Source of the DNA: Cytophagia bacterium
GTDB taxonomy: Bacteria; Bacteroidota; Bacteroidia; Cytophagales; Spirosomataceae
Length of the DNA: 64,000 nt
Assembly: GCA_004293645.1 (NCBI GenBank)
Contig: REAB01000051.1
Location: 1 to 64,000, forward strand
Direction: 5' to 3'
The notes beneath the pieces are model-generated. The model was not told the origin of the DNA. It saw nothing but the letters and a program-made list of their open reading frames with translations, and searched no databases. Below are positions 1 through 64,000 of the stretch, piece after piece (positions within the stretch are counted from its first letter, which is position 1; each line of letters starts with the position of its first letter). A program made the position numbers and the translations under genes.

Positions 1-34
1 ATTTTTCCGACTACATGTTTAGTGGGCAATATGC

Positions 35-940
35 TTGTGGACTAATTTCTCAAAAACTGTCAACTACTTTGGAAGCAATATGAAAGATGCCCATTTTTTT
101 AACGAATACCCCTATGAAGACGTGCCAACGCACAACGAAAGCATTTATAACAAAGACAAAAACTCGTTTGCCAAACGCATTGGCCACGTACTGGAGCAAT
201 GCACGCGCGTGGCTACGGCCATTGAAAACAATCTGCGCCAAAATCATTTTCCCATTTTGCTCTCTGGCGACCATTCTTCGGCACTCGGCACCATCAGCGG
301 CATCAAGGCGGCTTTTCCGGCCTTGCGCTTGGGCGTGGTTTGGATAGATGCCCACGCCGATTTGCACTCGCCTTACACCTCGCCGTCGGGCAATATTCAC
401 GGAATGCCGCTTTCGGCAGCTTTGAACGACAACAACTTGGCTTGCCAAATCAACGAACTCAGCTCCGAAACCCAGCATTATTGGGAAGGAATGGGAAATA
501 TAGGCATATCTGGCCCCAAGCTTTTGGCCTCCGATTTGGTGTATTTTGGCGTGCGCGATACCGAAGAACCCGAAGACCAACAGATTGAAAAGTTGGGCAT
601 AAAAAATTATACAGTGCACGAAATACGCTACCGTGGCCTGTCTGTTTGCCTCCAAGAAGCCCGCCAAAAACTGGCCTCCTGCGACTTGATTTACGTGTCG
701 TTTGACGTAGATTCAATGGACTGCGATATTATTTCGCGCGGTACTGGCACGCCCGTGGCCAAAGGTTTCGACCAGTTTGAGGTCATGGCCATTATTAACG
801 CATTTATCGAAACCCAAAAAGTAGTTTGCATCGAATTTGTGGAAATAAACCCCCTACTCGACACCAAAGGCAATAAAATGGCCGAAACTGCTTTTGAAGT
901 ATTGGAAGAAATCAGCAAAAACCTTAAAAAATACGCATAG
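35..940 (+). CDS. Arginase/agmatinase-family ureohydrolase, N-terminus apparently missing
   Basis: Hydrolyses a guanidino compound (arginine, agmatine or formimidoylglutamate) with a dinuclear manganese centre. The metal-binding motifs are visible: GDHS near residue 78, DAHADLH at 105-111, SFDVDSMD at 222-229, and Glu near 270. The phylum's arginases usually begin with about 20 residues containing a GAGTRGAS-like segment before the part homologous to 'VNYFGSN'. Here only 34 bases precede, the frame has a TAG at 20-22, and the first possible start is a TTG at 35 (next ATG at 80). A different frame is open from base 3 to a TGA at 81-83 that overlaps the ATG at 80. So either the gene is N-terminally truncated or frameshifted, or the true start is shorter than usual. 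It is followed by icmF with a 3-bp gap, suggesting co-transcription. Family call is secure; substrate and start are not. Confidence 0.8.
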   Translation: MWTNFSKTVNYFGSNMKDAHFFNEYPYEDVPTHNESIYNKDKNSFAKRIGHVLEQCTRVATAIENNLRQNHFPILLSGDHSSALGTISGIKAAFPALRLGVVWIDAHADLHSPYTSPSGNIHGMPLSAALNDNNLACQINELSSETQHYWEGMGNIGISGPKLLASDLVYFGVRDTEEPEDQQIEKLGIKNYTVHEIRYRGLSVCLQEARQKLASCDLIYVSFDVDSMDCDIISRGTGTPVAKGFDQFEVMAIINAFIETQKVVCIEFVEINPLLDTKGNKMAETAFEVLEEISKNLKKYA

Positions 941-943
941 CTC

Positions 944-3900
944 ATGCAAACCGTAACCGTTCTGCCCTACCAACCCAAAAATCACGTCAGGATTGTAACC
1001 TCCGCCAGCTTGTTTGACGGCCACGACGCGGCCATCAACCTCATGCGAAGGCTCATGCAGGCTACGGGCGTGGAGGTGATTCACCTTGGCCACAACCGCT
1101 CGGTGCAAGAAATTGTGGACTGCGCCATTCAGGAAGACGTGCAGGGCATTGCCGTTACGAGTTACCAGGGCGGGCATATTGAGTTTTTTAAATATATGTA
1201 CGACCTGCTGCAAGAAAATGGCGCGGGACACATCAAAATATTTGGCGGCGGCGGTGGCACTATTTTGCCCCACGAAGTGCAAGAACTCCACGCTTATGGC
1301 ATTTGTCGCCTTTACTCGCCCGACGACGGGCGGGCCATGGGCTTGCAAGGCATGATAAACGACTTGGTAGAAAAATGTGATTGGCCAGCCCCACCCGACA
1401 GCCCCCTAACCCCCGATGGGGGGACTTTTGTCAGTGGCTTTTCAACTATTGCCCGACAAATCACTAATGCTGAAAGTGAAAATCGATATTTAAAAAAAGC
1501 TCCCCCATCGGGACGGTACGCCGCGCGGGTTGGGGGGCTTATTCTTGGCATCACGGGTACGGGTGGAGCGGGCAAGTCGTCGTTGGTAGATGAGTTGGTA
1601 CGGCGTTTTTTGCTTGACTCCGACGACAAAAAACTGGCCATTATTTCGGTAGACCCTTCTAAACGCAAAACGGGTGGTGCGTTGCTCGGCGACCGAATCA
1701 GAATGAATGCCCTCCACCCCGAACTGGCCAAAGGGCGCGTTTATATGCGCTCTATGGCCACGCGGCAGTCCAATTTGGCCATGAGCAAATACGTAAAAGA
1801 TGCCATTGAAATTTGCCAAAGTGCTAATTTTGAGCTTATTATTGTCGAAACATCGGGCATTGGGCAATCTGACACCGAAATAACCGAACACGCCGATGTG
1901 TGCCTCTACGTAATGACGGCCGAATATGGCGCAGCTACGCAGCTCGAAAAAATTGATATGCTCGACTACGCCGATTTCATTGCCATCAATAAATTTGACA
2001 AACGCGGCAGCCTCGATGCCCTCCGCGACGTGCGCAAACAGTACCGCCGCAACCACAACAACTGGGACACGCCCGACGAAGAACTCCCCATTTTTGGCAC
2101 GCAAGCCGCCCAATTCAACGACCCAGGCATGAACGCGCTTTATGCAAGGTTAGGGGTATCAAAGGGGAAAGGGGAAAGTTTAGAGAAAAAAGGAGAAAAG
2201 CCGAGGGCAGAACTGGGAAACAGTTTAAAACTCACTCCCAAAACAAACACTCCATCACTCAATCATTCAATCATTCCCCCCGACCGCGTGCGTTATTTGG
2301 CCGAAATTGTGGAAAATGCCCGCCATTATGCCGAATTTGTGGAAGAACAAGTGCGCATTGCCCAACAACTTTATGGCTTGCATCAAACGCTCGCCATTCT
2401 TAAAAAAACCAGCGAATTATCCCAAATTATAACTGATTTACAACAACTTACCGACCAAATTCGCCAGCAACTACGCCCCGATTGCTGGCAGCTTATCAAG
2501 CGTTGGCCAGAAGTAGTAGCCACTTACCGCGCCGAAAAATACCAGTTTAAAGTACGCGACAAAGTAATTGAACAAGACCTGTGGACCGAAACGCTTTCGC
2601 ACCTTAAAATTCCGAAAATAGCCCTGCCCAAATACAGCGACTGGGGCGATATTTTGCGTTGGCAACTCACCGAAAACGTGCCTGGCGAATTTCCATACAC
2701 GGCGGGCGTGTTTCCGCTCAAACGCGAAGGCGAAGACCCCGCGCGGATGTTTGCGGGCGAAGGTGGCCCCGAACGCACCAACCGGCGGTTCCATTATTTA
2801 TCAAAAAATACCCCCGCCAAACGGCTTTCTACGGCCTTCGACTCCGTAACGCTCTACGGTGAAGACCCCGACACGCGGCCCGATATTTTTGGCAAAGTAG
2901 GCAACTCTGGCGTAAACGTTTGTACCCTCGACGATGCCAAAAAATTGTACAGCGGCTTTGACCTCTGCGACCCGAACACGTCGGTTTCGATGACCATAAA
3001 CGGCCCCGCACCGCTTATTTTGGCTTTTTTCTTAAACGCCGCCATTGACCAACAGTGCGAAAAATGGCTTGATGGCAATGCGTTGCACGGGGCCGCCCGC
3101 GCAGGCGAAAGCGCCTTTCGGGGCGATATTCCAGAGGGTAACAATGGCTTGGGGCTGCAACTACTCGGCACCACTGGCGACCGCCTGCTGCCGCCCGAAG
3201 TATATGCCAAAATCAAAGCCGACACGCTTCGGCAGGTACGTGGCACGGTGCAGGCCGATATTTTGAAAGAAGACCAAGCCCAAAACACCTGTATTTTTAG
3301 TACTGAATTTGCCCTCAAAATGATGGGCGACATTCAGCAGTATTTTATTGACCAACAGGTTCGCAATTTTTACTCCGTTTCTATTTCGGGCTACCACATT
3401 GCCGAAGCGGGGGCCAACCCTATTTCTCAGTTGGCTTTTACGCTCTCCAATGGCTTTACTTTTGTCGAATATTACCTGAGCCGTGGCATGAAAATTGACG
3501 ACTTCGCGCCCAACTTGTCGTTCTTTTTCTCGAACGGCATGGACCCCGAATACACCGTACTGGGGCGCGTGGCGCGGCGCATTTGGGCCAAAGCCCTGAA
3601 AAACAAGTACAAAGCCAACGAGCGCAGCCAAAAACTCAAATACCACATTCAGACTTCGGGCCGCAGCTTGCACGCCCAAGAAATTGCCTTCAACGACATT
3701 CGCACCACGCTCCAAGCCCTTCTGGCCTTGCAAGACAACTGTAACTCGCTGCATACCAACGCCTACGACGAGGCCATTACCACGCCCACCGAAGAAAGCG
3801 TGCGCCGCGCGTTGGCCATTCAGCTTATTATCAATCGTGAGTTTGGACTATTGACAAACGAAAACCCGCTGCAAGGCTCGTTTATTGTCGAAGAACTCAC

Positions 3901-4339
3901 CGATTTGGTAGAAGAGGCCGTTTACCAAGAATTTTTGAGCATCAACGAGCGCGGCGGCGTGCTGGGAGGCATGGAACGAATGTACCAACGCAGCAAAATT
4001 CAGGACGAATCTATGCACTACGAAATGCAAAAACACACGGGTGCGCTGCCCATCGTTGGAGTCAATACGTTTTTGGACGCGCAAGGCTCGCCCACGGTGC
4101 TACCCGCCGAGGTGATTCGCTCTACCGACGACGAAAAGCAGTTTGCAGTTACGTCCAAATTGGCATTTCAACAGCAAAACCAAGCTGCGGCCCAAATAGC
4201 CCTTGAAGCCTTGAAAAAAGCAGCTTTGGCCAACGAAAATATTTTTGAAAACCTCATGGAAGCCGCCAAAATATGTACATTGGGACAAATGTCGGCGGCT
4301 TTGTATGAAGTAGGGGGGCAATATCGGCGCAATATGTAG
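944..4339 (+). CDS. icmF: Fused isobutyryl-CoA (acyl-CoA) mutase IcmF with built-in G-protein chaperone
   Basis: B12-dependent carbon-skeleton mutase with its chaperone GTPase in one 1131-residue chain. Order: cobalamin-binding domain (residues ~12-145, DGHDAA at 25-30, GGGGG at 101-105); MeaB/ArgK-like GTPase with P-loop GTGGAGKSS at 205-213 and NKFDKRG further on; then the (beta/alpha)8 substrate domain from ~540. Family knowledge separates ICM from methylmalonyl-CoA mutase by Phe and Gln at two substrate positions; '[14 protein letters not shown]' and 'EDQAQNT' show the ICM-type residues, so isobutyryl/n-butyryl-CoA is the more likely substrate. Two linkers are expanded: residues ~153-199 are encoded by a palindromic repeat (1400-1540), and residues ~402-446 are a low-complexity Lys/Ser/Thr/Asn stretch (2150-2282). 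The frame stays open through both. Directly follows the arginase-like gene. Confidence 0.93.
1400..1540. repeat. Palindromic repeat element embedded in frame in icmF
   Basis: The left end reads AGCCCCCTAACCCCCGATGG followed by GGGGACTTTT. The reverse complement of the right end (1491-1540) reads AAGCCCCCCAACCC, then a 16-base spacer, then CGATGGGGGAGCTTTTTT. The ends are therefore inverted repeats of one another, giving a unit of about 141 bp, a multiple of three. It lies in the linker between the cobalamin and GTPase domains. A related unit lies at 22944-23010, just upstream of asd. Confidence 0.7.
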
Positions 4340-4407
4340 CGTGCTCGCAACCAAGAAGACACTTCACCCAGCAAACCGCGAAACGGGTGAATTATTTGTC
4401 CCAATCA

Positions 4408-4908
4408 CTACGCTTTCTTATATTTAGCCGTTATTTTCGTCGTTACTGTTTTTTTAGTAGCGGGGTCGGTTTCGGTTACAGTTTGCACCATCGACAGCAT
4501 ATCGCCAGCAATGGTGTAGTCGTATTCGTCCTTCACGCCGTCGGTATCTATCATCGTAATTTTAGTACCATTCACCGACCATTTTCCACTGGTTATTACA
4601 CCCTCTTCTTCAATGCTCTCATTCACGTCTTTGCAACTCGCGGGGTTGTTGGTACTCAACGTGCCGTTGGCATTGAACGAAAACACCAAGTCAGTAAAAC
4701 AAGTCTCTCCAAAAAGTACAAGAAACGGAAAAAGATCTTTTTCGGGGTCGTTGTCTTCTTTTACCAACAGCCCAGCCAGTTTCCAATTTCCTACTACGGC
4801 ATTGGCGGCAGTTGGGTCATCTTTCTTACCGCACGAAACCACCAACGTAGCCATCAAAACCACGGCCAATAAACGCGTACTCCAAGTCGAAATCTTTGTG
4901 TTTTTCAT
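4408..4908 (-). CDS. Lipocalin-like lipoprotein
   Basis: A 166-residue predicted lipoprotein: basic N-terminus, hydrophobic stretch, and a lipobox LVVSC with Cys26. The mature part has the pattern of small Bacteroidota lipocalin-like proteins: 'VVGNWKLAGL' near the start, then alternating beta-strand segments such as 'LVFSFNANGTLS', 'GKWSVNGTKITM' and 'DMLSMVQTV'. Two cysteines (in 'ETCFTD' and 'PASCKD') could form a disulphide. Role unknown; it presumably sits on the outer or inner membrane facing the periplasm. It is convergent with icmF; a short TCACCC/GGGTGA hairpin at 4364-4390 lies between them. Confidence 0.7.
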   Translation of the reverse strand: MKNTKISTWSTRLLAVVLMATLVVSCGKKDDPTAANAVVGNWKLAGLLVKEDNDPEKDLFPFLVLFGETCFTDLVFSFNANGTLSTNNPASCKDVNESIEEEGVITSGKWSVNGTKITMIDTDGVKDEYDYTIAGDMLSMVQTVTETDPATKKTVTTKITAKYKKA

Positions 4909-4943
4909 AATTGTAACTTTTTTTGGTGAGTAAAAAACTGAAA

Positions 4944-4951
4944 CAAAAGTA
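4944..4951 (-). promoter_or_regulatory. Likely -7 promoter element of the lipocalin-like gene
   Basis: On the minus strand this reads TACTTTTG, matching the Bacteroidota -7 consensus TAnnTTTG, 36 bp before the start codon. No clear -33 TTTG at 19-20 bp was seen. Confidence 0.45.
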
Positions 4952-5006
4952 ATAGATTGGTTTTAAAAATCCACCCATTCTTTATTTAACGGTTTTTGGG
5001 TACATT

Positions 5007-5390
5007 TTATTGAATGGCCACGCGCTCGCCTTGCAACTGCATTTTTTCGGCGGGTAAATTTTCCAAGATTTCGGTTTTCAACGACTCTACCAATCGCTGT
5101 TTGAGGTAGTCGCATTGGGTTACGATGCTTACTTCGCGCACGGGCTGTGGCGCGGCAAATCGCTTGATTTTTTGGCGTTGGTTGTCGCTCAAATGCAGCG
5201 TAGCTAAGTCGGGCAAAATGGCCACTCCGCTCTGACTATCAACCAGTTGCTTCAATGTTTCGATACTTCCCGCTTCGTAGTCAAAGGGCGCGTCGGCGGT
5301 GCGGCGCAACTCGCACAAGTTCATCACCTGCGACCTAAAACAGTGGCCTTCTTGCAGCAGCCACATTACAGCTTGGTTTTTATTCGTTAC
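5007..5390 (-). pseudogene. LysR/OxyR-type regulator, C-terminal fragment only
   Basis: The reading frame (open from 5432) encodes a C-terminal piece of an OxyR-like LysR effector domain. 'LLQEGHCFRSQVMNLC' resembles the segment around OxyR's redox cysteine, and 'SIETLKQLVDSQSGVAILPD' the following hinge region. The winged-helix DNA-binding domain and first half of the effector domain, about 190-200 residues, are absent. Homology stops near 5390, where the promoter and start of the divergently oriented AAA-ATPase/PD-(D/E)XK gene begin. I see no matching N-terminal part elsewhere in the window. This looks like a relic of a hydrogen-peroxide-type regulator cut by acquisition of the neighbouring gene. 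Without a DNA-binding domain it cannot act as a regulator. Confidence 0.75.
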
Positions 5391-5395
5391 TTTTG
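5388..5395 (+). promoter_or_regulatory. Possible -7 promoter element of the AAA-ATPase/PD-(D/E)XK gene
   Basis: TACTTTTG matches TAnnTTTG and lies 21 bp before the ATG at 5417, right at the breakpoint with the LysR relic. No -33 element at standard spacing. Confidence 0.35.
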
Positions 5396-5416
5396 TGTAA
5401 CCAAAATAACGGGGCA

Positions 5417-6988
5417 ATGCGTAGATATCCAATCGGTATTCAAAGTTTTAAAGAAATTATTACGGGCAACTACCTCTACGTGGACAAAACGGCGTTTATC
5501 CATCAAATGAAGGCTATGGGCAAGTACTATTTTTTGTCGCGCCCGCGTCGTTTTGGCAAATCTTTGTTAATCAGCACTTTGCAGGCTTTATACGAAGGCC
5601 GCCAAGAACTATTTACGGGCTTGTACATTGCCGATAAATGGGACTTTGGCCAAACCAATCCTACCATCGTCATTTATTTTAATGCTTTCACCTTGCGTGG
5701 CAACAGTTTAGATGCCGTACTTCAAAACGCCATACGCGAGCAAGCCGAAACGCACCAAATAGAATTGACTGCTCAAATTGAAGGATTGAATTTCAAAGCA
5801 GGGACTTTGTTTCAAGAATTAATCCAAAAGTTGCACGCCAAAACAGGCCGCAAAGTGGTGGTGCTGATTGACGAATACGACAAACCCATCGTAGATTTTT
5901 TGGAAGAACTGGACATTGCCGAGGCCAACCGAAACACCCTCAAATCGTTTTATGGCATCTTAAAACCCGCCGACGAACATTTGGAATTTGTGCTACTAAC
6001 GGGCGTAAGCAAATTTGCCAAAGTGAGTGTGTTTTCCGACCTCAACAACTTGAACGACATTACGTTAAAAAAACAATTTAACGAAGTAGTGGGTATTACG
6101 CAAGCAGAATTGGAGGCTACTTTCAGCGAAGAAATAGCCCGATTTGCCCAAGAAACCGAAGTGAGTTATGAAACGTTTTTGGGACAAATAAAGCACTGGT
6201 ACAACGGCTACTCGTGGGGCGGCAAAGCCACCGTTTACAATCCGTTTTCATTACTAAATTTTTTTAGCGACAGCGGTGCGTTTCGCAATTACTGGTTTAG
6301 TACGGGTACGCCCACTTGGTTGGTTCAAGAAGCCTTCAAAAATCGATTTTTTGATTTTACCAACCTCGAAATCACCGAAAATCGTTTGGAATCTTTCGAT
6401 TTCAAGAATTTATACACGCCTACCCTGTTGTTTCAAACGGGTTATCTCACCATCAAATCTTACAGCAAAACCGACTACACATACATCTTAGATTATCCCA
6501 ACGAAGAAGTGCGGCTGTCGTTGAACCAGTATTTGTTGGAGGCTTTTCGTGGCAAAGAAAACGAAGAAGTTATCCCAAAAGTTTTGCAACTACGCAACGC
6601 CTTGAATAACAACGACATAGCCACGGCCATCGAAATTATCAACATTATTTTTTCAACGCTGCCCTACGATTTGTGGCAACGCGAAAACGAACGGTTTTAC
6701 CACGCCCTCATTCACCTCACTTTCACTATTTTGGGCGTTTATGTGCAATCTGAAATCCACACCGCGCGGGGGCGTTGCGATGCCATCGTACATACCCAAA
6801 AATATAGCTACGCTTTTGAGTTTAAGCTCGACAAAACCGCCCAAGAAGCCTTAGACCAGATTTTTGAGAAAGGCTACTTAACGCCTTTCAAAGAGTCGTC
6901 GGCCAGTTCAAAAACACTCATTGCAGTTGGCATCAACTTCTCTACCGAGCGCAAAGCGGTTGAAAGTTGGTTGTCTAAAACGCTGTGA
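5417..6988 (+). CDS. AAA-ATPase-like protein with C-terminal PD-(D/E)XK nuclease-fold domain
   Basis: A 523-residue member of the large Bacteroidota family combining an AAA-ATPase_like domain (PF09820) and a PD-(D/E)XK domain (PDDEXK_9, PF08011; formerly DUF1703). Start chosen at ATG 5417 because family members begin just before 'PIGIQSFKEII'. Seen: a Walker A-like RPRRFGKSLL near residues 42-51, Walker B-like VVLIDEYDKP near residue 155, and at the C-terminus GRCDAIV and YAFEFKLDK, fitting the D...ExK nuclease core. Function is not established for the family; it is often multi-copy in a genome and is suspected to be mobile or defence-related. Here it sits against a truncated LysR gene and is followed by repeat elements and a toxin-antitoxin pair. 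Confidence 0.85.
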   Translation: MRRYPIGIQSFKEIITGNYLYVDKTAFIHQMKAMGKYYFLSRPRRFGKSLLISTLQALYEGRQELFTGLYIADKWDFGQTNPTIVIYFNAFTLRGNSLDAVLQNAIREQAETHQIELTAQIEGLNFKAGTLFQELIQKLHAKTGRKVVVLIDEYDKPIVDFLEELDIAEANRNTLKSFYGILKPADEHLEFVLLTGVSKFAKVSVFSDLNNLNDITLKKQFNEVVGITQAELEATFSEEIARFAQETEVSYETFLGQIKHWYNGYSWGGKATVYNPFSLLNFFSDSGAFRNYWFSTGTPTWLVQEAFKNRFFDFTNLEITENRLESFDFKNLYTPTLLFQTGYLTIKSYSKTDYTYILDYPNEEVRLSLNQYLLEAFRGKENEEVIPKVLQLRNALNNNDIATAIEIINIIFSTLPYDLWQRENERFYHALIHLTFTILGVYVQSEIHTARGRCDAIVHTQKYSYAFEFKLDKTAQEALDQIFEKGYLTPFKESSASSKTLIAVGINFSTERKAVESWLSKTL

Positions 6989-6999
6989 GATAGCGAATA

Positions 7000-7159
7000 G
7001 GGCTTTATGAAGGTGTGAGATTCAGGGAACGTCCGCCGTTCACTCGTACCCAACTATGAGTGAAATTACTCCTGCTGGGTAAACTTTCGTCGGCTGGTAG
7101 TGCTGCTTAAAACAGCACTACTGCTCAATACTTCCGTCTGCCACACTTTAATAAAGCCC
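7000..7159. repeat. 160-bp MITE-like element with ~19-bp terminal inverted repeats
   Basis: The left end reads GGGCTTTATGAAGGTGTGA. The right end, reverse-complemented, reads GGGCTTTATTAAAGTGTGG; these are 19-bp inverted repeats with three differences. Inside is a perfect 9-bp hairpin, GTAGTGCTG/CAGCACTAC, around 7099-7123. There is no coding capacity. No clear target-site duplication. The inverted ends and size fit a non-autonomous transposable element, but no matching transposase is in the window. Confidence 0.6.
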
Positions 7160-7162
7160 ATC

Positions 7163-7273
7163 GGGGCCGCCCGTGCGGTTATCGGTCGTTGTTCCTGTCG
7201 GAGTCCAGTTGGCGTGTCCGCTACGGAATATTTTCGACGAAGCGATTCTAAAACTCGGGGCCGCCCGTGCGGT
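7163..7273. repeat. Two direct copies of a 17-bp GC-rich repeat
   Basis: GGGGCCGCCCGTGCGGT occurs at 7163-7179 and again at 7257-7273. An inverted copy with one mismatch occurs at 57623-57639. Together with the MITE-like element before it, this fills the gap between the nuclease-fold gene and the toxin gene; no gene is seen in it. Confidence 0.7.
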
Positions 7274-7316
7274 CAGCTTGACCAAGTGTCCACGGGTAGC
7301 CCCATACGAAAATAGC

Positions 7317-7718
7317 CTAAGAAAGTCGCTCAAATTTCCCTTTTGTTGTGCAGGAAAAAGCAAATGGCCTATTTGTTTTAATTAGCTTTTTTATCTCTGG
7401 CCATCTATTCACAATTTGCTGAACCATCTCCCAATATTTATACCCGGTATTTGAAGGCGGCTTAATGAAAAATAGCCCTACGCCCGACTTTTCGTAAAGT
7501 TCTCGTTGCTGCTTTTTCCTGAAAATATTGTAGTCTTGCGTTATAACAATTCCACCCATTTCTCCTACTTTTGGTATCCAATCCTCGTCTTGCGCGCCCG
7601 TACCAAAAACTTCTTTTAAAGACAAAACTTCAATTTCACTCCCGTTTCCCTTTTCTAAGTGATGTAGCCCGTGTGCTAAATATGGCGACATATTTTCGTC
7701 AATAAACAGCTTTATCAT
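7317..7718 (-). CDS. PIN-like toxin, VapC45/DUF5615-like
   Basis: A 133-residue protein resembling short PIN-like (Mut7-C/VapC45-type) toxins. The conserved acidic pattern is visible: FIDENMSP at residues 5-12, then DEDWIPKVG, then VITQDYNIF. Such proteins are presumed metal-dependent ribonucleases. The start codon overlaps the stop of the upstream partner by 4 bases (7715-7718, ATGA), the usual coupling in toxin-antitoxin operons. Most likely it is neutralised by the product of the upstream gene. Activity and RNA target are inferences; I cannot separate VapC45 from DUF5615 without a profile search. Confidence 0.7.
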   Translation of the reverse strand: MIKLFIDENMSPYLAHGLHHLEKGNGSEIEVLSLKEVFGTGAQDEDWIPKVGEMGGIVITQDYNIFRKKQQRELYEKSGVGLFFIKPPSNTGYKYWEMVQQIVNRWPEIKKLIKTNRPFAFSCTTKGKFERLS

Positions 7719-8389
7719 GCGGCAATACGTGTGTGAAAGTTTATGGCATCTTCGACTTGGCTTATTTTTAAATCATACAGGTTTGCAATAATATCAACAG
7801 GTTCGCCAGCACGAAACAAAGAAAAAACAGTTTCTGTTAGAATATTGGTTTCTCCTACAACAGGCTGCCCAAATTTACGTTTGGGGTCTATTACGACACC
7901 ATGTTCTTTTCCCATAGGGAAAAATCTCTTTGCCAAGCTATTTTTATCAAACTCTATTCTCTCACAAAACGGCTCTATGACTTGATTTATATAGATTTGG
8001 AGGCTTTTGTCAGCTTTGATAATTTCGCCAATAGCACCCTCAAAAAGGACTTTTTCCCCATCGGTAAGAATGTTTGAGGTGGCAAAAGGGTATTGTGTTT
8101 TAAATACATCGGCTAAAATGTCGTGAGCGGCTACGATTTTCTGTGCGCTAACTCCTCTTTCTCTTAGTTGATAAAATGTAAAAAATTCAATTAATGTATG
8201 AAAATTAGTAACCTGCTCTATGCCTTCACCATCAGAATACTGAATGCCACCACCTGAAAATTTTGTAATCCAATAGTCCTTAAGCCAACGTTTTACTTTC
8301 CCACGCGGTAGTCCAAGTATCTTTGCTACTTCTGGAGTAGTATAAATACCTGTGCCAAATCCAAATATATCTTTAGTCTCGAAAGTCAT
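7715..8389 (-). CDS. VapB45/DUF433-like antitoxin with N-terminal helix-turn-helix
   Basis: A 224-residue protein. The N-terminal ~50 residues look like a MerR/excisionase-like helix-turn-helix ('YTTPEVAKILGLPRGKVKRW'). The C-terminal ~60 residues resemble DUF433 ('GEPVDIIANLYDLKISQVEDAI'), a fold common in antitoxins. The middle contains a helical region. VapB45-type antitoxins have this length and domain order. It overlaps the PIN-like toxin gene by 4 bases and precedes it, the standard antitoxin-first layout. It would bind the toxin and probably repress its own promoter. Function is inferred from architecture and pairing. Confidence 0.68.
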   Translation of the reverse strand: MTFETKDIFGFGTGIYTTPEVAKILGLPRGKVKRWLKDYWITKFSGGGIQYSDGEGIEQVTNFHTLIEFFTFYQLRERGVSAQKIVAAHDILADVFKTQYPFATSNILTDGEKVLFEGAIGEIIKADKSLQIYINQVIEPFCERIEFDKNSLAKRFFPMGKEHGVVIDPKRKFGQPVVGETNILTETVFSLFRAGEPVDIIANLYDLKISQVEDAINFHTRIAA

Positions 8390-8511
8390 AACAGGTTTAA
8401 CTTGTACTTTTAATCACAAAAGCACAAATAGTGTGCCATATACCTCATTTTTACATCAATTTTAGTTACAAACGTTGCTGTGCCGTTGCTCAATACAATG
8501 ACCAATAACTC

Positions 8512-10197
8512 CTACGCTTTGGTGGCTACTTTGGCCCAGTTGTCTTTCAAACCCACCGTGCGGTTGAACACCAGTTTGTCGGGAGTACTGTCGGAGTCTT
8601 TGTAAAAATACCCTTTTCTCATAAACTGAATCTTGGCATCGGCTGCGTCAGTTTGGAGGGCAGGTTCGGCGTAGGCAGTAATCACTTGCAGCGAGTTGGG
8701 GTTCAAATAATCCTTAAAATCGCCTTCTTCTGCCGACGGGTTCTCTACCTGAAACAAGCGGTCGTAGAGTCTTACTTCTACGGGCAGGGCGGTCTGGGCA
8801 GCCACCCAATGCAGCGTGCCTTTCACGTTGATACCCGACGTATCTTGGCTACTTTTACTGTTTTCTACATAGCTGCAGCGCAGCTCGGTTACGTTACCGT
8901 CGGTGTCTTTCAGCACTTCATTGCACTGAATAATGTAAGCACTTTTGAGGCGTACCATCTTGCCCACGGCCAAGCGGAAGAAATTTTTGGGCGGGTTTTC
9001 CATAAAATCTTCGCGCTCAATGTACAACTCACGCCCAAAAAGCACCTCACGAGTGCCGCTTTCGGGGTCTTCGGGGTTGTTTTCGCTGTGGCAAATTTCG
9101 AGTTGCGTTTCGGGATAATTGGTAATAACTACTTTCAACGGGTCGAGCACTACCATGCGGCGCAACGCAATTTTATTGAGGTGTTCGCGCACGCAAAATT
9201 CGAGCAATCCTACGTCTATCAGGTTTTCGTTTTTGGTAATGCCAATGCGCTCACAAAACCCCCGCACGGCCTGGGGCGTATAGCCGCGCCGACGCATGCC
9301 CGAGAGGGTGGGCATGCGGGGGTCGTCCCAGCTTTTTACGTGGGCGTCGTTTACGAGTTGCAGCAATTTACGCTTACTCATCACGGTATAGCTCAAATTG
9401 AGCCGCGAAAATTCGTATTGTTTAGACGGAAAAATACCTAAATTTTCGATGCACCAGTCGTACAAATCGCGGTGCGGCACAAACTCCATCGTACAAATTG
9501 AATGGGTAATCTGCTCAATGGCATCGCTTTGGCCGTGGGCAAAATCGTACATTGGATAAATGCACCACTTGTCGCCCGTGCGGTGGTGGTGCGCAAACTT
9601 GATGCGGTACAAAATGGGGTCGCGCAGCAGCATATTGGGCGCGGCCATGTCTATTTTGGCGCGCAACGTGCGGCTTCCTTCGGCAAATTGGCCATTTTTC
9701 ATGCCTTCAAATAGTTCCAAATTTTCGGTTACTGTTCGGTTGCGATAGGGGCTGTTGGTGCCAGGCTCGGTGGGTGTGCCTTTGAGCGTCGCCATTTGTT
9801 CGGCAGGCAAATCGTCCACGTAGGCCAGTCCTTTCTGCACCAGTAGCGTGGCCAATTCGTACAGTTTATCAAAATAATCGGAAGCATACCGCTCTTCTTT
9901 CCAATGGAAACCAAGCCATTGCACATCGTTCTTGATAGATTCGACGTATTCGGTATCTTCCGTAACGGGGTTGGTGTCGTCGAAGCGCAGATTGGTACCA
10001 CCGCCGTATTTTTGGGCTACGCCAAAGTTCAAACAGATGGATTTGGCGTGGCCAATGTGCAAATAGCCGTTGGGTTCGGGCGGGAAGCGCGTCAGCACGC
10101 GTCCGCCGTGCTTACCAGCGCGGAGGTCTTCTTCAACAATTTGTTCAATAAAATTCAACGCTTTTTCTTCGGCTGTTGATGCGGTCAATTCAGTCAT
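8512..10197 (-). CDS. glnS: Glutaminyl-tRNA synthetase
   Basis: Class I aminoacyl-tRNA synthetase charging tRNA-Gln; 561 residues, the usual length. Start set at ATG 10197 (MTELTAS...) because the frame upstream to 10263 holds only non-homologous residues. Seen: RFPPEPNGYLHIGHAKS with the HIGH signature, VMSKRK as the KMSKS-equivalent loop, and C-terminal beta-barrel anticodon domains with 'FNRTVGLKDNW' near the end. Presence of a true GlnRS fits Bacteroidota. It is divergent from the DUF4199 gene and apparently monocistronic. Confidence 0.96.
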   Translation of the reverse strand: MTELTASTAEEKALNFIEQIVEEDLRAGKHGGRVLTRFPPEPNGYLHIGHAKSICLNFGVAQKYGGGTNLRFDDTNPVTEDTEYVESIKNDVQWLGFHWKEERYASDYFDKLYELATLLVQKGLAYVDDLPAEQMATLKGTPTEPGTNSPYRNRTVTENLELFEGMKNGQFAEGSRTLRAKIDMAAPNMLLRDPILYRIKFAHHHRTGDKWCIYPMYDFAHGQSDAIEQITHSICTMEFVPHRDLYDWCIENLGIFPSKQYEFSRLNLSYTVMSKRKLLQLVNDAHVKSWDDPRMPTLSGMRRRGYTPQAVRGFCERIGITKNENLIDVGLLEFCVREHLNKIALRRMVVLDPLKVVITNYPETQLEICHSENNPEDPESGTREVLFGRELYIEREDFMENPPKNFFRLAVGKMVRLKSAYIIQCNEVLKDTDGNVTELRCSYVENSKSSQDTSGINVKGTLHWVAAQTALPVEVRLYDRLFQVENPSAEEGDFKDYLNPNSLQVITAYAEPALQTDAADAKIQFMRKGYFYKDSDSTPDKLVFNRTVGLKDNWAKVATKA

Positions 10198-10228
10198 GGT
10201 TTTTGTGCTATCTACTCGTTTTATAGCC

Positions 10229-10236
10229 CAAAGATA
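10229..10236 (-). promoter_or_regulatory. Likely -7 promoter element of glnS
   Basis: On the minus strand this reads TATCTTTG, a full match to TAnnTTTG, 31 bp before the glnS start. The nearest upstream TTG is about 24 bp away, longer than the usual 19-20. Confidence 0.5.
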
Positions 10237-10319
10237 GCACAATTGCAGGTTTTTGGGGCGCAAGGCACTAAAAATGACGCAAAAATGGTAGTTTTACGCC
10301 TTCAAACTTCACTTTTATT

Positions 10320-10811
10320 ATGCAAAATTCTATTAAATACGCCCTTTCGGTGATGGGCTTCGGCACGGTTTGGCTGGTAGCCGAAAAGCTACTGGGCTAT
10401 CACAATACCATCGTTGATTGGCTTCCTTTTACCAGTTTGTTGTGGCTTATTTTGGTGGGCGTTTTTTACGTATTTTTCCTAAAAACCGAAAGCCAACAAC
10501 ACCGCAATTGGAACTACAAAACGGGCGTAAAATCCGCGCTTGTTTTTACGCTATACTGGGTAGTTGGGTTTGCGGCGATAAAACTCATCTATTTTGCATT
10601 CATCAATCCCGATTATTTCAACGATATTACCTTGCGCGGCCGCGAATGGCTCACCCTCAGCGCTACCTCCGACGAAAACTTTGAAAACGCCACCCAAATG
10701 ATGGAAGATTTTTTACAACTTACTCCTTATTTGGCCGTTACTACCGTTCTTCAATTCGTTTTTGGAGTCATTTATTCGCTGCTCATTCCTGGATTTGTGA
10801 AACAAAAGTAA
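10320..10811 (+). CDS. DUF4199-like four-helix membrane protein
   Basis: A 163-residue integral membrane protein. Four hydrophobic segments can be seen at roughly residues 7-25, 36-54, 70-95 and 133-158, with a polar stretch (~100-130, 'SATSDENFENATQMMEDFL') between the third and fourth. Length and layout fit the DUF4199 family common in Bacteroidota, whose function is unknown. It ends 7 bp before the stop of the convergent res gene and starts divergently from glnS. The family assignment is by general resemblance. Confidence 0.65.
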   Translation: MQNSIKYALSVMGFGTVWLVAEKLLGYHNTIVDWLPFTSLLWLILVGVFYVFFLKTESQQHRNWNYKTGVKSALVFTLYWVVGFAAIKLIYFAFINPDYFNDITLRGREWLTLSATSDENFENATQMMEDFLQLTPYLAVTTVLQFVFGVIYSLLIPGFVKQK

Positions 10812-10818
10812 CGACACA

Positions 10819-13638
10819 TTATACCAATTCTTTCAGTTGTGTTGCCACTTTGTAGAAAACTCCGTTAGGTTGGGCCACAATAAAATGGGCTTTTCCACAC
10901 TGAATTTTCATTTGCTCAATGCCGCGCAGCATATCAGCATTGAGAACAGATTTGGTTTCGACCACAAAATAAATGCGGTGGTCATTTTCAAAAATTACTG
11001 CCCAGTCGGGGGTATAGTTACCCACAGGTGTAGGGATTTTGAAGGCTTTGGGCAGTTTAAAAAAGAATTTTACGCTCGTATCGGCCTCACATTCGCGGGC
11101 AAAATGATGCTCTACTTCGCTATCAATGGCTATGAAGTTATAGAGTGTTTTGTGGTGGGCTGTTACCGCAAACAAGTTAGACAAATAGGTTTCTATTTCT
11201 TCATTTTCAAAAAGTTTCATTTCATAGTTGTTGGGTTCGTTGAGTCGCTCATATTTGATGCCGTCTATCATCAGCGCGTTTAAGGCTTTCTGAATAGCCC
11301 CCACCACGTTGTCCAAAAACAATTGTGGATTTACGACTAATTCTGCCACTCGGTCAGACCGTTTTAATATCTGAAAAATGGTTTGGCGGGTAATGTCCAA
11401 ACGACCTTGAATATAAGCATACACGTCTGGAACAGGGTATTTTATGGCATCGGTACGTTTTCTTTCAATGTCGGTAAGGGTTTTTTCTATGCCCTCTTTA
11501 CCATAATTCATCGTTGCCCGCTTGGCTTCCAGCATGGGGCGTTTAGTGGACGGTACTTTACTCAAATCGCGGAGTTCGGCTACGGCTTTTTCGATGAGTA
11601 GTTCGGTATCGTAGGCCACGCGATAACGGGTTCGGAATTTTATTTTATCCCAAATCTCAAAAAACAGCGGGCAGTTTTCGGGCGTTAAGTGTTTGGTAAG
11701 CTGCACTTGGGCTTTGTCGCGGGCGTTTTTGATGCGTCCCAAAAATTCTACACTGGTTTCTTCTTGAATTTCTTTTTGCAGAGATTCCGAAAACTCCTCA
11801 TAGGTTTCGTTGGCAATGACGGTCAGCACATTGATTTTTTTATCGAACACCCGCGCCCCCGTTCCGTCCACACACAGGCGCAGCCCGCGCCCAATTTCCT
11901 GCCGCTTTTTGAGCTCGCTTCGGCTTTCGTTGAGCGTACAAATCTGAAAAACATTGGGATTGTCCCAGCCTTCGCGCAGGGCCGAGTGCGAAAAAATAAA
12001 ACGCAACGGCTCGTCGGTACTGAGCAACCGCTCTTTGTCTTTCATAATGAGCGCGTAGGTATCGGTGTCGGCCTTGGTGGTACCGTTGGTGTCTTTGAGT
12101 CGGTTTTTGTCGGAAGCAAAATAGCCGTTATGCACCTTTTTTACGTCAAAATAACCTGCATGAACCGTAGGAATATCCGATTCATGGACTTTACCAGCCA
12201 AAAAATAGGTTTCTTTCGGGGCATCAGTAAACAATAGCGCGTTGAGTTTGGATTGGTGTTCTTTGGCCAACCGTTCAAAAATTTCTTCAAACCAGATGGC
12301 AAACTTACCATTTTGCGGCGTACCATCAGAATCATAGGTGCGGTAGTTGGCCACCTTGTCAATAAAAAATAACGACAAAACTTTGATGCGCTTGTGGCTG
12401 TTGCGGCTTTCTTCACTGCCCAATTGCCAATACCGAAGCTCTTTTTCAAAATGCCGCTTGATGGTGCGTTCTATTTGAAACTTGGCCACCTCGTCGTTGG
12501 TACCGCTTGCTGCCTGTTTTAGATAAATGGTAGTGCCATTGGAAAAACGAACACAATCGGGGTCGCGGTGAATGGAAGTCAAAATATAGCCTTCTTTATA
12601 GACATCGCGCCCGCCCGACAGCCAAAGCAAATCGTCTTCAGGACTGATAACCAACTCTTTGCGCTTTACGCCGCTCTTTTCGTTGGCATAAACGGCCACT
12701 TTGGCTTTGAGGCTTTTTTTGCCCACTTGTATGCCCAACAGCTCCACAAAAGGCGTATTAAAGTTGGCCTCGGCCACAATGCCATCTACTTCTATTTGTT
12801 TTACCAAGCCCAAATCGTAAGCCTGCACTGGGTTGAGGCTGTAAAGTAGGTTATAAAAATGGCGGTGCGTAGCCGAATATCGAAGCGTAAACAAGGGGTT
12901 CAGATTGCCAATAGCGGCCTTTCGGAGGTCAGACTCCATGTTTTGCGGCTCATCCACAATCACAATGGGGCGACTGGTTTGGAGGTATTCGATGGGTTTT
13001 ACGCCCGTTTCTCGCAGGGTATTGATGACGTTGTTGTCTTTGGCAAAACTATCAATGTTGATAACCAAAATTTGAATGGCATTGGAAGTAGCAAAATTGC
13101 GAAGGGCGTTGAGTTTGGCACTGTCGTAAAGCACAAAATTGACGGGCGGATTGCTGTAATGCGCCTGAAAATGTGCGTGCGTGAGTTCTAAATTTTTGAG
13201 TATGCCCTCTCGAATAGCCACACTTGGCACCACAATCACGAATTTTTTGAAGCCGTGGGTTTTGTTCAGTTCATAAACCGTCCGCAAAAAAGTGTAGGTT
13301 TTGCCCGTGCCTGTTTCCATTTCAATCGTAAAATTGAGCGGGCAATGAGTGGTCTGGCCGTCGTCCGAAACCGACGCTTCCAAATGTGCCGAAACCGCCA
13401 AACCATTTTTGAACTGAATGGCCTGCACATTCTGTAAAATTTGGGCATCGCTGATACACAACTGATTGGCAATACCGCGTTCGGTGAGGACAATTGAAGC
13501 GCCCTCGGTCTGAAAACTGACCGTAGCAACGGACTGCTCAAAGTCGCTTTGCGCCAGCGGTTGGCCTTCCAGTACTTCTATTACGCGCTGAATGGCTTCG
13601 AGTTGATAGGCTTGCGACGCATCAAATTGTAGTTTCAT
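10819..13638 (-). CDS. res: Type III restriction enzyme, Res subunit (helicase-nuclease)
   Basis: ATP-dependent translocase and endonuclease that acts with the Mod subunit to cut DNA carrying unmethylated sites. 939 residues. Helicase superfamily 2 motifs: Walker A METGTGKTYT near residue 107, DEPQN as the DEAD-box equivalent, and QEIGRGLRL as motif VI. The C-terminal nuclease shows PDWAVIFENDHRIYFVVETK, i.e. the PD...ExK catalytic core of type III enzymes. It begins 12 bp after the mod stop, so the two are an operon in the usual mod-res order. The frame is intact with all motifs present, so it should be functional. Confidence 0.95.
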   Translation of the reverse strand: MKLQFDASQAYQLEAIQRVIEVLEGQPLAQSDFEQSVATVSFQTEGASIVLTERGIANQLCISDAQILQNVQAIQFKNGLAVSAHLEASVSDDGQTTHCPLNFTIEMETGTGKTYTFLRTVYELNKTHGFKKFVIVVPSVAIREGILKNLELTHAHFQAHYSNPPVNFVLYDSAKLNALRNFATSNAIQILVINIDSFAKDNNVINTLRETGVKPIEYLQTSRPIVIVDEPQNMESDLRKAAIGNLNPLFTLRYSATHRHFYNLLYSLNPVQAYDLGLVKQIEVDGIVAEANFNTPFVELLGIQVGKKSLKAKVAVYANEKSGVKRKELVISPEDDLLWLSGGRDVYKEGYILTSIHRDPDCVRFSNGTTIYLKQAASGTNDEVAKFQIERTIKRHFEKELRYWQLGSEESRNSHKRIKVLSLFFIDKVANYRTYDSDGTPQNGKFAIWFEEIFERLAKEHQSKLNALLFTDAPKETYFLAGKVHESDIPTVHAGYFDVKKVHNGYFASDKNRLKDTNGTTKADTDTYALIMKDKERLLSTDEPLRFIFSHSALREGWDNPNVFQICTLNESRSELKKRQEIGRGLRLCVDGTGARVFDKKINVLTVIANETYEEFSESLQKEIQEETSVEFLGRIKNARDKAQVQLTKHLTPENCPLFFEIWDKIKFRTRYRVAYDTELLIEKAVAELRDLSKVPSTKRPMLEAKRATMNYGKEGIEKTLTDIERKRTDAIKYPVPDVYAYIQGRLDITRQTIFQILKRSDRVAELVVNPQLFLDNVVGAIQKALNALMIDGIKYERLNEPNNYEMKLFENEEIETYLSNLFAVTAHHKTLYNFIAIDSEVEHHFARECEADTSVKFFFKLPKAFKIPTPVGNYTPDWAVIFENDHRIYFVVETKSVLNADMLRGIEQMKIQCGKAHFIVAQPNGVFYKVATQLKELV

Positions 13639-13650
13639 TGTTCTTTTCGA

Positions 13651-15615
13651 TTAAATCACCCTAAAATCTACGCCTGCATCGCGGAGTTGCAGGTGCGTGT
13701 TGGTCATTAATTGGTCGGCGTTAGCACCCACAAAAAGCGTAGAAAGCGTAACCAACAATTGGGGTTTTTGCACGGTGGCGGCCTCCACAAGGGTGGGCGT
13801 TACGTTGGCCAATGCCACCCACATTCGGTTTTGTTCTACTATAAATATTTCACAATCAGCTATTTGTATTTTTTGAATCGCCACCGTGAGCGGTAACCCT
13901 GCTTTCAAGCAAAGTTCTACAAGCATGGCCTCGTGGGTGCGGGCAGTTTGGGCTACGGGGTCTTGAAAAATTTCTAATTGGTTGAGCAAATCTTCGGTGG
14001 CTACGTCGCTGCGCCAGGCTTTGAAGTTGGAGGCCGCCAAACGATACGACCGATAGCCCAGCACTTGTTTGGCCCCAAAGTCTAATTTCTCGCTTTGCCG
14101 CTTGCTGAGTTTTTCGATTACTTTTTTGATGCGGGCCTGCGTAATGTCGGCAATGGTGGCGTAGCCCGCTTTGAACGCCTCGCTTTTGGGGTCGGTGGCT
14201 TCGGCCAATTGCACGCACATAAACCGCCGATTGCCCCCGTCTTCTTGGTTGAGTTCCAACACCGCTTGGGCCGTAGTGCCGCTCCCCGCAAAAAAGTCGA
14301 GAATTAAGTCGTTACTTTTGGTAGTGATTCGAACAAAATGCTTTATTAAATTAGGAGGTTTCGGATATGAAAAAACATTCTCGTGAAATGTATCTTTAAT
14401 CTCTTTTGTTCCTTCACCAGTCAAAGCTACTTTTATGAGTAAACTGTCAGGAATTTTTCCGTAAGTAAGAATATTTCCATTATCATCCTTGACCACTTCC
14501 TCTTTACTCTCAAAAAGGTATTGTTTATAAAAAACGTCCCATTTACCATTAACATTTCTTTCAAACTCTATTCGTCCTGTTTCTATTCTCCATTCAAATC
14601 TTTTCTTATCGCAACGCCAACGGTGAATTTTTCCATCTAATATTTCTCCATCTGGGCAAACTATATCATAATGGAGTCCTGGCCTGTCGCCTATACTAAA
14701 ATCATTCAAATTTCTTAGGTAATACTTTCCTCTCTCACTGACAAACTCATCTGTCAAGTTATAAGATTTCAACATTTCCTTGGTTGGAGGCAGCTTAAAA
14801 AGATTGCAATATTCTTTATTTTTTGAATAAAAAAGTATGTATTCATGTGATATGGCTACATATTTATTGTCGTTTTGAGTTCCTGCCCCCTTCTGCCAAA
14901 TAAATTGACAGATAAAATTTTCTTCCCCAAAAATCTCATCGCAGAGTAGTTTGAGGTTGGCGGCCTCGTTATCGTCTATGGAGATAAAAATCACGCCGTC
15001 GTCGCGCAGCAGGTTGCGGGCCAAAAACAGGCGCGGGTACATCATGGAGAGCCAATTGGAGTGAAATTGGCCATTTTCGCGGCTATTTTTATACAAATCG
15101 AACCCTCGTAGAGTGCCGTCTTCGTTTCGCAAACCCGCTTTTTTGCCATATTCTACGCGGTTTTCGCCGTAGTTGTCGGGATACACAAAGCTATCGTTGC
15201 CCGTGTTGTAGGGCGGGTCAATGTAAATCATTTTTACTTTGCCAAAATACGATTTTTGCAGCACCCGCAGCACCTCCAAGTTTTCGCCTTCAATAAAAAC
15301 GTTTTCGGGTTGGCCCAGCGGTTCGTTGGTGTTGTTTGGGGGCAGGGGCGTGAGGGTAGCAGTGGTTTGGCGTTGTATTTCGGCGCGGGCATCGGCTTTG
15401 CCCGCCCACGAGAGTTCATAAAAATCGGTCGGAGAGCCGTGCGGGCGCGGGTGTAGGCTATCGCCCAAAATATCGCGTAGTTTTTTGAAATTAAGCTGCC
15501 CTTCGGCAAATGCCTCTGGAAACAACTTTTTGAGTTGGCCAATGCGCTCTTGATTGATATTCAAGCTATTGCCATCTATTTTTTCGGGTTCGTTGTGGTC
15601 AGAAGTCGGGTTCAT
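13651..15615 (-). CDS. mod: Type III DNA methyltransferase, Mod subunit
   Basis: N6-adenine methyltransferase giving site specificity to the type III system. 654 residues from ATG 15615; the open frame runs further up to 15741 but crosses a palindromic element, and homology starts after MNPTSDHNE. Seen: catalytic motif DPPYNTGND near residue 132, and the AdoMet-binding motif DFFAGSGTT near residue 425. The order (DPPY before FxGxG) is that of beta-class type III enzymes, with the target-recognition region between (~230-410). That central region is less GC-rich (around 14340-14940) than the flanking conserved parts, as expected for swapped specificity domains. No simple-sequence tract that would suggest phase variation was found. 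Confidence 0.95.
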   Translation of the reverse strand: MNPTSDHNEPEKIDGNSLNINQERIGQLKKLFPEAFAEGQLNFKKLRDILGDSLHPRPHGSPTDFYELSWAGKADARAEIQRQTTATLTPLPPNNTNEPLGQPENVFIEGENLEVLRVLQKSYFGKVKMIYIDPPYNTGNDSFVYPDNYGENRVEYGKKAGLRNEDGTLRGFDLYKNSRENGQFHSNWLSMMYPRLFLARNLLRDDGVIFISIDDNEAANLKLLCDEIFGEENFICQFIWQKGAGTQNDNKYVAISHEYILFYSKNKEYCNLFKLPPTKEMLKSYNLTDEFVSERGKYYLRNLNDFSIGDRPGLHYDIVCPDGEILDGKIHRWRCDKKRFEWRIETGRIEFERNVNGKWDVFYKQYLFESKEEVVKDDNGNILTYGKIPDSLLIKVALTGEGTKEIKDTFHENVFSYPKPPNLIKHFVRITTKSNDLILDFFAGSGTTAQAVLELNQEDGGNRRFMCVQLAEATDPKSEAFKAGYATIADITQARIKKVIEKLSKRQSEKLDFGAKQVLGYRSYRLAASNFKAWRSDVATEDLLNQLEIFQDPVAQTARTHEAMLVELCLKAGLPLTVAIQKIQIADCEIFIVEQNRMWVALANVTPTLVEAATVQKPQLLVTLSTLFVGANADQLMTNTHLQLRDAGVDFRVI

Positions 15616-15652
15616 GCGGTTGAAAAAAGTACGAGCTATTGTCAATACTTGT

Positions 15653-15763
15653 CTCTGAGGTCGTAGGAAACCCTGCAAACAAAGCAAGACAACGCTCGTA
15701 CAGACCGCACGAGCGTTGAACTTTACTTTCCCTGTTTGCATCGAAATTTCCTACGTTTCAGAG
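15653..15763. repeat. 111-bp nested palindromic element upstream of mod
   Basis: Outer arms CTCTGAGGTCGTAGGAAA (15653-15670) and TTTCCTACGTTTCAGAG (15747-15763) are imperfect inverted repeats. Inside are TGCAAACA (15674-15681)/TGTTTGCA (15733-15740), and a perfect 10-bp hairpin CAACGCTCGT (15690-15699)/ACGAGCGTTG (15709-15718) with a 9-base loop. The whole unit can fold into a single long stem. It sits 37 bp before the mod start and could be part of its leader or promoter region. Origin unknown; MITE- or REP-like. Confidence 0.7.
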
Positions 15764-15941
15764 TACAGGATTATTAAGCTAAACGCTAAAATTTATATGT
15801 CTTGTTAGTTTTTGGGTTCGATAAGTGGTTTATTTTGGTGAAAGCGCAAAGGTTGTGAAAGTTTAGTAAAAAAACACAACGCAGATTAAAGTATTTCAAA
15901 TCAACTGCGTTCTTATTTACACAATAAAACAAAACACCGAT

Positions 15942-17720
15942 ATGCGTCCATTTAGCACCAACAATCGCTCCATTTCTTACCTCATTGTTATTCTCGTTTT
16001 GGGGCTTTCGTCTTGTAAAAAAAACAAAGACCCCGACGAAGTGATTGGCATTTCGGCCATCAAAATTGAGGCGCAAAAAAATAAAGATGTAGTGGCCAAT
16101 GATTTGGAAGGAATGATAACGGGCGATAAAATTAGCTTTAAAATTCCCGCCAATGTTACGCTGAAAGACGTTTTACTCACTTGCACCTTCACGGGCGAGG
16201 GTGTGTATATCAACAACGTAAAAGTTGATAACGCAGCCTCAAAAACGGAGCTTACCAACGGAACAGTTATTGAAGTAAAATCCAAAAAGGGGGATTCGTT
16301 GCAATACACGGTGGTTTTTAGTGAATCTGACGACCAAGAATCGAACCTTATTTCGTTTGTGCTTGAAAAAAAACACAATCCCCAACTCAACGCCGACATT
16401 GCTTTTGAAATAAACGGAAACACCATTGTAGGTAATTTGAAAAAGCATTTTTTCAACGTCGTTCCTACCTTTACTACCAATTCTGCCCGCATCGAAGTGA
16501 ACGGCAAAGCCCAAACCAGTTCGATGAGTGCCGTTGATTTAAAACAACCCGTCGTTTATTATTTAACCACAACCAAGGGCTTCAAAAAGCAATACAATGT
16601 CAAAATAAATTGGAACGACGCATTGCCCCAAATCAATGTTACCACCAACGGCGGAGCCGCCATTACTTCTACCGATGTTTATGTGCCGGGCAATGTGGCG
16701 ATTGACGGCCAGTCGGTTTATGGCAACTACGCTGGCACAACCAGGATTAGAGGACGGGGCAATACCACTTGGACTTTCCCAAAGAAGCCTTATCGGTTGA
16801 AATTGGACACCAAAGCATCGTTGTTTGGACTGCCTGCCGCCAAAGATTGGGTGCTTTTGGCCAACTATTTGGACGGAATGCACACACTCAATGCCGTAGC
16901 CATGAAGGCGGGCAAACTGCTCAATATGCCCTACACCAACAACATAATTCCCGTAGAACTCACTTTGAACAACCAATACTTGGGTGCTTATATGCTCACC
17001 GAACAAGTAGAAGTAGGCACAACCCGCGTCAATGTGGGCACTAATGGCACTTTGTTGGAGTTAGACATCAACTACGACGACACCTACAAATTTAGGTCGG
17101 CGGCTTATAATCTTCCAGTACAAGTCAAATTTCCTGACCTCACCAATCAAGCTGAAATGCTGCCCATTCAAGCGCAGTTTGAGAAATTGGAAGAGCTGGT
17201 TTCAAATGCCAGTTTTCCCAACAACAATTACTTAGACTACATCAGCGATGAGTCTATCGTCAATTATTTCATTGTCTATATGCTCACCGACAACGAAGAA
17301 ATCAACCACCCGAAGAGTACGTTTATTCACAAAACCAAAACGGGGAAATACACTTTGGGCCCTATTTGGGATTTTGATTGGGCGTATGGTTACGAGAAAT
17401 CGCAGGTTCATTTTTTTAGTTATAACCGACCGCTCTTTTGGAGTCCGCCGAGCGGCGGCACTCGTTTTTTTTCCAAATTTTTGGCCGACCCCAAAATAAA
17501 ATCGTTGCTTAAACAAAGATGGTCGGAGTTCAAGGCAAACAAAATGGAAGAGTTACTCACTTTCGTTGATGACTATACTTTTGTGATTGAAGGAGCAAGA
17601 GAACGCGATTATCAAAAATGGAAACGGGGCAACACAAACTTCAAAAACGACACCAAAGCCTTAAAATCTTGGCTACAAAACAGACGTGCTTATTTGGACA
17701 GCTACATCGGGAGTCTTTAA
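15942..17720 (+). CDS. CotH-kinase-family lipoprotein
   Basis: A 592-residue predicted lipoprotein (lipobox LSSC, Cys ~25). The first ~220 residues are beta-rich and resemble the DUF5018-like/BIG domains often placed before CotH domains in Bacteroidota. The CotH domain follows: RIRGRGNTTW near 267-276, KKPYRLKLD, LLANYLDG, and the metal/ATP-binding signature GPIWDFDWAYG near 470. CotH proteins are atypical protein kinases; bacterial surface versions are thought to phosphorylate secreted proteins or act in cell-surface processes. Substrate unknown. A bidirectional hairpin separates it from the convergent exonuclease gene. Confidence 0.88.
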   Translation: MRPFSTNNRSISYLIVILVLGLSSCKKNKDPDEVIGISAIKIEAQKNKDVVANDLEGMITGDKISFKIPANVTLKDVLLTCTFTGEGVYINNVKVDNAASKTELTNGTVIEVKSKKGDSLQYTVVFSESDDQESNLISFVLEKKHNPQLNADIAFEINGNTIVGNLKKHFFNVVPTFTTNSARIEVNGKAQTSSMSAVDLKQPVVYYLTTTKGFKKQYNVKINWNDALPQINVTTNGGAAITSTDVYVPGNVAIDGQSVYGNYAGTTRIRGRGNTTWTFPKKPYRLKLDTKASLFGLPAAKDWVLLANYLDGMHTLNAVAMKAGKLLNMPYTNNIIPVELTLNNQYLGAYMLTEQVEVGTTRVNVGTNGTLLELDINYDDTYKFRSAAYNLPVQVKFPDLTNQAEMLPIQAQFEKLEELVSNASFPNNNYLDYISDESIVNYFIVYMLTDNEEINHPKSTFIHKTKTGKYTLGPIWDFDWAYGYEKSQVHFFSYNRPLFWSPPSGGTRFFSKFLADPKIKSLLKQRWSEFKANKMEELLTFVDDYTFVIEGARERDYQKWKRGNTNFKNDTKALKSWLQNRRAYLDSYIGSL

Positions 17721-17729
17721 ATTCTGTAG

Positions 17730-17759
17730 AGTAGCAACGCCACGCATGGCATTGCTACT
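17730..17759. terminator. Hairpin between convergent cotH-like and exonuclease genes
   Basis: AGTAGCAACGCCA (17730-17742), loop CGCA, TGGCATTGCTACT (17747-17759): a 13-bp stem with one mismatch. It overlaps the stop codon of the minus-strand exonuclease and could terminate transcription from both sides. Confidence 0.55.
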
Positions 17760-18582
17760 ATTTGTTTTTGAGTAAATTAGACATTTGTAGCAATTTTATT
17801 TCGGTTAATTTTCGTTTGGTATCGAGCGGAAAATCACCGTTTTGCATCCAATCGTAGTACGACGGTTCTTGTTTCAACACATCTACGACGCGCTTGCCGT
17901 TGTGCTTTCCAAAGTTAAAAACAACCTCATCTTTGGCGTTGTAGGCCATACGCCCCGCAAAATCTACTATTTTGGCCGATGTCAAGTCGTGTAGCGCATC
18001 CATGTCGTTTTGCACGGGTTCGTAGAGTTCGCCTTTGGGATTTTTTATTTTTACGCCCGCGTAGCGATGCACTTGGGCATTTAGTACTTCAAAAGTAGCC
18101 ATTGTATCGGCCAGGGCGTTGTGGGCATTTTCCAAACTTTTGCCACAATAAAACTGGTAAGCTGCGCCCAAAGTGCGTGGTTCCATGAGGTGATAAATGC
18201 GCTGCGCGTCAATGAGGCGGCGGTTTTTGAGGTCAAAATTAACTCCTGCCCGCAAAAACTCTTCTACCAAAACGGGTACATCGTAACGGTTAGAATTAAA
18301 ACCCGCCAAGTCGCAACCTTCCAAGAAATTGGCCAATGTTTTGGCAAAATTTTTAAAATTAGGGCAATCTTTTACGTCTTCATCATAAATGCCGTGAATC
18401 AAACTGGTTTCAATCGGAATCGGTATTTCGGGATTTATCCGAAACGTTTTGGTTTCGATGCCGCCATTTATCAAGGCTTTTACCACGCTAATTTCCACAA
18501 TTCGGGCTTTTTGAATGTTCAAGCCCGTGGTTTCTAAGTCGAAAAAGGCCAGCGATTTTTTGAGTTTGAGGGTGTGTGTCAT
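17758..18582 (-). CDS. DnaQ-like 3'-5' exonuclease with C-terminal DUF3820-like segment
   Basis: DEDDh-type exonuclease of 274 residues. ExoI motif FFDLETTGL near residues 13-21, ExoII region GFNSNRYDVPVL near 94-105, and ExoIII HNALADTMAT near 152-161 are all present. The C-terminal ~60 residues, 'VVFNFGKHNGKRVVDVL...YYDWMQNGDFP', resemble DUF3820, a small domain often attached to these exonucleases in Bacteroidota. It could act in proofreading or in DNA/RNA turnover; which is not clear. Its ATG directly abuts the TGA of the upstream DUF952 gene (18582/18583), so the two are co-translated. Confidence 0.88.
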   Translation of the reverse strand: MTHTLKLKKSLAFFDLETTGLNIQKARIVEISVVKALINGGIETKTFRINPEIPIPIETSLIHGIYDEDVKDCPNFKNFAKTLANFLEGCDLAGFNSNRYDVPVLVEEFLRAGVNFDLKNRRLIDAQRIYHLMEPRTLGAAYQFYCGKSLENAHNALADTMATFEVLNAQVHRYAGVKIKNPKGELYEPVQNDMDALHDLTSAKIVDFAGRMAYNAKDEVVFNFGKHNGKRVVDVLKQEPSYYDWMQNGDFPLDTKRKLTEIKLLQMSNLLKNK

Positions 18583-18885
18583 TCAGAAAGAGGAAGTGTC
18601 GGTGATGGCCACAATGGCGTTTTTATTGATTGCCCCAAATACGTGCGGAAAAAGTTCGTTGACCGAAGGTGCCAATTCGTATTTGAGTTCGGCGGTGAGC
18701 AAATTTTCGTCAATGTGCAGCAGCATGGTATCTGTAGCGCCCGCGTAATATCGCTGCAAAACGCCCGCCACTTGCGCCGCCGTACTGCAATGAATGAAGC
18801 CCTCAATGGCAAGCGAGTCGGCTACGTAATGGTCTTGGTTTTCAAATTGTTGCCACTGACTGGCCGTTACTACGTGAAAAATCAT
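18583..18885 (-). CDS. DUF952-family protein
   Basis: A 100-residue protein matching DUF952 by eye. Start 'MIFHVVTASQWQQF', then 'YVADSLAIEGFIHCSTAAQV' with the family's conserved GFIHCS, and 'ELFPHVFGAINKNAIVAI' with the conserved LFPH/YG segment. Members are small cytosolic alpha/beta proteins of unknown function, sometimes annotated as glutathione S-transferase-like without proof. Stop codon abuts the exonuclease start. Confidence 0.85.
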   Translation of the reverse strand: MIFHVVTASQWQQFENQDHYVADSLAIEGFIHCSTAAQVAGVLQRYYAGATDTMLLHIDENLLTAELKYELAPSVNELFPHVFGAINKNAIVAITDTSSF

Positions 18886-18920
18886 AATTGGGTGTGTGGG
18901 GTTTGGTATTAGGGTGTAAT

Positions 18921-19053
18921 TTTGATGGCGCGAGCGTCCTCGCTCGTGCCGACTATTTACAGGCTTCCAGCCGTTTGATGGCGCGAGCGTCCTCGCTTTT
19001 GATGGCGCGAGCGTCCTCGCTCGTGCCGACTATTTACAGGCTTCCAGCCGTTT
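18921..19053. repeat. Tandem/dispersed GC-rich repeat, three copies of core
   Basis: The core TTTGATGGCGCGAGCGTCCT occurs at 18921, 18974 and 18998. The first and third copies continue through CGTGCCGACTATTTACAGGC to a 53-bp unit; the middle copy is cut after the core. Each full unit contains the perfect hairpin CGAGCG-TCCT-CGCTCG and a small GGCT/AGCC hairpin. It lies between the DUF952 gene and the end of the aminopeptidase gene, both on the minus strand. Confidence 0.8.
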
Positions 19054-19059
19054 CTATCA

Positions 19060-21621
19060 CTAAAAATCGCCAAATTGGCCGTACATTTCTTTGAGTTTGG
19101 GGTCGCGCTCGGCGGTTCTGATGCCTTTTCTCATGGATTTAACTCCCTCAATGTCAGTCAATAAACCCAACACTTGGTACGCACCAAAGCGCACAAAATA
19201 AGTGGAAGCGTTGCGGGCGGTACTTTCGAGCATGGGCAAGGCGCGGCGTTGGGTTTCGACGTTGGCCCTGATGAGATATTTGCCAAAAACCTGCAAAAAA
19301 TTATAGATATCGTTGGGCTTCAAACGGTTCATTTTCTGGATAAACCAATCGTACTGCTCGGCCTTGGCCAAACCCGCGTAATAGTTGGCTACAGCGGTTA
19401 CGATGTCGCTGTTGGGGGCATTTTCAAAGCGCGTGGCTACGTCGGCTGCGTCGTCGGGTTTGCCAATGAGATACGAATCTATGGCCGCCGAAACCACCAA
19501 ATAAGAAGTATCGTTGAGTGCCTCGCGGAAGAGTGGGTCGTTGGAATTGTCGCCAAACGAACCCAGCGTAATAATGGCCTCAGTACGCACCCGCGAGTGG
19601 GCATCTACCCGCGCTTTGCTCTGAATAATGCGCTCCACGCTGTTGAACTCCTGCCCGTCGTATTCCGAAAAATTAGAGATAGCCACCTGACGTATCTTCC
19701 AAAATCGGTCGTTCATGGCTTGCATCATCAAGTGCCGCACGGTGGAGTCGGCGAGTTGGCTTTCCAAGTTTGTAACCGACTCATAACGAGCCATGTAGTT
19801 ATCACAATTATGATATTGAAAAACCAGTTCGGGCTTCGATTTTTCATATTCTATTACGCCCAACAGTTGCTTTTCTACGTCAAAATCCACCAAATCAGGC
19901 CGTTGCTCGGCGGGAAATTCAAAGGTTTGAACGGCTCGATTTACCACGATGTCGTACTGCTTTTTTTGGCCTTTTACCCACACGTCTATTTTGAGCGGCA
20001 ACCGATAAATGGGCGTGTAAGTAGAATCTTGCAACTGCCGAACGGTGAGCGTAATTTTGTTGGTATCAAACACTTTTTCAACCTTCAAAGTGGGGTGTCC
20101 CGCCGACATAAACCACTGGTTAAAAAACCAAGTGAGGTCTTCGCCCGTAACTTGTTCAAATACTTCGCGCAGGTCGGCTACTTCGGCAGTGCCGAGGCGG
20201 TGGGCTTCCAAATATTTTTTGAACGACAAGAAAAACGCTTCGTCGCCCACGTATTTGCGCAACATGTGCAGCGTCCGCCCACCCTTTGCGTACGAGTGGC
20301 TGTCGAACATATCTTCTTTGTCGGCATAATAAGCCCGAATCAGCGGCTCTTGTTTTTGCTCGGCCTCGCCCAAATATTGCTGCAATTCGCCCTGCCCCCA
20401 GAGGTCGGCTTCTTCGCGGCCTTTGGCATATTCGGCCCAGAGGTATTCGGCATAATTGGCAAAAGCCTCATTGAGTGGCAGTTGACCCCAAGATTCGCAG
20501 GTAACATAGTTGCCAAACCAGTGATGCACCAACTCATGCGCAATGACGGCATCAGAGTTGCCATCGAGCAGCGAGCGTCCGTCCATCTGCACATTTTCGG
20601 CGTGAACCGTGATGCTGGTATTTTCCATTGCCCCCGCCACAAAGTCGCGCACGGCTACTTGGGCGTATTTTTGCCAAGGGTATTTTACGCCAAATTTTTC
20701 TTCAAAAAACGGTATCATTTGCGCCGTTCTTCCAAAAATAGCTTTGGCGTGCGGGGCGTACTCTGGCTCTACGTAATAGCTCAATTCTAAACCGTTGGGC
20801 AGTTTTTCGGTTTCTTTGGCGAAGTCGCCCACCACAAACGCCGCCAAATAGGGCGCGTGCGGAATATTCTGCACCCAACGGTCGGTGCGGGTGCTGTCGT
20901 CATTCATTTTCGACTCCACCAGCAGGCCGTTAGAAATAGTCTTGAACTTATTGTCCACGCGCAGGCTGATGTCTTGGGTCATTTTTTCGTTGGGCGTGTC
21001 CACCGTCGGAAACCAGCAGGAGTTGTATTCGGTTTCGCCCTGCGTCCAAATTTGGCGTGGTTTTCCCTCGTCAAGGCCGTCGGCATTGATAAAATACAGC
21101 CCTTTGTCGCCTTTGCTACCCATCATGTCGTCGGTCAGTTCGTTGGGTTTGGCCACGTAGTCAATCAACACGTGTAGCGTATCAAAACGGCTGTAAGTAC
21201 GGCGCAGCTTAATGTTCAGAACGCGCCGATTGTAGGTATATTCGAGGGTGTCGAAGGCGAACGATTTTACGTATTTTTTGGCCGTAGAGTCGTATTGTTC
21301 GAGCGTATCCAACTGAAAAACGCCTTTGATATCAAAGCCTTTGGCATCAAGTTCGAGCGTATTTTGGGGGTAAAAATAGGGTTTGAACGTAATGGTAGCC
21401 GTGCCGAGGGCGTGCTGCCGCAGCCAGTCAAATTGGAGTTTGAGTTGGGTGTGCAAAATGTCGTTTTTGAGCGCACGGGTAGGCCGATACGCTCCTTTCT
21501 TGGCCGCCCAAGCGGGGCGTTTGGCGGTGGTGTCGGCAGGGTTTTTGGGCGCGGCCAGCGATATTATATTTGTTGTAAATAGACAAATAAACAGGGCTAT
21601 AACTCTAAGCATTTTTCTCAT
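19060..21621 (-). CDS. Secreted M1-family aminopeptidase
   Basis: Zinc aminopeptidase of 853 residues with a signal peptide (hydrophobic stretch ~5-22, 'VIALFICLFTTNIISLAAP'). The family's exopeptidase motif appears as GAMENTSIT, followed by the zinc motif HELVHHWFGN (around residue 360) and NEAFANY with the third ligand. A beta-domain follows; the last ~280 residues have the pattern of HEAT-like repeats ('VRHLMMQAMNDRFWKIRQVAI', 'SHSRVRTEAIITLGSFGD'-type helices). It probably degrades peptides in the periplasm. The start overlaps the end of a 53-residue ORF upstream; ATG 21621 or the ATG at 21612 are both possible. Confidence 0.92.
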   Translation of the reverse strand: MRKMLRVIALFICLFTTNIISLAAPKNPADTTAKRPAWAAKKGAYRPTRALKNDILHTQLKLQFDWLRQHALGTATITFKPYFYPQNTLELDAKGFDIKGVFQLDTLEQYDSTAKKYVKSFAFDTLEYTYNRRVLNIKLRRTYSRFDTLHVLIDYVAKPNELTDDMMGSKGDKGLYFINADGLDEGKPRQIWTQGETEYNSCWFPTVDTPNEKMTQDISLRVDNKFKTISNGLLVESKMNDDSTRTDRWVQNIPHAPYLAAFVVGDFAKETEKLPNGLELSYYVEPEYAPHAKAIFGRTAQMIPFFEEKFGVKYPWQKYAQVAVRDFVAGAMENTSITVHAENVQMDGRSLLDGNSDAVIAHELVHHWFGNYVTCESWGQLPLNEAFANYAEYLWAEYAKGREEADLWGQGELQQYLGEAEQKQEPLIRAYYADKEDMFDSHSYAKGGRTLHMLRKYVGDEAFFLSFKKYLEAHRLGTAEVADLREVFEQVTGEDLTWFFNQWFMSAGHPTLKVEKVFDTNKITLTVRQLQDSTYTPIYRLPLKIDVWVKGQKKQYDIVVNRAVQTFEFPAEQRPDLVDFDVEKQLLGVIEYEKSKPELVFQYHNCDNYMARYESVTNLESQLADSTVRHLMMQAMNDRFWKIRQVAISNFSEYDGQEFNSVERIIQSKARVDAHSRVRTEAIITLGSFGDNSNDPLFREALNDTSYLVVSAAIDSYLIGKPDDAADVATRFENAPNSDIVTAVANYYAGLAKAEQYDWFIQKMNRLKPNDIYNFLQVFGKYLIRANVETQRRALPMLESTARNASTYFVRFGAYQVLGLLTDIEGVKSMRKGIRTAERDPKLKEMYGQFGDF

Positions 21622-21766
21622 TTACGATTTTTTTCCAAGCGGCATCATAGTCCTGTTGTTGCATTACAGGCTTACCTGATTGAATTCTTATTTTGTTGTC
21701 ATGCAACGTTCTGGCAAACCACAAGGCTCGCATTCTACGTTCTTCGTGAGATTGTTGCTTTTCCAT
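21605..21766 (-). CDS. Small 53-residue ORF upstream of the aminopeptidase
   Basis: ATG 21766 to TAG 21605, overlapping the first 17 bases of the aminopeptidase gene. The protein is hydrophilic and mostly helical, beginning MEKQQSHEERRMRALWFART and ending WKKIVNEKNA; no signal peptide or membrane segment. It resembles no family I recognise. It is supported by a consensus promoter 28 bp upstream (21794-21824) and the tight overlap, which suggests translational coupling to the aminopeptidase. It could also be a leader ORF with no protein role. Confidence 0.5.
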   Translation of the reverse strand: MEKQQSHEERRMRALWFARTLHDNKIRIQSGKPVMQQQDYDAAWKKIVNEKNA

Positions 21767-21793
21767 TTTAATGGAGAAATTAATTTATGAGGA

Positions 21794-21824
21794 CAAATTT
21801 AGGATTTCACAACATAGTATCCAA
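21794..21824 (-). promoter_or_regulatory. Promoter of the small ORF-aminopeptidase unit
   Basis: Minus strand: TTG (21824-21822), 20 bp, TAAATTTG (21801-21794). This matches the Bacteroidota TTTG-N19/20-TAnnTTTG pattern and lies 28 bp before the 53-residue ORF. Confidence 0.6.
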
Positions 21825-21885
21825 CTATACATCTATCAAAACGCAAAGTTCGGAATGATATTGGCAACAACCGCATACTGCGCAA

Positions 21886-21920
21886 AAAACCCTGTAAAGT
21901 TTGGGACTTCACAGGGTTTT
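21886..21920 (-). terminator. Terminator after asd
   Basis: AAAACCCTGTAAAGT (21886-21900), loop TTGGG, ACTTCACAGGGTTTT (21906-21920): 15-bp stem with one mismatch. On the minus strand it lies 23 bp after the asd stop and the arm ends in a T run; it could work in both directions. Confidence 0.75.
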
Positions 21921-21942
21921 GTTAGGTTACAAACAATAACTG

Positions 21943-22935
21943 TTACACCAATCCGTTTTTCGCCAAATACTCGGCAATTTGCACGGCGTTGGTGGCCGCA
22001 CCTTTGCGGAGGTTGTCGGCCACAATCCACATATTGAGGGTTTTGGGCTGGGTTTCGTCGCGGCGTATGCGCCCCACAAAGGTTTCGTCTTTGCCGTGGG
22101 CGGTGAGCGGCATGGGGTAAATCTTGTTGGCGGGGTCATCTTGTATCACAATTCCTTCGGCTGCGCCCAATATTTCGTAAATATCTGCGAGTTCAAATTC
22201 GTTTTCAAATTCCACGTTTACAGCCTCCGAGTGGCCGCCAATGGTCGGAATCCTGACCGTGGTAGCCGTAACCGCGATGGAGTCGTCCATCATGATTTTT
22301 TTGGTTTCGTTGGTCATTTTCATTTCTTCTTTGGTGTAGCCGTTGTCCAAAAACACGTCAATGTGCGGCAACACATTTAAGTCAATGGGGTAGGGATAAA
22401 CCTTGGCCACGGTGTCGTCGCCGTTGCGCTCGGCCATCAATTGGTCCACGGCGGCTTTGCCCGTACCCGTTACCGACTGGTAGGTGCTAACTACCACGCG
22501 CTTGATTTTATATTTGTGGTGCAATGGATTCAAAACCACCACCATCTGAATGGTCGAACAGTTGGGGTTGGCAATAATTTTATCTTCTTTGGTAAGCGTG
22601 TGGGCGTTTATTTCGGGCACCACCAGTTTTTTGGTAGGGTCCATGCGCCAAGCCGACGAGTTGTCAATAACCGTGATGCCCGCCTCGGCAAATTTGGGGG
22701 CTAATTGCAGCGATGTGCTGCCCCCTGCCGAAAAAATGGCAATGTCAGGCTTGGCGGCAATAGCGGCTTCGTAGCCTACCACCGTAAATTCTTGGCCTTT
22801 GAAGGCAATTTTGTTACCAATCGAACGCTCCGAAGCTACGGGAATGAGTTCGGTTACAGGGAAGTTACGTTCTGCCAATACTTTCAAGATTTCGCCACCT
22901 ACCAATCCAGTGGCACCAACTACTGCAATTTTCAT
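21943..22935 (-). CDS. asd: Aspartate-semialdehyde dehydrogenase
   Basis: NADPH-dependent reduction of aspartyl phosphate to aspartate semialdehyde, shared by lysine/diaminopimelate, threonine and methionine synthesis. 330 residues from ATG 22935; the frame extends six codons upstream but MKIAVVGATGLVG is the family start. Seen: nucleotide-binding GATGLVG at 8-14, FSAGGSTS, IDNSSAWRM, and the catalytic cysteine in IIANPNCSTIQM (around 128-135). Conserved GGHSEAVNVEF holds the active-site His. A terminator follows, and a palindromic repeat lies just upstream. Confidence 0.96.
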   Translation of the reverse strand: MKIAVVGATGLVGGEILKVLAERNFPVTELIPVASERSIGNKIAFKGQEFTVVGYEAAIAAKPDIAIFSAGGSTSLQLAPKFAEAGITVIDNSSAWRMDPTKKLVVPEINAHTLTKEDKIIANPNCSTIQMVVVLNPLHHKYKIKRVVVSTYQSVTGTGKAAVDQLMAERNGDDTVAKVYPYPIDLNVLPHIDVFLDNGYTKEEMKMTNETKKIMMDDSIAVTATTVRIPTIGGHSEAVNVEFENEFELADIYEILGAAEGIVIQDDPANKIYPMPLTAHGKDETFVGRIRRDETQPKTLNMWIVADNLRKGAATNAVQIAEYLAKNGLV

Positions 22936-22943
22936 GATGATAA

Positions 22944-23010
22944 AAGCCCCCAACCCCCGATGGGAGAGTTTTTATTGTTTGAGCCGCCCTGCGGAGGTGT
23001 GGGGGCTGGG
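22944..23010. repeat. Palindromic repeat, related to the element inside icmF
   Basis: Left end AAGCCCCCAACCCCCGATGG followed by GAGAGTTTTT. Reverse complement of the right end begins CCCAGCCCCCACACCTCCGC. The left end matches the left end of the icmF element (1400-1429) closely. Starts 8 bp upstream of the asd ATG, so it would be in its leader. The rest of the gap to 23278 shows no gene I can support. Confidence 0.65.
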
Positions 23011-23278
23011 ATATAAAAAAATCGTCGCCGTGAAGGTTCAGATAATCTCCCACAAACACGCTGGCAAACTGGGTTGGTGTCCCATTTTGCTCCGCGTATC
23101 TATTTAGATTTCTTTGTGTTCACGATGACGATTGAAATATGGCCACAAAATAACTGTTCTTTTAGCAACTCTACAAGACATTTCTAAGATTTTTACAATA
23201 AAAATGCAGTTTAGTTGCCGAATCAACAATAATATATGAGAAAAGTTACAAGTCTTTAATTCTAAAATCACAATGGCT

Positions 23279-23286
23279 TATCTTTG
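23279..23286 (+). promoter_or_regulatory. Likely -7 promoter element of xth
   Basis: TATCTTTG, a full match to TAnnTTTG, 100 bp before the xth ATG. The inferred transcript would start near 23293 and carry a hairpin leader (23318-23350). No clear -33 element. Confidence 0.5.
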
Positions 23287-23317
23287 CCAAATTGTGTAGT
23301 GTACAATGGTACAATAC

Positions 23318-23367
23318 AATGGTGGCACGACTTAGAGTCGTGCCACCATTCAAGTCGTGCCACCACT
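23318..23367. repeat. Perfect 15-bp hairpin plus a third repeat copy in the xth leader
   Basis: AATGGTGGCACGACT (23318-23332), loop TAG, AGTCGTGCCACCATT (23336-23350) is a perfect stem. AAGTCGTGCCACCACT at 23352-23367 repeats the right arm. It lies between the -7 element and the start of xth, so it would fold in the 5' leader. Confidence 0.7.
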
Positions 23368-23385
23368 CAATTATTCTTACGTGCA

Positions 23386-24150
23386 ATGCAAATTCTTTCT
23401 TACAATGTTAATGGCCTCCGTGCCGCCATCAAAAATGGCTTATTAGACTGGCTCAAAGACAAACCCTTCGACGTGCTGTGCTTTCAAGAAGTAAAAGCCA
23501 CGCCCGACCAAGTTGATGTGCTGGCTTTTCATTTTTTGGGCTACAAACTCGTCGGTTGGTTTGCTGCCGAAAAAAAAGGATACAGTGGGATCGCTATTTT
23601 TGCCAAAAACCCCGCCGATTTTGTCGAAACTGGCTGTGGAATAGCCCAATACGACCGTGAAGGGCGCGTTATCAGAGCCGATTTTGGCGATTTGACCATT
23701 GTCAATGCGTACTTTCCGTCTGGCACGAGCGGCGATGAGCGGCAGGGCGTAAAAATGCAGTTTTTAGCCGATTTTGAAATTTGGATTGAAAATTTACGCC
23801 AACAACGCCCCCATTTGGTGGTGGTAGGCGACTACAACATTGCCCACCAAGAAGTAGACATTCACGACCCCGTGCGCAACAAAAATACCACAGGTTTTTT
23901 GCCCCAAGAGCGCGCTTGGCTCACCCGTTGGTTTGAAGGTGGTTTTACCGACGCTTTCAGATATGCCAATCCCAATTTGGTAGAATATAGCTGGTGGAGC
24001 TACCGCGCGGGCGCACGGGCCAACAACAAAGGCTGGCGCATTGACTATCAGTCGGTAAGTGTTGAGCTGAAAGACCGAATTGTGGCTTGCCGCCAACTCA
24101 CCGATGCCGTCCACGCCGACCATTGCCCCGTATGGTTGGAATTGAAATAG
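23386..24150 (+). CDS. xth: Exodeoxyribonuclease III
   Basis: AP endonuclease / 3'-5' exonuclease for base-excision repair; 254 residues. Start at ATG 23386 (MQILSYNVNGLRAA), since the upstream extension is encoded by the hairpin repeats. Catalytic motifs of the EEP fold are visible: SYNVNGLRA, CFQEVKA (metal-binding Glu), VVVGDYNIAH (catalytic Asp/Asn), WRIDYQSVS and ADHCPVWLEL (Asp-His pair) at the end. Next gene starts about 40 bp later on the same strand but has its own promoter. Confidence 0.94.
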   Translation: MQILSYNVNGLRAAIKNGLLDWLKDKPFDVLCFQEVKATPDQVDVLAFHFLGYKLVGWFAAEKKGYSGIAIFAKNPADFVETGCGIAQYDREGRVIRADFGDLTIVNAYFPSGTSGDERQGVKMQFLADFEIWIENLRQQRPHLVVVGDYNIAHQEVDIHDPVRNKNTTGFLPQERAWLTRWFEGGFTDAFRYANPNLVEYSWWSYRAGARANNKGWRIDYQSVSVELKDRIVACRQLTDAVHADHCPVWLELK

Positions 24151-24172
24151 AACATATTTTTTGTTACTTTTG
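24142..24172 (+). promoter_or_regulatory. Promoter of the Uma2-family gene
   Basis: TTG (24142-24144), 20 bp, TACTTTTG (24165-24172), a full match to the Bacteroidota pattern. The start codon follows 18 bp later, leaving a very short leader. The -33 part lies inside the end of xth. Confidence 0.6.
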
Positions 24173-24190
24173 AGCAAACAAAACACGCAG

Positions 24191-24766
24191 ATGGAATACC
24201 AGATTGCCATAAAGATGGGGGATTACATGACCGACGACGAGTTTTTTCGGTTCTGTCAGATGAACGACAACCTTGCTTTTGAACGAAACGCCGATGGCCA
24301 AATCATTGTTATGCCTCCTACTACTTCTAAAACTGGAATCGCCAACTTAATGATTGGCAGCAAAATTTATCACTGGAACGAGGACACTCAATTGGGTTAC
24401 GCTTTCGACTCCTCTACTGGCTTCAAACTACCCAACGGAGCCACGCGCTCGCCCGACGTGGCATGGGTAGCCAAAGACCGCTGGGAGGCACTCACCACAT
24501 CGGAGCAAGAAAGTTTTGCGCCACTTTGCCCCGATTTTGTGGTAGAAATTCGCTCAAAAACCGACGACTTGAAGTCGTTGCAAGAAAAAATGGAAGAATA
24601 CCTGGCCAACGGTTGCCGTTTGGGCTGGCTTATTGACCTCAAAAACCAGCACGTTTACGTTTATCGGACAGGCCAAAGTTTTCAAAAAATAGATAATTTT
24701 TCAGAAACGCTCTCAGGCGAAAATGTATTGAACGGTTTTTCGTTAGAACTAAAACGCTTACTTTGA
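24191..24766 (+). CDS. Uma2-family PD-(D/E)XK nuclease-fold protein
   Basis: A 191-residue member of the Uma2/DUF820 family. Start at ATG 24191, just after the consensus promoter. Seen: YMTDDEFFRFC near the start, 'RSPDVAWVAKDRW' and 'LCPDFVVEIRSKTD', which supply the Asp and Glu-x-Arg/Lys core of the nuclease fold, then 'EEYLANGCRLGWLID', typical of the family. Uma2 proteins are abundant in cyanobacteria and Bacteroidota; biochemical function is not established, and a nuclease role is inferred from the fold. Its stop lies 11 bp upstream of the next gene's ATG. Confidence 0.88.
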   Translation: MEYQIAIKMGDYMTDDEFFRFCQMNDNLAFERNADGQIIVMPPTTSKTGIANLMIGSKIYHWNEDTQLGYAFDSSTGFKLPNGATRSPDVAWVAKDRWEALTTSEQESFAPLCPDFVVEIRSKTDDLKSLQEKMEEYLANGCRLGWLIDLKNQHVYVYRTGQSFQKIDNFSETLSGENVLNGFSLELKRLL

Positions 24767-24777
24767 AATTTTACAGC

Positions 24778-26496
24778 ATGAAACATTTTCTGCTTTTCTG
24801 GGCATTGGCACTCACAATCAACGCTACTTTTGCCCAGAAAAACCAACCAATTGCCGAAACCGAAGAACAAAAAAAACGACGCTTTGACACCGAGTGGCTG
24901 CTTTCGGAAGGCATGAAATACACCATGATGGAAGAATACGCACGAGCTGACAGTTCGTTTAGGAAAGCCCTGCAAGCCAATCCAAATGTGGCGGCCATCA
25001 ACTACGAATTGGCACGGGTATTGGTAAAACGCGAAAAATTGGACGAAGCGGCTATTTTTGCCCAAAAAGCCTATGAATTTGCCCCCGAAAACAAATACTA
25101 TGGCCTCGAACTGGCCGAAATCGCCACTCAACAACGCAAATACACCAAAGCCGCCGACTTGTACAAAGCCATTATTCAACGAGACCCCGATAACGCTGCC
25201 TACGGGCTCGAACTGGCGGCGGTTTATTTACTCGACGATAAATACGAAGAAGCCATCAAAGCCTATAACGAAGTAGAAAAAAACCTGGGCATAGACGAGG
25301 ACATCACCCACCAAAAACAACGTATTTATTTGCGACTCGAAAAAGTGGAAAAAGCCATTGATGAAGCCCAGAAACTAATAGACTCAGAACCAGGCGAATC
25401 GCGGTATGTGGTAGAAAAAGCCCAACTTTTGATGGTGGCCAAACGCCCCAAAGAAGCCCAGCAGCAACTCGAAAAAGCCCTAATTCTCAATCCTGACGAA
25501 GCCGACGCTCGCGTTATGCTGGCCGAACTGTACAAACAAAGTGGCAATCCGCAAGCCGCCGAGCAGCAAATGGGGCAGATGTTTGCCAACCCAAACGCCG
25601 ACGTGGACGTAAAAATGCAAGCACTGCTGGGCTTACTGCGCGAGTCGAAAGACGATGCCAGCCGCCAAGAAGTACTAACCCGCGCCGAAGCGCTCATCAA
25701 AGCCCATCCCAAAGAAGTAAAAGCCTACGCCGTTTATGCCGACCTCCTGAGCAAGCTCAACCGAAAAGCTGACGCACGCGACGCATACGTGAAAGCAGCA
25801 CGCCTCGAACCCGCCATGTTTGAACTATGGGCGGCAATTTTGCAACTCGACGGCGAACTCAACCAAACCGACAGCAGCATTGCCCACTCCGAGCAAGCCA
25901 TTGAGCTTTTTCCCAATCAAGGTATGTTTTGGTACTCAAACGGAGCGGCGCACTTAATGAAACGAAACCATCAAAAAGCCGTTGATGCCCTCGAAGAAGC
26001 CCTCAAATTATCGTCAGAAAACCAAAACTTGGCCACCATTATTCAAGCACAACTGGGCGATGCTTACAACGGCTTGGGCAACCACACCAAGTCGGACGAA
26101 GCCTACGAAGCCGCCCTCAAAAACGACCCCGAAAACGACTACGTGAGCAATAATTACAGCTATTTTTTATCGTTGCGCAAAGAAAAACTGGAACGCGCCC
26201 GCACCCTCGCCAGCGGCATTGTAACCCGCAACCCCAACAACGCCACGTTTTTGGACACCTACGCCTGGGTGCTGTACGTCATGAAAGACTACGCCCAAGC
26301 CCGCACTTATTTAGAAAAAGCGTTGGCCTCAGGCCAAAACGTGAGCGGTACCATTGTAGAACATTATGGCGACGTGCTATTTCAAATGGGCGAGCGCGAA
26401 AAAGCGTTAGAACAATGGAAAAAAGCCAAAAGTATGGGCGAAAATAGCCCGCAGATTGACAAAAAAATTACAACAGGACAACTACATGAACAGTAA
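24778..26496 (+). CDS. Secreted/periplasmic TPR-repeat protein
   Basis: A 572-residue protein with signal peptide (MKHFLLFWALALTINATFAQ) followed by tandem tetratricopeptide repeats through almost the whole chain. Typical repeat helices can be read at 'YARADSSFRKALQANPNVAA', 'YTKAADLYKAIIQRDPDNAA', 'PKEAQQQLEKALILNPDEAD' and 'YAQARTYLEKALASG'. TPRs form protein-binding superhelices, so it is likely a scaffold in the envelope. Start set at ATG 24778, which gives the signal peptide. It overlaps the DUF4292 lipoprotein gene by 11 bp, and an EnvC-like gene follows. In Bacteroidota this TPR/DUF4292/peptidase-like order recurs, suggesting a joint role in cell-wall or outer-membrane upkeep. Confidence 0.9.
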   Translation: MKHFLLFWALALTINATFAQKNQPIAETEEQKKRRFDTEWLLSEGMKYTMMEEYARADSSFRKALQANPNVAAINYELARVLVKREKLDEAAIFAQKAYEFAPENKYYGLELAEIATQQRKYTKAADLYKAIIQRDPDNAAYGLELAAVYLLDDKYEEAIKAYNEVEKNLGIDEDITHQKQRIYLRLEKVEKAIDEAQKLIDSEPGESRYVVEKAQLLMVAKRPKEAQQQLEKALILNPDEADARVMLAELYKQSGNPQAAEQQMGQMFANPNADVDVKMQALLGLLRESKDDASRQEVLTRAEALIKAHPKEVKAYAVYADLLSKLNRKADARDAYVKAARLEPAMFELWAAILQLDGELNQTDSSIAHSEQAIELFPNQGMFWYSNGAAHLMKRNHQKAVDALEEALKLSSENQNLATIIQAQLGDAYNGLGNHTKSDEAYEAALKNDPENDYVSNNYSYFLSLRKEKLERARTLASGIVTRNPNNATFLDTYAWVLYVMKDYAQARTYLEKALASGQNVSGTIVEHYGDVLFQMGEREKALEQWKKAKSMGENSPQIDKKITTGQLHEQ

Positions 26497-27328
26497 AATT
26501 TGGTGGTATGGCTCAGTAGCCGCAATTATGAGCTTAACGGCTTGCCACAAACCGCGCCAAAAAACCGTCCCCGATTCTGTAGCAGTAACCCAGCCCGCTG
26601 CCGCTGCCGCGCCAACCAAGCCGCTCAGCGACTCAACCGCTGCCGCCACAGAATTGGACGAAACAAAATTCAATGCAACCGATATTGAATTTAAGTACTT
26701 GACAGCCAAGTCGAAAATATCGTTCAAAAGCAAAGACCAAAACATTGACGATGCCAATGTGAACATGAGAATCAAAAAAGACAGCATCATTTGGTTGTAT
26801 ATTTCCAAACTGGGCTTTGAGGCAGCTCGCGCCATTGTTCGGCAAGATTCGGTATTTGTGATGGACAAAATTCACGCCGAGTATTACGCTTACAGCTACG
26901 AACAACTGAGCAAAAAATTTAATTTTGGGCTTTCTTACAACTTGATTCAATCTATTTTGATTGGCAATATGCCCATTCCTAAACAGCCCAATCAACGATT
27001 CAAAAAAGAAAAAGACTATTTTATGCTCCGCCAGCAAGAAGGTAAAATACTGATTGACAACTACATAGGTGAAAAAAGCCGCCGACTCAAAAAACTAATG
27101 GCCACCGACCAACCCACCAAAACATCGCTCACACTCGACTACGACGATTTTACGGAATTAAGCAACTTCATATTTCCCTACACAAGTTTGCTCAAATTAG
27201 ACTACCAATCAGCCCAAGACCAGCAGTTTTACCAAACGGTTTTCAAAATTAAACACCAAAAAATTGAACTAACCGACCAGAAGTTGGAGTTCCCTTTTGT
27301 GATTCCTACCAAGTATAAACGTAAATAA
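26486..27328 (+). CDS. DUF4292 lipoprotein
   Basis: A 280-residue lipoprotein: N-terminal hydrophobic stretch ending in lipobox MSLTAC, then a Pro/Ala-rich linker of about 30 residues ('PAAAAAPTKPLSDSTAAAT'). The body fits DUF4292, a Bacteroidota family with a LolA/LolB-like half-barrel: 'LTAKSKISFKSKDQNIDDAN', 'IWLYISKLGFEAARAIVRQD', 'VFVMDKIHAEYYAYSYEQL'. By fold analogy it may carry lipid or lipoprotein, but this is not shown. It starts inside the end of the TPR gene and precedes the EnvC-like gene. Confidence 0.85.
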   Translation: MNSKIWWYGSVAAIMSLTACHKPRQKTVPDSVAVTQPAAAAAPTKPLSDSTAAATELDETKFNATDIEFKYLTAKSKISFKSKDQNIDDANVNMRIKKDSIIWLYISKLGFEAARAIVRQDSVFVMDKIHAEYYAYSYEQLSKKFNFGLSYNLIQSILIGNMPIPKQPNQRFKKEKDYFMLRQQEGKILIDNYIGEKSRRLKKLMATDQPTKTSLTLDYDDFTELSNFIFPYTSLLKLDYQSAQDQQFYQTVFKIKHQKIELTDQKLEFPFVIPTKYKRK

Positions 27329-27498
27329 CGCCCAAATTTTCCGTTATTTGCCATTTCAAACCATTTTTTGAGCCAATGTTTACCGTCCATCGGTTTCAGT
27401 TATTATCGTATTTTGTAGCTATCAAAGCAACGTTGGTTGCGATTTGCAAACCCGACCCAAACGGCATCGGACTTGCAATCCGACTTCTCAAACGAGCT

Positions 27499-28848
27499 AT
27501 GTTCAAATATTGCTTATTGATCATTTTTTTGGGGTCTATTGTGCCCATTTTTGCCCAAAAATCAAGGCAGCAATTAGAAAAAGAAAAACGCGAAAACTTG
27601 GAACGCATGAACGAAGTGCGCGGTATTTTGAAACAAACTACTGCCCAAAAACGCGCCAGCCTCGGCCAATTGAAAGCCATCGGGCAGCAAATTTCGACCC
27701 AAAAACGCAAAATAGACCTCCTCAACGAAGACCTTACGCTCATGAACAGCGAACTGCATGAACTGATGGTAGCCCGCATGGAACTCGACAGAGATTTGGG
27801 CAAGCTCCGCAAAGAATACGGCTCCATGATTTATGCCTCTTCCAAACACAACAACAGCCTCAGCCATTTAAGTTTTTTGTTTTCAGCACCTACTTTCAAT
27901 CAGTTTTTTATTCGCTACAAATACCTCAAACAATACACCCAAGAACGCGAAAAACAAGTAATTCAAATGAAACAGGTGCAGGGTTTGATGGTAACTAAAA
28001 CCAAAAGCATTACCAATAAGAAAAAAGACCAGCAAAGTACCCTTACCGTGCGGATTTCGGAGGGCAAGAATTTGGAACAACTCAAAACCGAAAAAGACAA
28101 AGTAGTGAAAGAACTGAGCAGCCGCGAAAGCGAACTCCAACAAGAAATTGCCGAAATAAGAAAAGCCAACCGCGAAGTAGAAAACACGCTCACCAACATC
28201 ATTAGAAGAGAAATAAAAGAACGACGCGAACGCGAAAGCCGCGAAAAAACCGCCCGCGACCGCTTAGAACGCGACCGAATAGCCCGCGAGCGCGAAGCTG
28301 CCAACAAACAACGCGAAGCCGAAAAAGCCGCTGGTAAACCCGAAGAAGAAATAGCCAAAGAAGCCCCAAAACCCGAAGTAAAAGTAGAAGCAACCCCCGA
28401 CCCTGGCGGCATGAACGAAGCCGAAAGCGCACTGGCATCGTCGTTTTCGGCTTCGCGCGGGCGCTTGCCCTGGCCTGTCAAAAGTGGGTTTGTGTCTGAC
28501 CATTTTGGCACCAAACCCCACCCTACCCTACCCCGAATTTTTGAAAAAAACGACGGCGTGGATATTCAGACCAATGCCAATGAGGCCGTGCGGTCGGTAT
28601 ATGACGGCGTGGTGATGGGCGTAGAAAACATGGGAATTATTCGCAACGTGGTCTATATTCAACACGGCGACTACTACACCATTTATACCAAACTCAAAAG
28701 CGTGAGCGTGCGTACAGGCCAAAAAGTAAAAGCCCGCGATACCATCGGCACCGTAGCCACCGACTCCGACGGCGTGTCGGCAATCAATTTTCAAATCTGG
28801 AAAAATACCAGCAAAATGAACCCCGAACCCTGGCTCGCGCCCAAATAA
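27499..28848 (+). CDS. EnvC-like murein hydrolase activator with degenerate LytM domain
   Basis: A 449-residue protein: signal peptide ('YCLLIIFLGSIVPIFAQ'), a long coiled coil (~25-270) rich in Glu/Lys/Arg, an Arg/Glu-rich linker with many 'RERE'-type repeats (~235-290), and a C-terminal M23/LytM domain. Start set at ATG 27499, which gives the signal peptide; the longer frame does not. The zinc ligands of active M23 enzymes (HxxxD and HxH) are replaced: 'FEKNDGVDIQ' has Asn where His is expected, and 'YTIYTKL' lacks the second HxH. This is the pattern of EnvC/NlpD-type activators, which switch on amidases instead of cutting peptidoglycan themselves. Likely works at division or cell separation. 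Confidence 0.87.
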   Translation: MFKYCLLIIFLGSIVPIFAQKSRQQLEKEKRENLERMNEVRGILKQTTAQKRASLGQLKAIGQQISTQKRKIDLLNEDLTLMNSELHELMVARMELDRDLGKLRKEYGSMIYASSKHNNSLSHLSFLFSAPTFNQFFIRYKYLKQYTQEREKQVIQMKQVQGLMVTKTKSITNKKKDQQSTLTVRISEGKNLEQLKTEKDKVVKELSSRESELQQEIAEIRKANREVENTLTNIIRREIKERRERESREKTARDRLERDRIAREREAANKQREAEKAAGKPEEEIAKEAPKPEVKVEATPDPGGMNEAESALASSFSASRGRLPWPVKSGFVSDHFGTKPHPTLPRIFEKNDGVDIQTNANEAVRSVYDGVVMGVENMGIIRNVVYIQHGDYYTIYTKLKSVSVRTGQKVKARDTIGTVATDSDGVSAINFQIWKNTSKMNPEPWLAPK

Positions 28849-28946
28849 CAAATAACATTGAACAAATAACAAATATCAAATAACATTGAACAAATATCAT
28901 TTAACAACTCAATAACCCAACAACCCAACAACCCAAAACTAAATAA
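28849..28946. repeat. Low-complexity A/C-rich direct repeats before panB
   Basis: CAAATAACATTGAACAAATA occurs twice, followed by repeats of AACAACCC. No gene; it would be part of the panB leader. Confidence 0.5.
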
Positions 28947-29768
28947 ATGTCCACTCAACTCAGCTCCGAAGTCAAGCGCGTAACAACGCACACCATTCAG
29001 GAACTTAAAAATCGGGGCGAAAAAATATCTGCCCTTACCGCCTACGACTACTCAATGGCGCGGATTGTAGATGCGGCGGGCATTGACCTCATCTTGGTCG
29101 GCGACTCGGCATCGAACGTCATAGCTGGCCACGAAACCACGCTGCCCATCACCCTCGACCAGATGATTTACCACGCCCAGGCCGTGGTAAGGGGTGTAAA
29201 ACGGGCATTGGTGGTGGTAGATTTACCATTTGGCACGTACCAGGGCAACTCCGAAGAAGCCCTGCGCTCGGCCATCAGAATCATGAAAGAGTCGGGAGCG
29301 CACGCCGTCAAAATGGAAGGTGGGTTGGAAATCAAAGAATCTATTACCCGCATTTTGAGCGCGGGTGTACCCGTGATGGGGCATTTGGGTCTTACGCCGC
29401 AGTCTATCTACAAATTTGGAACCTATACCGTGCGGGCCAAAGAAGAAACCGAAGCCCAAAAACTCATGGAAGATGCCAAAATGCTCGACGAAGTGGGTTG
29501 CTTTGCCATGGTTTTAGAAAAAATACCCGCCGCGCTCACCCAGCAAGTTTCTAAAAATGTGGGCATTCCAACTGTGGGCATTGGAGCTGGCCCCCACGCC
29601 GACGGCCAAATACTGGTATTGCACGATATGCTGGGCATCAATAAAGAGTTCAAACCTCGCTTTTTGCGCCGCTACGCCGACCTCCACACCGCCATGACCG
29701 ATGCCATCTCAAATTACGTAAAAGACGTAAAAGCCAACGATTTTCCCAACGAAAAAGAATCGTACTGA
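28947..29768 (+). CDS. panB: 3-methyl-2-oxobutanoate hydroxymethyltransferase (ketopantoate hydroxymethyltransferase)
   Basis: First committed step to pantothenate and coenzyme A: adds a hydroxymethyl group from methylene-tetrahydrofolate to 2-oxoisovalerate. 273 residues. Seen: [20 protein letters not shown], the metal-binding [48 protein letters not shown] and [21 protein letters not shown]. All are PanB signatures. No other pan genes are close. Confidence 0.96.
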
Positions 29769-29864
29769 GCAAGTTACAAAATATGAATTGTAGCGGGGTT
29801 CGCAGCCTTGTACTGCACGAAAAAATTTCAAATTACCAAATTTCCCCATTTTCAAATTAACTCC

Positions 29865-30590
29865 ATGAAAGCATTCCACGTTATATACGAAGACAACCAC
29901 CTGCTCATTGTCAATAAGGCGGCGGGTGTATTGGTCCAAGCCGATTCGACGGGCGACGTGCCGTTGCTGGATTTGCTCAAAAATTATATCAAACAAAAAT
30001 ACGATAAACCTGGCGACGTATTTTTGGGCTGCGTGCATCGCCTCGACCGCCCCGTGAGTGGCTTGGTGGTATTTGCCCGCACTTCCAAAGCCCTCGAACG
30101 CATGAACGAGATTTTTAGAAAACGGGATATTCAGAAGACATATTGGGCGGTGGTGAAAAACAAACCACCTTTGAAGCAAGATAAATTGACGCACTGGCTC
30201 AGTAAGGACGAAGCCCGCAACATGGTAACCGCCCACGAATACCCCGTTGGCGACGCTCAAAAAGCAGAATTGTCTTACAGATTGGTAGGCGAACTAAACA
30301 AGCATTTTTTGCTCGAAATAAAACCCATCACAGGCCGCCCGCACCAAATACGCGTACAGTTGGCGGCCATTGGCTGCCCCATCAGAGGCGATGTAAAGTA
30401 TGGCTACAACAAATTCAACCACGACAACAACATCAACCTTCATGCGCGGCGGCTTTATTTTATTCATCCAGTCAAGCAAGAACCCATTTTGTGCCGCGCC
30501 GCGCTCCCCAACGACCCATTTTGGGAAGAATTCTTAGCCATTGACGATGAGGCCATTGGACCAGAACATTTGGGTATTTTACACGAATAA
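29865..30590 (+). CDS. RluA/RluD-family RNA pseudouridine synthase
   Basis: Converts uridine to pseudouridine in rRNA or tRNA. 241 residues, no S4 domain. Start at ATG 29865 (MKAFHVIYEDNHLLIVNK). The catalytic motif HRLDRPVSGLVVFARTSKA holds the Asp; 'ITGRPHQIRVQLAAIGCPI' and 'LHARRLYFIHP' are the other conserved motifs. Which RNA site it modifies cannot be told from sequence alone. It precedes the small membrane protein gene by 15 bp. Confidence 0.93.
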   Translation: MKAFHVIYEDNHLLIVNKAAGVLVQADSTGDVPLLDLLKNYIKQKYDKPGDVFLGCVHRLDRPVSGLVVFARTSKALERMNEIFRKRDIQKTYWAVVKNKPPLKQDKLTHWLSKDEARNMVTAHEYPVGDAQKAELSYRLVGELNKHFLLEIKPITGRPHQIRVQLAAIGCPIRGDVKYGYNKFNHDNNINLHARRLYFIHPVKQEPILCRAALPNDPFWEEFLAIDDEAIGPEHLGILHE

Positions 30591-30605
30591 GTGCCCATTT
30601 CAAAA

Positions 30606-30923
30606 ATGAACTGGATAGAAAAGCTAAAAATACGTTGGAACGTGCAGAGTGGCTGGCAAGTGGCCGTTATTTTGTTGGTATTTGCCTGTACGGGCTTCAC
30701 CGTTATGTACACCAAGAGGTGGATGGCCGCGCAGTTGGGCTTTGACAACCAAACTGCCACTTGGCTCAAATGGGCGTTAAATTTGGGGGTTATTCTACCA
30801 CTCTACCAAGTTATCTTGTTAGGTTATGGTTGGCTTTTTGGCCAATTTGAGTTTTTCTGGAACTTTGAAAAAAGAATGGTCAGGCGCCTGACTCAACCTT
30901 TCGTCGGTCGCAAAAACTCATAG
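30606..30923 (+). CDS. DUF6787-like small membrane protein
   Basis: A 105-residue protein with two hydrophobic segments (~18-38 and ~58-82). The pattern 'KLKIRWNVQSGWQVAVILL' at the start and 'GQFEFFWNFEKRMVRRL' at the end fits the DUF6787 family, which is widespread in Bacteroidota and of unknown function. Start set at ATG 30606. Likely co-transcribed with the pseudouridine synthase. Its last 6 bases overlap the end of a convergent small ORF. Confidence 0.65.
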   Translation: MNWIEKLKIRWNVQSGWQVAVILLVFACTGFTVMYTKRWMAAQLGFDNQTATWLKWALNLGVILPLYQVILLGYGWLFGQFEFFWNFEKRMVRRLTQPFVGRKNS

Positions 30924-31097
30924 TTCGGTTGTACCAATACTCTGCTCTACCACCGAAATATCTTCCCACATTTGGTAGGCCATCTGCCCTACGGTGTTAA
31001 ACATTCCCTGCAATGCACCAAAAATGATGCAAAGTGGCAAAATCACTGGCAAAAACATGAGCCACTGAAATACCATGTAAAAATTGGGTTTTCTCAT
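30918..31097 (-). CDS. Small single-pass membrane protein (59 residues)
   Basis: ATG 31097 to TGA 30918. Starts MRKPNFYMVFQWLMFLPVIL, followed by PLCIIFGALQ, giving one membrane helix (~8-30), then an amphipathic, acidic C-terminus ('GQMAYQMWEDISVVEQS'). No family recognised. The membrane helix, basic N-terminus and compact frame make it a plausible real gene; the convergent overlap of 6 bp with its neighbour is allowed. No clear promoter seen. Confidence 0.5.
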   Translation of the reverse strand: MRKPNFYMVFQWLMFLPVILPLCIIFGALQGMFNTVGQMAYQMWEDISVVEQSIGTTEL

Positions 31098-31549
31098 TGA
31101 GGTTAAAGCTTTAAAATATTCGTTTTTAAAATTGTTTGTTGGTTTAGTTCACCTGTTTGTTGGGTTATGTCAAACAACGTGCCAAATTTTAAAATAATTT
31201 AACTTTTATGGGTTGGTACAGCAAATCTTTACAAGTTAATATAACTGTAAAGATATATTTTTTATTTATTTAATTATATATTACTAAAAACATTAAATTT
31301 CGATAAATGTTTAAAGACTTACAGAAAGTCAAATTTTAAATCGTAATACATTGATAATCAATTGGTTATTAAAAAAACAACAAGCTAGCACAACTATCTA
31401 ATTATCAGCAAGTTACCTATTTTTAATTTAACTTTCCCTAAGTCTTCAATCAATGTTCAAATATTTATTTTTTTGTTAAATACAAGCACTTACAATAATC
31501 TTTTAGCGGGTTATTTTGTTAATAAAACACACAAAGACATCAACATGCA
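31098..31549. other. AT-rich gap upstream of mutL
   Basis: About 450 bp, strongly AT-rich. I see no ORF with coding character, no tRNA and no strong terminator. TGTTTGTTGGTTTAG/TGTTTGTTGGGTTATG is a short direct repeat near 31134 and 31152. No full TAnnTTTG match was found on either strand, so the mutL promoter is not located. Confidence 0.5.
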
Positions 31550-33412
31550 ATGCAAGATATAGTTCGATTGCTCCCCGACTCAATAGCCAACCAAATAGCC
31601 GCAGGGGAGGTAGTGCAACGCCCCGCTTCGGTTGTCAAAGAATTGTTGGAAAACGCGGTGGACGCAGGAGCTAAAAACATTCAAGTGATTGTACGCGACG
31701 CAGGCCGCACGCTCATTCAAGTTACCGACGACGGCAAGGGAATGTCCGAAACCGATGCCCGCATGAGTTTTGAACGCCACGCCACGTCCAAAATCCGCAC
31801 CGCCGACGATTTATTTCGCATCAAAACCATGGGGTTCAGGGGCGAGGCGCTGGCCTCAATAGCGGCCATTGCCCAAGTAGAAATGAGAACCCGCCGCCCC
31901 ACCGACGAAATTGGAACGCTGCTCCGAATAGAAGGCTCAGAAATAAAATCGCAGGAATCGGTGGCGTGTTTGCCTGGCACCAATTTGCTCATCAAAAACT
32001 TGTTTTATAACGTACCCGCCCGCCGTAACTTCCTCAAAACCAACTCGGTAGAAATGCGTCATATTTTAGACGAATTTCAGCGCGTAGCCCTGGCCAATCC
32101 CGAGATTGGCTTTGCGCTTTATCACAACGACACCGAAGTGTATAACCTGTACGCAGGCAAATTGAGCCGCCGCATTGTTGATATGTTTGGCAAAAACTAC
32201 CGCGAAAACCTCATCTCCTGCCAAGAAGACACCTCTTACGTAAATGTGAGCGGCTACGTGGGCAAGCCCGATTTTGCCCGCAAAACACGCGGCGAGCAAT
32301 TTTTCTTTGTCAATGAGCGGTTTGTCAAGCACAGTTATTTGCACCACGCCGTGCTATCGGCCTACGAAGGTACTATTGCCGACGGTAGCCACCCCTTTTA
32401 TGTGCTGTTTATTGAGATAGACCCCTCGCACATAGACATCAATATTCATCCTACCAAAACCGAAATAAAGTTTGACGATGAGCGGTCGGTTTACGCGCTT
32501 TTGATGGCCGCCGTGCGCAAAGCCGTCAGTACCAACCACCTGTCAAGTTCGATTGATTTTGACGCAAATGTCAATTTTTTGGGGCCTATGAGCGGTCAGC
32601 GCAGCGGAATATTGGCCAGTGGCGGAACTGCCCCCAGCAATAATTTTGCCGACAACACCGCTTCCAAACGCGAAAAATCGAATACTGGGCACTGGGAACA
32701 GCTCTTTGACGGTTTTCAAAAAAATACGCCTCATTCTACCAGCCAAACGCAGTTGGATTTGGAAGAAAACCCTGCCACCAACCAACCGCTGACTGTGAGT
32801 AGCCGCGTCAACCAAGTGCAGGCCAATTTTCCAGCTTCCGAAAACAGCCCCGCCGTTGTGCAGCAGTTGCACAATCGGTATTTGCTGACGCAGGTGAAGT
32901 CGGGGATGATGCTCATTGACCAACGCGCCGCCTACGAGCGCGTGCTCTACGACCGCTACCTCAACGAATTGCAGCACACGCCTGGCAGCGCGCAGCAATT
33001 GTTGTTTCCTGCCACGGTGCAATTGAGCGTAGCCGACGTGGCCTTACTTTTGGGCATCAAAGACACCATTCTGGCGTTGGGATTCGATTTTGATGCCCTC
33101 GGCAACGATACCCTCGTGGTGCGCAGCCTCCCTGCCGACCTCCCCCACGAAAACCCGCAGCAGCTTTTTGAAGAATTGGCCGAGCAACTCAAACTCAATT
33201 TGGAAGAAATAAAACTGGGCAAAACCGAAACCACGGCGCGTTTATTGGCCCGTCGCTTTGCGGGTCGGTACTTAACAGCGCTTGCGCCCCCAGCCATGAC
33301 TCACCTCATTGACCAAGTTTTTGCTTCTTCCAACCCAAATAACACCCCCAACGGTGAACCCATTTTTACTATTTTGACGTTAGAAAAAATAGCGTCTTTT
33401 TTCAAATCGTAA
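31550..33412 (+). CDS. mutL: DNA mismatch repair protein MutL
   Basis: Links MutS recognition of mismatches to downstream repair. 620 residues. N-terminal GHKL ATPase: IAAGEVVQRPASVVKELLEN, DAGAKNIQV, VTDDGKGM, RHATSKI, TMGFRGEALASIAA. The linker (~330-440) is low-complexity. The C-terminal dimerisation domain carries DQRAAYERVLYD (from residue ~457) in place of the endonuclease motif DQHA(X)2E(X)4E, and 'PNGEPIFTILTLEKI' where nicking MutLs have a Cys/His-containing CPHGRP. So the metal site looks lost or altered. Start at ATG 31550. Confidence 0.96.
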   Translation: MQDIVRLLPDSIANQIAAGEVVQRPASVVKELLENAVDAGAKNIQVIVRDAGRTLIQVTDDGKGMSETDARMSFERHATSKIRTADDLFRIKTMGFRGEALASIAAIAQVEMRTRRPTDEIGTLLRIEGSEIKSQESVACLPGTNLLIKNLFYNVPARRNFLKTNSVEMRHILDEFQRVALANPEIGFALYHNDTEVYNLYAGKLSRRIVDMFGKNYRENLISCQEDTSYVNVSGYVGKPDFARKTRGEQFFFVNERFVKHSYLHHAVLSAYEGTIADGSHPFYVLFIEIDPSHIDINIHPTKTEIKFDDERSVYALLMAAVRKAVSTNHLSSSIDFDANVNFLGPMSGQRSGILASGGTAPSNNFADNTASKREKSNTGHWEQLFDGFQKNTPHSTSQTQLDLEENPATNQPLTVSSRVNQVQANFPASENSPAVVQQLHNRYLLTQVKSGMMLIDQRAAYERVLYDRYLNELQHTPGSAQQLLFPATVQLSVADVALLLGIKDTILALGFDFDALGNDTLVVRSLPADLPHENPQQLFEELAEQLKLNLEEIKLGKTETTARLLARRFAGRYLTALAPPAMTHLIDQVFASSNPNNTPNGEPIFTILTLEKIASFFKS

Positions 33413-33417
33413 CTCCA

Positions 33418-34197
33418 ATGCTCAACATTACACCCATTGTTCGCAACTTGCTCATTATAAACGTAGTTGCTTTCTTTTTACAGAGTTTAATACCCCAACT
33501 TACGGGGCTGCTTTCGCTTCATTCGGTGTTGTCGTCCAATTTTATGCCGCACCAATTTATAACCTACATGTTTCTGCACGGCAGCATTGGGCATTTGTTT
33601 AGCAATATGCTGGGTTTGTTTTTCTTTGGACCCATTTTAGAGCAGCAAGTATTGGGACCTAAGCGGTTTTTAATTTTCTATTTTTTTACGGGCATCGGGG
33701 CGGGCTTTTTGTATTCAGGCATTAATTACTACGAAATGTCGCAGCTCAAACAAGCCGTAGATTTGTACGTGCAGTATCCATCGCCCGACGCTTTTTTGGA
33801 TTTTATGACCCGTTTTGCCCCCAATTTAAAGCGAGCCGCCTTAGACTTTTTAAATAATTTTGAAGAAAATCCCGTTAATACATCTTACATAGCCGAAAGC
33901 ATTAATTTTGTAAAAGACCGCTACAATGACCAAGTGAATGTGCCTATGTTGGGGGCTTCGGGGGCGGTTTTTGGCATCTTAGCTGCCTTTGGGCTATTGT
34001 TTCCCAACATGGAAATGTTTCTGTTGTTTGTGCCATTTCCCATCAAAGCCAAATATTTTATCAGTTTTTATGCCATATATGAGATTTATTCGGGCATCAA
34101 CCACAAAGATTCGGGCGTAGCGCATTTTGCACACGTGGGTGGTATGCTTTTTGCCTACATACTACTCAGGTGGTGGCGCATCAAACGCGCGTATTGA
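33418..34197 (+). CDS. Rhomboid intramembrane serine protease (first of two)
   Basis: A 259-residue polytopic membrane protease. Catalytic Ser181 lies in MLGASGAVFGIL and the partner His239 in AHFAHVGGM. The oxyanion/loop motif HGSIGHLFSNM at 54-64 is present. Unusual: a soluble insert of about 70 residues (~105-175) between the membrane helices before the catalytic serine, absent from the second copy. Substrate unknown. It starts 6 bp after mutL and precedes another rhomboid by 56 bp. Confidence 0.92.
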   Translation: MLNITPIVRNLLIINVVAFFLQSLIPQLTGLLSLHSVLSSNFMPHQFITYMFLHGSIGHLFSNMLGLFFFGPILEQQVLGPKRFLIFYFFTGIGAGFLYSGINYYEMSQLKQAVDLYVQYPSPDAFLDFMTRFAPNLKRAALDFLNNFEENPVNTSYIAESINFVKDRYNDQVNVPMLGASGAVFGILAAFGLLFPNMEMFLLFVPFPIKAKYFISFYAIYEIYSGINHKDSGVAHFAHVGGMLFAYILLRWWRIKRAY

Positions 34198-34253
34198 GTT
34201 GGTATTTTGATATTTTATGCCTATTTTAGCACCAATTAATAGCAACCAAGCAG

Positions 34254-35171
34254 ATGAACGGAATATTCGCCGACTTGAAAAATGAGTTTTACAAAGCCAA
34301 CAACGCGGTCGTAAAACTTATTTTGCTCAACGTACTCATTTTTGTAAGCGTCATCGTGTCGCGCGTGGTTTTGTACTACGCGGGGCAAAAGGACGCGTAC
34401 GGCTGGTTAATGCAAAACCTCAATCTGTCCGCCAATTTTCAGTCGTTTATCTACAAACCGTGGACACTACTCACCAATTTTTTTATTCACGAAGGCATCT
34501 GGCACGTTGTGTTCAATATGCTCTTTCTGTATTGGTTTGGCAAATTGTTGGAAGAATACTTGGGCAGTAAAAGGCTCGTTGGCTTGTATATTTTGGGCGG
34601 TTTGGCGGGCGGAGCGGTATTTTTGTTCATGTACAACCTGCTCCCTTATTTTCAAAATACAGTAGCTACGGCCACGCTTGTGGGCGCATCGGGAGCTATT
34701 TTTGCCATTATTGTTGGTACGGCCACGCTCCTACCCAACTACACTTTCTTCTTATTGTTTATTGGTCCCGTCAGGCTCAAATACATCGCCGCTTTTTACA
34801 TTTTACTTTCAATGATTGAGCTGGTAGGCCCCAATGCGGGTGGCAACTTAGCGCACTTGGCGGGGGCTTTAGTTGGTTTTGGGTTTATCAAATCTTTGCA
34901 AAGCGGCACCGATTGGGGCGTTCCTATCTACGCCATCGGCAACTTTTTTTCATTGCTTTTTGTGTACAAACCCATCCCGCGTGTGCCACAACGCGCCCAA
35001 GCCACCACCACACCCAGCAAACGTCAGTTTTCAACGTTCAACAAAGAACAGAATGTAACGTCGGTGCCTACGCAAGAAGAAGTAGATGCTATTTTGGACA
35101 AAATATCGCGGTCGGGCTACGAAAGCCTGAGCCGAGAAGAAAAGCAAAAACTCTACAAGGCCAGCCAGTAA
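34254..35171 (+). CDS. Rhomboid intramembrane serine protease with C-terminal DUF6576-like tail (second of two)
   Basis: A 305-residue rhomboid. Ser146 lies in LVGASGAIFAI and His201 in NLAHLAGALVGF; HEGIWHVVFNM at 79-89 is the loop motif. After the last helix comes a linker rich in Gln/Thr/Ala, then a ~35-residue helical tail 'TQEEVDAILDKISRSGYESL...EEKQKLYKAS', matching the small C-terminal domain (DUF6576) on Bacteroidota rhomboids. The tail is cytosolic by topology and may bind partners or regulate the protease. Paired with the preceding rhomboid. Confidence 0.92.
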   Translation: MNGIFADLKNEFYKANNAVVKLILLNVLIFVSVIVSRVVLYYAGQKDAYGWLMQNLNLSANFQSFIYKPWTLLTNFFIHEGIWHVVFNMLFLYWFGKLLEEYLGSKRLVGLYILGGLAGGAVFLFMYNLLPYFQNTVATATLVGASGAIFAIIVGTATLLPNYTFFLLFIGPVRLKYIAAFYILLSMIELVGPNAGGNLAHLAGALVGFGFIKSLQSGTDWGVPIYAIGNFFSLLFVYKPIPRVPQRAQATTTPSKRQFSTFNKEQNVTSVPTQEEVDAILDKISRSGYESLSREEKQKLYKASQ

Positions 35172-35195
35172 GGCCATAAATCGGATTGTTTTTTG

Positions 35196-35203
35196 TAATT
35201 TTG
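35196..35203 (+). promoter_or_regulatory. Likely -7 promoter element of dxs
   Basis: TAATTTTG, a full match to TAnnTTTG, 66 bp before the dxs ATG and 25 bp after the rhomboid stop. No -33 element at standard spacing. Confidence 0.5.
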
Positions 35204-35268
35204 CCAAACACTTTCGGCAACGAGTGAGTTATAGATTAACTACGTTTAGAACTAAATACTGTTAGCTC

Positions 35269-37197
35269 ATGCTAATTATCCCCGGAAAACTACTGGCTCA
35301 AATCAACTCTCCTGACGATTTACGCAATTTAGATACAACTCAGCTTCCCCAAGTTGCCCAAGAACTCAGACAATACATCATTGACATGGTGTCGGTGTAT
35401 GGTGGTCATTTTGGGGCCAGTTTGGGCGTAGTTGAGCTTTCAGTTGCGCTGCATTACGTTTTTAATACCCCAGACGACCAGTTGATATGGGACGTAGGAC
35501 ACCAAGCCTATGGACATAAAATATTGACTGGCCGACGCGACAGTTTTCCTACCAATAGACTCTACGGCGGGCTTTCTGGCTTTCCAAAGCGCAAAGAAAG
35601 CCCCTACGATTCGTTTGGCGTAGGCCACTCTTCTACCTCTATTTCGGCAGCGTTGGGAATGGCCATGGCCTCCGAACTAAAAAACGAAAAGTCGCGCCAG
35701 CACATTGCCGTTATTGGCGACGGCGCTATGACCGCAGGACTGGCTTTTGAAGCCATGAACCACGCGGGTGTGGCCAATTCCAATTTGCTCATTATTCTGA
35801 ATGACAACTGCATGGCCATTGACCCCAACGTGGGGGCTTTGAAACAGTACCTCACCGACATCACTACCTCGCACACCTACAACCGCGTGAAAGACGAAGT
35901 GTGGAATTTGCTGGGTAAAATGAGTCATTTTGGAAAAAGCACGCGCGAGGTAGTGGCCAAAATCGAAAACGCCATGAAAGGCGCGTTGCTCCAACAAAGC
36001 AACTTGTTCGAGTCGCTCAATTTACGCTATTTCGGCCCAGTTGATGGCCACGACATTGACCACTTGGTAAACGTACTAAACGATTTGAAGGACATTCCCG
36101 GCCCAAAAATCTTGCATTGCATTACCGTGAAAGGCAAAGGATTTGCCCTGGCCGAACAAGACCAGACCACTTGGCATGCTCCCGGGAAGTTCGATAAAGT
36201 AACGGGCGAAATATTCAAGAAAATACATAGCACACCACAACCACCCAAGTACCAAGAAGTGTTTGGGCATACCATCGTAGAATTGGCCGAAAAAAATGAC
36301 AAGATTGTGGGCATTACGCCCGCTATGCCGTCTGGTTCGTCGCTCAATATCATGATGAAAGCCATGCCCGAGCGGGCCTTTGATGTGGGCATTGCCGAGC
36401 AACACGCCGTTACGCTCTCGGCAGGAATGGCTACGCAAGGTTTAACAGTATTTTGCAACATTTACTCCACTTTTATGCAGCGCGGCTACGACCAAGTAGT
36501 GCACGATGTTTGTATTCAAGAACTACCCGTCATTTTTTGTCTCGACCGCGCAGGCTTTGCGGGGGCCGATGGCCCCACGCACCATGGCGCATACGATATT
36601 GCTTACATGCGCTGTTTGCCCAATATGATTGTGGCCGCTCCCATGAACGAGCAAGAACTACGCAACATGATGTTTACGGCTCAATCTGACAAAATTCAAG
36701 CAGGAAAAGCAGCTTTTACCATTCGTTATCCGCGCGGTGAGGGCGTAATGCCGCAGTGGCGTACTCCGCTCGAAGTCATTGAAATAGGCAAAGGTCGGGT
36801 TGTGAAAGAAGGCGACGATGTAGCCATTTTGAGTTTTGGCCACATTGGCAACTACGCTGTAAAAGCCACCGAAGCCCTCGAAAAAGAAGGCATCAGCGCG
36901 GCTCATTACGACATGCGTTTTGCCAAACCACTCGACGAAACCATGCTCCACGACATATTTCAGCGTTTTGATAAAATAATTACCATAGAAGACGGCTGCA
37001 TACAAGGTGGTTTTGGCAGTGCCATTGTTGAGTTTATGGCCGACCACGGCTACGCTGCCAAAGTAAAACGTTTGGGTATTCCCGACCAAATTGTGGAACA
37101 CGGCGAGCAAATTGAATTACACCGTGAGTGTGGATTTGCCCCCGAAGGAATCGTCAAAACCGTTCACGAAATGATGGGTTTGAACGTAATTGCTTAG
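35269..37197 (+). CDS. dxs: 1-deoxy-D-xylulose-5-phosphate synthase
   Basis: Thiamine-diphosphate enzyme joining pyruvate and glyceraldehyde 3-phosphate; first step of the MEP isoprenoid pathway. 642 residues. Seen: YGGHFGASLGVVELSVALHY, DVGHQAYGHKILTGRRD, GHSSTSISAALGMA, the thiamine-diphosphate motif GDGAMTAGLAFEAMNHAG...NDN, and DVGIAEQHAVTLSAGMA with the catalytic Glu. C-terminal transketolase domain ends 'VEHGEQIELHRECGFAPEGI'. The ATG at 35269 gives an N-terminus of a few extra residues; the family core begins at 'LLAQINSPDDLR'. A strong hairpin follows the gene. Confidence 0.97.
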   Translation: MLIIPGKLLAQINSPDDLRNLDTTQLPQVAQELRQYIIDMVSVYGGHFGASLGVVELSVALHYVFNTPDDQLIWDVGHQAYGHKILTGRRDSFPTNRLYGGLSGFPKRKESPYDSFGVGHSSTSISAALGMAMASELKNEKSRQHIAVIGDGAMTAGLAFEAMNHAGVANSNLLIILNDNCMAIDPNVGALKQYLTDITTSHTYNRVKDEVWNLLGKMSHFGKSTREVVAKIENAMKGALLQQSNLFESLNLRYFGPVDGHDIDHLVNVLNDLKDIPGPKILHCITVKGKGFALAEQDQTTWHAPGKFDKVTGEIFKKIHSTPQPPKYQEVFGHTIVELAEKNDKIVGITPAMPSGSSLNIMMKAMPERAFDVGIAEQHAVTLSAGMATQGLTVFCNIYSTFMQRGYDQVVHDVCIQELPVIFCLDRAGFAGADGPTHHGAYDIAYMRCLPNMIVAAPMNEQELRNMMFTAQSDKIQAGKAAFTIRYPRGEGVMPQWRTPLEVIEIGKGRVVKEGDDVAILSFGHIGNYAVKATEALEKEGISAAHYDMRFAKPLDETMLHDIFQRFDKIITIEDGCIQGGFGSAIVEFMADHGYAAKVKRLGIPDQIVEHGEQIELHRECGFAPEGIVKTVHEMMGLNVIA

Positions 37198-37212
37198 AAA
37201 TTATACTAAATC

Positions 37213-37281
37213 TTGTCCTGCCAACGAAGGAAGCATCTAAATCAGTTCTGTTTTTAGGTGCTTCCTTCGTTGGCAGGACAA
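37213..37281. terminator. 29-bp near-perfect hairpin between convergent dxs and carA
   Basis: The arms span 37213-37241 and 37253-37281, with an 11-base loop. They differ at a single position, which on the minus-strand or plus-strand RNA can still pair as G-U. Lying 16 bp after dxs and about 50 bp after carA, it fits a bidirectional terminator. The arm sequence (CCTGCCAACGAAGGAAGCA core) may also be a dispersed repeat. Confidence 0.75.
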
Positions 37282-37329
37282 ACGCTTTTCTTCTTTATAG
37301 AATGATGCCACGCCAGCATCTTTCATTAT

Positions 37330-38448
37330 TTACATCACTACTGCTTCTGCTTCTTCGAGCAATTTGGCAAAATCGTCGAACAAATAACGTGAATCGTGCG
37401 GCCCAGGCGATGCTTCTGGGTGGTATTGTACCGAAAACGCAGACTTATCTTTGCGACGAATGCCTTCAATAGTATGGTCATTCAAGTTTACGTGCGTTAC
37501 TTCAACGTCGGGATGTTGGGCTACTTCGTCAGGATTGACCGCAAAGCCGTGGTTTTGAGAAGTAATTTCGCACAAACCCGTCAAATAATTTTTAACGGGG
37601 TGATTGAGTCCCCGATGACCGTGGTGCATCTTGTAAGTTGCAATACCGCTGGCCAAAGCCAATATTTGATGCCCCAAACAAATACCAAAGATTGGTTTTC
37701 CTGTTTCCAAAAAAGTTTTTACTTGTGCTACCGCATAGGGCATAGCCGACGGGTCGCCTGGGCCATTTGAAATAAAGAAACCGTCTGGATTCCAAGCTAA
37801 TACTTCTTCGGCGGGTGTTTTGGCAGGAAATACCTTACAATAACAGCCGCGTTGGGTAAGATTGAGCAAAATACTTTTCTTAATGCCGTAATCCATCACG
37901 GCCACGCGCCAGCGACTCTGCGCTTCGTCCCCCATAAAATAAGGTTCTTTGGTACAAACCACCGACGAAAGTTCCAGACCGTCCATATTCGGCAATTCTT
38001 TCAAACGAGTCATCAGCTCTTCAACGTCCAAAATCTCGGACGAAATAATGGCGTTCATCACGCCTTTTTCGCGCACGTGCCGCACCAATTGGCGCGTATC
38101 TACTTCGCTGATTCCAACCACATTGGCCTTTTCAAAGTAGGTTTGGAGTGAAAAATCGGCTTGTTTCCGCGAAAAAACGTTAGAAAAAGAATTGCAAACC
38201 ATGCCACTAATCGTTACCCCCGCCGATTCTTCTTCCGTTTCCAATTGTACGCCATAGTTGCCAATGTGGGCGTTGGTGTTCACCACAATTTGCCCAAAAT
38301 ACGAAGGGTCGGTGTAAATTTCTTGGTAGCCCGTCATGCCCGTATTAAAGCATATTTCGCCGCCCATTGTGCCAATCTTACCCAATGCAAGACCTTTAAA
38401 CAATGTGCCATCTTCGAGCAATAGTAATGCTGGTGGGTGGTTGTTCAT
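37330..38448 (-). CDS. carA: Carbamoyl-phosphate synthase, small (glutaminase) subunit
   Basis: Supplies ammonia from glutamine to CarB for pyrimidine and arginine synthesis. 372 residues from ATG 38448. Seen: N-terminal GxGxxG-like 'FNTGMTGYQEIYTDPSYFGQ', 'DTRQLVRHVREKG', then the class I amidotransferase domain with the nucleophile Cys in PIFGICLGHQILALA and the His-Glu pair in FSVQYHPEASPGPHDS. carB is not in the window. It lies directly downstream of the ribosomal cluster on the same strand, separated by a terminator. Confidence 0.96.
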   Translation of the reverse strand: MNNHPPALLLLEDGTLFKGLALGKIGTMGGEICFNTGMTGYQEIYTDPSYFGQIVVNTNAHIGNYGVQLETEEESAGVTISGMVCNSFSNVFSRKQADFSLQTYFEKANVVGISEVDTRQLVRHVREKGVMNAIISSEILDVEELMTRLKELPNMDGLELSSVVCTKEPYFMGDEAQSRWRVAVMDYGIKKSILLNLTQRGCYCKVFPAKTPAEEVLAWNPDGFFISNGPGDPSAMPYAVAQVKTFLETGKPIFGICLGHQILALASGIATYKMHHGHRGLNHPVKNYLTGLCEITSQNHGFAVNPDEVAQHPDVEVTHVNLNDHTIEGIRRKDKSAFSVQYHPEASPGPHDSRYLFDDFAKLLEEAEAVVM

Positions 38449-38484
38449 GTAGTTGCTTAGTTTTAGTGGTGCAAAGTTCACAAA

Positions 38485-38513
38485 AAAGGGCTAAACTTTA
38501 CGTTTAACCCTTT
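38485..38513 (-). terminator. Terminator at the end of the ribosomal cluster
   Basis: On the minus strand: AAAGGGTTAAAC, loop GTAAA, GTTTAGCCCTTT, then TTT. It is a 12-bp stem with one G-T (G-U) position followed by a T run, 50 bp after rplQ and before carA. Confidence 0.8.
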
Positions 38514-38563
38514 CTGTATTTTTATTTTTTTGACATTTTCTAAAAAGTAGCCATCAAAAGTTA

Positions 38564-39349
38564 TTATTCTTCTGCTTTGCCACTGTTCATTTCGTCTTGC
38601 CAAACTTTCAATTCAGCCATTTTTCCATCACGAGCCATAGCGGCTTGTTGTGGCCAAGTTTCTGGGTCTTTTGAAGAAATCCCCGATATGATTTCGCGGA
38701 GGGTTTCAGCGTTAGCATCGGCCAATTGGGCAAACGTACTGATGCCAGCAGCAATAAGTGCTTCGGCAGTTTTGGGGCCAATTCCTTCCACAATTTCCAA
38801 ATCGTCGGCAATTTCTTGAGTAGCTTCCGTTTCACTTGATTCTACTTCAACGGGTGCTTCTACAATCTGGGTTTGTACTTTCGGCGTTTCTGCAACAACT
38901 ACGTCGGCACTTTCCGTAGCCGATTTTTTGCCCGAACGACGACCACGACGGGTCTTAGTTGCTTTTTCGGCAACAGCAGCCAGCATTGTTTCATTAAAAT
39001 CTACCAATTCTAAAATACACATTTCGGCGTTATCACCTTGGCGTGTTCCCAATTTGATGATTCGAGTGTAACCGCCTGGACGGTCAGCAACTTTATCAGC
39101 TACGTTGGTGAATAACTCCGTGATGACATCCTTCTGTTGGATATTTGAGAATACAACACGACGGTTGTGCGTACTGTCTTCTTTTGAGCGAGTTATCAAT
39201 GGCTCAACAAACTTTTTTAGTTCTTTGGCTTTTGCCAGCGTTGTTTCAATTCGTTTGCTGATAATCAAAGAAGCTGCCATGTTGCTCAACATAGCCGAGC
39301 GGTGCGACGATGTACGACCGAGATGGTTGTTTTTTTTACCGTGTCTCAT
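38564..39349 (-). CDS. rplQ: Ribosomal protein L17 with C-terminal helix-hairpin-helix extension
   Basis: Large-subunit protein. Start at ATG 39349 ([20 protein letters not shown]), the standard L17 start. The L17 core takes residues 1 to about 118 (ends '[14 protein letters not shown]'). It is followed by a basic stretch (~125-145, '[13 protein letters not shown]'), a Val/Glu/Thr-rich linker (~150-180), and a helix-hairpin-helix unit '[20 protein letters not shown]' (~184-203) continuing with '[20 protein letters not shown]'. Total 261 residues, over twice the bacterial average of ~120-160. Such an HhH on L17 could bind rRNA or DNA; its role is unknown. Confidence 0.95.
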
Positions 39350-39430
39350 TACTTTACAATTGTGATTGGCTTCGAGCGGCGGTGTAACGCGCTTCAGAAT
39401 ACCAATCGGTTGAACATTTATTAAAAAAAG

Positions 39431-39468
39431 AAAGAGGTTTGTAGGCATTGCTGCTTCCAAACCTCTTT
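39431..39468 (-). terminator. Hairpin with T run between rpoA and rplQ
   Basis: Perfect 11-bp stem AAAGAGGTTTG (39431-39441)/CAAACCTCTTT (39458-39468), 16-base loop. On the minus strand the stem is followed by CTTTTTTT. It lies between rpoA and rplQ, so it may stop part of the transcripts before rplQ. Confidence 0.65.
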
Positions 39469-39480
39469 ACCAATGTATTA

Positions 39481-40470
39481 TTAATCTTCGTCGAGGCGAT
39501 ATTTGGCCACATCCATACCAAACACCAAACCCTTTTCTGAAATCAACTGCTCTAATTCAGTCAAAGATTTCTTACCAAAATTACGAAATTTCATCATGTC
39601 TGAAATATCCAATCTGGCCAAATCTCCCAATGTTTTCAAATCAGCAGATTTCAAGCAGTTGAAGGCTCGCACCGACAAGTCGAGGTCGGACAAAGCTGTT
39701 TTGAGCAATTTACGCATCCGCAACATTTCTTCATCTACTTCGCTTACTTCGTCCATTTTCTGCGTTTCAAACGTCATCGTTTGGTCTGAGAAAAGCATGA
39801 AGTGTTGAATCAAAATGTGAGCAGCCCCTTTGAGCGCATCTTCAGGGTGGATAGACCCGTCGGTAGCCACTTCAATGAGCAATTTCTCATAGTCAGTTTT
39901 TTGCTCTACACGGGTATTTTCAATGCTGTATTTTACGTTTTTGATGGGCGTATAAATTGCATCTACTGGAATATGCCCCAATGGAAGCTCCATATTACGC
40001 GCTTCATCTGCCGATACGTACCCGCGCCCTTTCTCTACAATAATTTCAACTTCAAACGAGATTTTGTCATCAATATGACAAATAACCAAGTCTGGATTCA
40101 AAACTTGGAACGACGCAGAAAACTTGCTAATATCACCCGCCGTTACGGTAGATTGATTCTTAACATTTACTACGATTCGGTTGTCAGTCAAATCTGAAAT
40201 TTTCTTGAAACGTACTTGTTTCAAATTCAAAATCATTTCAGTTACGTCCTCTACAACTCCTTCGATGGAAGAAAATTCGTGAAGTACCGATGGAAACTTG
40301 ACACTCGTAATGGCATAACCCTCAAGCGACGAAAGCAAGATTCGCCGCAAAGCATTTCCGATAGTTACTCCAAAGCCTCTTTCTAAGGGCTTAAACTCAA
40401 ATGTCCCGTGAAAGTCGTTGGCTTTTTCCATTACAACTTTGTCGGGCATCTGAAATGCTAAAATAGACAT
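39481..40470 (-). CDS. rpoA: RNA polymerase alpha subunit
   Basis: Assembly platform of RNA polymerase with a C-terminal domain for promoter and activator contacts. 329 residues from ATG 40470 ([12 protein letters not shown]). N-terminal domain shows [25 protein letters not shown]-terminal domain shows '[23 protein letters not shown]' and '[16 protein letters not shown]'. Frame and length are normal. Confidence 0.97.
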
Positions 40471-40537
40471 ATGATTAGCAGTTTTTAAAGTTCGACAGCG
40501 ATAATCGCTGTTTGTTTCTGTATTTAGAAAATACAAT

Positions 40538-40581
40538 TACGAAACCCCAAATCACCTGTTTGATGCCAATGGAGTTTCGTA
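40538..40581 (-). terminator. Hairpin between rpsD and rpoA
   Basis: TACGAAAC (40538-40545)/GTTTCGTA (40574-40581), a perfect 8-bp stem extendable by CC/GG. The following minus-strand bases are only moderately T-rich, so it may be a processing or attenuation site, not a strong terminator. A smaller CAGCGA/TCGCTG hairpin lies at 40496-40510. Confidence 0.45.
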
Positions 40582-40587
40582 GTATTA

Positions 40588-41199
40588 TTATTTCGAATAT
40601 AATTCGACAATCAACTGCTCGTTGATGGTCTCTGGAATCTGGTCGCGCTCTGGATATTGAACGAACTTTCCAACCATCATTGAATTATCCCACTCCAACC
40701 AATCAAAGCGCTTACCAACACCACCGCGAGCGGCCAAACTGTCAGAAACAACTTCTAATGACTTAGATTTTTCACGCACACCAATGGTTTGACCAGGGCG
40801 AAGTGAGTAAGATGGAATGTTTACGAGTTCCCCATCAACAACAATGTGTTGGTGAGTTACGAGTTGCCGTGCGGCGCGACGAGTGGGTGCAATACCCAAA
40901 CGATATACAGTATTGTCTAAACGTGCTTCGCAAAGTTTCAAAAGGTTTTCACCTTTGATACCCTCACGAACAGCCGCACGATTAAACAAATTGCGGAACT
41001 GACGCTCCAACATACCATACGTGTATTTTACTTTTTGCTTCTCCGTAAGCTGAATCGCATATTCTGATTTCTTGCTGCGGCGGCCGCGTCCGTGCTGGCC
41101 TGGGGGATAGCTTTTTTTGTTCAGTGCCTTGCTTGGGCCCATGATGGGTTCTCCAAAGCGGCGTGAAATCTTTGATTTCGGACCTGTGTAACGTGCCAT
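40588..41199 (-). CDS. rpsD: Ribosomal protein S4
   Basis: Primary 16S rRNA-binding protein of the small subunit; 203 residues. Starts [20 protein letters not shown]; the S4 RNA-binding domain '[30 protein letters not shown]' (read in two parts) is intact; ends '[15 protein letters not shown]'. It lacks zinc-binding cysteines at the N-terminus. In many bacteria S4 represses the alpha operon; the hairpins around this gene would be candidate sites. Confidence 0.97.
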
Positions 41200-41226
41200 T
41201 ATGTAATAAATTAAAACAACAAAAAT

Positions 41227-41285
41227 CTACCAATAGAACAATCTTTTAACCCCAGTGTCCAAATTAAGGATTGTTCTATTGGTAG
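41227..41285 (-). terminator. Perfect 17-bp hairpin between rpsK and rpsD
   Basis: CTACCAATAGAACAATC (41227-41243) and GATTGTTCTATTGGTAG (41269-41285) are exact inverted repeats with a 25-base loop. On the minus strand the stem is followed by ATTTTTGTTGTTTTAA. It lies within the operon, so it could partly terminate, protect the upstream mRNA, or serve as an RNA-binding site. Confidence 0.65.
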
Positions 41286-41301
41286 TAATATAATTGAAAC
41301 C

Positions 41302-41697
41302 TTAAACTCTACGACGTTTGGGAGGGCGACAGCCGTTGTGTGGCATCGGCGTAATGTCCCGAATAAGCGTTACTTCAATGCCTAAGTTTTGAACAGTACG
41401 GATGGCCGACTCACGACCAGAACCAGGACCTTTTACAAAAACTTCGGCTTTGCGCATACCTAAATCGTAGGCAATCTGACCGCAGTTTTGGGCAGCAGTT
41501 TGGGCAGCATAAGGTGTATTCTTTTTAGAACCTTTGAAACCCATTTTACCAGCCGAAGCCCAAGATATAACTTGGCCCGACATATTGGTAATTGAGATAA
41601 TAATGTTGTTGAAAGAAGCACGAATGTGTACTTGTCCAACCTGTTCAACGACAACGACACGCTTTTTTGCCTTGTCTTTTCTTTTTGATTGAGCCAT
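41302..41697 (-). CDS. rpsK: Ribosomal protein S11
   Basis: Small-subunit platform protein; 131 residues. Seen: '[21 protein letters not shown]', '[20 protein letters not shown]' and the C-terminal signature '[20 protein letters not shown]' (20 residues). Basic N-terminal tail '[12 protein letters not shown]'. Between rpsM and rpsD as in the usual alpha operon. Confidence 0.97.
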
Positions 41698-41757
41698 TTT
41701 ATTTGGTTGTTCTCAGTTTTTGATTGGAGTGCGTACTCCCTCAAAACTATTAACTTA

Positions 41758-42135
41758 TTACTTCGTTACCTTTTTCTTGTTGGCAACCGTCTTACGTTTA
41801 CCTTTCCGAGTACGGGTGTTGTTTTTGGTACGCTGACCACGAACGGGCAGACCTTTACGGTGCCGCAAGCCGCGATAGCAGCCAATGTCCATCAATCGCT
41901 TGATGTTGAGTTGCATTTCCGAACGGAGCGCACCTTCTGTCGTAAATTCATTGGAAATAACGGCACGAACTGCGCTCGCGTCTTCGTCGTTCCAATCAAC
42001 TACTTTCTTATCATAACTTACTCCGGCCTTTGTCAAAATTTGGCGAGCTGCACTACGACCAATTCCGTAGATATAGGTCAAAGAAATCTCACCGCGTTTC
42101 TTATCCGGGATGTCAACACCTGCAATACGAGCCAT
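41758..42135 (-). CDS. rpsM: Ribosomal protein S13
   Basis: Small-subunit head protein contacting the P-site tRNA and L5; 125 residues. Starts [20 protein letters not shown] with '[14 protein letters not shown]' and the conserved '[20 protein letters not shown]'. Lysine-rich C-terminus '[12 protein letters not shown]'. Confidence 0.97.
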
Positions 42136-42141
42136 GTTCTG

Positions 42142-42258
42142 TTATCCTTGTCTTTGTTTGTACTTGGGATTCTTTTTGTTGATTATGTAGAGCTTACCCT
42201 TACGGCGAATGATTTTACACTCGGCGCTACGTTTCTTAATTGATGCTTTTACTTTCAT
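42142..42258 (-). CDS. rpmJ: Ribosomal protein L36, zinc-ligand-free form
   Basis: A 38-residue protein, ATG 42258 to TAA 42142, sequence start [20 protein letters not shown] and ending PKYKQRQG. Typical L36 binds zinc through Cys11, Cys14, Cys27 and His33. Here positions 11, 27 and 33 are Ser, Asn and Tyr, and only Cys14 remains, so this is the C-minus form that cannot hold zinc. Lies between infA and rpsM as usual. Confidence 0.95.
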
Positions 42259-42333
42259 TGCCTTAACAATTGATATGGTTTTACTTGCTTACTCAAAATA
42301 TGCCTCAAAGCAATATTTAAGCGAATTAAACTT

Positions 42334-42552
42334 CTATTTGTAACGGTAAATAATACGCGCCTTCGATAAATCATAAGGCGACATCTCCAATTTTACGCGG
42401 TCTCCTTGTAAAATTTTAATATAGTGCATGCGCATCTTACCAGATATGTGGGCTATCACCTCGTGCTTATTTTCGAGTTGTACTCGAAACATCGCATTAG
42501 AAAGTGCCTCTGATATTACGCCATCAACTTCTATTAATCCTTGTTTTGCCAT
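42334..42552 (-). CDS. infA: Translation initiation factor IF-1
   Basis: 72-residue OB-fold factor that binds the ribosomal A site during initiation. Starts [20 protein letters not shown]; ends '[11 protein letters not shown]', normal length. Between map and rpmJ. Confidence 0.97.
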
Positions 42553-42575
42553 GTACAGGTGGTAAGTAATATGTT

Positions 42576-43388
42576 TTAAACGCTTACCATTAAGGTTGTA
42601 TGCTGGATTACTTCTTCAATGTATTTGAAAGTAGTCAAGATTTCTGCTTTTCCTTTTCTAACTACTACTGTGTGCTCAAAGTGAGCTGCTGGTTTTCGGT
42701 CGCTTGTGCGAATTGTCCAACCATCTTTTTCTTGCACTACGTCTTTTTTTCCCAGCGTAATCATCGGCTCAATGGCGAGTACCATTCCCTCTTTCAAGGC
42801 AGGCCCTTGTCCTCTTTTTCCGTAGTTGGGTACTTCTGGACTTTCGTGTAGTTCTCTACCAACACCATGCCCCACCAACTCGCGGACTACTCCGTATTTG
42901 AAACGCTCCACGTAGTTTTGTATCGCGTAACCTATGTCTCCCACACGTTTGCCAACTATTGCTTGTTCTATTCCAAGATAAAGCGATTGCTTGGTGTGTT
43001 TGAGCAAAGCCATTGTTTCTGCTCTGACTTCGCCAACAGGATAAGTATAGGCACTATCGCTGTGAAAACCATTCAATTTAACGCCGCAATCAATTGATAA
43101 AACATCTCCTTCTTGCAACTGATAACCACTTGGAAACCCATGAACTACTGTATCATTGAGAGAAATACAAAGTGAAGATGGAAATTTGCCTGAGCTGGTT
43201 GTATATCCTTTAAATGAGGGAATACCTTGATAATCTCGAATGTATTCCTCGGCTACTTTATCTAACTTATTGGTAGTAATACCTGGTTTAATCCATTTGG
43301 CAACCTCCGCGTGTGCCTTGCCAAGCACTTGGGCACTTTCCTTGATGAGAAGGATTTCTTCCTCTGATTTTAGGAAAATCATTTTCAT
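42576..43388 (-). CDS. map: Methionine aminopeptidase, type I
   Basis: Removes N-terminal methionine from new proteins. 270 residues. Metal ligands visible: Asp in [18 protein letters not shown] (both Asp), His in [13 protein letters not shown], Glu in [10 protein letters not shown] and Glu in [10 protein letters not shown]. Start could be ATG 43388 or the ATG at 43382 ([10 protein letters not shown]), the latter matching most family members. Starts 3 bp after secY, so co-transcribed with the ribosomal genes. Confidence 0.95.
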
Positions 43389-43391
43389 TGG

Positions 43392-44705
43392 TTAGGCTGC
43401 AACTGTTTCATTACGGCCTTTCACTCTACCCGATTTCATCAATCCTTCGTAACGCTTCATCAACAAATAACTTTCTACCTGCTGCAAAGTATCCAACACC
43501 ACACCCACCAGAATTAATAAGGAAGTACCTCCAAAAAACTGAGCAAACGTTCCTGTCATTCCTGTCATACTGGCGATGGCGGGCAAAATGGCCACTATCG
43601 CAAGCAATAGACCTCCTGGCAATGTAATTCTGTCAAGTACAGTTGCTATGAAATCTGATGTTGAAAGTCCTGGCTTAACACCTGGAATAAAACCACCACC
43701 TCTTTTCATATCTTCTGATATTTGCTGTGGATTTATTGCGATAGCTGTATAAAAAAACGTAAAGACGATAATAAGTGTCCCAAACAGTAAATTATAAGGC
43801 CAAGTAGTGTAGTCATTGAAAGTAGCTACCACCGATTGTGCCGCGTCGCTTTTCTCTGCAAATAGTCCTGCAACCAGCGATGGCAAAAACATCAGGGCTT
43901 GTGCAAAAATAATGGGCATTACTCCCGACGTGTTTAATTTCAAAGGTAAATATTGTCTTTGTCCGCCCGTAGATTTATTTCCTACAATTTGTTTGGCATA
44001 TTGTATAGGAATACGACGTACTGCTTGGGTCAATGCCACTGCAAACATTACAACTAAAAACAAGGCTACTATTTCAAGTACAAATATCAATGCTTGGCCG
44101 CTTCCACGCGACATTGCTTCACCGTAGATAGCCCCTGGAAAGCGTGAAACGATACCAATCATTATCAACATTGAGGTACCATTTCCAATACCTTTATCGG
44201 TAATACGCTCGCCAAGCCACATACAGAATATAGTACCCGCAGTCAATATTAATACCGAAGACACCGTAAAAGCTGCTCTACTCACCAGCAACGAATCTGC
44301 TGGTATTGTAGTAGATAAGTAACTAACGGCTTGTGCTACTGTTACAAAGATGGTGAGTACACGCGTAATCTGGTTGAGTTTCTTGCGACCCGATTCACCT
44401 TCTTTCTGCATCTTCTGAAAATAGGGCAACGCCATTGTCAGAAGCTGAATTGCGATAGAAGCCGATATGTACGGCATGATGCCCAATGCAAAAATAGATG
44501 CCTTACTAAAAGCACCTCCTAAAAAAGTATCAAGCAAACCCAAAAGACCTTGTGGATTTACATTCAACTTACTTGCATCAACTCCTGGCAGTACAATATA
44601 AGACCCTAAACGGTAAACGGAGATTAACAGCAACGTATTCAAAATACGTCCTCTTAATTCTTCTATCGAAAAAATGTTTTTTAGGGTTTGTATGAGCCTT
44701 TTCAT
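43392..44705 (-). CDS. secY: Protein translocase subunit SecY
   Basis: Channel subunit of the Sec translocon; 437 residues with ten membrane segments. Seen: 'LGSYIVLPGVD', 'SIFALGIMPYISASIAIQLL' (20), 'GKKLNQITRVLTIFVTV' type second segment, and the C-terminal 'QQVESYLLMKRYEGLMKSGR' (20). Frame intact. Located between rplO and map as in most Bacteroidota. Confidence 0.97.
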   Translation of the reverse strand: MKRLIQTLKNIFSIEELRGRILNTLLLISVYRLGSYIVLPGVDASKLNVNPQGLLGLLDTFLGGAFSKASIFALGIMPYISASIAIQLLTMALPYFQKMQKEGESGRKKLNQITRVLTIFVTVAQAVSYLSTTIPADSLLVSRAAFTVSSVLILTAGTIFCMWLGERITDKGIGNGTSMLIMIGIVSRFPGAIYGEAMSRGSGQALIFVLEIVALFLVVMFAVALTQAVRRIPIQYAKQIVGNKSTGGQRQYLPLKLNTSGVMPIIFAQALMFLPSLVAGLFAEKSDAAQSVVATFNDYTTWPYNLLFGTLIIVFTFFYTAIAINPQQISEDMKRGGGFIPGVKPGLSTSDFIATVLDRITLPGGLLLAIVAILPAIASMTGMTGTFAQFFGGTSLLILVGVVLDTLQQVESYLLMKRYEGLMKSGRVKGRNETVAA

Positions 44706-44766
44706 GTGGTTTTGTAAATCAACTTTGATAAAAATTAGGCAAAGTTACCAAATATAATATTAACTA

Positions 44767-45213
44767 TTACAATTTTATAACTTTACCTCCCACCTTCTCA
44801 ACTGCCTGAACTGCCGCTGCCGAAAATGCGTGTAACTTTATCTCAACTGAACTTGTCAATTCGCCACGACTGAGGAGCTTCACCAAATCGTTTTTCCCAA
44901 CCAAACCGTTCTTGTAAAGTATGTCAAAATCTATGACAGATACTCCTGTTTTTTGTACTAACAGTTGTACTTCGTCCAAATTAACGGCCTTATACTCAAC
45001 ACGATTTATGTTTTTGAAACCAAACTTTGGTACGCGGCGTTGTAGGGGCATTTGACCACCTTCAAAACTGCGCTTTTGGCTATATCCTGAACGAGACTGC
45101 GCTCCTTTGTTACCTCGGGTCGAAGTGGCCCCCATTCCTGAGCCGTGTCCTCTACCCAAACGCTTGTTGGTTTTTATTGAACCTTTTGCGGGTTTTAATG
45201 AATTAAGCTCCAT
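44767..45213 (-). CDS. rplO: Ribosomal protein L15
   Basis: Late-assembling large-subunit protein; 148 residues. Starts MELNSLKPAKGSIKTNKRLG and has the Gly/Arg-rich 'GRGHGSGMGATSTRGNKGAQ' region. Ends 'FSAAAVQAVEKVGGKVIKL'. Confidence 0.97.
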   Translation of the reverse strand: MELNSLKPAKGSIKTNKRLGRGHGSGMGATSTRGNKGAQSRSGYSQKRSFEGGQMPLQRRVPKFGFKNINRVEYKAVNLDEVQLLVQKTGVSVIDFDILYKNGLVGKNDLVKLLSRGELTSSVEIKLHAFSAAAVQAVEKVGGKVIKL

Positions 45214-45226
45214 TATCAGTTGCTAA

Positions 45227-45406
45227 TTAAATATCCTCTATTTTCAATAAATGACTTACCGAGTTGACCATTCCCATCAAAGTAGGATTTGACTCAACCT
45301 CAATACTGCGATTAATCTTGCCCAAGCCTAATGCCTTCAACGTACGTTTTTGGCGCTCTGGGCGGTTAATCATACTTCTAACTTGTGTTACTTTAACCTT
45401 TGACAT
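45227..45406 (-). CDS. rpmD: Ribosomal protein L30
   Basis: 59-residue protein, ATG 45406 to TAA 45227. Starts MSKVKVTQVRSMINRPERQK, continues 'RTLKALGLGKINRSIEVESN' (20), matching L30 throughout. Located between rpsE and rplO. Confidence 0.96.
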   Translation of the reverse strand: MSKVKVTQVRSMINRPERQKRTLKALGLGKINRSIEVESNPTLMGMVNSVSHLLKIEDI

Positions 45407-45424
45407 TTCTGTGAATGTTTTCGA

Positions 45425-45937
45425 TTACCCGTTAAATACTTTCGCCAACTTTATACCACGCTGAAACGCTACTTGGTGCGGAGCCCGCATTTTGGTCAGT
45501 GCATCAATCGTAGCTTTAACCACATTGTGTGGGTTTGAAGAACCCTTAGATTTGGCCAATACGTCGTGAACGCCAGCTGCTTCTAAAACCGCACGCATAG
45601 CACCACCAGCAATAACGCCAGTACCAGCTGCAGCGGGCTTTATTAAAACAAAACCACCGCTAAACTTGCCTTCCATTTCGTGAGGGAGTGTGCCTTTGAG
45701 AATAGGTACTTGAACCAAATTTTTCTTGGCATCTTCGATACCTTTCGCAATAGCGTCCGTAACTTCGTTGGCCTTGCCTAATCCATGACCAACTACGCCT
45801 TTACCATCTCCTACTACTACAATGGCTGAAAAACTAAATCTACGGCCACCTTTCACCACTTTGGCTACACGATTGATGGCAACTACTCGCTCTTTGAGGT
45901 CTGCCTCGTTAAATTTTAAAGGTCTGATTGTGTCCAT
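45425..45937 (-). CDS. rpsE: Ribosomal protein S5
   Basis: Small-subunit protein important for accuracy; 170 residues. Seen: '[20 protein letters not shown]', '[20 protein letters not shown]' and '[20 protein letters not shown]' (20). No anomalies. Confidence 0.97.
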
Positions 45938-45942
45938 ATTGC

Positions 45943-46296
45943 TTAAAATTTCAAGCCTCCCTCACGGGCGCCTTCTGCCAATGCTTTTACTTTTCCGTGG
46001 TACAAATAACCATTGCGGTCGAAAACTACTGCATTCACACCAGCAGCAACTGCTTTCTCGGCAAGTTTAAGTCCTATTTGCTTGGCATCGTCTTGATTGG
46101 TGTTTTTCTTGTCCGAAGACAATTCAACCGATGAAGTTGATACAAGCGTCTTGCCAATAGAGTCGTCTATTATTTGCGCATACAAGCGCGAGTTTGAACG
46201 AAAAACTGAAAGGCGTGGACGTTCTGATGTTCCAGCTATTTTCTTTTTAATGCGGCGTTTGATACGCTCTCTTCTATCACTTCTTACTGTCGGCAT
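45943..46296 (-). CDS. rplR: Ribosomal protein L18
   Basis: 5S rRNA-binding protein; 117 residues. Seen: '[20 protein letters not shown]' and '[20 protein letters not shown]', ending '[15 protein letters not shown]', as expected for the family. Confidence 0.97.
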
Positions 46297-46330
46297 AATT
46301 GCGTATATTTTTCACGAATTATCTCTAATA

Positions 46331-46888
46331 TTATTTCTTAGCAGCAGCTTTGCCAGCCTTGCGCCTAACTTGCTCACCCACAAAACGAATACCTTTTCCT
46401 TTGTAGGGTTCTACTTTGCGCAACGACTTGATTTTCGCAGCAACTTGACCAATCAATTCCTTATCAATACCTTCGAGGGTAACTTTTGGGTTTTGACCTT
46501 TCTCCATGGCGGCAGATACTTTCAGCTCGTCTGGTATAACCACAAACAGGCCGTGAGAATAACCCAAACTTAGTTCAAGAATTTGGCCATTTGCAGTGGC
46601 TTTGTAGCCCACGCCAACAATTTCCATTTCTTTCTTGTAACCTTCGCTTACACCAACAACCATATTGTTGATAAGAGACCGATACAAACCATGCAATGCC
46701 TTGTGGCGCTTTTGCTCAGTAGGGCGTTGAACTGTCATCTCCCCACCTTCAATTTTCAGCAACATATCAGGGTCAATGGTACGATTCAACGTTCCTTTTG
46801 GTCCTTTCACGGTAACTACATTTCCTTCTGCAACTGAAACAGTTACGCTTGCTGGAAGCGGTATAATTTTCTTTCCAATTCGTGACAT
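46331..46888 (-). CDS. rplF: Ribosomal protein L6
   Basis: Large-subunit protein near the GTPase centre; 185 residues. Starts MSRIGKKIIPLPASVTVSVA; carries 'VKGPKGTLNR' and the C-terminal signature 'KVEPYKGKGIRFVGEQVRRK' (20) followed by an AGKAAAKK tail. Confidence 0.97.
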   Translation of the reverse strand: MSRIGKKIIPLPASVTVSVAEGNVVTVKGPKGTLNRTIDPDMLLKIEGGEMTVQRPTEQKRHKALHGLYRSLINNMVVGVSEGYKKEMEIVGVGYKATANGQILELSLGYSHGLFVVIPDELKVSAAMEKGQNPKVTLEGIDKELIGQVAAKIKSLRKVEPYKGKGIRFVGEQVRRKAGKAAAKK

Positions 46889-46902
46889 AACTTATCGTCA
46901 GA

Positions 46903-47301
46903 TTAGTAAACGTAACACAAAACTTCACCACCCACGTTCAATACACGGGCTTCTTTATCAGTCATTACTCCCTTAGAAGTAGATACAATTGCAACACCCA
47001 AACCATTTAGGATACGGGGCATTTCGGCAGACCCTGAATACTTGCGTAGTCCAGGCTTACTGACACGCTGCAAATCCATGATGGCGGACTGCTTCGTAAC
47101 AGGGTTGTACTTCAAGGCTATTTTAATTGTACCTTGAGTAACTGCTTCCTCAAATTTATAGCTCTGGATATAGCCTTTATCATAAAGTACTTTCGTAATT
47201 TCCTTTTTGATGTTTGAGGCAGGTATTTCCACAACCCGGTGCTTTGCCTTTATGGCATTTCTGATTCTCGTCAGATAGTCTGCTATGGGATCGGTTATCA
47301 T
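46903..47301 (-). CDS. rpsH: Ribosomal protein S8
   Basis: 16S rRNA-binding protein; 132 residues. Starts MITDPIADYLTRIRNAIKAK and has 'ISTSKGVMTDKEAR'-type C-terminal signature (read as IVSTSKGVMTDKEARVLNVG, 20). It is the first gene after a consensus internal promoter. Confidence 0.97.
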   Translation of the reverse strand: MITDPIADYLTRIRNAIKAKHRVVEIPASNIKKEITKVLYDKGYIQSYKFEEAVTQGTIKIALKYNPVTKQSAIMDLQRVSKPGLRKYSGSAEMPRILNGLGVAIVSTSKGVMTDKEARVLNVGGEVLCYVY

Positions 47302-47342
47302 TTCTGTACTAAATTTGATGCACCCTTCACTGAACGGGGGCG

Positions 47343-47373
47343 CAAAGTTACGGAATTAATCGTTGAAAACAAA
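47343..47373 (-). promoter_or_regulatory. Internal promoter between rpsN and rpsH
   Basis: Minus strand: TTTG (47373-47370), 19 bp, TAACTTTG (47350-47343), an exact consensus match at standard spacing. Start of transcription would be near 47336, giving a ~35-nt leader to rpsH. It would let the distal half of the cluster be transcribed separately. Confidence 0.7.
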
Positions 47374-47377
47374 AAGC

Positions 47378-47647
47378 TTACCAACTTGATTTTGTTACTC
47401 CTGGAATTTTGCCTTGAGATGCCATTTCTCTGAACACGACGCGGCAAATTCCAAATTTACGCATGTAGCCACGTGGGCGGCCTGTCAGTAAACAACGATT
47501 GTGCAGGCGTACTGGAGATGCGTTTCTGGGGAGTTTGTCTAATGCTGCGTAGTCGCCTGCTTCTTTTAAAGATGCACGTTTTGTCGCATACTTAGCAACC
47601 GTCTTTTGACGCTTTAACTCTCTTGCTTTTACGGATTCTTTTGCCAT
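47378..47647 (-). CDS. rpsN: Ribosomal protein S14, long zinc-free form
   Basis: Small-subunit head protein; 89 residues. Starts [20 protein letters not shown]; conserved '[19 protein letters not shown]' near the C-terminus. The two CxxC pairs of the short zinc-binding form are absent, so this is the C-minus form. Confidence 0.97.
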
Positions 47648-47677
47648 TTTATTTATTTCGCGTTAAAAACGAATTTC

Positions 47678-48232
47678 TTATTTCTTCGCATTAGCAAAGG
47701 GCATTCCCAACGACTTCAACAATTCGTAGCTTTCTTCGTCGGTAGCTGCGGTTGTTACAAAAGTGATGTCCATACCCGATATTTTATTCACTTTGTCGAT
47801 TTGGATTTCAGGGAAGATAATTTGTTCTTTCACACCAAACGTGTAGTTGCCTCTTCCATCAAAACCTTTATCGCTGATACCCTTAAAGTCACGGACACGT
47901 GGTAGGGCAATGGTAACCAAACGGTCTAAAAACTCAAACATCTGGTTGCCTCTCAAAGTTACTTTCACTCCGATTGGCATTTTTTCGCGCAATTTGAAGT
48001 TAGAAACCGCTTTCTTTGACATAGTAGCTACTGCTTTTTGACCAGCAATAGTTGTTATTTCTTCTAAGCCCAAGTCCACAAGCTTCTTGTCTGCCACAGC
48101 TGCGCCAATTCCTTTGTTGATAACAATCTTTGTCAAACGAGGAACTTGCATTACTGATTTGTACTGAAATTTCTCTTTTAATTGAGCTGCTATTTCAGTA
48201 GTATATTTTTCTTTTAATCTTGGAGCTGCCAT
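47678..48232 (-). CDS. rplE: Ribosomal protein L5
   Basis: 5S rRNA-binding protein contacting S13; 184 residues from ATG 48232 ([10 protein letters not shown]). Seen: '[20 protein letters not shown]' (20), '[15 protein letters not shown]', '[16 protein letters not shown]', '[13 protein letters not shown]'. Frame continues 12 codons upstream, but those residues are not conserved. Confidence 0.97.
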
Positions 48233-48306
48233 TGGCTTACTATTGGTTTTTGTGGATTTCCGACCCACATCTTCTTTATAATGCTAAATCAACCCAACTA
48301 TTCAAT

Positions 48307-48660
48307 CTACTTTACAGGATCTGGAATAAAATTACCAGATGTTTTTGAATAGCGTTGTAGTTTACCTTTCTCATTGAGCTTGCGGCCCGTACGAGTTGGT
48401 TCGCCTGTTTTAGCGTCTATTACCATTAAGTTACTAATGTGAATTGACCCTTCCAGTTTTTTTATTTCGCCCTGTGGAGTAGCGGCAGTTGGTTTTACGT
48501 GTTTGGTAATCATGTTTACACCTTCTACCACTGCACGTTGTTTGTCCAACAACATTTTAACTATCTTTCCGCTCTGACCCTTAGAGTTTCCTGCAATCAC
48601 TTTCACTGAATCGCCAGTGCGAATGTGCATTTTTGGTTGCTTATTTGATTTTCTTTCCAT
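48307..48660 (-). CDS. rplX: Ribosomal protein L24
   Basis: Early-assembly large-subunit protein; 117 residues. KOW motif '[20 protein letters not shown]' (20) near residue 15, then '[14 protein letters not shown]'. The C-terminus is a few residues longer than in E. coli. Confidence 0.96.
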
Positions 48661-48666
48661 TGCTTG

Positions 48667-49035
48667 TTACAATACTTCAGGTGCTAACGAAACAATTTTC
48701 ATAAAGTTTTTCTCGCGCAATTCACGGGCTACTGGCCCAAATATGCGCGTTCCGCGTGGCTCATCTTGATTGTTGAGCAATACCACTGCATTGTCTTCAA
48801 AACGAATGTATGAACCGTCCTTGCGACGAATTTCTTTTTTCGTTCTAACTACAACTGCTTTTGAAACAGTACCTTTTTTGACGTTGCCAGAAGGTACGGC
48901 AGCTTTTACTGATATTACGACTTTGTCGCCCACCGAAGCGTAACGTTTACCTGTACCTCCGAGTACTCGGATTACCAGTACTTCTTTGGCGCCGCTGTTG
49001 TCGGCCACCGAAAGTCTTGATTCTTGCTGTACCAT
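48667..49035 (-). CDS. rplN: Ribosomal protein L14
   Basis: Intersubunit-bridge protein; 122 residues. Starts [20 protein letters not shown]; ends '[16 protein letters not shown]'. Six bases separate it from rplX. Confidence 0.97.
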
Positions 49036-49037
49036 TG

Positions 49038-49316
49038 TTATTTCGCTTTTTCAATAACTTCAACTAATCTCCAACGCTTATTTTTGGAGAGCGGTCGAGT
49101 TTCCATTACTCGAATCGTATCTCCAATACCACATTGGTTGGTTTCATCATGCACCATCAGTTTGGTAGTTTTTTTCATAAACTTACCATACTTGGCGTGC
49201 TTTATCTTACGGTCTATGGCTATCACGCAAGACTTATCCATCTTGTCGCTTACCACACGGCCTACTCTGACCTTGCGTAAGTTTCTTTCTTCGGTTGATT
49301 GTTCTACTGCATCCAT
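49038..49316 (-). CDS. rpsQ: Ribosomal protein S17
   Basis: 16S rRNA-binding OB-fold protein; 92 residues. Core '[20 protein letters not shown]' (20) and '[20 protein letters not shown]' (20). Two bases before rplN. Confidence 0.96.
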
Positions 49317-49377
49317 TGCATCAATACTATTTTTATAACCAGATTGTAATATGCTCTACGACCTGCGAACGAGCATC

Positions 49378-49563
49378 TTATTGCTTTGCTGTAATTTCGG
49401 TTAATATCCGAGCAATCAATCGGCGCGTGTTACGAATACGCATTGGGTTTTCGATGGGTGAAACTGCGTGTGCAAATTTCAACTTCAATAACCTTTCTCT
49501 TTCTTCGGCAAGCGTTTGTTGTAATTGTTCAACATTTAGTGCCTTTACTTCCTTACTTTTCAT
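49378..49563 (-). CDS. rpmC: Ribosomal protein L29
   Basis: Small helical protein at the tunnel exit; 61 residues. 'LLKLKFAHAVSPIENPMRIR' (20) and 'NTRRLIARILTEITAKQ' match the family. Confidence 0.96.
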   Translation of the reverse strand: MKSKEVKALNVEQLQQTLAEERERLLKLKFAHAVSPIENPMRIRNTRRLIARILTEITAKQ

Positions 49564-49578
49564 TTGTCTTGGATAGTT

Positions 49579-50013
49579 TTAAGCCTCAGTTTCTTGGTAA
49601 TCGCGGCGAACTACAAATTTTGTTCTGACGGGGAGCTTTTGAGCTGCCAAACGCAGTGCCTCATTTGCTAAATCCATCGGTACGCCAGCAGCTTCAAATA
49701 AAATTGTACCTGCTTTCACGGGAGCTACCCAATATTCAGGAGCACCTTTACCTTTTCCCATACGAACCTCTAAAGGCTTTTTGGTAATAGGTTTGTCGGG
49801 GAATACGCGAATCCAAACTTGGCCTTCCCGCTTCATAGCCCGCGTTACAGAAATACGAGCCGCTTCAATCTGACGGGCGGTAATCCAACCTGGTTCAAGT
49901 GTTTTGATAGCGAATGACCCAAAAGCAATTTGATGCCCTCTTGATGCCATTCCTTTTTCTGACCCTTTTCCTTTTTGTTGCTTACGAAACTTTGTTCTTT
50001 TCGGTTGTAACAT
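49579..50013 (-). CDS. rplP: Ribosomal protein L16
   Basis: tRNA-contacting large-subunit protein; 144 residues. Starts [20 protein letters not shown]; carries '[20 protein letters not shown]' (20) and '[19 protein letters not shown]'. Normal length. Confidence 0.97.
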
Positions 50014-50064
50014 GATTCAGCAGTATTTGCGGAGCTAAATGAATAGCTCGTTACGTTCTTTTCT

Positions 50065-50916
50065 CTATTTTTTCTTCTTATTGCGGTTGTTACCACCAGC
50101 ACCACCAGAGTTGGCATTTGCATTGCCGCCTCTGCCGCCACCGCCACCACGACGGTCGCCGCCTCGGTCATTTCCGCCTTCTCTATCGCCGCCACGTTCT
50201 CTTCGGCGGTCGCCACCACGGTCATTTCCACCGCGCTCGCCACCACGTTCTGCTGCTGCTGCACCGCCTGTTACGGGAGAAAGGTCTTTCTTGCCAAAAA
50301 CTTCGCCTTTAAAAACCCAAACTTTGATTCCAATTTTACCGTAAACTGTCAATGCTTCCGATATGGCGTAGTCAATGTCTGCGCGAAGTGTGTGCAATGG
50401 CACACGTCCTTCTTTGTATTCTTCGGTACGAGCCATTTCAGCACCGCCCAAACGACCTGATACTCGTATTTTGATACCTTGCGCACCAACACGAACGGCA
50501 CTTTGAATGGCCTGCTTCATGGCACGACGGTAAGAAATCCGATTCTCTAATTGTTGAGCTACTGACTCTCCAACCAACTTAGCATCAATTTCTGGGCGTT
50601 TGATTTCGTAGATGTTGATTTGGATATCTTTTCCAGTTATCTTCTTCAACTCTTCCTTTATTTTATCAACCTCATTTCCGCCTTTACCAATCACAATACC
50701 TGGACGAGCCGTGTGTATTGTTAGAGTAACACGCTTCAGAGTGCGCTCAATGACCACTTTCGAAATCGCTCCTTTTGGGATACGCGCTTGAATGTACTTA
50801 CGGATTTTCTCGTCTTCAACCAGCTTCTCGGCAAACTCACGTCCACCGTACCAGCTTGATTCCCAACCTCGGATGATACCGAGACGCAGACCTATAGGAT
50901 TTACTTTTTGTCCCAT
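50065..50916 (-). CDS. rpsC: Ribosomal protein S3 with Arg/Gly/Asp-rich C-terminal tail
   Basis: mRNA-entry protein of the small subunit; 283 residues. Core (1-~215) is normal: [22 protein letters not shown] domain with '[20 protein letters not shown]' (20), '[20 protein letters not shown]' (20), '[17 protein letters not shown]'. After '[10 protein letters not shown]' the last ~65 residues are a low-complexity tail with repeated RGGD/RGG/GGNDRGG units, then Gly/Asn, ending NNRNKKKK. Tails of this kind occur on some Bacteroidota S3 proteins but are longer than the usual 210-240 total. It probably binds RNA. Confidence 0.95.
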
Positions 50917-50930
50917 TCGTATTGAAATTT

Positions 50931-51293
50931 TTAGGCTTCTTCGAGTTCTTGTGATGCGTTATCTACTACAATTGTAATGTGATTTGAGCGCTTGCGTACT
51001 CGGTGAGCCCTTCCTTGCGGTGCGGGTCTCAAACGTTTTAGCATTGCGCCACCATCTACAAAGATGGTTTTCACGTACAACTCAGCCTCTTCTATTTTGA
51101 GGTCTTCATTCATTTGCTGCCAGTTTGCTACTGCCGATAGCAACACTTTTCTCAATACTGGAGCCGCTGATTGGGGCTGGTATTGTAAAATGGCTAACGC
51201 GCGGCTCACCTTCTGACCTCTTACCATATCTGCTACCAAACGCATCTTGCGCGGTGAAGTAGGTACATTTCTGAGTATGGCTTTTGCTTCCAT
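50931..51293 (-). CDS. rplV: Ribosomal protein L22
   Basis: Lines the peptide exit tunnel; 120 residues from ATG 51293 ([20 protein letters not shown]). The beta-hairpin '[20 protein letters not shown]' (20) is intact with no macrolide-resistance-type insertion visible. Confidence 0.96.
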
Positions 51294-51337
51294 TGTTGTT
51301 TTTATCAAACCGTCAAAACGGCTACAAATTAATTAGA

Positions 51338-51616
51338 CTATCTTCTTCCTTTGTCTTTTTTGGCAGCGTGGCCACGAAAATTACGCGTTGGCGAGAACTC
51401 ACCCAGCTTATGACCAACCATGTTTTCGGTTACATATACTGGTATAAATTTATTTCCGTTGTGAACCGCGAACGTATGACCAATAAAATCTGGTGATATC
51501 GTACTGCGTCTCGACCAAGTTTTGATTACTGATTTTTTGCCTGAGTCATTCATAACTCCAATCTTGCCTTCCAAACGGAAATCAACATAAGGCCCTTTTT
51601 TTATGGAACGTCCCAT
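51338..51616 (-). CDS. rpsS: Ribosomal protein S19
   Basis: Small-subunit head protein partnering S13; 92 residues. Starts [20 protein letters not shown]; '[20 protein letters not shown]' (20) and '[20 protein letters not shown]' (20). Confidence 0.97.
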
Positions 51617-51626
51617 TTATCTTCAA

Positions 51627-52451
51627 TTATTTTTTACGCTTGCTAATAATTAAGCGGTTAGAATACTTCTTCGGAGAACGAGTTTTCTTACCTTTTGCAT
51701 AAAGTCCATTGCGTGAACGTGGATGCCCACCTGAGGCACGACCTTCGCCACCACCCATTGGGTGATCTACTGGGTTCATGGCTACACCACGTACGCGAGG
51801 ACGGATACCCAACCAACGTTTACGACCTGCTTTGCCATAACTAACGTTCATGTGGTCAGCATTTGATACTGAACCAACAGTAGCCATGCAAGACGATAGA
51901 ACCATGCGCAACTCACTTGATGGCATTTTCAGAACGGCGTACTTGCCATCGCGAGCTACCAACTGAGCATAAGTTCCAGCACTACGAACCAACTGACCGC
52001 CTTTGCCTGGGTGTATCTCTACATTGTGAACAATTGTACCAATTGGCATATTACTCAACAAAAGCGCGTTTCCTATTTCTGGAGCAACTAAACTACCTGA
52101 AACTACTACCTGTCCAACCGATATGTTCTGAGGGGCAATAATATAACGCTTCTCTCCGTCTGCATATTGAAGTAAAGCAATGCGTGCAGTACGGTTAGGG
52201 TCGTATTCTACAGTCATTACGGTAGCAGATACGTCCACTTTGTCGCGTTTGAAATCAATTACCCGATACATGCGCTTGTGTCCACCACCTATGTAGCGAG
52301 CAGTACGATGCCCTTGGTTGTTGCGTCCGCCCGTTCTTTTGATTGGCTCCAACAAACTTTTCTCAGGCTTATCGGTCGTAATTTCCTCAAACGAAGGAGC
52401 GGTGCGGTAGCGTTGCCCTGGCGTTGTTGGTTTTAACTTGATAACTCCCAT
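51627..52451 (-). CDS. rplB: Ribosomal protein L2
   Basis: Central large-subunit protein near the peptidyl-transferase centre; 274 residues. Seen: '[20 protein letters not shown]' (20), '[20 protein letters not shown]' (20), and '[20 protein letters not shown]' (20) with the conserved His. Confidence 0.97.
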
Positions 52452-52490
52452 TGTCTTTTACGATTCAATTTTTTTGATTCTGCTTCGGTA

Positions 52491-52781
52491 TTAGGCTATG
52501 TCGCCGTAGATGTCAATTACTTCGCCAGCCTTCAAGGTTACAATTGCCTTCTTGTAAGTAATTGTAGTACCCGATACGGCTTTCTTGCGCGCCATTTTAG
52601 ATTTTGTTCTACCTATTACGCGCATCGTATCTACTCCTGCTACGACTACTCCGTACATTTTCTCAATTGCCTTTGCAATTTCGATCTTGTTTGAATTTTT
52701 ATCTACCTCAAATACATACTTACCTAAGTTGCTTAGAGCAGTAGCTTTTTCGGTCAATATTGGTCTTTTTAAAACGCTCAT
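52491..52781 (-). CDS. rplW: Ribosomal protein L23
   Basis: Tunnel-exit protein and docking site for trigger factor and SRP; 96 residues. 'LKRPILTEKATALSNLGKYV' (20) and 'VDKNSNKIEIAKAIEKMYGV' (20) match the family. Confidence 0.96.
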   Translation of the reverse strand: MSVLKRPILTEKATALSNLGKYVFEVDKNSNKIEIAKAIEKMYGVVVAGVDTMRVIGRTKSKMARKKAVSGTTITYKKAIVTLKAGEVIDIYGDIA

Positions 52782-52785
52782 CGTC

Positions 52786-53415
52786 TTAGTTGTTCAACAG
52801 ATTTTCTAATTTTGACACTGCTCCTTCGCTTATCAAAAGCACTTCAGCATTAATCAAATCGTACGTATTCACATCGTCAGCTATCGAAACATTTACTTTC
52901 GGGATATTACGGCCTGACAGGTAAACATTTTTATCGTAAGAAGACAAAATCAAAAGTGTCTTTTTGTTGCTCAAAGACAGCGCGCTCAACATTTCGAGAT
53001 ACTGCTTGGTTTTTGGCGATTCAAAAGTGAAGTCTTCAATTACTGATATGCTGTCAGCTTTGGCTTTTGCCGAAAGAACCGACTTACGAGCAAGTATCTT
53101 GACTTTTTTGTTCAATTTGAAGTAATAATCGCGGGGTCTTGGACCAAATACGCGACCACCACCAATAAACACTGGCGACTTAATTGACCCAGCACGAGCT
53201 CCACCTGTACCTTTTTGGCGCTTGATTTTGCGCGTCGAGTGGGCTATTTCGGCACGTTCCTTAGATTTGTGCGTTCCCTGGCGTTGATTGGCCAAGTATT
53301 GCTTTACATCTAAATAAACCACGTGCTGATTTGGCTCTATGCCGAACACTTCATCAGAAAGGGTTACTTTCTTGCCAGTGCTTTCGCCTTTTATATTTAA
53401 AACTGCAATTTCCAT
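52786..53415 (-). CDS. rplD: Ribosomal protein L4
   Basis: Tunnel-constriction protein; 209 residues. Conserved loop '[20 protein letters not shown]' (20) and '[20 protein letters not shown]' (20) are intact. In other bacteria L4 can repress the S10 operon; no such leader structure is evident before rplC here. Confidence 0.96.
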
Positions 53416-53456
53416 TTTCTTAGATTCGGAATTGGGCGGCTCACCGCTTCAAATGT

Positions 53457-54077
53457 TTATTTCTCAATAACAACGAATGAGTTCTTAGCACCTGGTACAG
53501 AGCCACTCACCACCAATAGATTTTGTTCTGCGATAACTCTCAAAACGCGCAAGTTTTGAATCTTGACACGATTGCCACCCATGCGACCACCCATGCGAAT
53601 ACCTTTAAATACCCGTGATGGAAAAGAGCAAGCACCAATTGATCCTGGGTGTCTTTGACGATTGTGCTGACCGTGCGTTTGACCGCCCACACCCGCAAAG
53701 CCGTGGCGTTTTACTACTCCTTGGAAGCCTCGGCCTTTTACTGTGCCGATTACGTCCACAAAATCTCCTTCAACAAATATTTCGCCAGCAGTTAGCGTTT
53801 GACCGAGTTGCAGGGTGTCAGTAAATTCCTTAAATTCAACAACCTTACGTTTTGGGGTTGTACCAGCTTTCTTGAAGTGGCCAACCAACGGGTCAGTTGT
53901 ATTCTTTTCTCTCTTATCACCAAAACCAAGCTGAACGGCTTCGTATCCGTCAATTTCTTGTGTTTTTACCTGCGTTACTACACAGGGACCAGTTTCGATT
54001 ACTGTACATGCCAGAGCCTGCCCGTCCGCAATGTACACACTAGTCATTCCTATTTTTTTTCCTATTAAACCAGACAT
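53457..54077 (-). CDS. rplC: Ribosomal protein L3
   Basis: Large-subunit assembly protein; 206 residues, first gene of the cluster in this window. Seen: '[20 protein letters not shown]' (20), '[19 protein letters not shown]' and '[20 protein letters not shown]' (20). rpsJ, which usually precedes it, is absent; a consensus promoter lies ~50 bp upstream instead. Confidence 0.97.
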
Positions 54078-54125
54078 TTTTCTAATTTACAGCAGGTTAT
54101 AAACTTTATTTTCTAAAACGGAGTG

Positions 54126-54157
54126 CAAAATTAGAGTTTTCTATTTGCAATACCAAA
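54126..54157 (-). promoter_or_regulatory. Main promoter of the ribosomal protein cluster
   Basis: Minus strand: TTTG (54157-54154), 20 bp, TAATTTTG (54133-54126). This is a full match to the Bacteroidota consensus. Transcription would start near 54119, giving a ~42-nt leader before rplC, too short for a classical L4-type leader. Confidence 0.75.
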
Positions 54158-54188
54158 CTATTTGCAATTTTTATTTTTGAAGGGGCAT

Positions 54189-54350
54189 AAAAAAAGGGCA
54201 AGCGATACACACTTGACCTTCATCAGATTTGACCAGTCTAAACACAAGACCGATACCAAAAAGTGAGTTCAAATGTGGTTTCTCTGAAGAGACCTTCATT
54301 TAATTTTGTACTGTTACTTTTGCCCGTGATTTCAATTCCCCTTCGTAATG
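54189..54350 (-). ncRNA. Candidate structured non-coding RNA (~160 nt), 6S-like in size and layout
   Basis: A complete transcription unit can be read on the minus strand. A promoter TTTG (54388-54385), 20 bp, CACCTTTG (54364-54357) precedes it. The transcript would begin near 54350. A closing stem GGGCAA (54325-54320)/TTGCCC (54201-54196) brackets ~120 nt, and the second arm is followed by seven T residues (54195-54189) as in an intrinsic terminator. Inside are two further hairpins: GGTCTC...GAGAAACC (around 54291-54274) and CGGTCT...AGACTG (around 54251-54233). A long closing stem around an open middle and this length recall 6S RNA, but I cannot confirm the family. A 42-codon frame (ATG 54299) reads through the terminator, so coding is less likely. 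Confidence 0.5.
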
Positions 54351-54356
54351 GGAGTG

Positions 54357-54388
54357 CAAAGGTGCGGTATTTTTATTGGTAAAACAAA
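54357..54388 (-). promoter_or_regulatory. Promoter of the candidate ncRNA
   Basis: Minus strand: TTTG (54388-54385), 20 bp, CACCTTTG (54364-54357). It differs from TAnnTTTG only at the first base. A plus-strand TAATTTTG at 54301-54308, facing the other way, could serve the next gene. Confidence 0.5.
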
Positions 54389-54475
54389 TATTAAGAAAAA
54401 TAATTTTTGTTTTTTTTTAATACGAAAGTTAGCGCCGTTTCGTTTTGTTTGAGAATGGTTAAGTTATTGTACACA

Positions 54476-55300
54476 ATGCTAAGAAGTTATATTCTAAAAG
54501 TATCGCTGGCGTTGGTTGGTCTGTTGAACCTTACCGCAGAGGCGCAACGACGTAAAGTACCCGCACTGGGGGTGTTGCACATCATTGGCGGCACGGGTTT
54601 ATCCTATTATATGGGCGACCTCCGCGAACAGATTGATGCCAAAAATATGGGTGCACACTTGGCACTTGGGATAAGCTATCGGCTTACGGAACGGTTGGTA
54701 GCACGTGGAGAAGCGCGTGTTTACAGTATATCTGGCTCGCAAGCAGGAACACGAAATAAGTTCAACAATTTATCTTTTCGTTCGCGCAATCCTGACCTAT
54801 ATATAGGAATACAAGCCGAGTTATTTAAGTTTAGCGATGAACCTAAAATCAATCCTTACGTATTTGGCGGCGTGGGTTTGACTTACATTACTCCCAAAGC
54901 AAACTACCAAGGCCAATGGTACAGCTTGGCACCGCTGCAAACAGAGGGGGTGGCATACGCGCGCACGCCTCGCATCGTAACGGCGGGGATAGGCGTATCT
55001 TGGCAGTTTGACAAGCGTTGGAATGTTGGTCTTGAATTGAGCGATAACTTTGCCAACTCTGACTACTTGGACGACGTGAGCGGGGTTTATCCAAACATAG
55101 ATGGCAGGTCTGAACTAAGCATTACACTCTCTGACCGCCGTGGCGAATTGACTCCTCCCCTACCCCCAAACGACCCTGGAAATGTCAGAGGCAACCCAAA
55201 AATAAAAGATTCGTATGGCTTTTTGAGTTTGCGGGTGGGCTATCTGCTCGGTACGCGGGCAAAAAGGGTAGAAAAACGCAAGACCAGGTGTTCTTATTGA
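54476..55300 (+). CDS. DUF6089-like outer-membrane beta-barrel protein
   Basis: About 274 residues from ATG 54476 (MLRSYILKVSLALVGLLNLT), chosen because it gives a clean signal peptide ending at AEAQ; ATG 54455 is also possible. The mature part has many alternating beta-strands: 'GGTGLSYYMGDL', 'LALGISYRLTERLVARGEAR' (20), 'YVFGGVGLTYITPKA', 'TAGIGVSWQFDKRWNVGLEL' (20), and a final 'YGFLSLRVGYLLG'. This fits the small barrel family DUF6089 in Bacteroidota. A Pro-rich loop ('ELTPPLPPNDPG') lies near the end. Function unknown. Confidence 0.72.
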   Translation: MLRSYILKVSLALVGLLNLTAEAQRRKVPALGVLHIIGGTGLSYYMGDLREQIDAKNMGAHLALGISYRLTERLVARGEARVYSISGSQAGTRNKFNNLSFRSRNPDLYIGIQAELFKFSDEPKINPYVFGGVGLTYITPKANYQGQWYSLAPLQTEGVAYARTPRIVTAGIGVSWQFDKRWNVGLELSDNFANSDYLDDVSGVYPNIDGRSELSITLSDRRGELTPPLPPNDPGNVRGNPKIKDSYGFLSLRVGYLLGTRAKRVEKRKTRCSY

Positions 55301-55308
55301 GCAATCAA

Positions 55309-55677
55309 TTAGAGCACTTCGTGGCGTAGTATTTCCCATTCTTCTGGCGCAAAAAGGCGCGATTTGATAACAAACCGCAGCCCCAACGGAATTTCTAACG
55401 AGAAACTTGCGCCGCGCCCCTTTACAACATCGAGCGTCAAATGGGTGTGTTTCCAGTACTGAAACTGGTCGCGCGACATAAAAAAGTCGCAGTCGTGGAG
55501 TCGTCCCAGCATTACGTCGGTTTCGTTGGTCATTAATTCGCCTTCGGGGAAGCACATGGGCGAAGACCCGTCGCAGCAACCACCGCTTTGGTGAAACATA
55601 AGCGAGCCATGCTTGGCGCGGAGGGTGTCTATGAGTTCGGCGGCGGCGGGAGTTATGTCTATTCGTTCTGGTTTCAT
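55309..55677 (-). CDS. DUF779 protein
   Basis: A 122-residue protein from ATG 55677 (MKPERIDITPAAAELI). The DUF779 signature 'MFHQSGGCCDGSSPMCFPEG' (20) holds three cysteines. DUF779 genes are nearly always next to an acetaldehyde/aldehyde dehydrogenase gene, as here (upstream, same strand). The role is unknown; the Cys pattern suggests redox or metal handling linked to the dehydrogenase. A terminator lies between the two genes, so some DUF779 expression may need readthrough or its own promoter. Confidence 0.9.
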   Translation of the reverse strand: MKPERIDITPAAAELIDTLRAKHGSLMFHQSGGCCDGSSPMCFPEGELMTNETDVMLGRLHDCDFFMSRDQFQYWKHTHLTLDVVKGRGASFSLEIPLGLRFVIKSRLFAPEEWEILRHEVL

Positions 55678-55710
55678 GCGCAATTATCAAAAAAACGTTT
55701 GGTATAAAAA

Positions 55711-55738
55711 CAACCACCGCAGTAACCTGCAGTGGTTG
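55711..55738 (-). terminator. Intrinsic terminator after the aldehyde dehydrogenase gene
   Basis: CAACCACCGCAG (55711-55722), loop TAAC, CTGCAGTGGTTG (55727-55738): 12-bp stem with one mismatch. On the minus strand it is followed by TTTTTAT. Confidence 0.7.
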
Positions 55739-55764
55739 GGGAGGTTTCAAAAATAGACAATGAT

Positions 55765-57285
55765 TTAGAAAAATCCGAGCTTATTTTTGTCGTACGAAAT
55801 CAACATATTTTTTGCTTGGCGGTAGTGTCCGAGCATCATTTTGTGGTTTTCACGGCCAAAGCCCGACTTCTTGTAGCCACCAAATGGCGCGTGCGCTGGA
55901 TAAGCGTGGTAACAATTTACCCAAACCCGACCCGCCTGCACAGCCCGCGCTACTTTATACGCTTGGTGGGTGTCGCGCGTCCAAACGCCCGCGCCCAGAC
56001 CGTAAAGCGTATCGTTGGCAATGGCAATAGCCTCGGCTTCATCTTTAAAAGTGGTGATGCACACCACTGGCCCAAAAATTTCTTCTTGGAAAATCCGCAT
56101 TTTGTTGTTGCCCTTAAACACGGTTGGTTTGATATAATAGCCACCTTCTAAGCCTTCGTTGTAGGCTGCGCCGCCGCCCGTAAGTAGCTCGGCCCCTTCT
56201 TCTTTTCCAATTTCAATATAGTTTAGAATTTTCTCGTACTGGTCGCTTGATGCTTGCGCGCCCATCATGGTTTCGGGGTCGAGCGGGTGGCCGAGCTTGA
56301 TGGCTTCTACGCGCTCAATAAAACGAGTGATGAAGGCATCGTAGGCCGATTCTTCGATTAAAATACGCGATGGGCAGGTGCAAACTTCACCTTGGTTTAG
56401 CGCAAACATAGCAGCCCCTTCTAAGCATTTATCAAAAAATGCGTCGTCGGCATCTACAATACTTTTGAAGAATATATTGGGCGATTTGCCGCCCAGTTCG
56501 AGCGTAACTGGAATGAGGTTTTTGGAAGCATATTGCATAATCAACTGCCCAGTGGTGGTTTCGCCCGTAAACGCAATTTTGTTGATGCGCGAACTCGATG
56601 CCAGTGGTTTGCCTGCCTCTACGCCAAAGCCATTCACAATATTCAAAACACCCGCAGGCAATATATCTTGAATCATTTCGGCCAATACCATAATACCAAC
56701 GGGTGTTTGCTCGGCGGGTTTAATGACCACGCAATTGCCCGCTGCCAGGGCGGGGGCAAGTTTCCAAGTGGCCATTAAGAGCGGGAAGTTCCACGGAATA
56801 ATCTGCCCTACTACTCCGAGCGGCTCATTGATGATGAGCGACAGCGTGTCGGCATCGTGTTCTGACGCGGAGCCTTCTTCGGCGCGAATAACACCCGCAA
56901 AATAGCGGAAGTGGTCCACGGCCAGCGGCAAGTCGGCGGCGCGGGTTTCCCGAATGGCCTTGCCGTTGTCCCAGGTTTCGATACGCGCCAGCGTTTCTAA
57001 GTTTGCCTCAATGGTATCGGCAATTTTGAGCAACATATTGCTGCGAACCGTGGCCGAGGTGTTGTTCCAGTGGGGCGCGGCAGCCCAAGCGGCATCAATA
57101 GCCAAGTTGATATCTTCTTCGGTAGAGCGTGCTACCTTCGTAAACACCTGTCCATCAACGGGTGAGGTTGTTTCAAAGTATTCTCCTTTGGCGGGAGCAA
57201 CCCACTTGCCGCCAATGAAGTTGTCGTAATGCGTTTTGAAAGCTGGTCTTTCGACCACGTTACTTTGTTTGGTGGTAACCGACAT
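55765..57285 (-). CDS. NAD-dependent aldehyde (acetaldehyde) dehydrogenase
   Basis: 506-residue ALDH-superfamily enzyme oxidising an aldehyde to the acid. Seen: '[20 protein letters not shown]' (20), 'FTGETTTGQ', the catalytic Glu in [13 protein letters not shown] and Cys in [12 protein letters not shown], and the C-terminal '[20 protein letters not shown]' (20). The N-terminus '[16 protein letters not shown]' and the linked DUF779 gene are as in ExaC/AldB-type acetaldehyde dehydrogenases. The CTC dipeptide around the nucleophile is typical of this group. Cytosolic, likely ethanol or acetaldehyde use. Confidence 0.93.
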
Positions 57286-57339
57286 TTTAATAAAAGGTTA
57301 AATAGTTTAACAAACAATTAAAGCACAAAATTAACTTCC

Positions 57340-57371
57340 CAAAGTTATATTTGATTGGTCTATCCTCCAAA
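57340..57371 (-). promoter_or_regulatory. Promoter of the aldehyde dehydrogenase gene
   Basis: Minus strand: TTTG (57371-57368), 20 bp, TAACTTTG (57347-57340), a full consensus match. A second -7-like TAATTTTG lies at 57333-57326. Leader about 48 nt from the first. Confidence 0.65.
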
Positions 57372-57611
57372 TTTATTGCATTATTTTGTCAAATAATTAT
57401 ATTTTTCAACTCTTATTTCCCAGTTACTCCTTGAATCTCAAAACTTGTTTCTATCTTTTATTGCTGTCAGCTACGCCGTTTTAAACGTTTGAACAATGCT
57501 CCTAAGTACTTACTCGTAATTGTTTGTAATTACAGTAATTTGTTGTAATTGTTTGTTTATCAATTTATTACTACCAAATTACCCTTTATTACAAATCAAA
57601 AATAATATAAT

Positions 57612-57660
57612 GGCGGCGGCCAACCGCACGGGCGACCCCGCGTCGCAGCGGCGAACCGCC
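57612..57660. repeat. GC-rich palindromic patch with inverted copy of the 17-bp repeat
   Basis: A ~49-bp GC island in a very AT-rich gap, bounded by GGCGG and CCGCC. It contains ACCGCACGGGCGACCCC (57623-57639), the inverted copy, with one mismatch, of the repeat at 7163 and 7257. Confidence 0.6.
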
Positions 57661-57847
57661 TATTTCTACCCAACTACTTATTAGATGCCGTATTTTAAAG
57701 AATTTGAGATTTTTGTAAAAATAATCTTGCGGCCGTGCAACTTTATTGATTCAAAAACCATCTTTTAGTCAAATTGAAGTTTTTTTGCCGATTATACCGC
57801 TTTTATACCGTTTGTGAAATAAAAAGCAGGGTTGCAGAAAGTACTTT

Positions 57848-58091
57848 TATATTTGCAGCGTTGTATTCAACAAGTAGTTTTTTTAACAGCCATCAAAATA
57901 AATGACCACTCCAACATTGCACTACGCAACGGTTTTCCTGTTGCGGTTTCCCATTTTTATCAAATAATAAAAAATATTACGGCTACATTTTAGTCCAGCT
58001 CGTCGTTGGCCAAAATCGATGCCTTTCAGCTATTAATTTAGGTTAAGAATAGAATCAGAAAAACGCAAGCCGCTTGGCCTGCGTTTTTTTT
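57848..58091 (+). ncRNA. Possible small transcript or leader with short ORF
   Basis: A -7-like TATATTTG at 57848-57855 and a strong intrinsic terminator at 58061-58091 bracket about 230 nt. Within is a 21-codon ORF (57902-57967) starting MTTPTLHYATVFLLRFPIFI (20), with a hairpin CGCAAC...GTTGCG overlapping it (~57924-57946). It may be an attenuated leader for the acyltransferase gene 170 bp downstream or an independent small RNA. No -33 element at standard spacing, so support is moderate at best. The rest of the gap (57372-57600, 57661-57847, 58092-58260) shows nothing I can name. Confidence 0.35.
58061..58091 (+). terminator. Strong intrinsic terminator
   Basis: AAACGCAAGCC (58061-58071), loop GCTT, GGCCTGCGTTT (58076-58086), then T through 58091. 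11-bp stem with one mismatch; the 3' T-run marks plus-strand use. Confidence 0.8.
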
Positions 58092-58260
58092 ATTTTAGTA
58101 CAAAAGCCCCATTTAATTCACCCTTTTGGGTTGCGTAACAATTTGATTATCAATCATTTTTTTTAATTCATACACCAAACTCAATACACACAACTACTTA
58201 TCGTGAATTTCTTTGCGTTGCTTGGCGTTAAAGTTCTTAATCACAGAATTATCTATATTG

Positions 58261-58896
58261 ATGGAAAATCCAGTTCTTATTTTTGGGGCAAAAGGTCTTG
58301 GTCGGGTGGCGCTCGATGTTTTTCAGCGCAACGAGGTGTTGGTATATGGTTTTTTGGACGACGACACCGCCCTGCACAACACCGAAATTAGCGACATTCC
58401 CGTTTTGGGCAGTACCGACGACGACGGTTTTTTAAAATTGATTGGCAAAAAATGTGAAGCTTTTGTGGCCATCGAAGAGCGTAGTTTGCGGCGTAATTTG
58501 GTAGATATGCTCCAAGAAAAACGCAAATCGCAGCCCGTCAATGCCATTCACGATACGGCTTTGGTGTCGGCATTGGCCGACATTGGCCACGGCAATTTGG
58601 TGGGTGCGCGGGTCGCTATCAGTGCTACGGCCACGGTGGGACACCACAATATTTTGCAAACGGGCGCTGTGGTAGAACACGGTGCGGTGGTGGGCGATTT
58701 CGTAAACTTGGGTGCGGGGGCCATTGTTGGGGCCGAGGCCAAACTCGAAAACGAAGTTTTTGTGGGCGCGGGGGCTATTATTATGGCAGGTGTGAGCGTA
58801 GGCAAGGGTGCGAGCATTGGAGCTGGCTCGGTGGTAATAGAAAACGTACCAAAAGGCGCGCGAATGTTTGGCAATCCTGCCCAGAAAATTGGGTAA
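58261..58896 (+). CDS. NeuD/PglD-type sugar O-acyltransferase
   Basis: A 211-residue protein from ATG 58261 (MENPVLIFGAKGLGRVALDV). The N-terminal Rossmann-like domain has GAKGLGRVALD at 9-19; the rest is a left-handed beta-helix of hexapeptide repeats, e.g. 'VVEHGAVVGDFVNLGAGAIV' (20) and 'VFVGAGAIIMAGVSVGKGAS' (20). His in 'VGHHNILQTGAVVEH' corresponds to the catalytic base region. Members acetylate amino sugars for surface glycans, using acetyl-CoA. No glycan genes are nearby, so the substrate is open. Confidence 0.88.
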   Translation: MENPVLIFGAKGLGRVALDVFQRNEVLVYGFLDDDTALHNTEISDIPVLGSTDDDGFLKLIGKKCEAFVAIEERSLRRNLVDMLQEKRKSQPVNAIHDTALVSALADIGHGNLVGARVAISATATVGHHNILQTGAVVEHGAVVGDFVNLGAGAIVGAEAKLENEVFVGAGAIIMAGVSVGKGASIGAGSVVIENVPKGARMFGNPAQKIG

Positions 58897-59009
58897 AAGT
58901 AGGGGTTGGGGATTAGCCACTGGCCAATAAAACCATTCTTTGTTTTTTTTAAAGTAGGTATTAAAAAATTAACCCTATTTTAAGTTTACTATTGGCCATT
59001 GGCCAATTC

Positions 59010-60110
59010 CTAATCTCCCGTTTCAATTTTCAAGAACCGTACTTCGGTTTGCACATTTGAAAGCAATTGGGTAGTGCGTTCGGGGCGTGCGTCGGTCAAA
59101 AATATTTGGCCAAACGTGCCCATGTCCATCAATTCGATAAGTTTTTGAATGCGTCGGTCGTCGAGTTTGTCAAAAATATCGTCGAGTAACAGAATGGGCT
59201 TGGTATTTTTTTCGGCGTGCATGAGGTCAAATTGGGCCAATTTCAAAGCTACTACAAACGATTTTTGTTGCCCCTGCGACCCAAACTTTCGGAGTGGTGC
59301 GCCGTTCATTTCAAACCCAAAATCATCTTTATGAATGCCCATGGTGGTGCGTTGAGCTTGCAAGTCGCGGAAGCGTTGGCGGCGAAAATCGTCGGCAAAA
59401 GTGGCGTTAGCCAATTCTGATTCAAACACAATTTCGACTTTTTCGCGGCTTTCGCCCAAGAAATCGTAGTATTTTTGTACCAATGGTACAAAATTTTGCA
59501 AGAAGGTTTTTCGACGTTCAAAAATGCGCGTTCCAACCATCAGCAATGGCTCGTCGTAGGAGTCAAGCAGCTCGTGGTCGGTGTAGTTTCTTTCGGCAAA
59601 TTGCTTTAAAATGCTGTTTCTTTGCGCCAAAATGCGGTTGTACTGCAATAAATCTTGCAAATAAGGCTGCTCCAACTGCGACAGCACGCCGTCAATAAAC
59701 CGCCGACGGTCTTCGCTGCCGTCGCGGATAAGGTCGGTGTCGTTGGGGGCAATCAGTACTACCAAAAACCGCCCAATGTGGTCGCTGAGGCGTTCGTAGG
59801 GTTTTTTGTCAGAAAGCAACACTTTGCGCTGACCACGCTGCAAACTACACGTAATCTGCACCGCTTTTTGGTCTTTTTGAAATACGCCATCAATGAGCAT
59901 AAAATTGGCCTCGTGCTGCACCATGAGCGCGTCTTGGGTCTGAAAAGCACTTTTGCTCAACGCCAAAGTATAAACTGCGTCAAGGAGATTGGTTTTGCCG
60001 CTGCCGTTTTCGCCCACCACGCAATTGACGCACTCGCTAAATTCAAAGCGGGCCTCTTCGTAGTTTTTAAAATAGGTTAGATTTAGTTTTTCGAGAAATA
60101 GCTGCGGCAT
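59010..60110 (-). CDS. recF: DNA replication/repair protein RecF
   Basis: SMC-like ATPase that helps load RecA at gaps via RecOR; 366 residues from ATG 60110 (MPQLFLEKLNLTYFKNYEEA). Walker A GENGSGKTNLLDA, signature FGSQGQQKSFVVALKLA, Walker B PILLLDDIFDKLD. The start fits RecF's usual N-terminus. Neighbouring dnaN/gyrB are absent. It is divergent from the ATPase gene at 60154 across 43 bp that holds its -7 element. Confidence 0.95.
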   Translation of the reverse strand: MPQLFLEKLNLTYFKNYEEARFEFSECVNCVVGENGSGKTNLLDAVYTLALSKSAFQTQDALMVQHEANFMLIDGVFQKDQKAVQITCSLQRGQRKVLLSDKKPYERLSDHIGRFLVVLIAPNDTDLIRDGSEDRRRFIDGVLSQLEQPYLQDLLQYNRILAQRNSILKQFAERNYTDHELLDSYDEPLLMVGTRIFERRKTFLQNFVPLVQKYYDFLGESREKVEIVFESELANATFADDFRRQRFRDLQAQRTTMGIHKDDFGFEMNGAPLRKFGSQGQQKSFVVALKLAQFDLMHAEKNTKPILLLDDIFDKLDDRRIQKLIELMDMGTFGQIFLTDARPERTTQLLSNVQTEVRFLKIETGD

Positions 60111-60138
60111 TTGCGGTTTTGTGCGTAATTTCGCACGG

Positions 60139-60146
60139 CAAAGGTA
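60139..60146 (-). promoter_or_regulatory. -7 promoter element of recF
   Basis: Minus strand TACCTTTG, a full TAnnTTTG match, 28 bp before the recF ATG. It lies within the 43-bp divergent region. A near-palindrome TGCGTAATTTCGCA at 60122-60135 follows it; this would lie between the -7 element and recF's start and could be an operator. Confidence 0.55.
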
Positions 60147-60153
60147 GGCAATA

Positions 60154-61287
60154 ATGAAATTAAAAAGTTTAACAATCAAAGGTTACAAGTCAATCAATCA
60201 AGAAGGAGCGCACCTTTCTTTTGGGGATATTACCGTACTTTTGGGGGCAAACGGCGTTGGCAAAAGCAATGTTGTGTCTTTTTTCAGTATGCTTAATTAT
60301 GCCATGACTGGCGCATTACAAACTTTCGTAGCAGAAAGAGGCTTTGCCGATTCATTTTTATATTTTGGCTCAAAAAATACCCGCCAAATCCAAGCAAGTG
60401 TTGCATTTTTAGACAACGAAAGCGCTGACTGCTACGACTTTACGCTTACTCATGCCGCTGGAGATATTTTACTATTTACCGAAGAAAAAATAACGTACCA
60501 CAAACTATCTACCAAAACACCTTACGTTATTACGCTCAATCCTGCGGTAAGAGAGTCGGATTTATTACAAATCGGGAAACGGGAAAATAGCGGCGTTCAT
60601 GACAAAAAAGTTGCTTCGTTTGTGTTGAGTTTGCTCCGAAAATGTCGGGTTTTTCATTTTCATGATACGACGCTCAACGCCAAGATTAGAGGGCAAGGAT
60701 ACATCGAAGACAATCAATATTTGAACCACGATGCTGGTAATTTGGCAGCTTTCTTGTTCCGACTAAAAAATAATACCGAAACAGTAAGACATTACGACCG
60801 AATTGTGCGGTATGTTCAAAAGGCAATGCCGCAATTTGGTGATTTTGAACTCAATCCTACCGAAACCAATAATAAATACATTACCCTCAATTGGCGAGAA
60901 AAAAGTAATCCTGCTTACCTGTTTGGGCCGCATCAAATTTCTGACGGTTCGTTGCGATTTATGGCCTTAGCTACGCTATTTTTGCAACCTACTGATTTGA
61001 TTCCCAGCGTAATTGTACTGGACGAACCCGAACTCGGCCTGCATCCTTCGGCCATTGCTTATTTGGCAGGTATGATGAAAACGGCCTCCCAACACTGTCA
61101 GATTATTGTGGCTACCCAGTCGCAGCGATTGGTAGATGAGTTTGAAGTTGATAATATTGTGGTTGTTGAAAAACATGGAAATAGTACCGAATTTAAGCGA
61201 AAAACAGAAGCTGACTTGGGGAATTGGCTCGAAGACTATAGCCTGAGCGAACTCTGGGAAAAGAATGTTTTGGGAGGGCAACCATGA
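60154..61287 (+). CDS. AAA/ABC-type ATPase (COG4637-like), first gene of a two-gene cassette
   Basis: A 377-residue RecF/SMC-like ATPase with no long coiled coil. Walker A GANGVGKSN at 31-39, a Q-loop region, signature-like 'QISDGSLRFMALATL' and Walker B VIVLDEPELGLHP near the end, then the His switch 'ATQSQRLVDEF'. This is the AAA_21/COG4637-type ATPase found in OLD- and PARIS-like defence modules. Its stop overlaps the start of the DUF4276 gene by ATGA (61284-61287), which implies the two proteins act together. Probably cytosolic. A repair or maintenance role is also possible. Confidence 0.85.
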   Translation: MKLKSLTIKGYKSINQEGAHLSFGDITVLLGANGVGKSNVVSFFSMLNYAMTGALQTFVAERGFADSFLYFGSKNTRQIQASVAFLDNESADCYDFTLTHAAGDILLFTEEKITYHKLSTKTPYVITLNPAVRESDLLQIGKRENSGVHDKKVASFVLSLLRKCRVFHFHDTTLNAKIRGQGYIEDNQYLNHDAGNLAAFLFRLKNNTETVRHYDRIVRYVQKAMPQFGDFELNPTETNNKYITLNWREKSNPAYLFGPHQISDGSLRFMALATLFLQPTDLIPSVIVLDEPELGLHPSAIAYLAGMMKTASQHCQIIVATQSQRLVDEFEVDNIVVVEKHGNSTEFKRKTEADLGNWLEDYSLSELWEKNVLGGQP

Positions 61288-61973
61288 AATACGTTCGGCT
61301 TAACATAACAACCGAGGGGCCAAGTGAAATGGAGTTTGCTAAAAAGTATCTGGCCGAATACTTAGCCCCTTTTGGGGTTATAGTTGATGCAAGGTCTGTG
61401 ATGACCAGTAAAAACAGATTTAAGAAATACCGAGGTGGGCTTTCGAGTTATGAACGAGTGAAAAACGACGTATTAAACTGGATAAAAGAGGAAAGTAAAA
61501 ATGAGGGTGTTTTCTTCACAACCATGTTTGATTTGTACGCATTACCCAATGATTTTCCTAATTTTGAGACATCGTTAAAGCAAAAAAACCCCTACACACG
61601 AATCGAGTTTTTAGAAAAATCATTATCAGATGACATAAATGTTCGGAATTTTATTCCTTATTTGCAATTGCACGAATTTGAGGCATTACTTTTGGCAAAT
61701 CCCAAAAATTTAGCGGTTGAATACGACAACGCCGAAACAAAAATACAACAATTAGAACATCTTTTATCAACCCATCAAGGCAATCCAGAGTTAATTAATA
61801 CAGGTACGGAAACTGCTCCTTCGAAGCAAATTATCAAATTAATTCCTGAATACAAAGGCAATAAAGTTACAGTTGGAGTGCATTTGGCGGGTTTTGATGG
61901 GATTGGGTTTTTGAAACAGAAATGCCCTCATTTTGACAAATGGGTTACTAAATTAGAACAATTGAGTTTGTAA
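61284..61973 (+). CDS. DUF4276 protein (possible TOPRIM-like nuclease), second gene of the cassette
   Basis: A 229-residue protein. The DUF4276 pattern can be read: 'NITTEGPSEMEFAKKYLAEY' (20) with the acidic Glu pair, 'TTMFDLYALPNDFP' with the Asp, and 'FIPYLQLHEFEALLLANP'. These acidic residues recall the TOPRIM fold of OLD-family nucleases, with which DUF4276 has been grouped. Next to an SMC-like ATPase it would be the effector. Translation is coupled to the ATPase by the 4-base overlap. Function not demonstrated. Confidence 0.82.
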   Translation: MKYVRLNITTEGPSEMEFAKKYLAEYLAPFGVIVDARSVMTSKNRFKKYRGGLSSYERVKNDVLNWIKEESKNEGVFFTTMFDLYALPNDFPNFETSLKQKNPYTRIEFLEKSLSDDINVRNFIPYLQLHEFEALLLANPKNLAVEYDNAETKIQQLEHLLSTHQGNPELINTGTETAPSKQIIKLIPEYKGNKVTVGVHLAGFDGIGFLKQKCPHFDKWVTKLEQLSL

Positions 61974-62012
61974 AAAAATAGCTAATACCTTAATAAACAA
62001 TTATTTACAAAA

Positions 62013-63032
62013 ATGGCAAAAGACAAAAAAGTAGCCCCTGAAAAAGTAAAACACGCCAAAGAGCGGTATATGTATTGGTACGAATCAATGATGCTCCAGC
62101 GCAAATTTGAAGAAAAAGCGGGGCAACTGTATGGCCAACAGAAAATTAGGGGCTTTTGCCACTTGTACATTGGGCAGGAGGCTTGCTCGTCGGGGGCATA
62201 TTCGGCACTTACCAAAGACGACAAATGGATAACGGCCTACCGCGACCACGGCATTCCGTTGGCACTCGGCACCGACCCCAAGGCCGTCATGGCCGAGCTG
62301 TATGGCAAAGCCACGGGCACAACCAAAGGGAAGGGTGGCTCGATGCACATTTTTGACAAAGAGCGCAATTTTATCGGTGGCCACGGCATTGTAGGAGCGC
62401 AGATTCCGATGGGTGCGGGCATTGCTTTTGCCGAAAAATACAACAAAACTACCAACCTCTGCATTTGCTTTTTTGGCGACGGTGCCGTGCGTCAAGGTGC
62501 TTTGCATGAGGCATTTAATATGGCTATGACTTGGAAATTGCCCGTTATTTTTGTGGTAGAAAACAACGGATACGCCATGGGAACATCGGTAGAGCGAAGT
62601 TCAAACGTGCGCGAGCTTTACACCATTGGCGAGGGCTACGATATGCCTTCCGAACCCGTTGATGGCATGGACGTGGAAGCTGTACACGAGGCCGTGAGCC
62701 GCGCCGCCGCCCGCGCCCGCGCTGGCGAAGGCCCCACGTTCTTAGAATTTAAAACCTACCGCTACCGTGGCCACTCTATGTCGGACCCGCAAAAATACCG
62801 CACCAAAGAAGAGGTAGAAGAGTATAAAAAACGCGACCCAATTGAAATGGTGAAAGATACAATGCTCGAAAACGGCATTGCCACCGAAGAAGAATTGGCC
62901 GCTATTGACGCTCAAATAAAAGTGATGGTAGAAGAATCAGTGCAGTTTGCCGAAAATTCGCCCTGGCCTGCTGCCGAAGAAGCATTTACCGACAACTACT
63001 TACAAGCCGACTATCCGTTTATTATGGATTAA
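62013..63032 (+). CDS. pdhA: Pyruvate dehydrogenase E1 component, alpha subunit
   Basis: Thiamine-diphosphate-dependent decarboxylation of pyruvate within the pyruvate dehydrogenase complex. 339 residues. Seen: 'MLQRKFEEKAGQLYGQQKIR' (20), the substrate-loop 'GHGIVGAQIPMGAGIAFA', and the TPP motif GDGAVRQGALHEAF...VVENNGYAMGTS. C-terminal 'TYRYRGHSMSDPQKYRTKEE' (20) contains the phosphorylation-loop serine. E1 beta is not adjacent. Confidence 0.95.
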   Translation: MAKDKKVAPEKVKHAKERYMYWYESMMLQRKFEEKAGQLYGQQKIRGFCHLYIGQEACSSGAYSALTKDDKWITAYRDHGIPLALGTDPKAVMAELYGKATGTTKGKGGSMHIFDKERNFIGGHGIVGAQIPMGAGIAFAEKYNKTTNLCICFFGDGAVRQGALHEAFNMAMTWKLPVIFVVENNGYAMGTSVERSSNVRELYTIGEGYDMPSEPVDGMDVEAVHEAVSRAAARARAGEGPTFLEFKTYRYRGHSMSDPQKYRTKEEVEEYKKRDPIEMVKDTMLENGIATEEELAAIDAQIKVMVEESVQFAENSPWPAAEEAFTDNYLQADYPFIMD

Positions 63033-63034
63033 AA

Positions 63035-63200
63035 GTCCACAGTCGATAGTTGATAGTCCACAGTCGATAGTCCACAGACGACAGATTTTGAGTCTTCTGG
63101 CTCTATCCTGTCGTCTATCGACCGTGGACTATCAACTATCGACCGTGGACTATCAACCGTGGGCTATCGACCGTGGACTATCGACTGTGAACTATGGACT
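63035..63200. repeat. Palindromic heptad-repeat array
   Basis: The left part (63035-63084) is built of 7-bp units such as GTCCACA, GTCGATA and GTTGATA. The right part (63108-63200) is built of the complementary units TATCGAC, CGTGGAC and TATCAAC. Together they form a long imperfect inverted repeat with a ~23-base centre. It separates pdhA from the MlaE gene. Not coding; not CRISPR, because the unit is 7 bp with no spacers. Confidence 0.8.
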
Positions 63201-63209
63201 AAAAATCAA

Positions 63210-63938
63210 ATGCAGACACTCGGCAAATATTTTATTTTTTTGGGACAACTTTTTAGCAACCGCGAAAAGTTCAGTGTCTATGTCCAACTTATTTTGGAAG
63301 AATGTGTGCTGCTGGGCACCAATTCGGTGTTTATTGTCTCCATTGTTTCTTCTTTTATTGGGGCGGTGTCTTGCATTCAGACTGCTTATAATTTGGTGAG
63401 TCCACTTATTCCTGTTTCGACGGTAGCGCTCATTGTGCGCGACATGGAGATTCTGGAACTCGCTCCGACGATTACGTGCGTGGTGTTGGCGGGCAAAGTG
63501 GGTTCTAACATTGCGGGCGGCCTTGGCACCATGCGCATTACCGAGCAAATTGACGCGCTCGAGGTAATGGGCATCAACTCGGCCTCGTATTTGGTACTTC
63601 CCAAAGTGATTGCGGCCATGCTTACCTTTCCGTTGTTGGTCATTATGGCCGCTTTTTTGGGTATTTTTGGGGGTTATTTGGCGGGTACGCTCACGGGTGC
63701 TATTTCTCCCCAAGACTACGTGGCGGGGCTTCGTACTTCTTTTATTCCTTACAATATTTTCTTCATGTGCGTCAAGCCGTTTGTATTTGGTTTTTTGATT
63801 TCGAGCATTTCGGCTTTTAAAGGCTACTACACAAAGGGTGGCGCGCTCGAAGTAGGCCAAGCATCTACGGTGGCTGTTACCAATAGCTGCATTGCTGTTT
63901 TGGTAGCCGACTACCTGTTGGCGCAATTGTTGCTGTAA
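63210..63938 (+). CDS. MlaE-family ABC transporter permease
   Basis: Inner-membrane permease of the Mla lipid-transport type; 242 residues from ATG 63210 (MQTLGKYFIFLGQLF). The frame extends upstream through the heptad repeats but that is not conserved. Seen: 'APTITCVVLAGKVGSNIAGG' (20), 'LGTMRITEQIDALEVMGINS' (20), typical of MlaE, with five or six membrane segments. The Mla system keeps phospholipids out of the outer leaflet; partners (ATPase, MCE protein) are not in the window. Confidence 0.92.
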   Translation: MQTLGKYFIFLGQLFSNREKFSVYVQLILEECVLLGTNSVFIVSIVSSFIGAVSCIQTAYNLVSPLIPVSTVALIVRDMEILELAPTITCVVLAGKVGSNIAGGLGTMRITEQIDALEVMGINSASYLVLPKVIAAMLTFPLLVIMAAFLGIFGGYLAGTLTGAISPQDYVAGLRTSFIPYNIFFMCVKPFVFGFLISSISAFKGYYTKGGALEVGQASTVAVTNSCIAVLVADYLLAQLLL

Positions 63939-63948
63939 TTTAAAGCCA

Positions 63949-64000
63949 ATGACAACTACCAAACCTGAATTTAAAGACTATTTACATCTCCATTTTTTGG
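63949..64000 (+). CDS. Start of a further gene, possibly an EamA/DMT transporter (partial)
   Basis: ATG 63949 opens a frame cut by the window end. The first residues are MTTTKPEFKDYLHLHFL. Bacteroidota EamA-family transporters often begin with 'hydrophilic start, then LHLHFxVFxWGFTA'. The similarity covers only a few residues, so the call is tentative. The 10-bp gap to the MlaE gene suggests co-transcription. Confidence 0.35.
   Translation, partial: MTTTKPEFKDYLHLHFL

Follow-up and report, generated by a model that had tools for sequence, protein, structure and literature searches.

A conserved leader RNA with a predicted terminator-antiterminator switch upstream of the rplC ribosomal protein cluster in Spirosomataceae

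The locus upstream of rplC

The window analysed here, a stretch of 64,000 nucleotides from a Cytophagia bacterium (contig REAB01000051.1), carries on its minus strand a ribosomal protein cluster in the order rplC-rplD-rplW-rplB-rpsS-rplV-rpsC-...-secY-map-infA-rpsM-rpsK-rpsD-rpoA-rplQ, with gene names assigned by reading the translations of the open reading frames (ORFs). The first gene of the cluster is rplC, encoding L3 (53457–54077 in the ORF list), and from 54077 the ORF lists show the genes, infA included, extending to about 38564 without large gaps. The rpsJ gene of the same genome is located on a separate contig, apart from the rplC cluster, where it follows a fusA-like gene, the two being separated by an unrelated ORF of ~238 amino acids.

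Inspection of the sequence upstream of rplC reveals that the segment 54388–54189 (minus strand) consists of a promoter, ~160 transcribed bases, a hairpin and a run of seven T. The promoter, P1 (54357–54388, minus strand), is of the Bacteroidota −33/−7 type, with TTTG (54388–54385) separated by N20 from CACCTTTG (54364–54357), and transcription of the leader from P1 would be expected to start near 54350. The intrinsic terminator (54189–54220, minus strand) comprises a hairpin that pairs 54220–54210 with 54204–54194 and a T7 tract (54195–54189). A second promoter, P2 (54126–54157, minus strand), is situated 3′ of the terminator and combines TTTG (54157–54154), N20 and TAATTTTG (54133–54126). Both promoters and the terminator had been recognized in an earlier sequence-only reading of this DNA, which also estimated the RNA at about 160 nt and had the second promoter start the ribosomal operon; all are present as it described, the length is right, P2 does precede rplC, and relatives of the window genome support the assignment.

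In an alignment of 50 distinct leader copies, taken from the regions upstream of rplC, a −7 box is present 46–71 nt 5′ of the motif in 33 copies, which thus have a promoter of their own, whereas the remaining 17 have the end of rpsJ directly upstream instead. The −7 box of P2 is found at all 50 loci, in every case behind the terminator. Because rpsJ sits on another contig in the window genome, it is evident that the leader has been kept together with rplC and with its own promoter. We note that a CCTGCT element (54091–54096, minus strand) lies inside the 5′ UTR of P2 and begins 19 nt before the rplC start; CCTGCT stands 19–25 nt 5′ of the rplC start codon at 83 of 83 distinct loci with this type of leader, here termed A-type.

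A conserved core and three helices with shared arms

The window genome falls into the same family as Runella, Dyadobacter and Spirosoma-like genomes, here called Spirosomataceae after the named loci. In Spirosoma-, Dyadobacter- and Runella-like genomes alike, the core and the terminator are conserved 5′ of rplC. The consensus among relatives reads RRUGAAGGUC, a variable hairpin, GAAACC(A/G)CAYYUGA and, further 3′, GGUCA(G/A)(A/G)UG followed by a loop, the 3′ arm and a U tract. The conservation in relatives that the sequence-only reading had proposed to look for is therefore present, with the core and three helices kept in the 50 copies.

The 5′ part of the core forms a putative sensor hairpin (54270–54302, minus strand), in which stem P1 pairs 54302–54297 with 54275–54270 and encloses the P2 hairpin (54294–54277) with its variable apex. 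Stem P1 has five core pairs, four of them between RRUG and CAYY, and is present in 50 of 50 sequences, and the internal-loop nucleotides GAAGGUC and GAAACCA are conserved. The basal pairs of the P2 hairpin are invariant; its apex differs in length and sequence and is mostly still a hairpin, with a mean of 2.5 pairs in the apical stem vs 0.58 in shuffles. A start codon opens the core in all 50 copies (GTG in 35, ATG in 15), as would be expected if a ribosome on a short frame beginning [AG]UG AAG GUC chose between the hairpins by leader-peptide attenuation. However, the phase is not maintained from one side of the hairpin to the other (28/12/10 copies), the peptides range from 3 to 62 residues with no common sequence after MKV or VKV, and pairing with U or C in stem P1 accounts for the purine at the start of the first codon, so that translation of such a peptide is highly improbable as the basis of the element. 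The same examination disposes of the 42-codon frame, whose conservation the sequence-only reading had named as evidence against an RNA: neither the phase nor the peptide is conserved.

The 3′ strand of stem P1 leads a second life in the predicted antiterminator, where CAYYUGA of the core pairs with UCARRUG. In the window, the 5′ arm ACAUUUGA (54269–54276, minus strand) overlaps the 3′ arm of stem P1, while the 3′ arm UCAAGUGU (54209–54216, minus strand) also supplies most of the 5′ arm of the terminator, which is complementary to CAYYUGA. The six core pairs (A37-U100 to A42-U95, the 5′ arm with 54216–54211 in the window) can form in 50 of 50 sequences and the outermost seventh pair, C36-G101 (54275–54210), in 48. 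Sliding the register lowers pairing to 24–38%, compared with 90% in the native one. Of the two nucleotides at the end of the arm, G41 is invariant (50/50) and A42 is kept in 46 copies and replaced by G in 4; the antiterminator pairs both positions in all 50 sequences. It is the only helix that involves A42, and G41 is only partly engaged in stem P1. Few changes occur within the antiterminator and its covariation does not exceed that of shuffles; since most columns hardly vary, the shuffles are uninformative either way. The window copy itself departs from the others by a single pair in each helix, G-C to A-U in stem P1, C-G to U-A in the antiterminator and G-C to A-U in the terminator, a concerted change of the kind that sharing of the arms would demand.

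The terminator hairpin is paired in 96.5% of the cells of the alignment, with 6 of its 11 pairs changed on both sides, a score reached by none of 500 shuffles. A scan for terminator-like structures is weak when taken alone (2 found vs 0.8 expected); the case is carried by conservation. Simple shielding of the rplC operon against transcription from an upstream rpsJ/str operon or from promoter P1, by an unregulated terminator and with some other role or none for the core, would agree with the succession of terminator and conserved P2 at all 50 loci, and with rpsJ directly preceding the element at 17 of them. Yet such insulation would require neither a conserved core 5′ of the terminator, one of whose arms can pair with the terminator's 5′ arm, nor a dedicated promoter just in front of it. 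Moreover, A97 is invariant (50/50) even in the 12 copies where it is mismatched in the terminator, as pairing in the antiterminator would demand; we consider simple insulation decidedly unlikely.

Folding of the two states was computed with ViennaRNA. The 164-nt RNA of the window is not predicted to be more stable than shuffled sequences (z = −0.04), and single-sequence folding therefore cannot carry the case. In transcripts truncated after the 5′ arm of the terminator, the predicted probability of the antiterminator averages 0.97 and is at least 0.83 in all 50 copies, with 0.85 in the window. For the full transcripts, the mean energies of the 50 copies are −40.9 kcal/mol with the terminator and −39.6 kcal/mol with the antiterminator, so that the two states are near balance and individual species fall on either side. 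For the full-length RNA of the window, the terminator state is the more stable one by about 4 kcal/mol, which counts against reading it as an attenuator. Overall, the predicted bistability between terminator and antiterminator looks like that of an attenuator.

Distribution and relation to other RNAs

A covariance model of the leader gives strong matches (over 70 bits) in 108 of 200 genomes of the family, with one strong copy each, and matches 118 of the 200 at E ≤ 0.001, 10 of these only weakly. The A-type leader occurs in 18 of the 36 genera of the family, and no strong match lies outside the family in 291 genomes of the order. At all 83 distinct loci inspected, the rplC start follows the core by 202–263 nt, and the leader holds its place before rplC with or without a preceding rpsJ. 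Weak second matches of the model (34–44 bits) are seen in the window genome and others; the seven that were examined as possible extra copies are other terminator-type hairpins, and none contains the core.

The sequence-only reading had taken the element for an independent RNA gene resembling 6S or 6S-Flavo RNA, or for a new family, with a closing stem GGGCAA/TTGCCC. The letters of this stem do exist, but just 4 of the 50 loci, among them that of the window, have an equivalent 6-nt complement, and TTGCCC represents the 3′ arm of the local terminator hairpin (GGUCAAGUG...CGCUUGCC). The Rfam covariance search that it had recommended returned no family in the window at the gathering score, and a permissive search of the stretch gave three chance-level matches (E 0.8 to 3.2) and no 6S at E ≤ 5. 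Similarly, no known Rfam ribosomal leader scored above gathering in the window or at the loci of 15 relatives. The 6S-Flavo model (RF01685), which recovers its RNA from 17 of 148 Bacteroidota genomes, finds none in the window genome, and conversely the leader model finds nothing at genuine 6S-Flavo loci. Like 6S-Flavo, the leader is a Bacteroidota RNA of 100–160 nt with its own promoter, but it lacks a match to that model as well as a conserved long closing stem. Assignment to 6S or 6S-Flavo (RF00013, RF01685) was thus rejected, as neither model matches and no long closing stem with an open central bubble is conserved; rather, the conserved helices are P1/P2, the antiterminator and the terminator. 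Of the two families proposed, it is the new one that stands, with 50 aligned copies and no match in Rfam.

A small RNA gene in its own right, whether 6S-like or otherwise acting in trans, that is merely situated beside the cluster would account for the promoter P1 of 33 copies, the strong terminator and the rplC promoter that comes after it, and a terminated RNA of ~160 nt should accumulate. Against this stand the single strong copy per genome, the position 202–263 nt before rplC at all 83 loci inspected, the retention of that place after rpsJ where the promoter is missing, the conserved antiterminator and the failure of the 6S-Flavo model, which works elsewhere in the phylum. An independent gene is consequently unlikely. 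The sequence-only reading had also held the terminator to argue against a simple leader, whereas the conserved antiterminator would make termination conditional.

In ten other genera the same place is occupied by a B-type leader, recognizable by GGUUGGCAGAACU ... GUGUCAGAACUG ... UGAAUGCCCA ... UAAGCU. It lies about 200–400 nt 5′ of rplC in one copy per genome, is strongly conserved and unrelated to the A-type, and its conserved blocks comprise GGUUGGCAGAACU ... GUGUCAGAACUGRUAYUGG ... UGAAUGCCCA ... UUAAGCUACACAAGA ... UCUUGUCGCUU. A- and B-type leaders were never seen together before rplC in one genome, and no CCTGCT was seen at the corresponding place in the B-type loci examined. A C-type rplC leader is found in genus g27 and Leadbetterella; like the A-type, it keeps a GAAGUC-(hairpin)-GAAACCA core inside a covarying stem P1, here of 8–10 pairs, at the same place, but the sequence of this stem is unrelated, no matching terminator is present and other conserved sequence follows over about 300 nt. 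Further conserved blocks of the C-type are GUCUCCGAAAGC, ACAGGAAUC, AAGGUAACAAGGAAU and AAGUUGG..CCAACCUCUGG. Rfam matches neither B- nor C-type leaders, and we did not find either described.

In the leader of the E. coli S10 operon, L4 acts by Rho-independent attenuation or termination (PMC10931766). The leader described here resembles it in belonging to the same gene cluster, in ending, ahead of the first structural gene, in an intrinsic terminator and in the expected sensing of a ribosomal protein; it differs in standing before rplC, not rpsJ, in its explicit antiterminator and in the second promoter behind the terminator. The leader model does not match the E. coli S10-rplC region (NC_000913, 3452500–3453500). 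The candidates of Eckert and Weinberg (2020), as presented in the main text, include Bacteroidia L13 and S4 leaders and an Archaeoglobi L4 leader before rplC (PMC7247131), with which the present RNA shares its nature as a lineage-restricted, conserved structured RNA 5′ of a ribosomal protein operon; the main text of that paper, to which this comparison is confined, contains no rplC leader in Bacteroidota. Since 6S-Flavo, the E. coli S10 leader and Rfam are unmatched and that main text lists none before rplC in this phylum, the leader constitutes a new RNA family before the rplC cluster.

A putative attenuator of the rplC-rplQ cluster

As judged from the sequence, the element is a ribosomal protein leader, being a conserved structured RNA 5′ of a ribosomal protein operon, and its intrinsic terminator and mutually exclusive antiterminator, both conserved and the latter predicted by folding, are those of an attenuator. 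We therefore favour, with a probability of roughly 0.8, a transcription attenuator that acts in cis from the 5′ leader of the rplC-rplQ cluster and serves feedback control of the S10-spc-alpha genes. In the nascent RNA, the antiterminator would form first, allowing the polymerase to read on from promoter P1 or the adjacent rpsJ into rplC. A ligand that holds the P1/P2 hairpin would keep the CAYYUGA arm from becoming free, such that the terminator forms and transcription derived from P1 or rpsJ stops. We infer a response to a ligand because the letters of the sensor internal loop are conserved, also in the C-type where the covarying stem P1 is unrelated. The ligand would most likely be one of the cluster's own ribosomal proteins when present in excess, resulting in negative feedback, and by analogy with E. 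coli L4 may be a candidate. The best pattern matches between the leader and 23S rRNA are mostly no better than shuffles, and with no 23S similarity above chance the putative ribosomal-protein ligand is without sequence support.

A resemblance to 16S rRNA suggests a different ligand. The pattern RRUG-AA-G over C-R-CAYY is similar to nucleotides 1488–1494 over 1407–1412 of 16S rRNA (E. coli rrsB), including two A opposite one A/G, and this two-strand core pattern, noticed post hoc, occurs at 1488/1407 in native register. The mean local alignment score is 22.2, compared with a null mean of 20.3 and a maximum of 21.9 in 30 shuffles, a difference of modest significance, likewise post hoc and uncorrected for the search. 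If the sensor core imitated the decoding site in helix 44, it would sense a decoding-site ligand, such as initiation factor 1, a drug or a small-subunit assembly factor, and not a 50S protein; infA, encoding initiation factor 1, belongs to the rplC-rplQ cluster. We regard such mimicry as very doubtful.

For the proposed attenuator, promoter P2 behind the terminator would provide a floor of transcription that escapes attenuation. As P2 follows the terminator at all loci, attenuation alone cannot shut the operon off and sets only part of the supply.

To our knowledge, how the largest ribosomal gene cluster is controlled has been worked out in only a few groups. The leader described here most likely tunes ribosome production, and represents a leader that is specific to a lineage and whose switch is visible and directly testable. 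Within a single family, the leader RNAs that precede this cluster in sister genera are unrelated to one another. This opens the Bacteroidota to studies of how ribosomal leaders turn over and to searches for their ligands.
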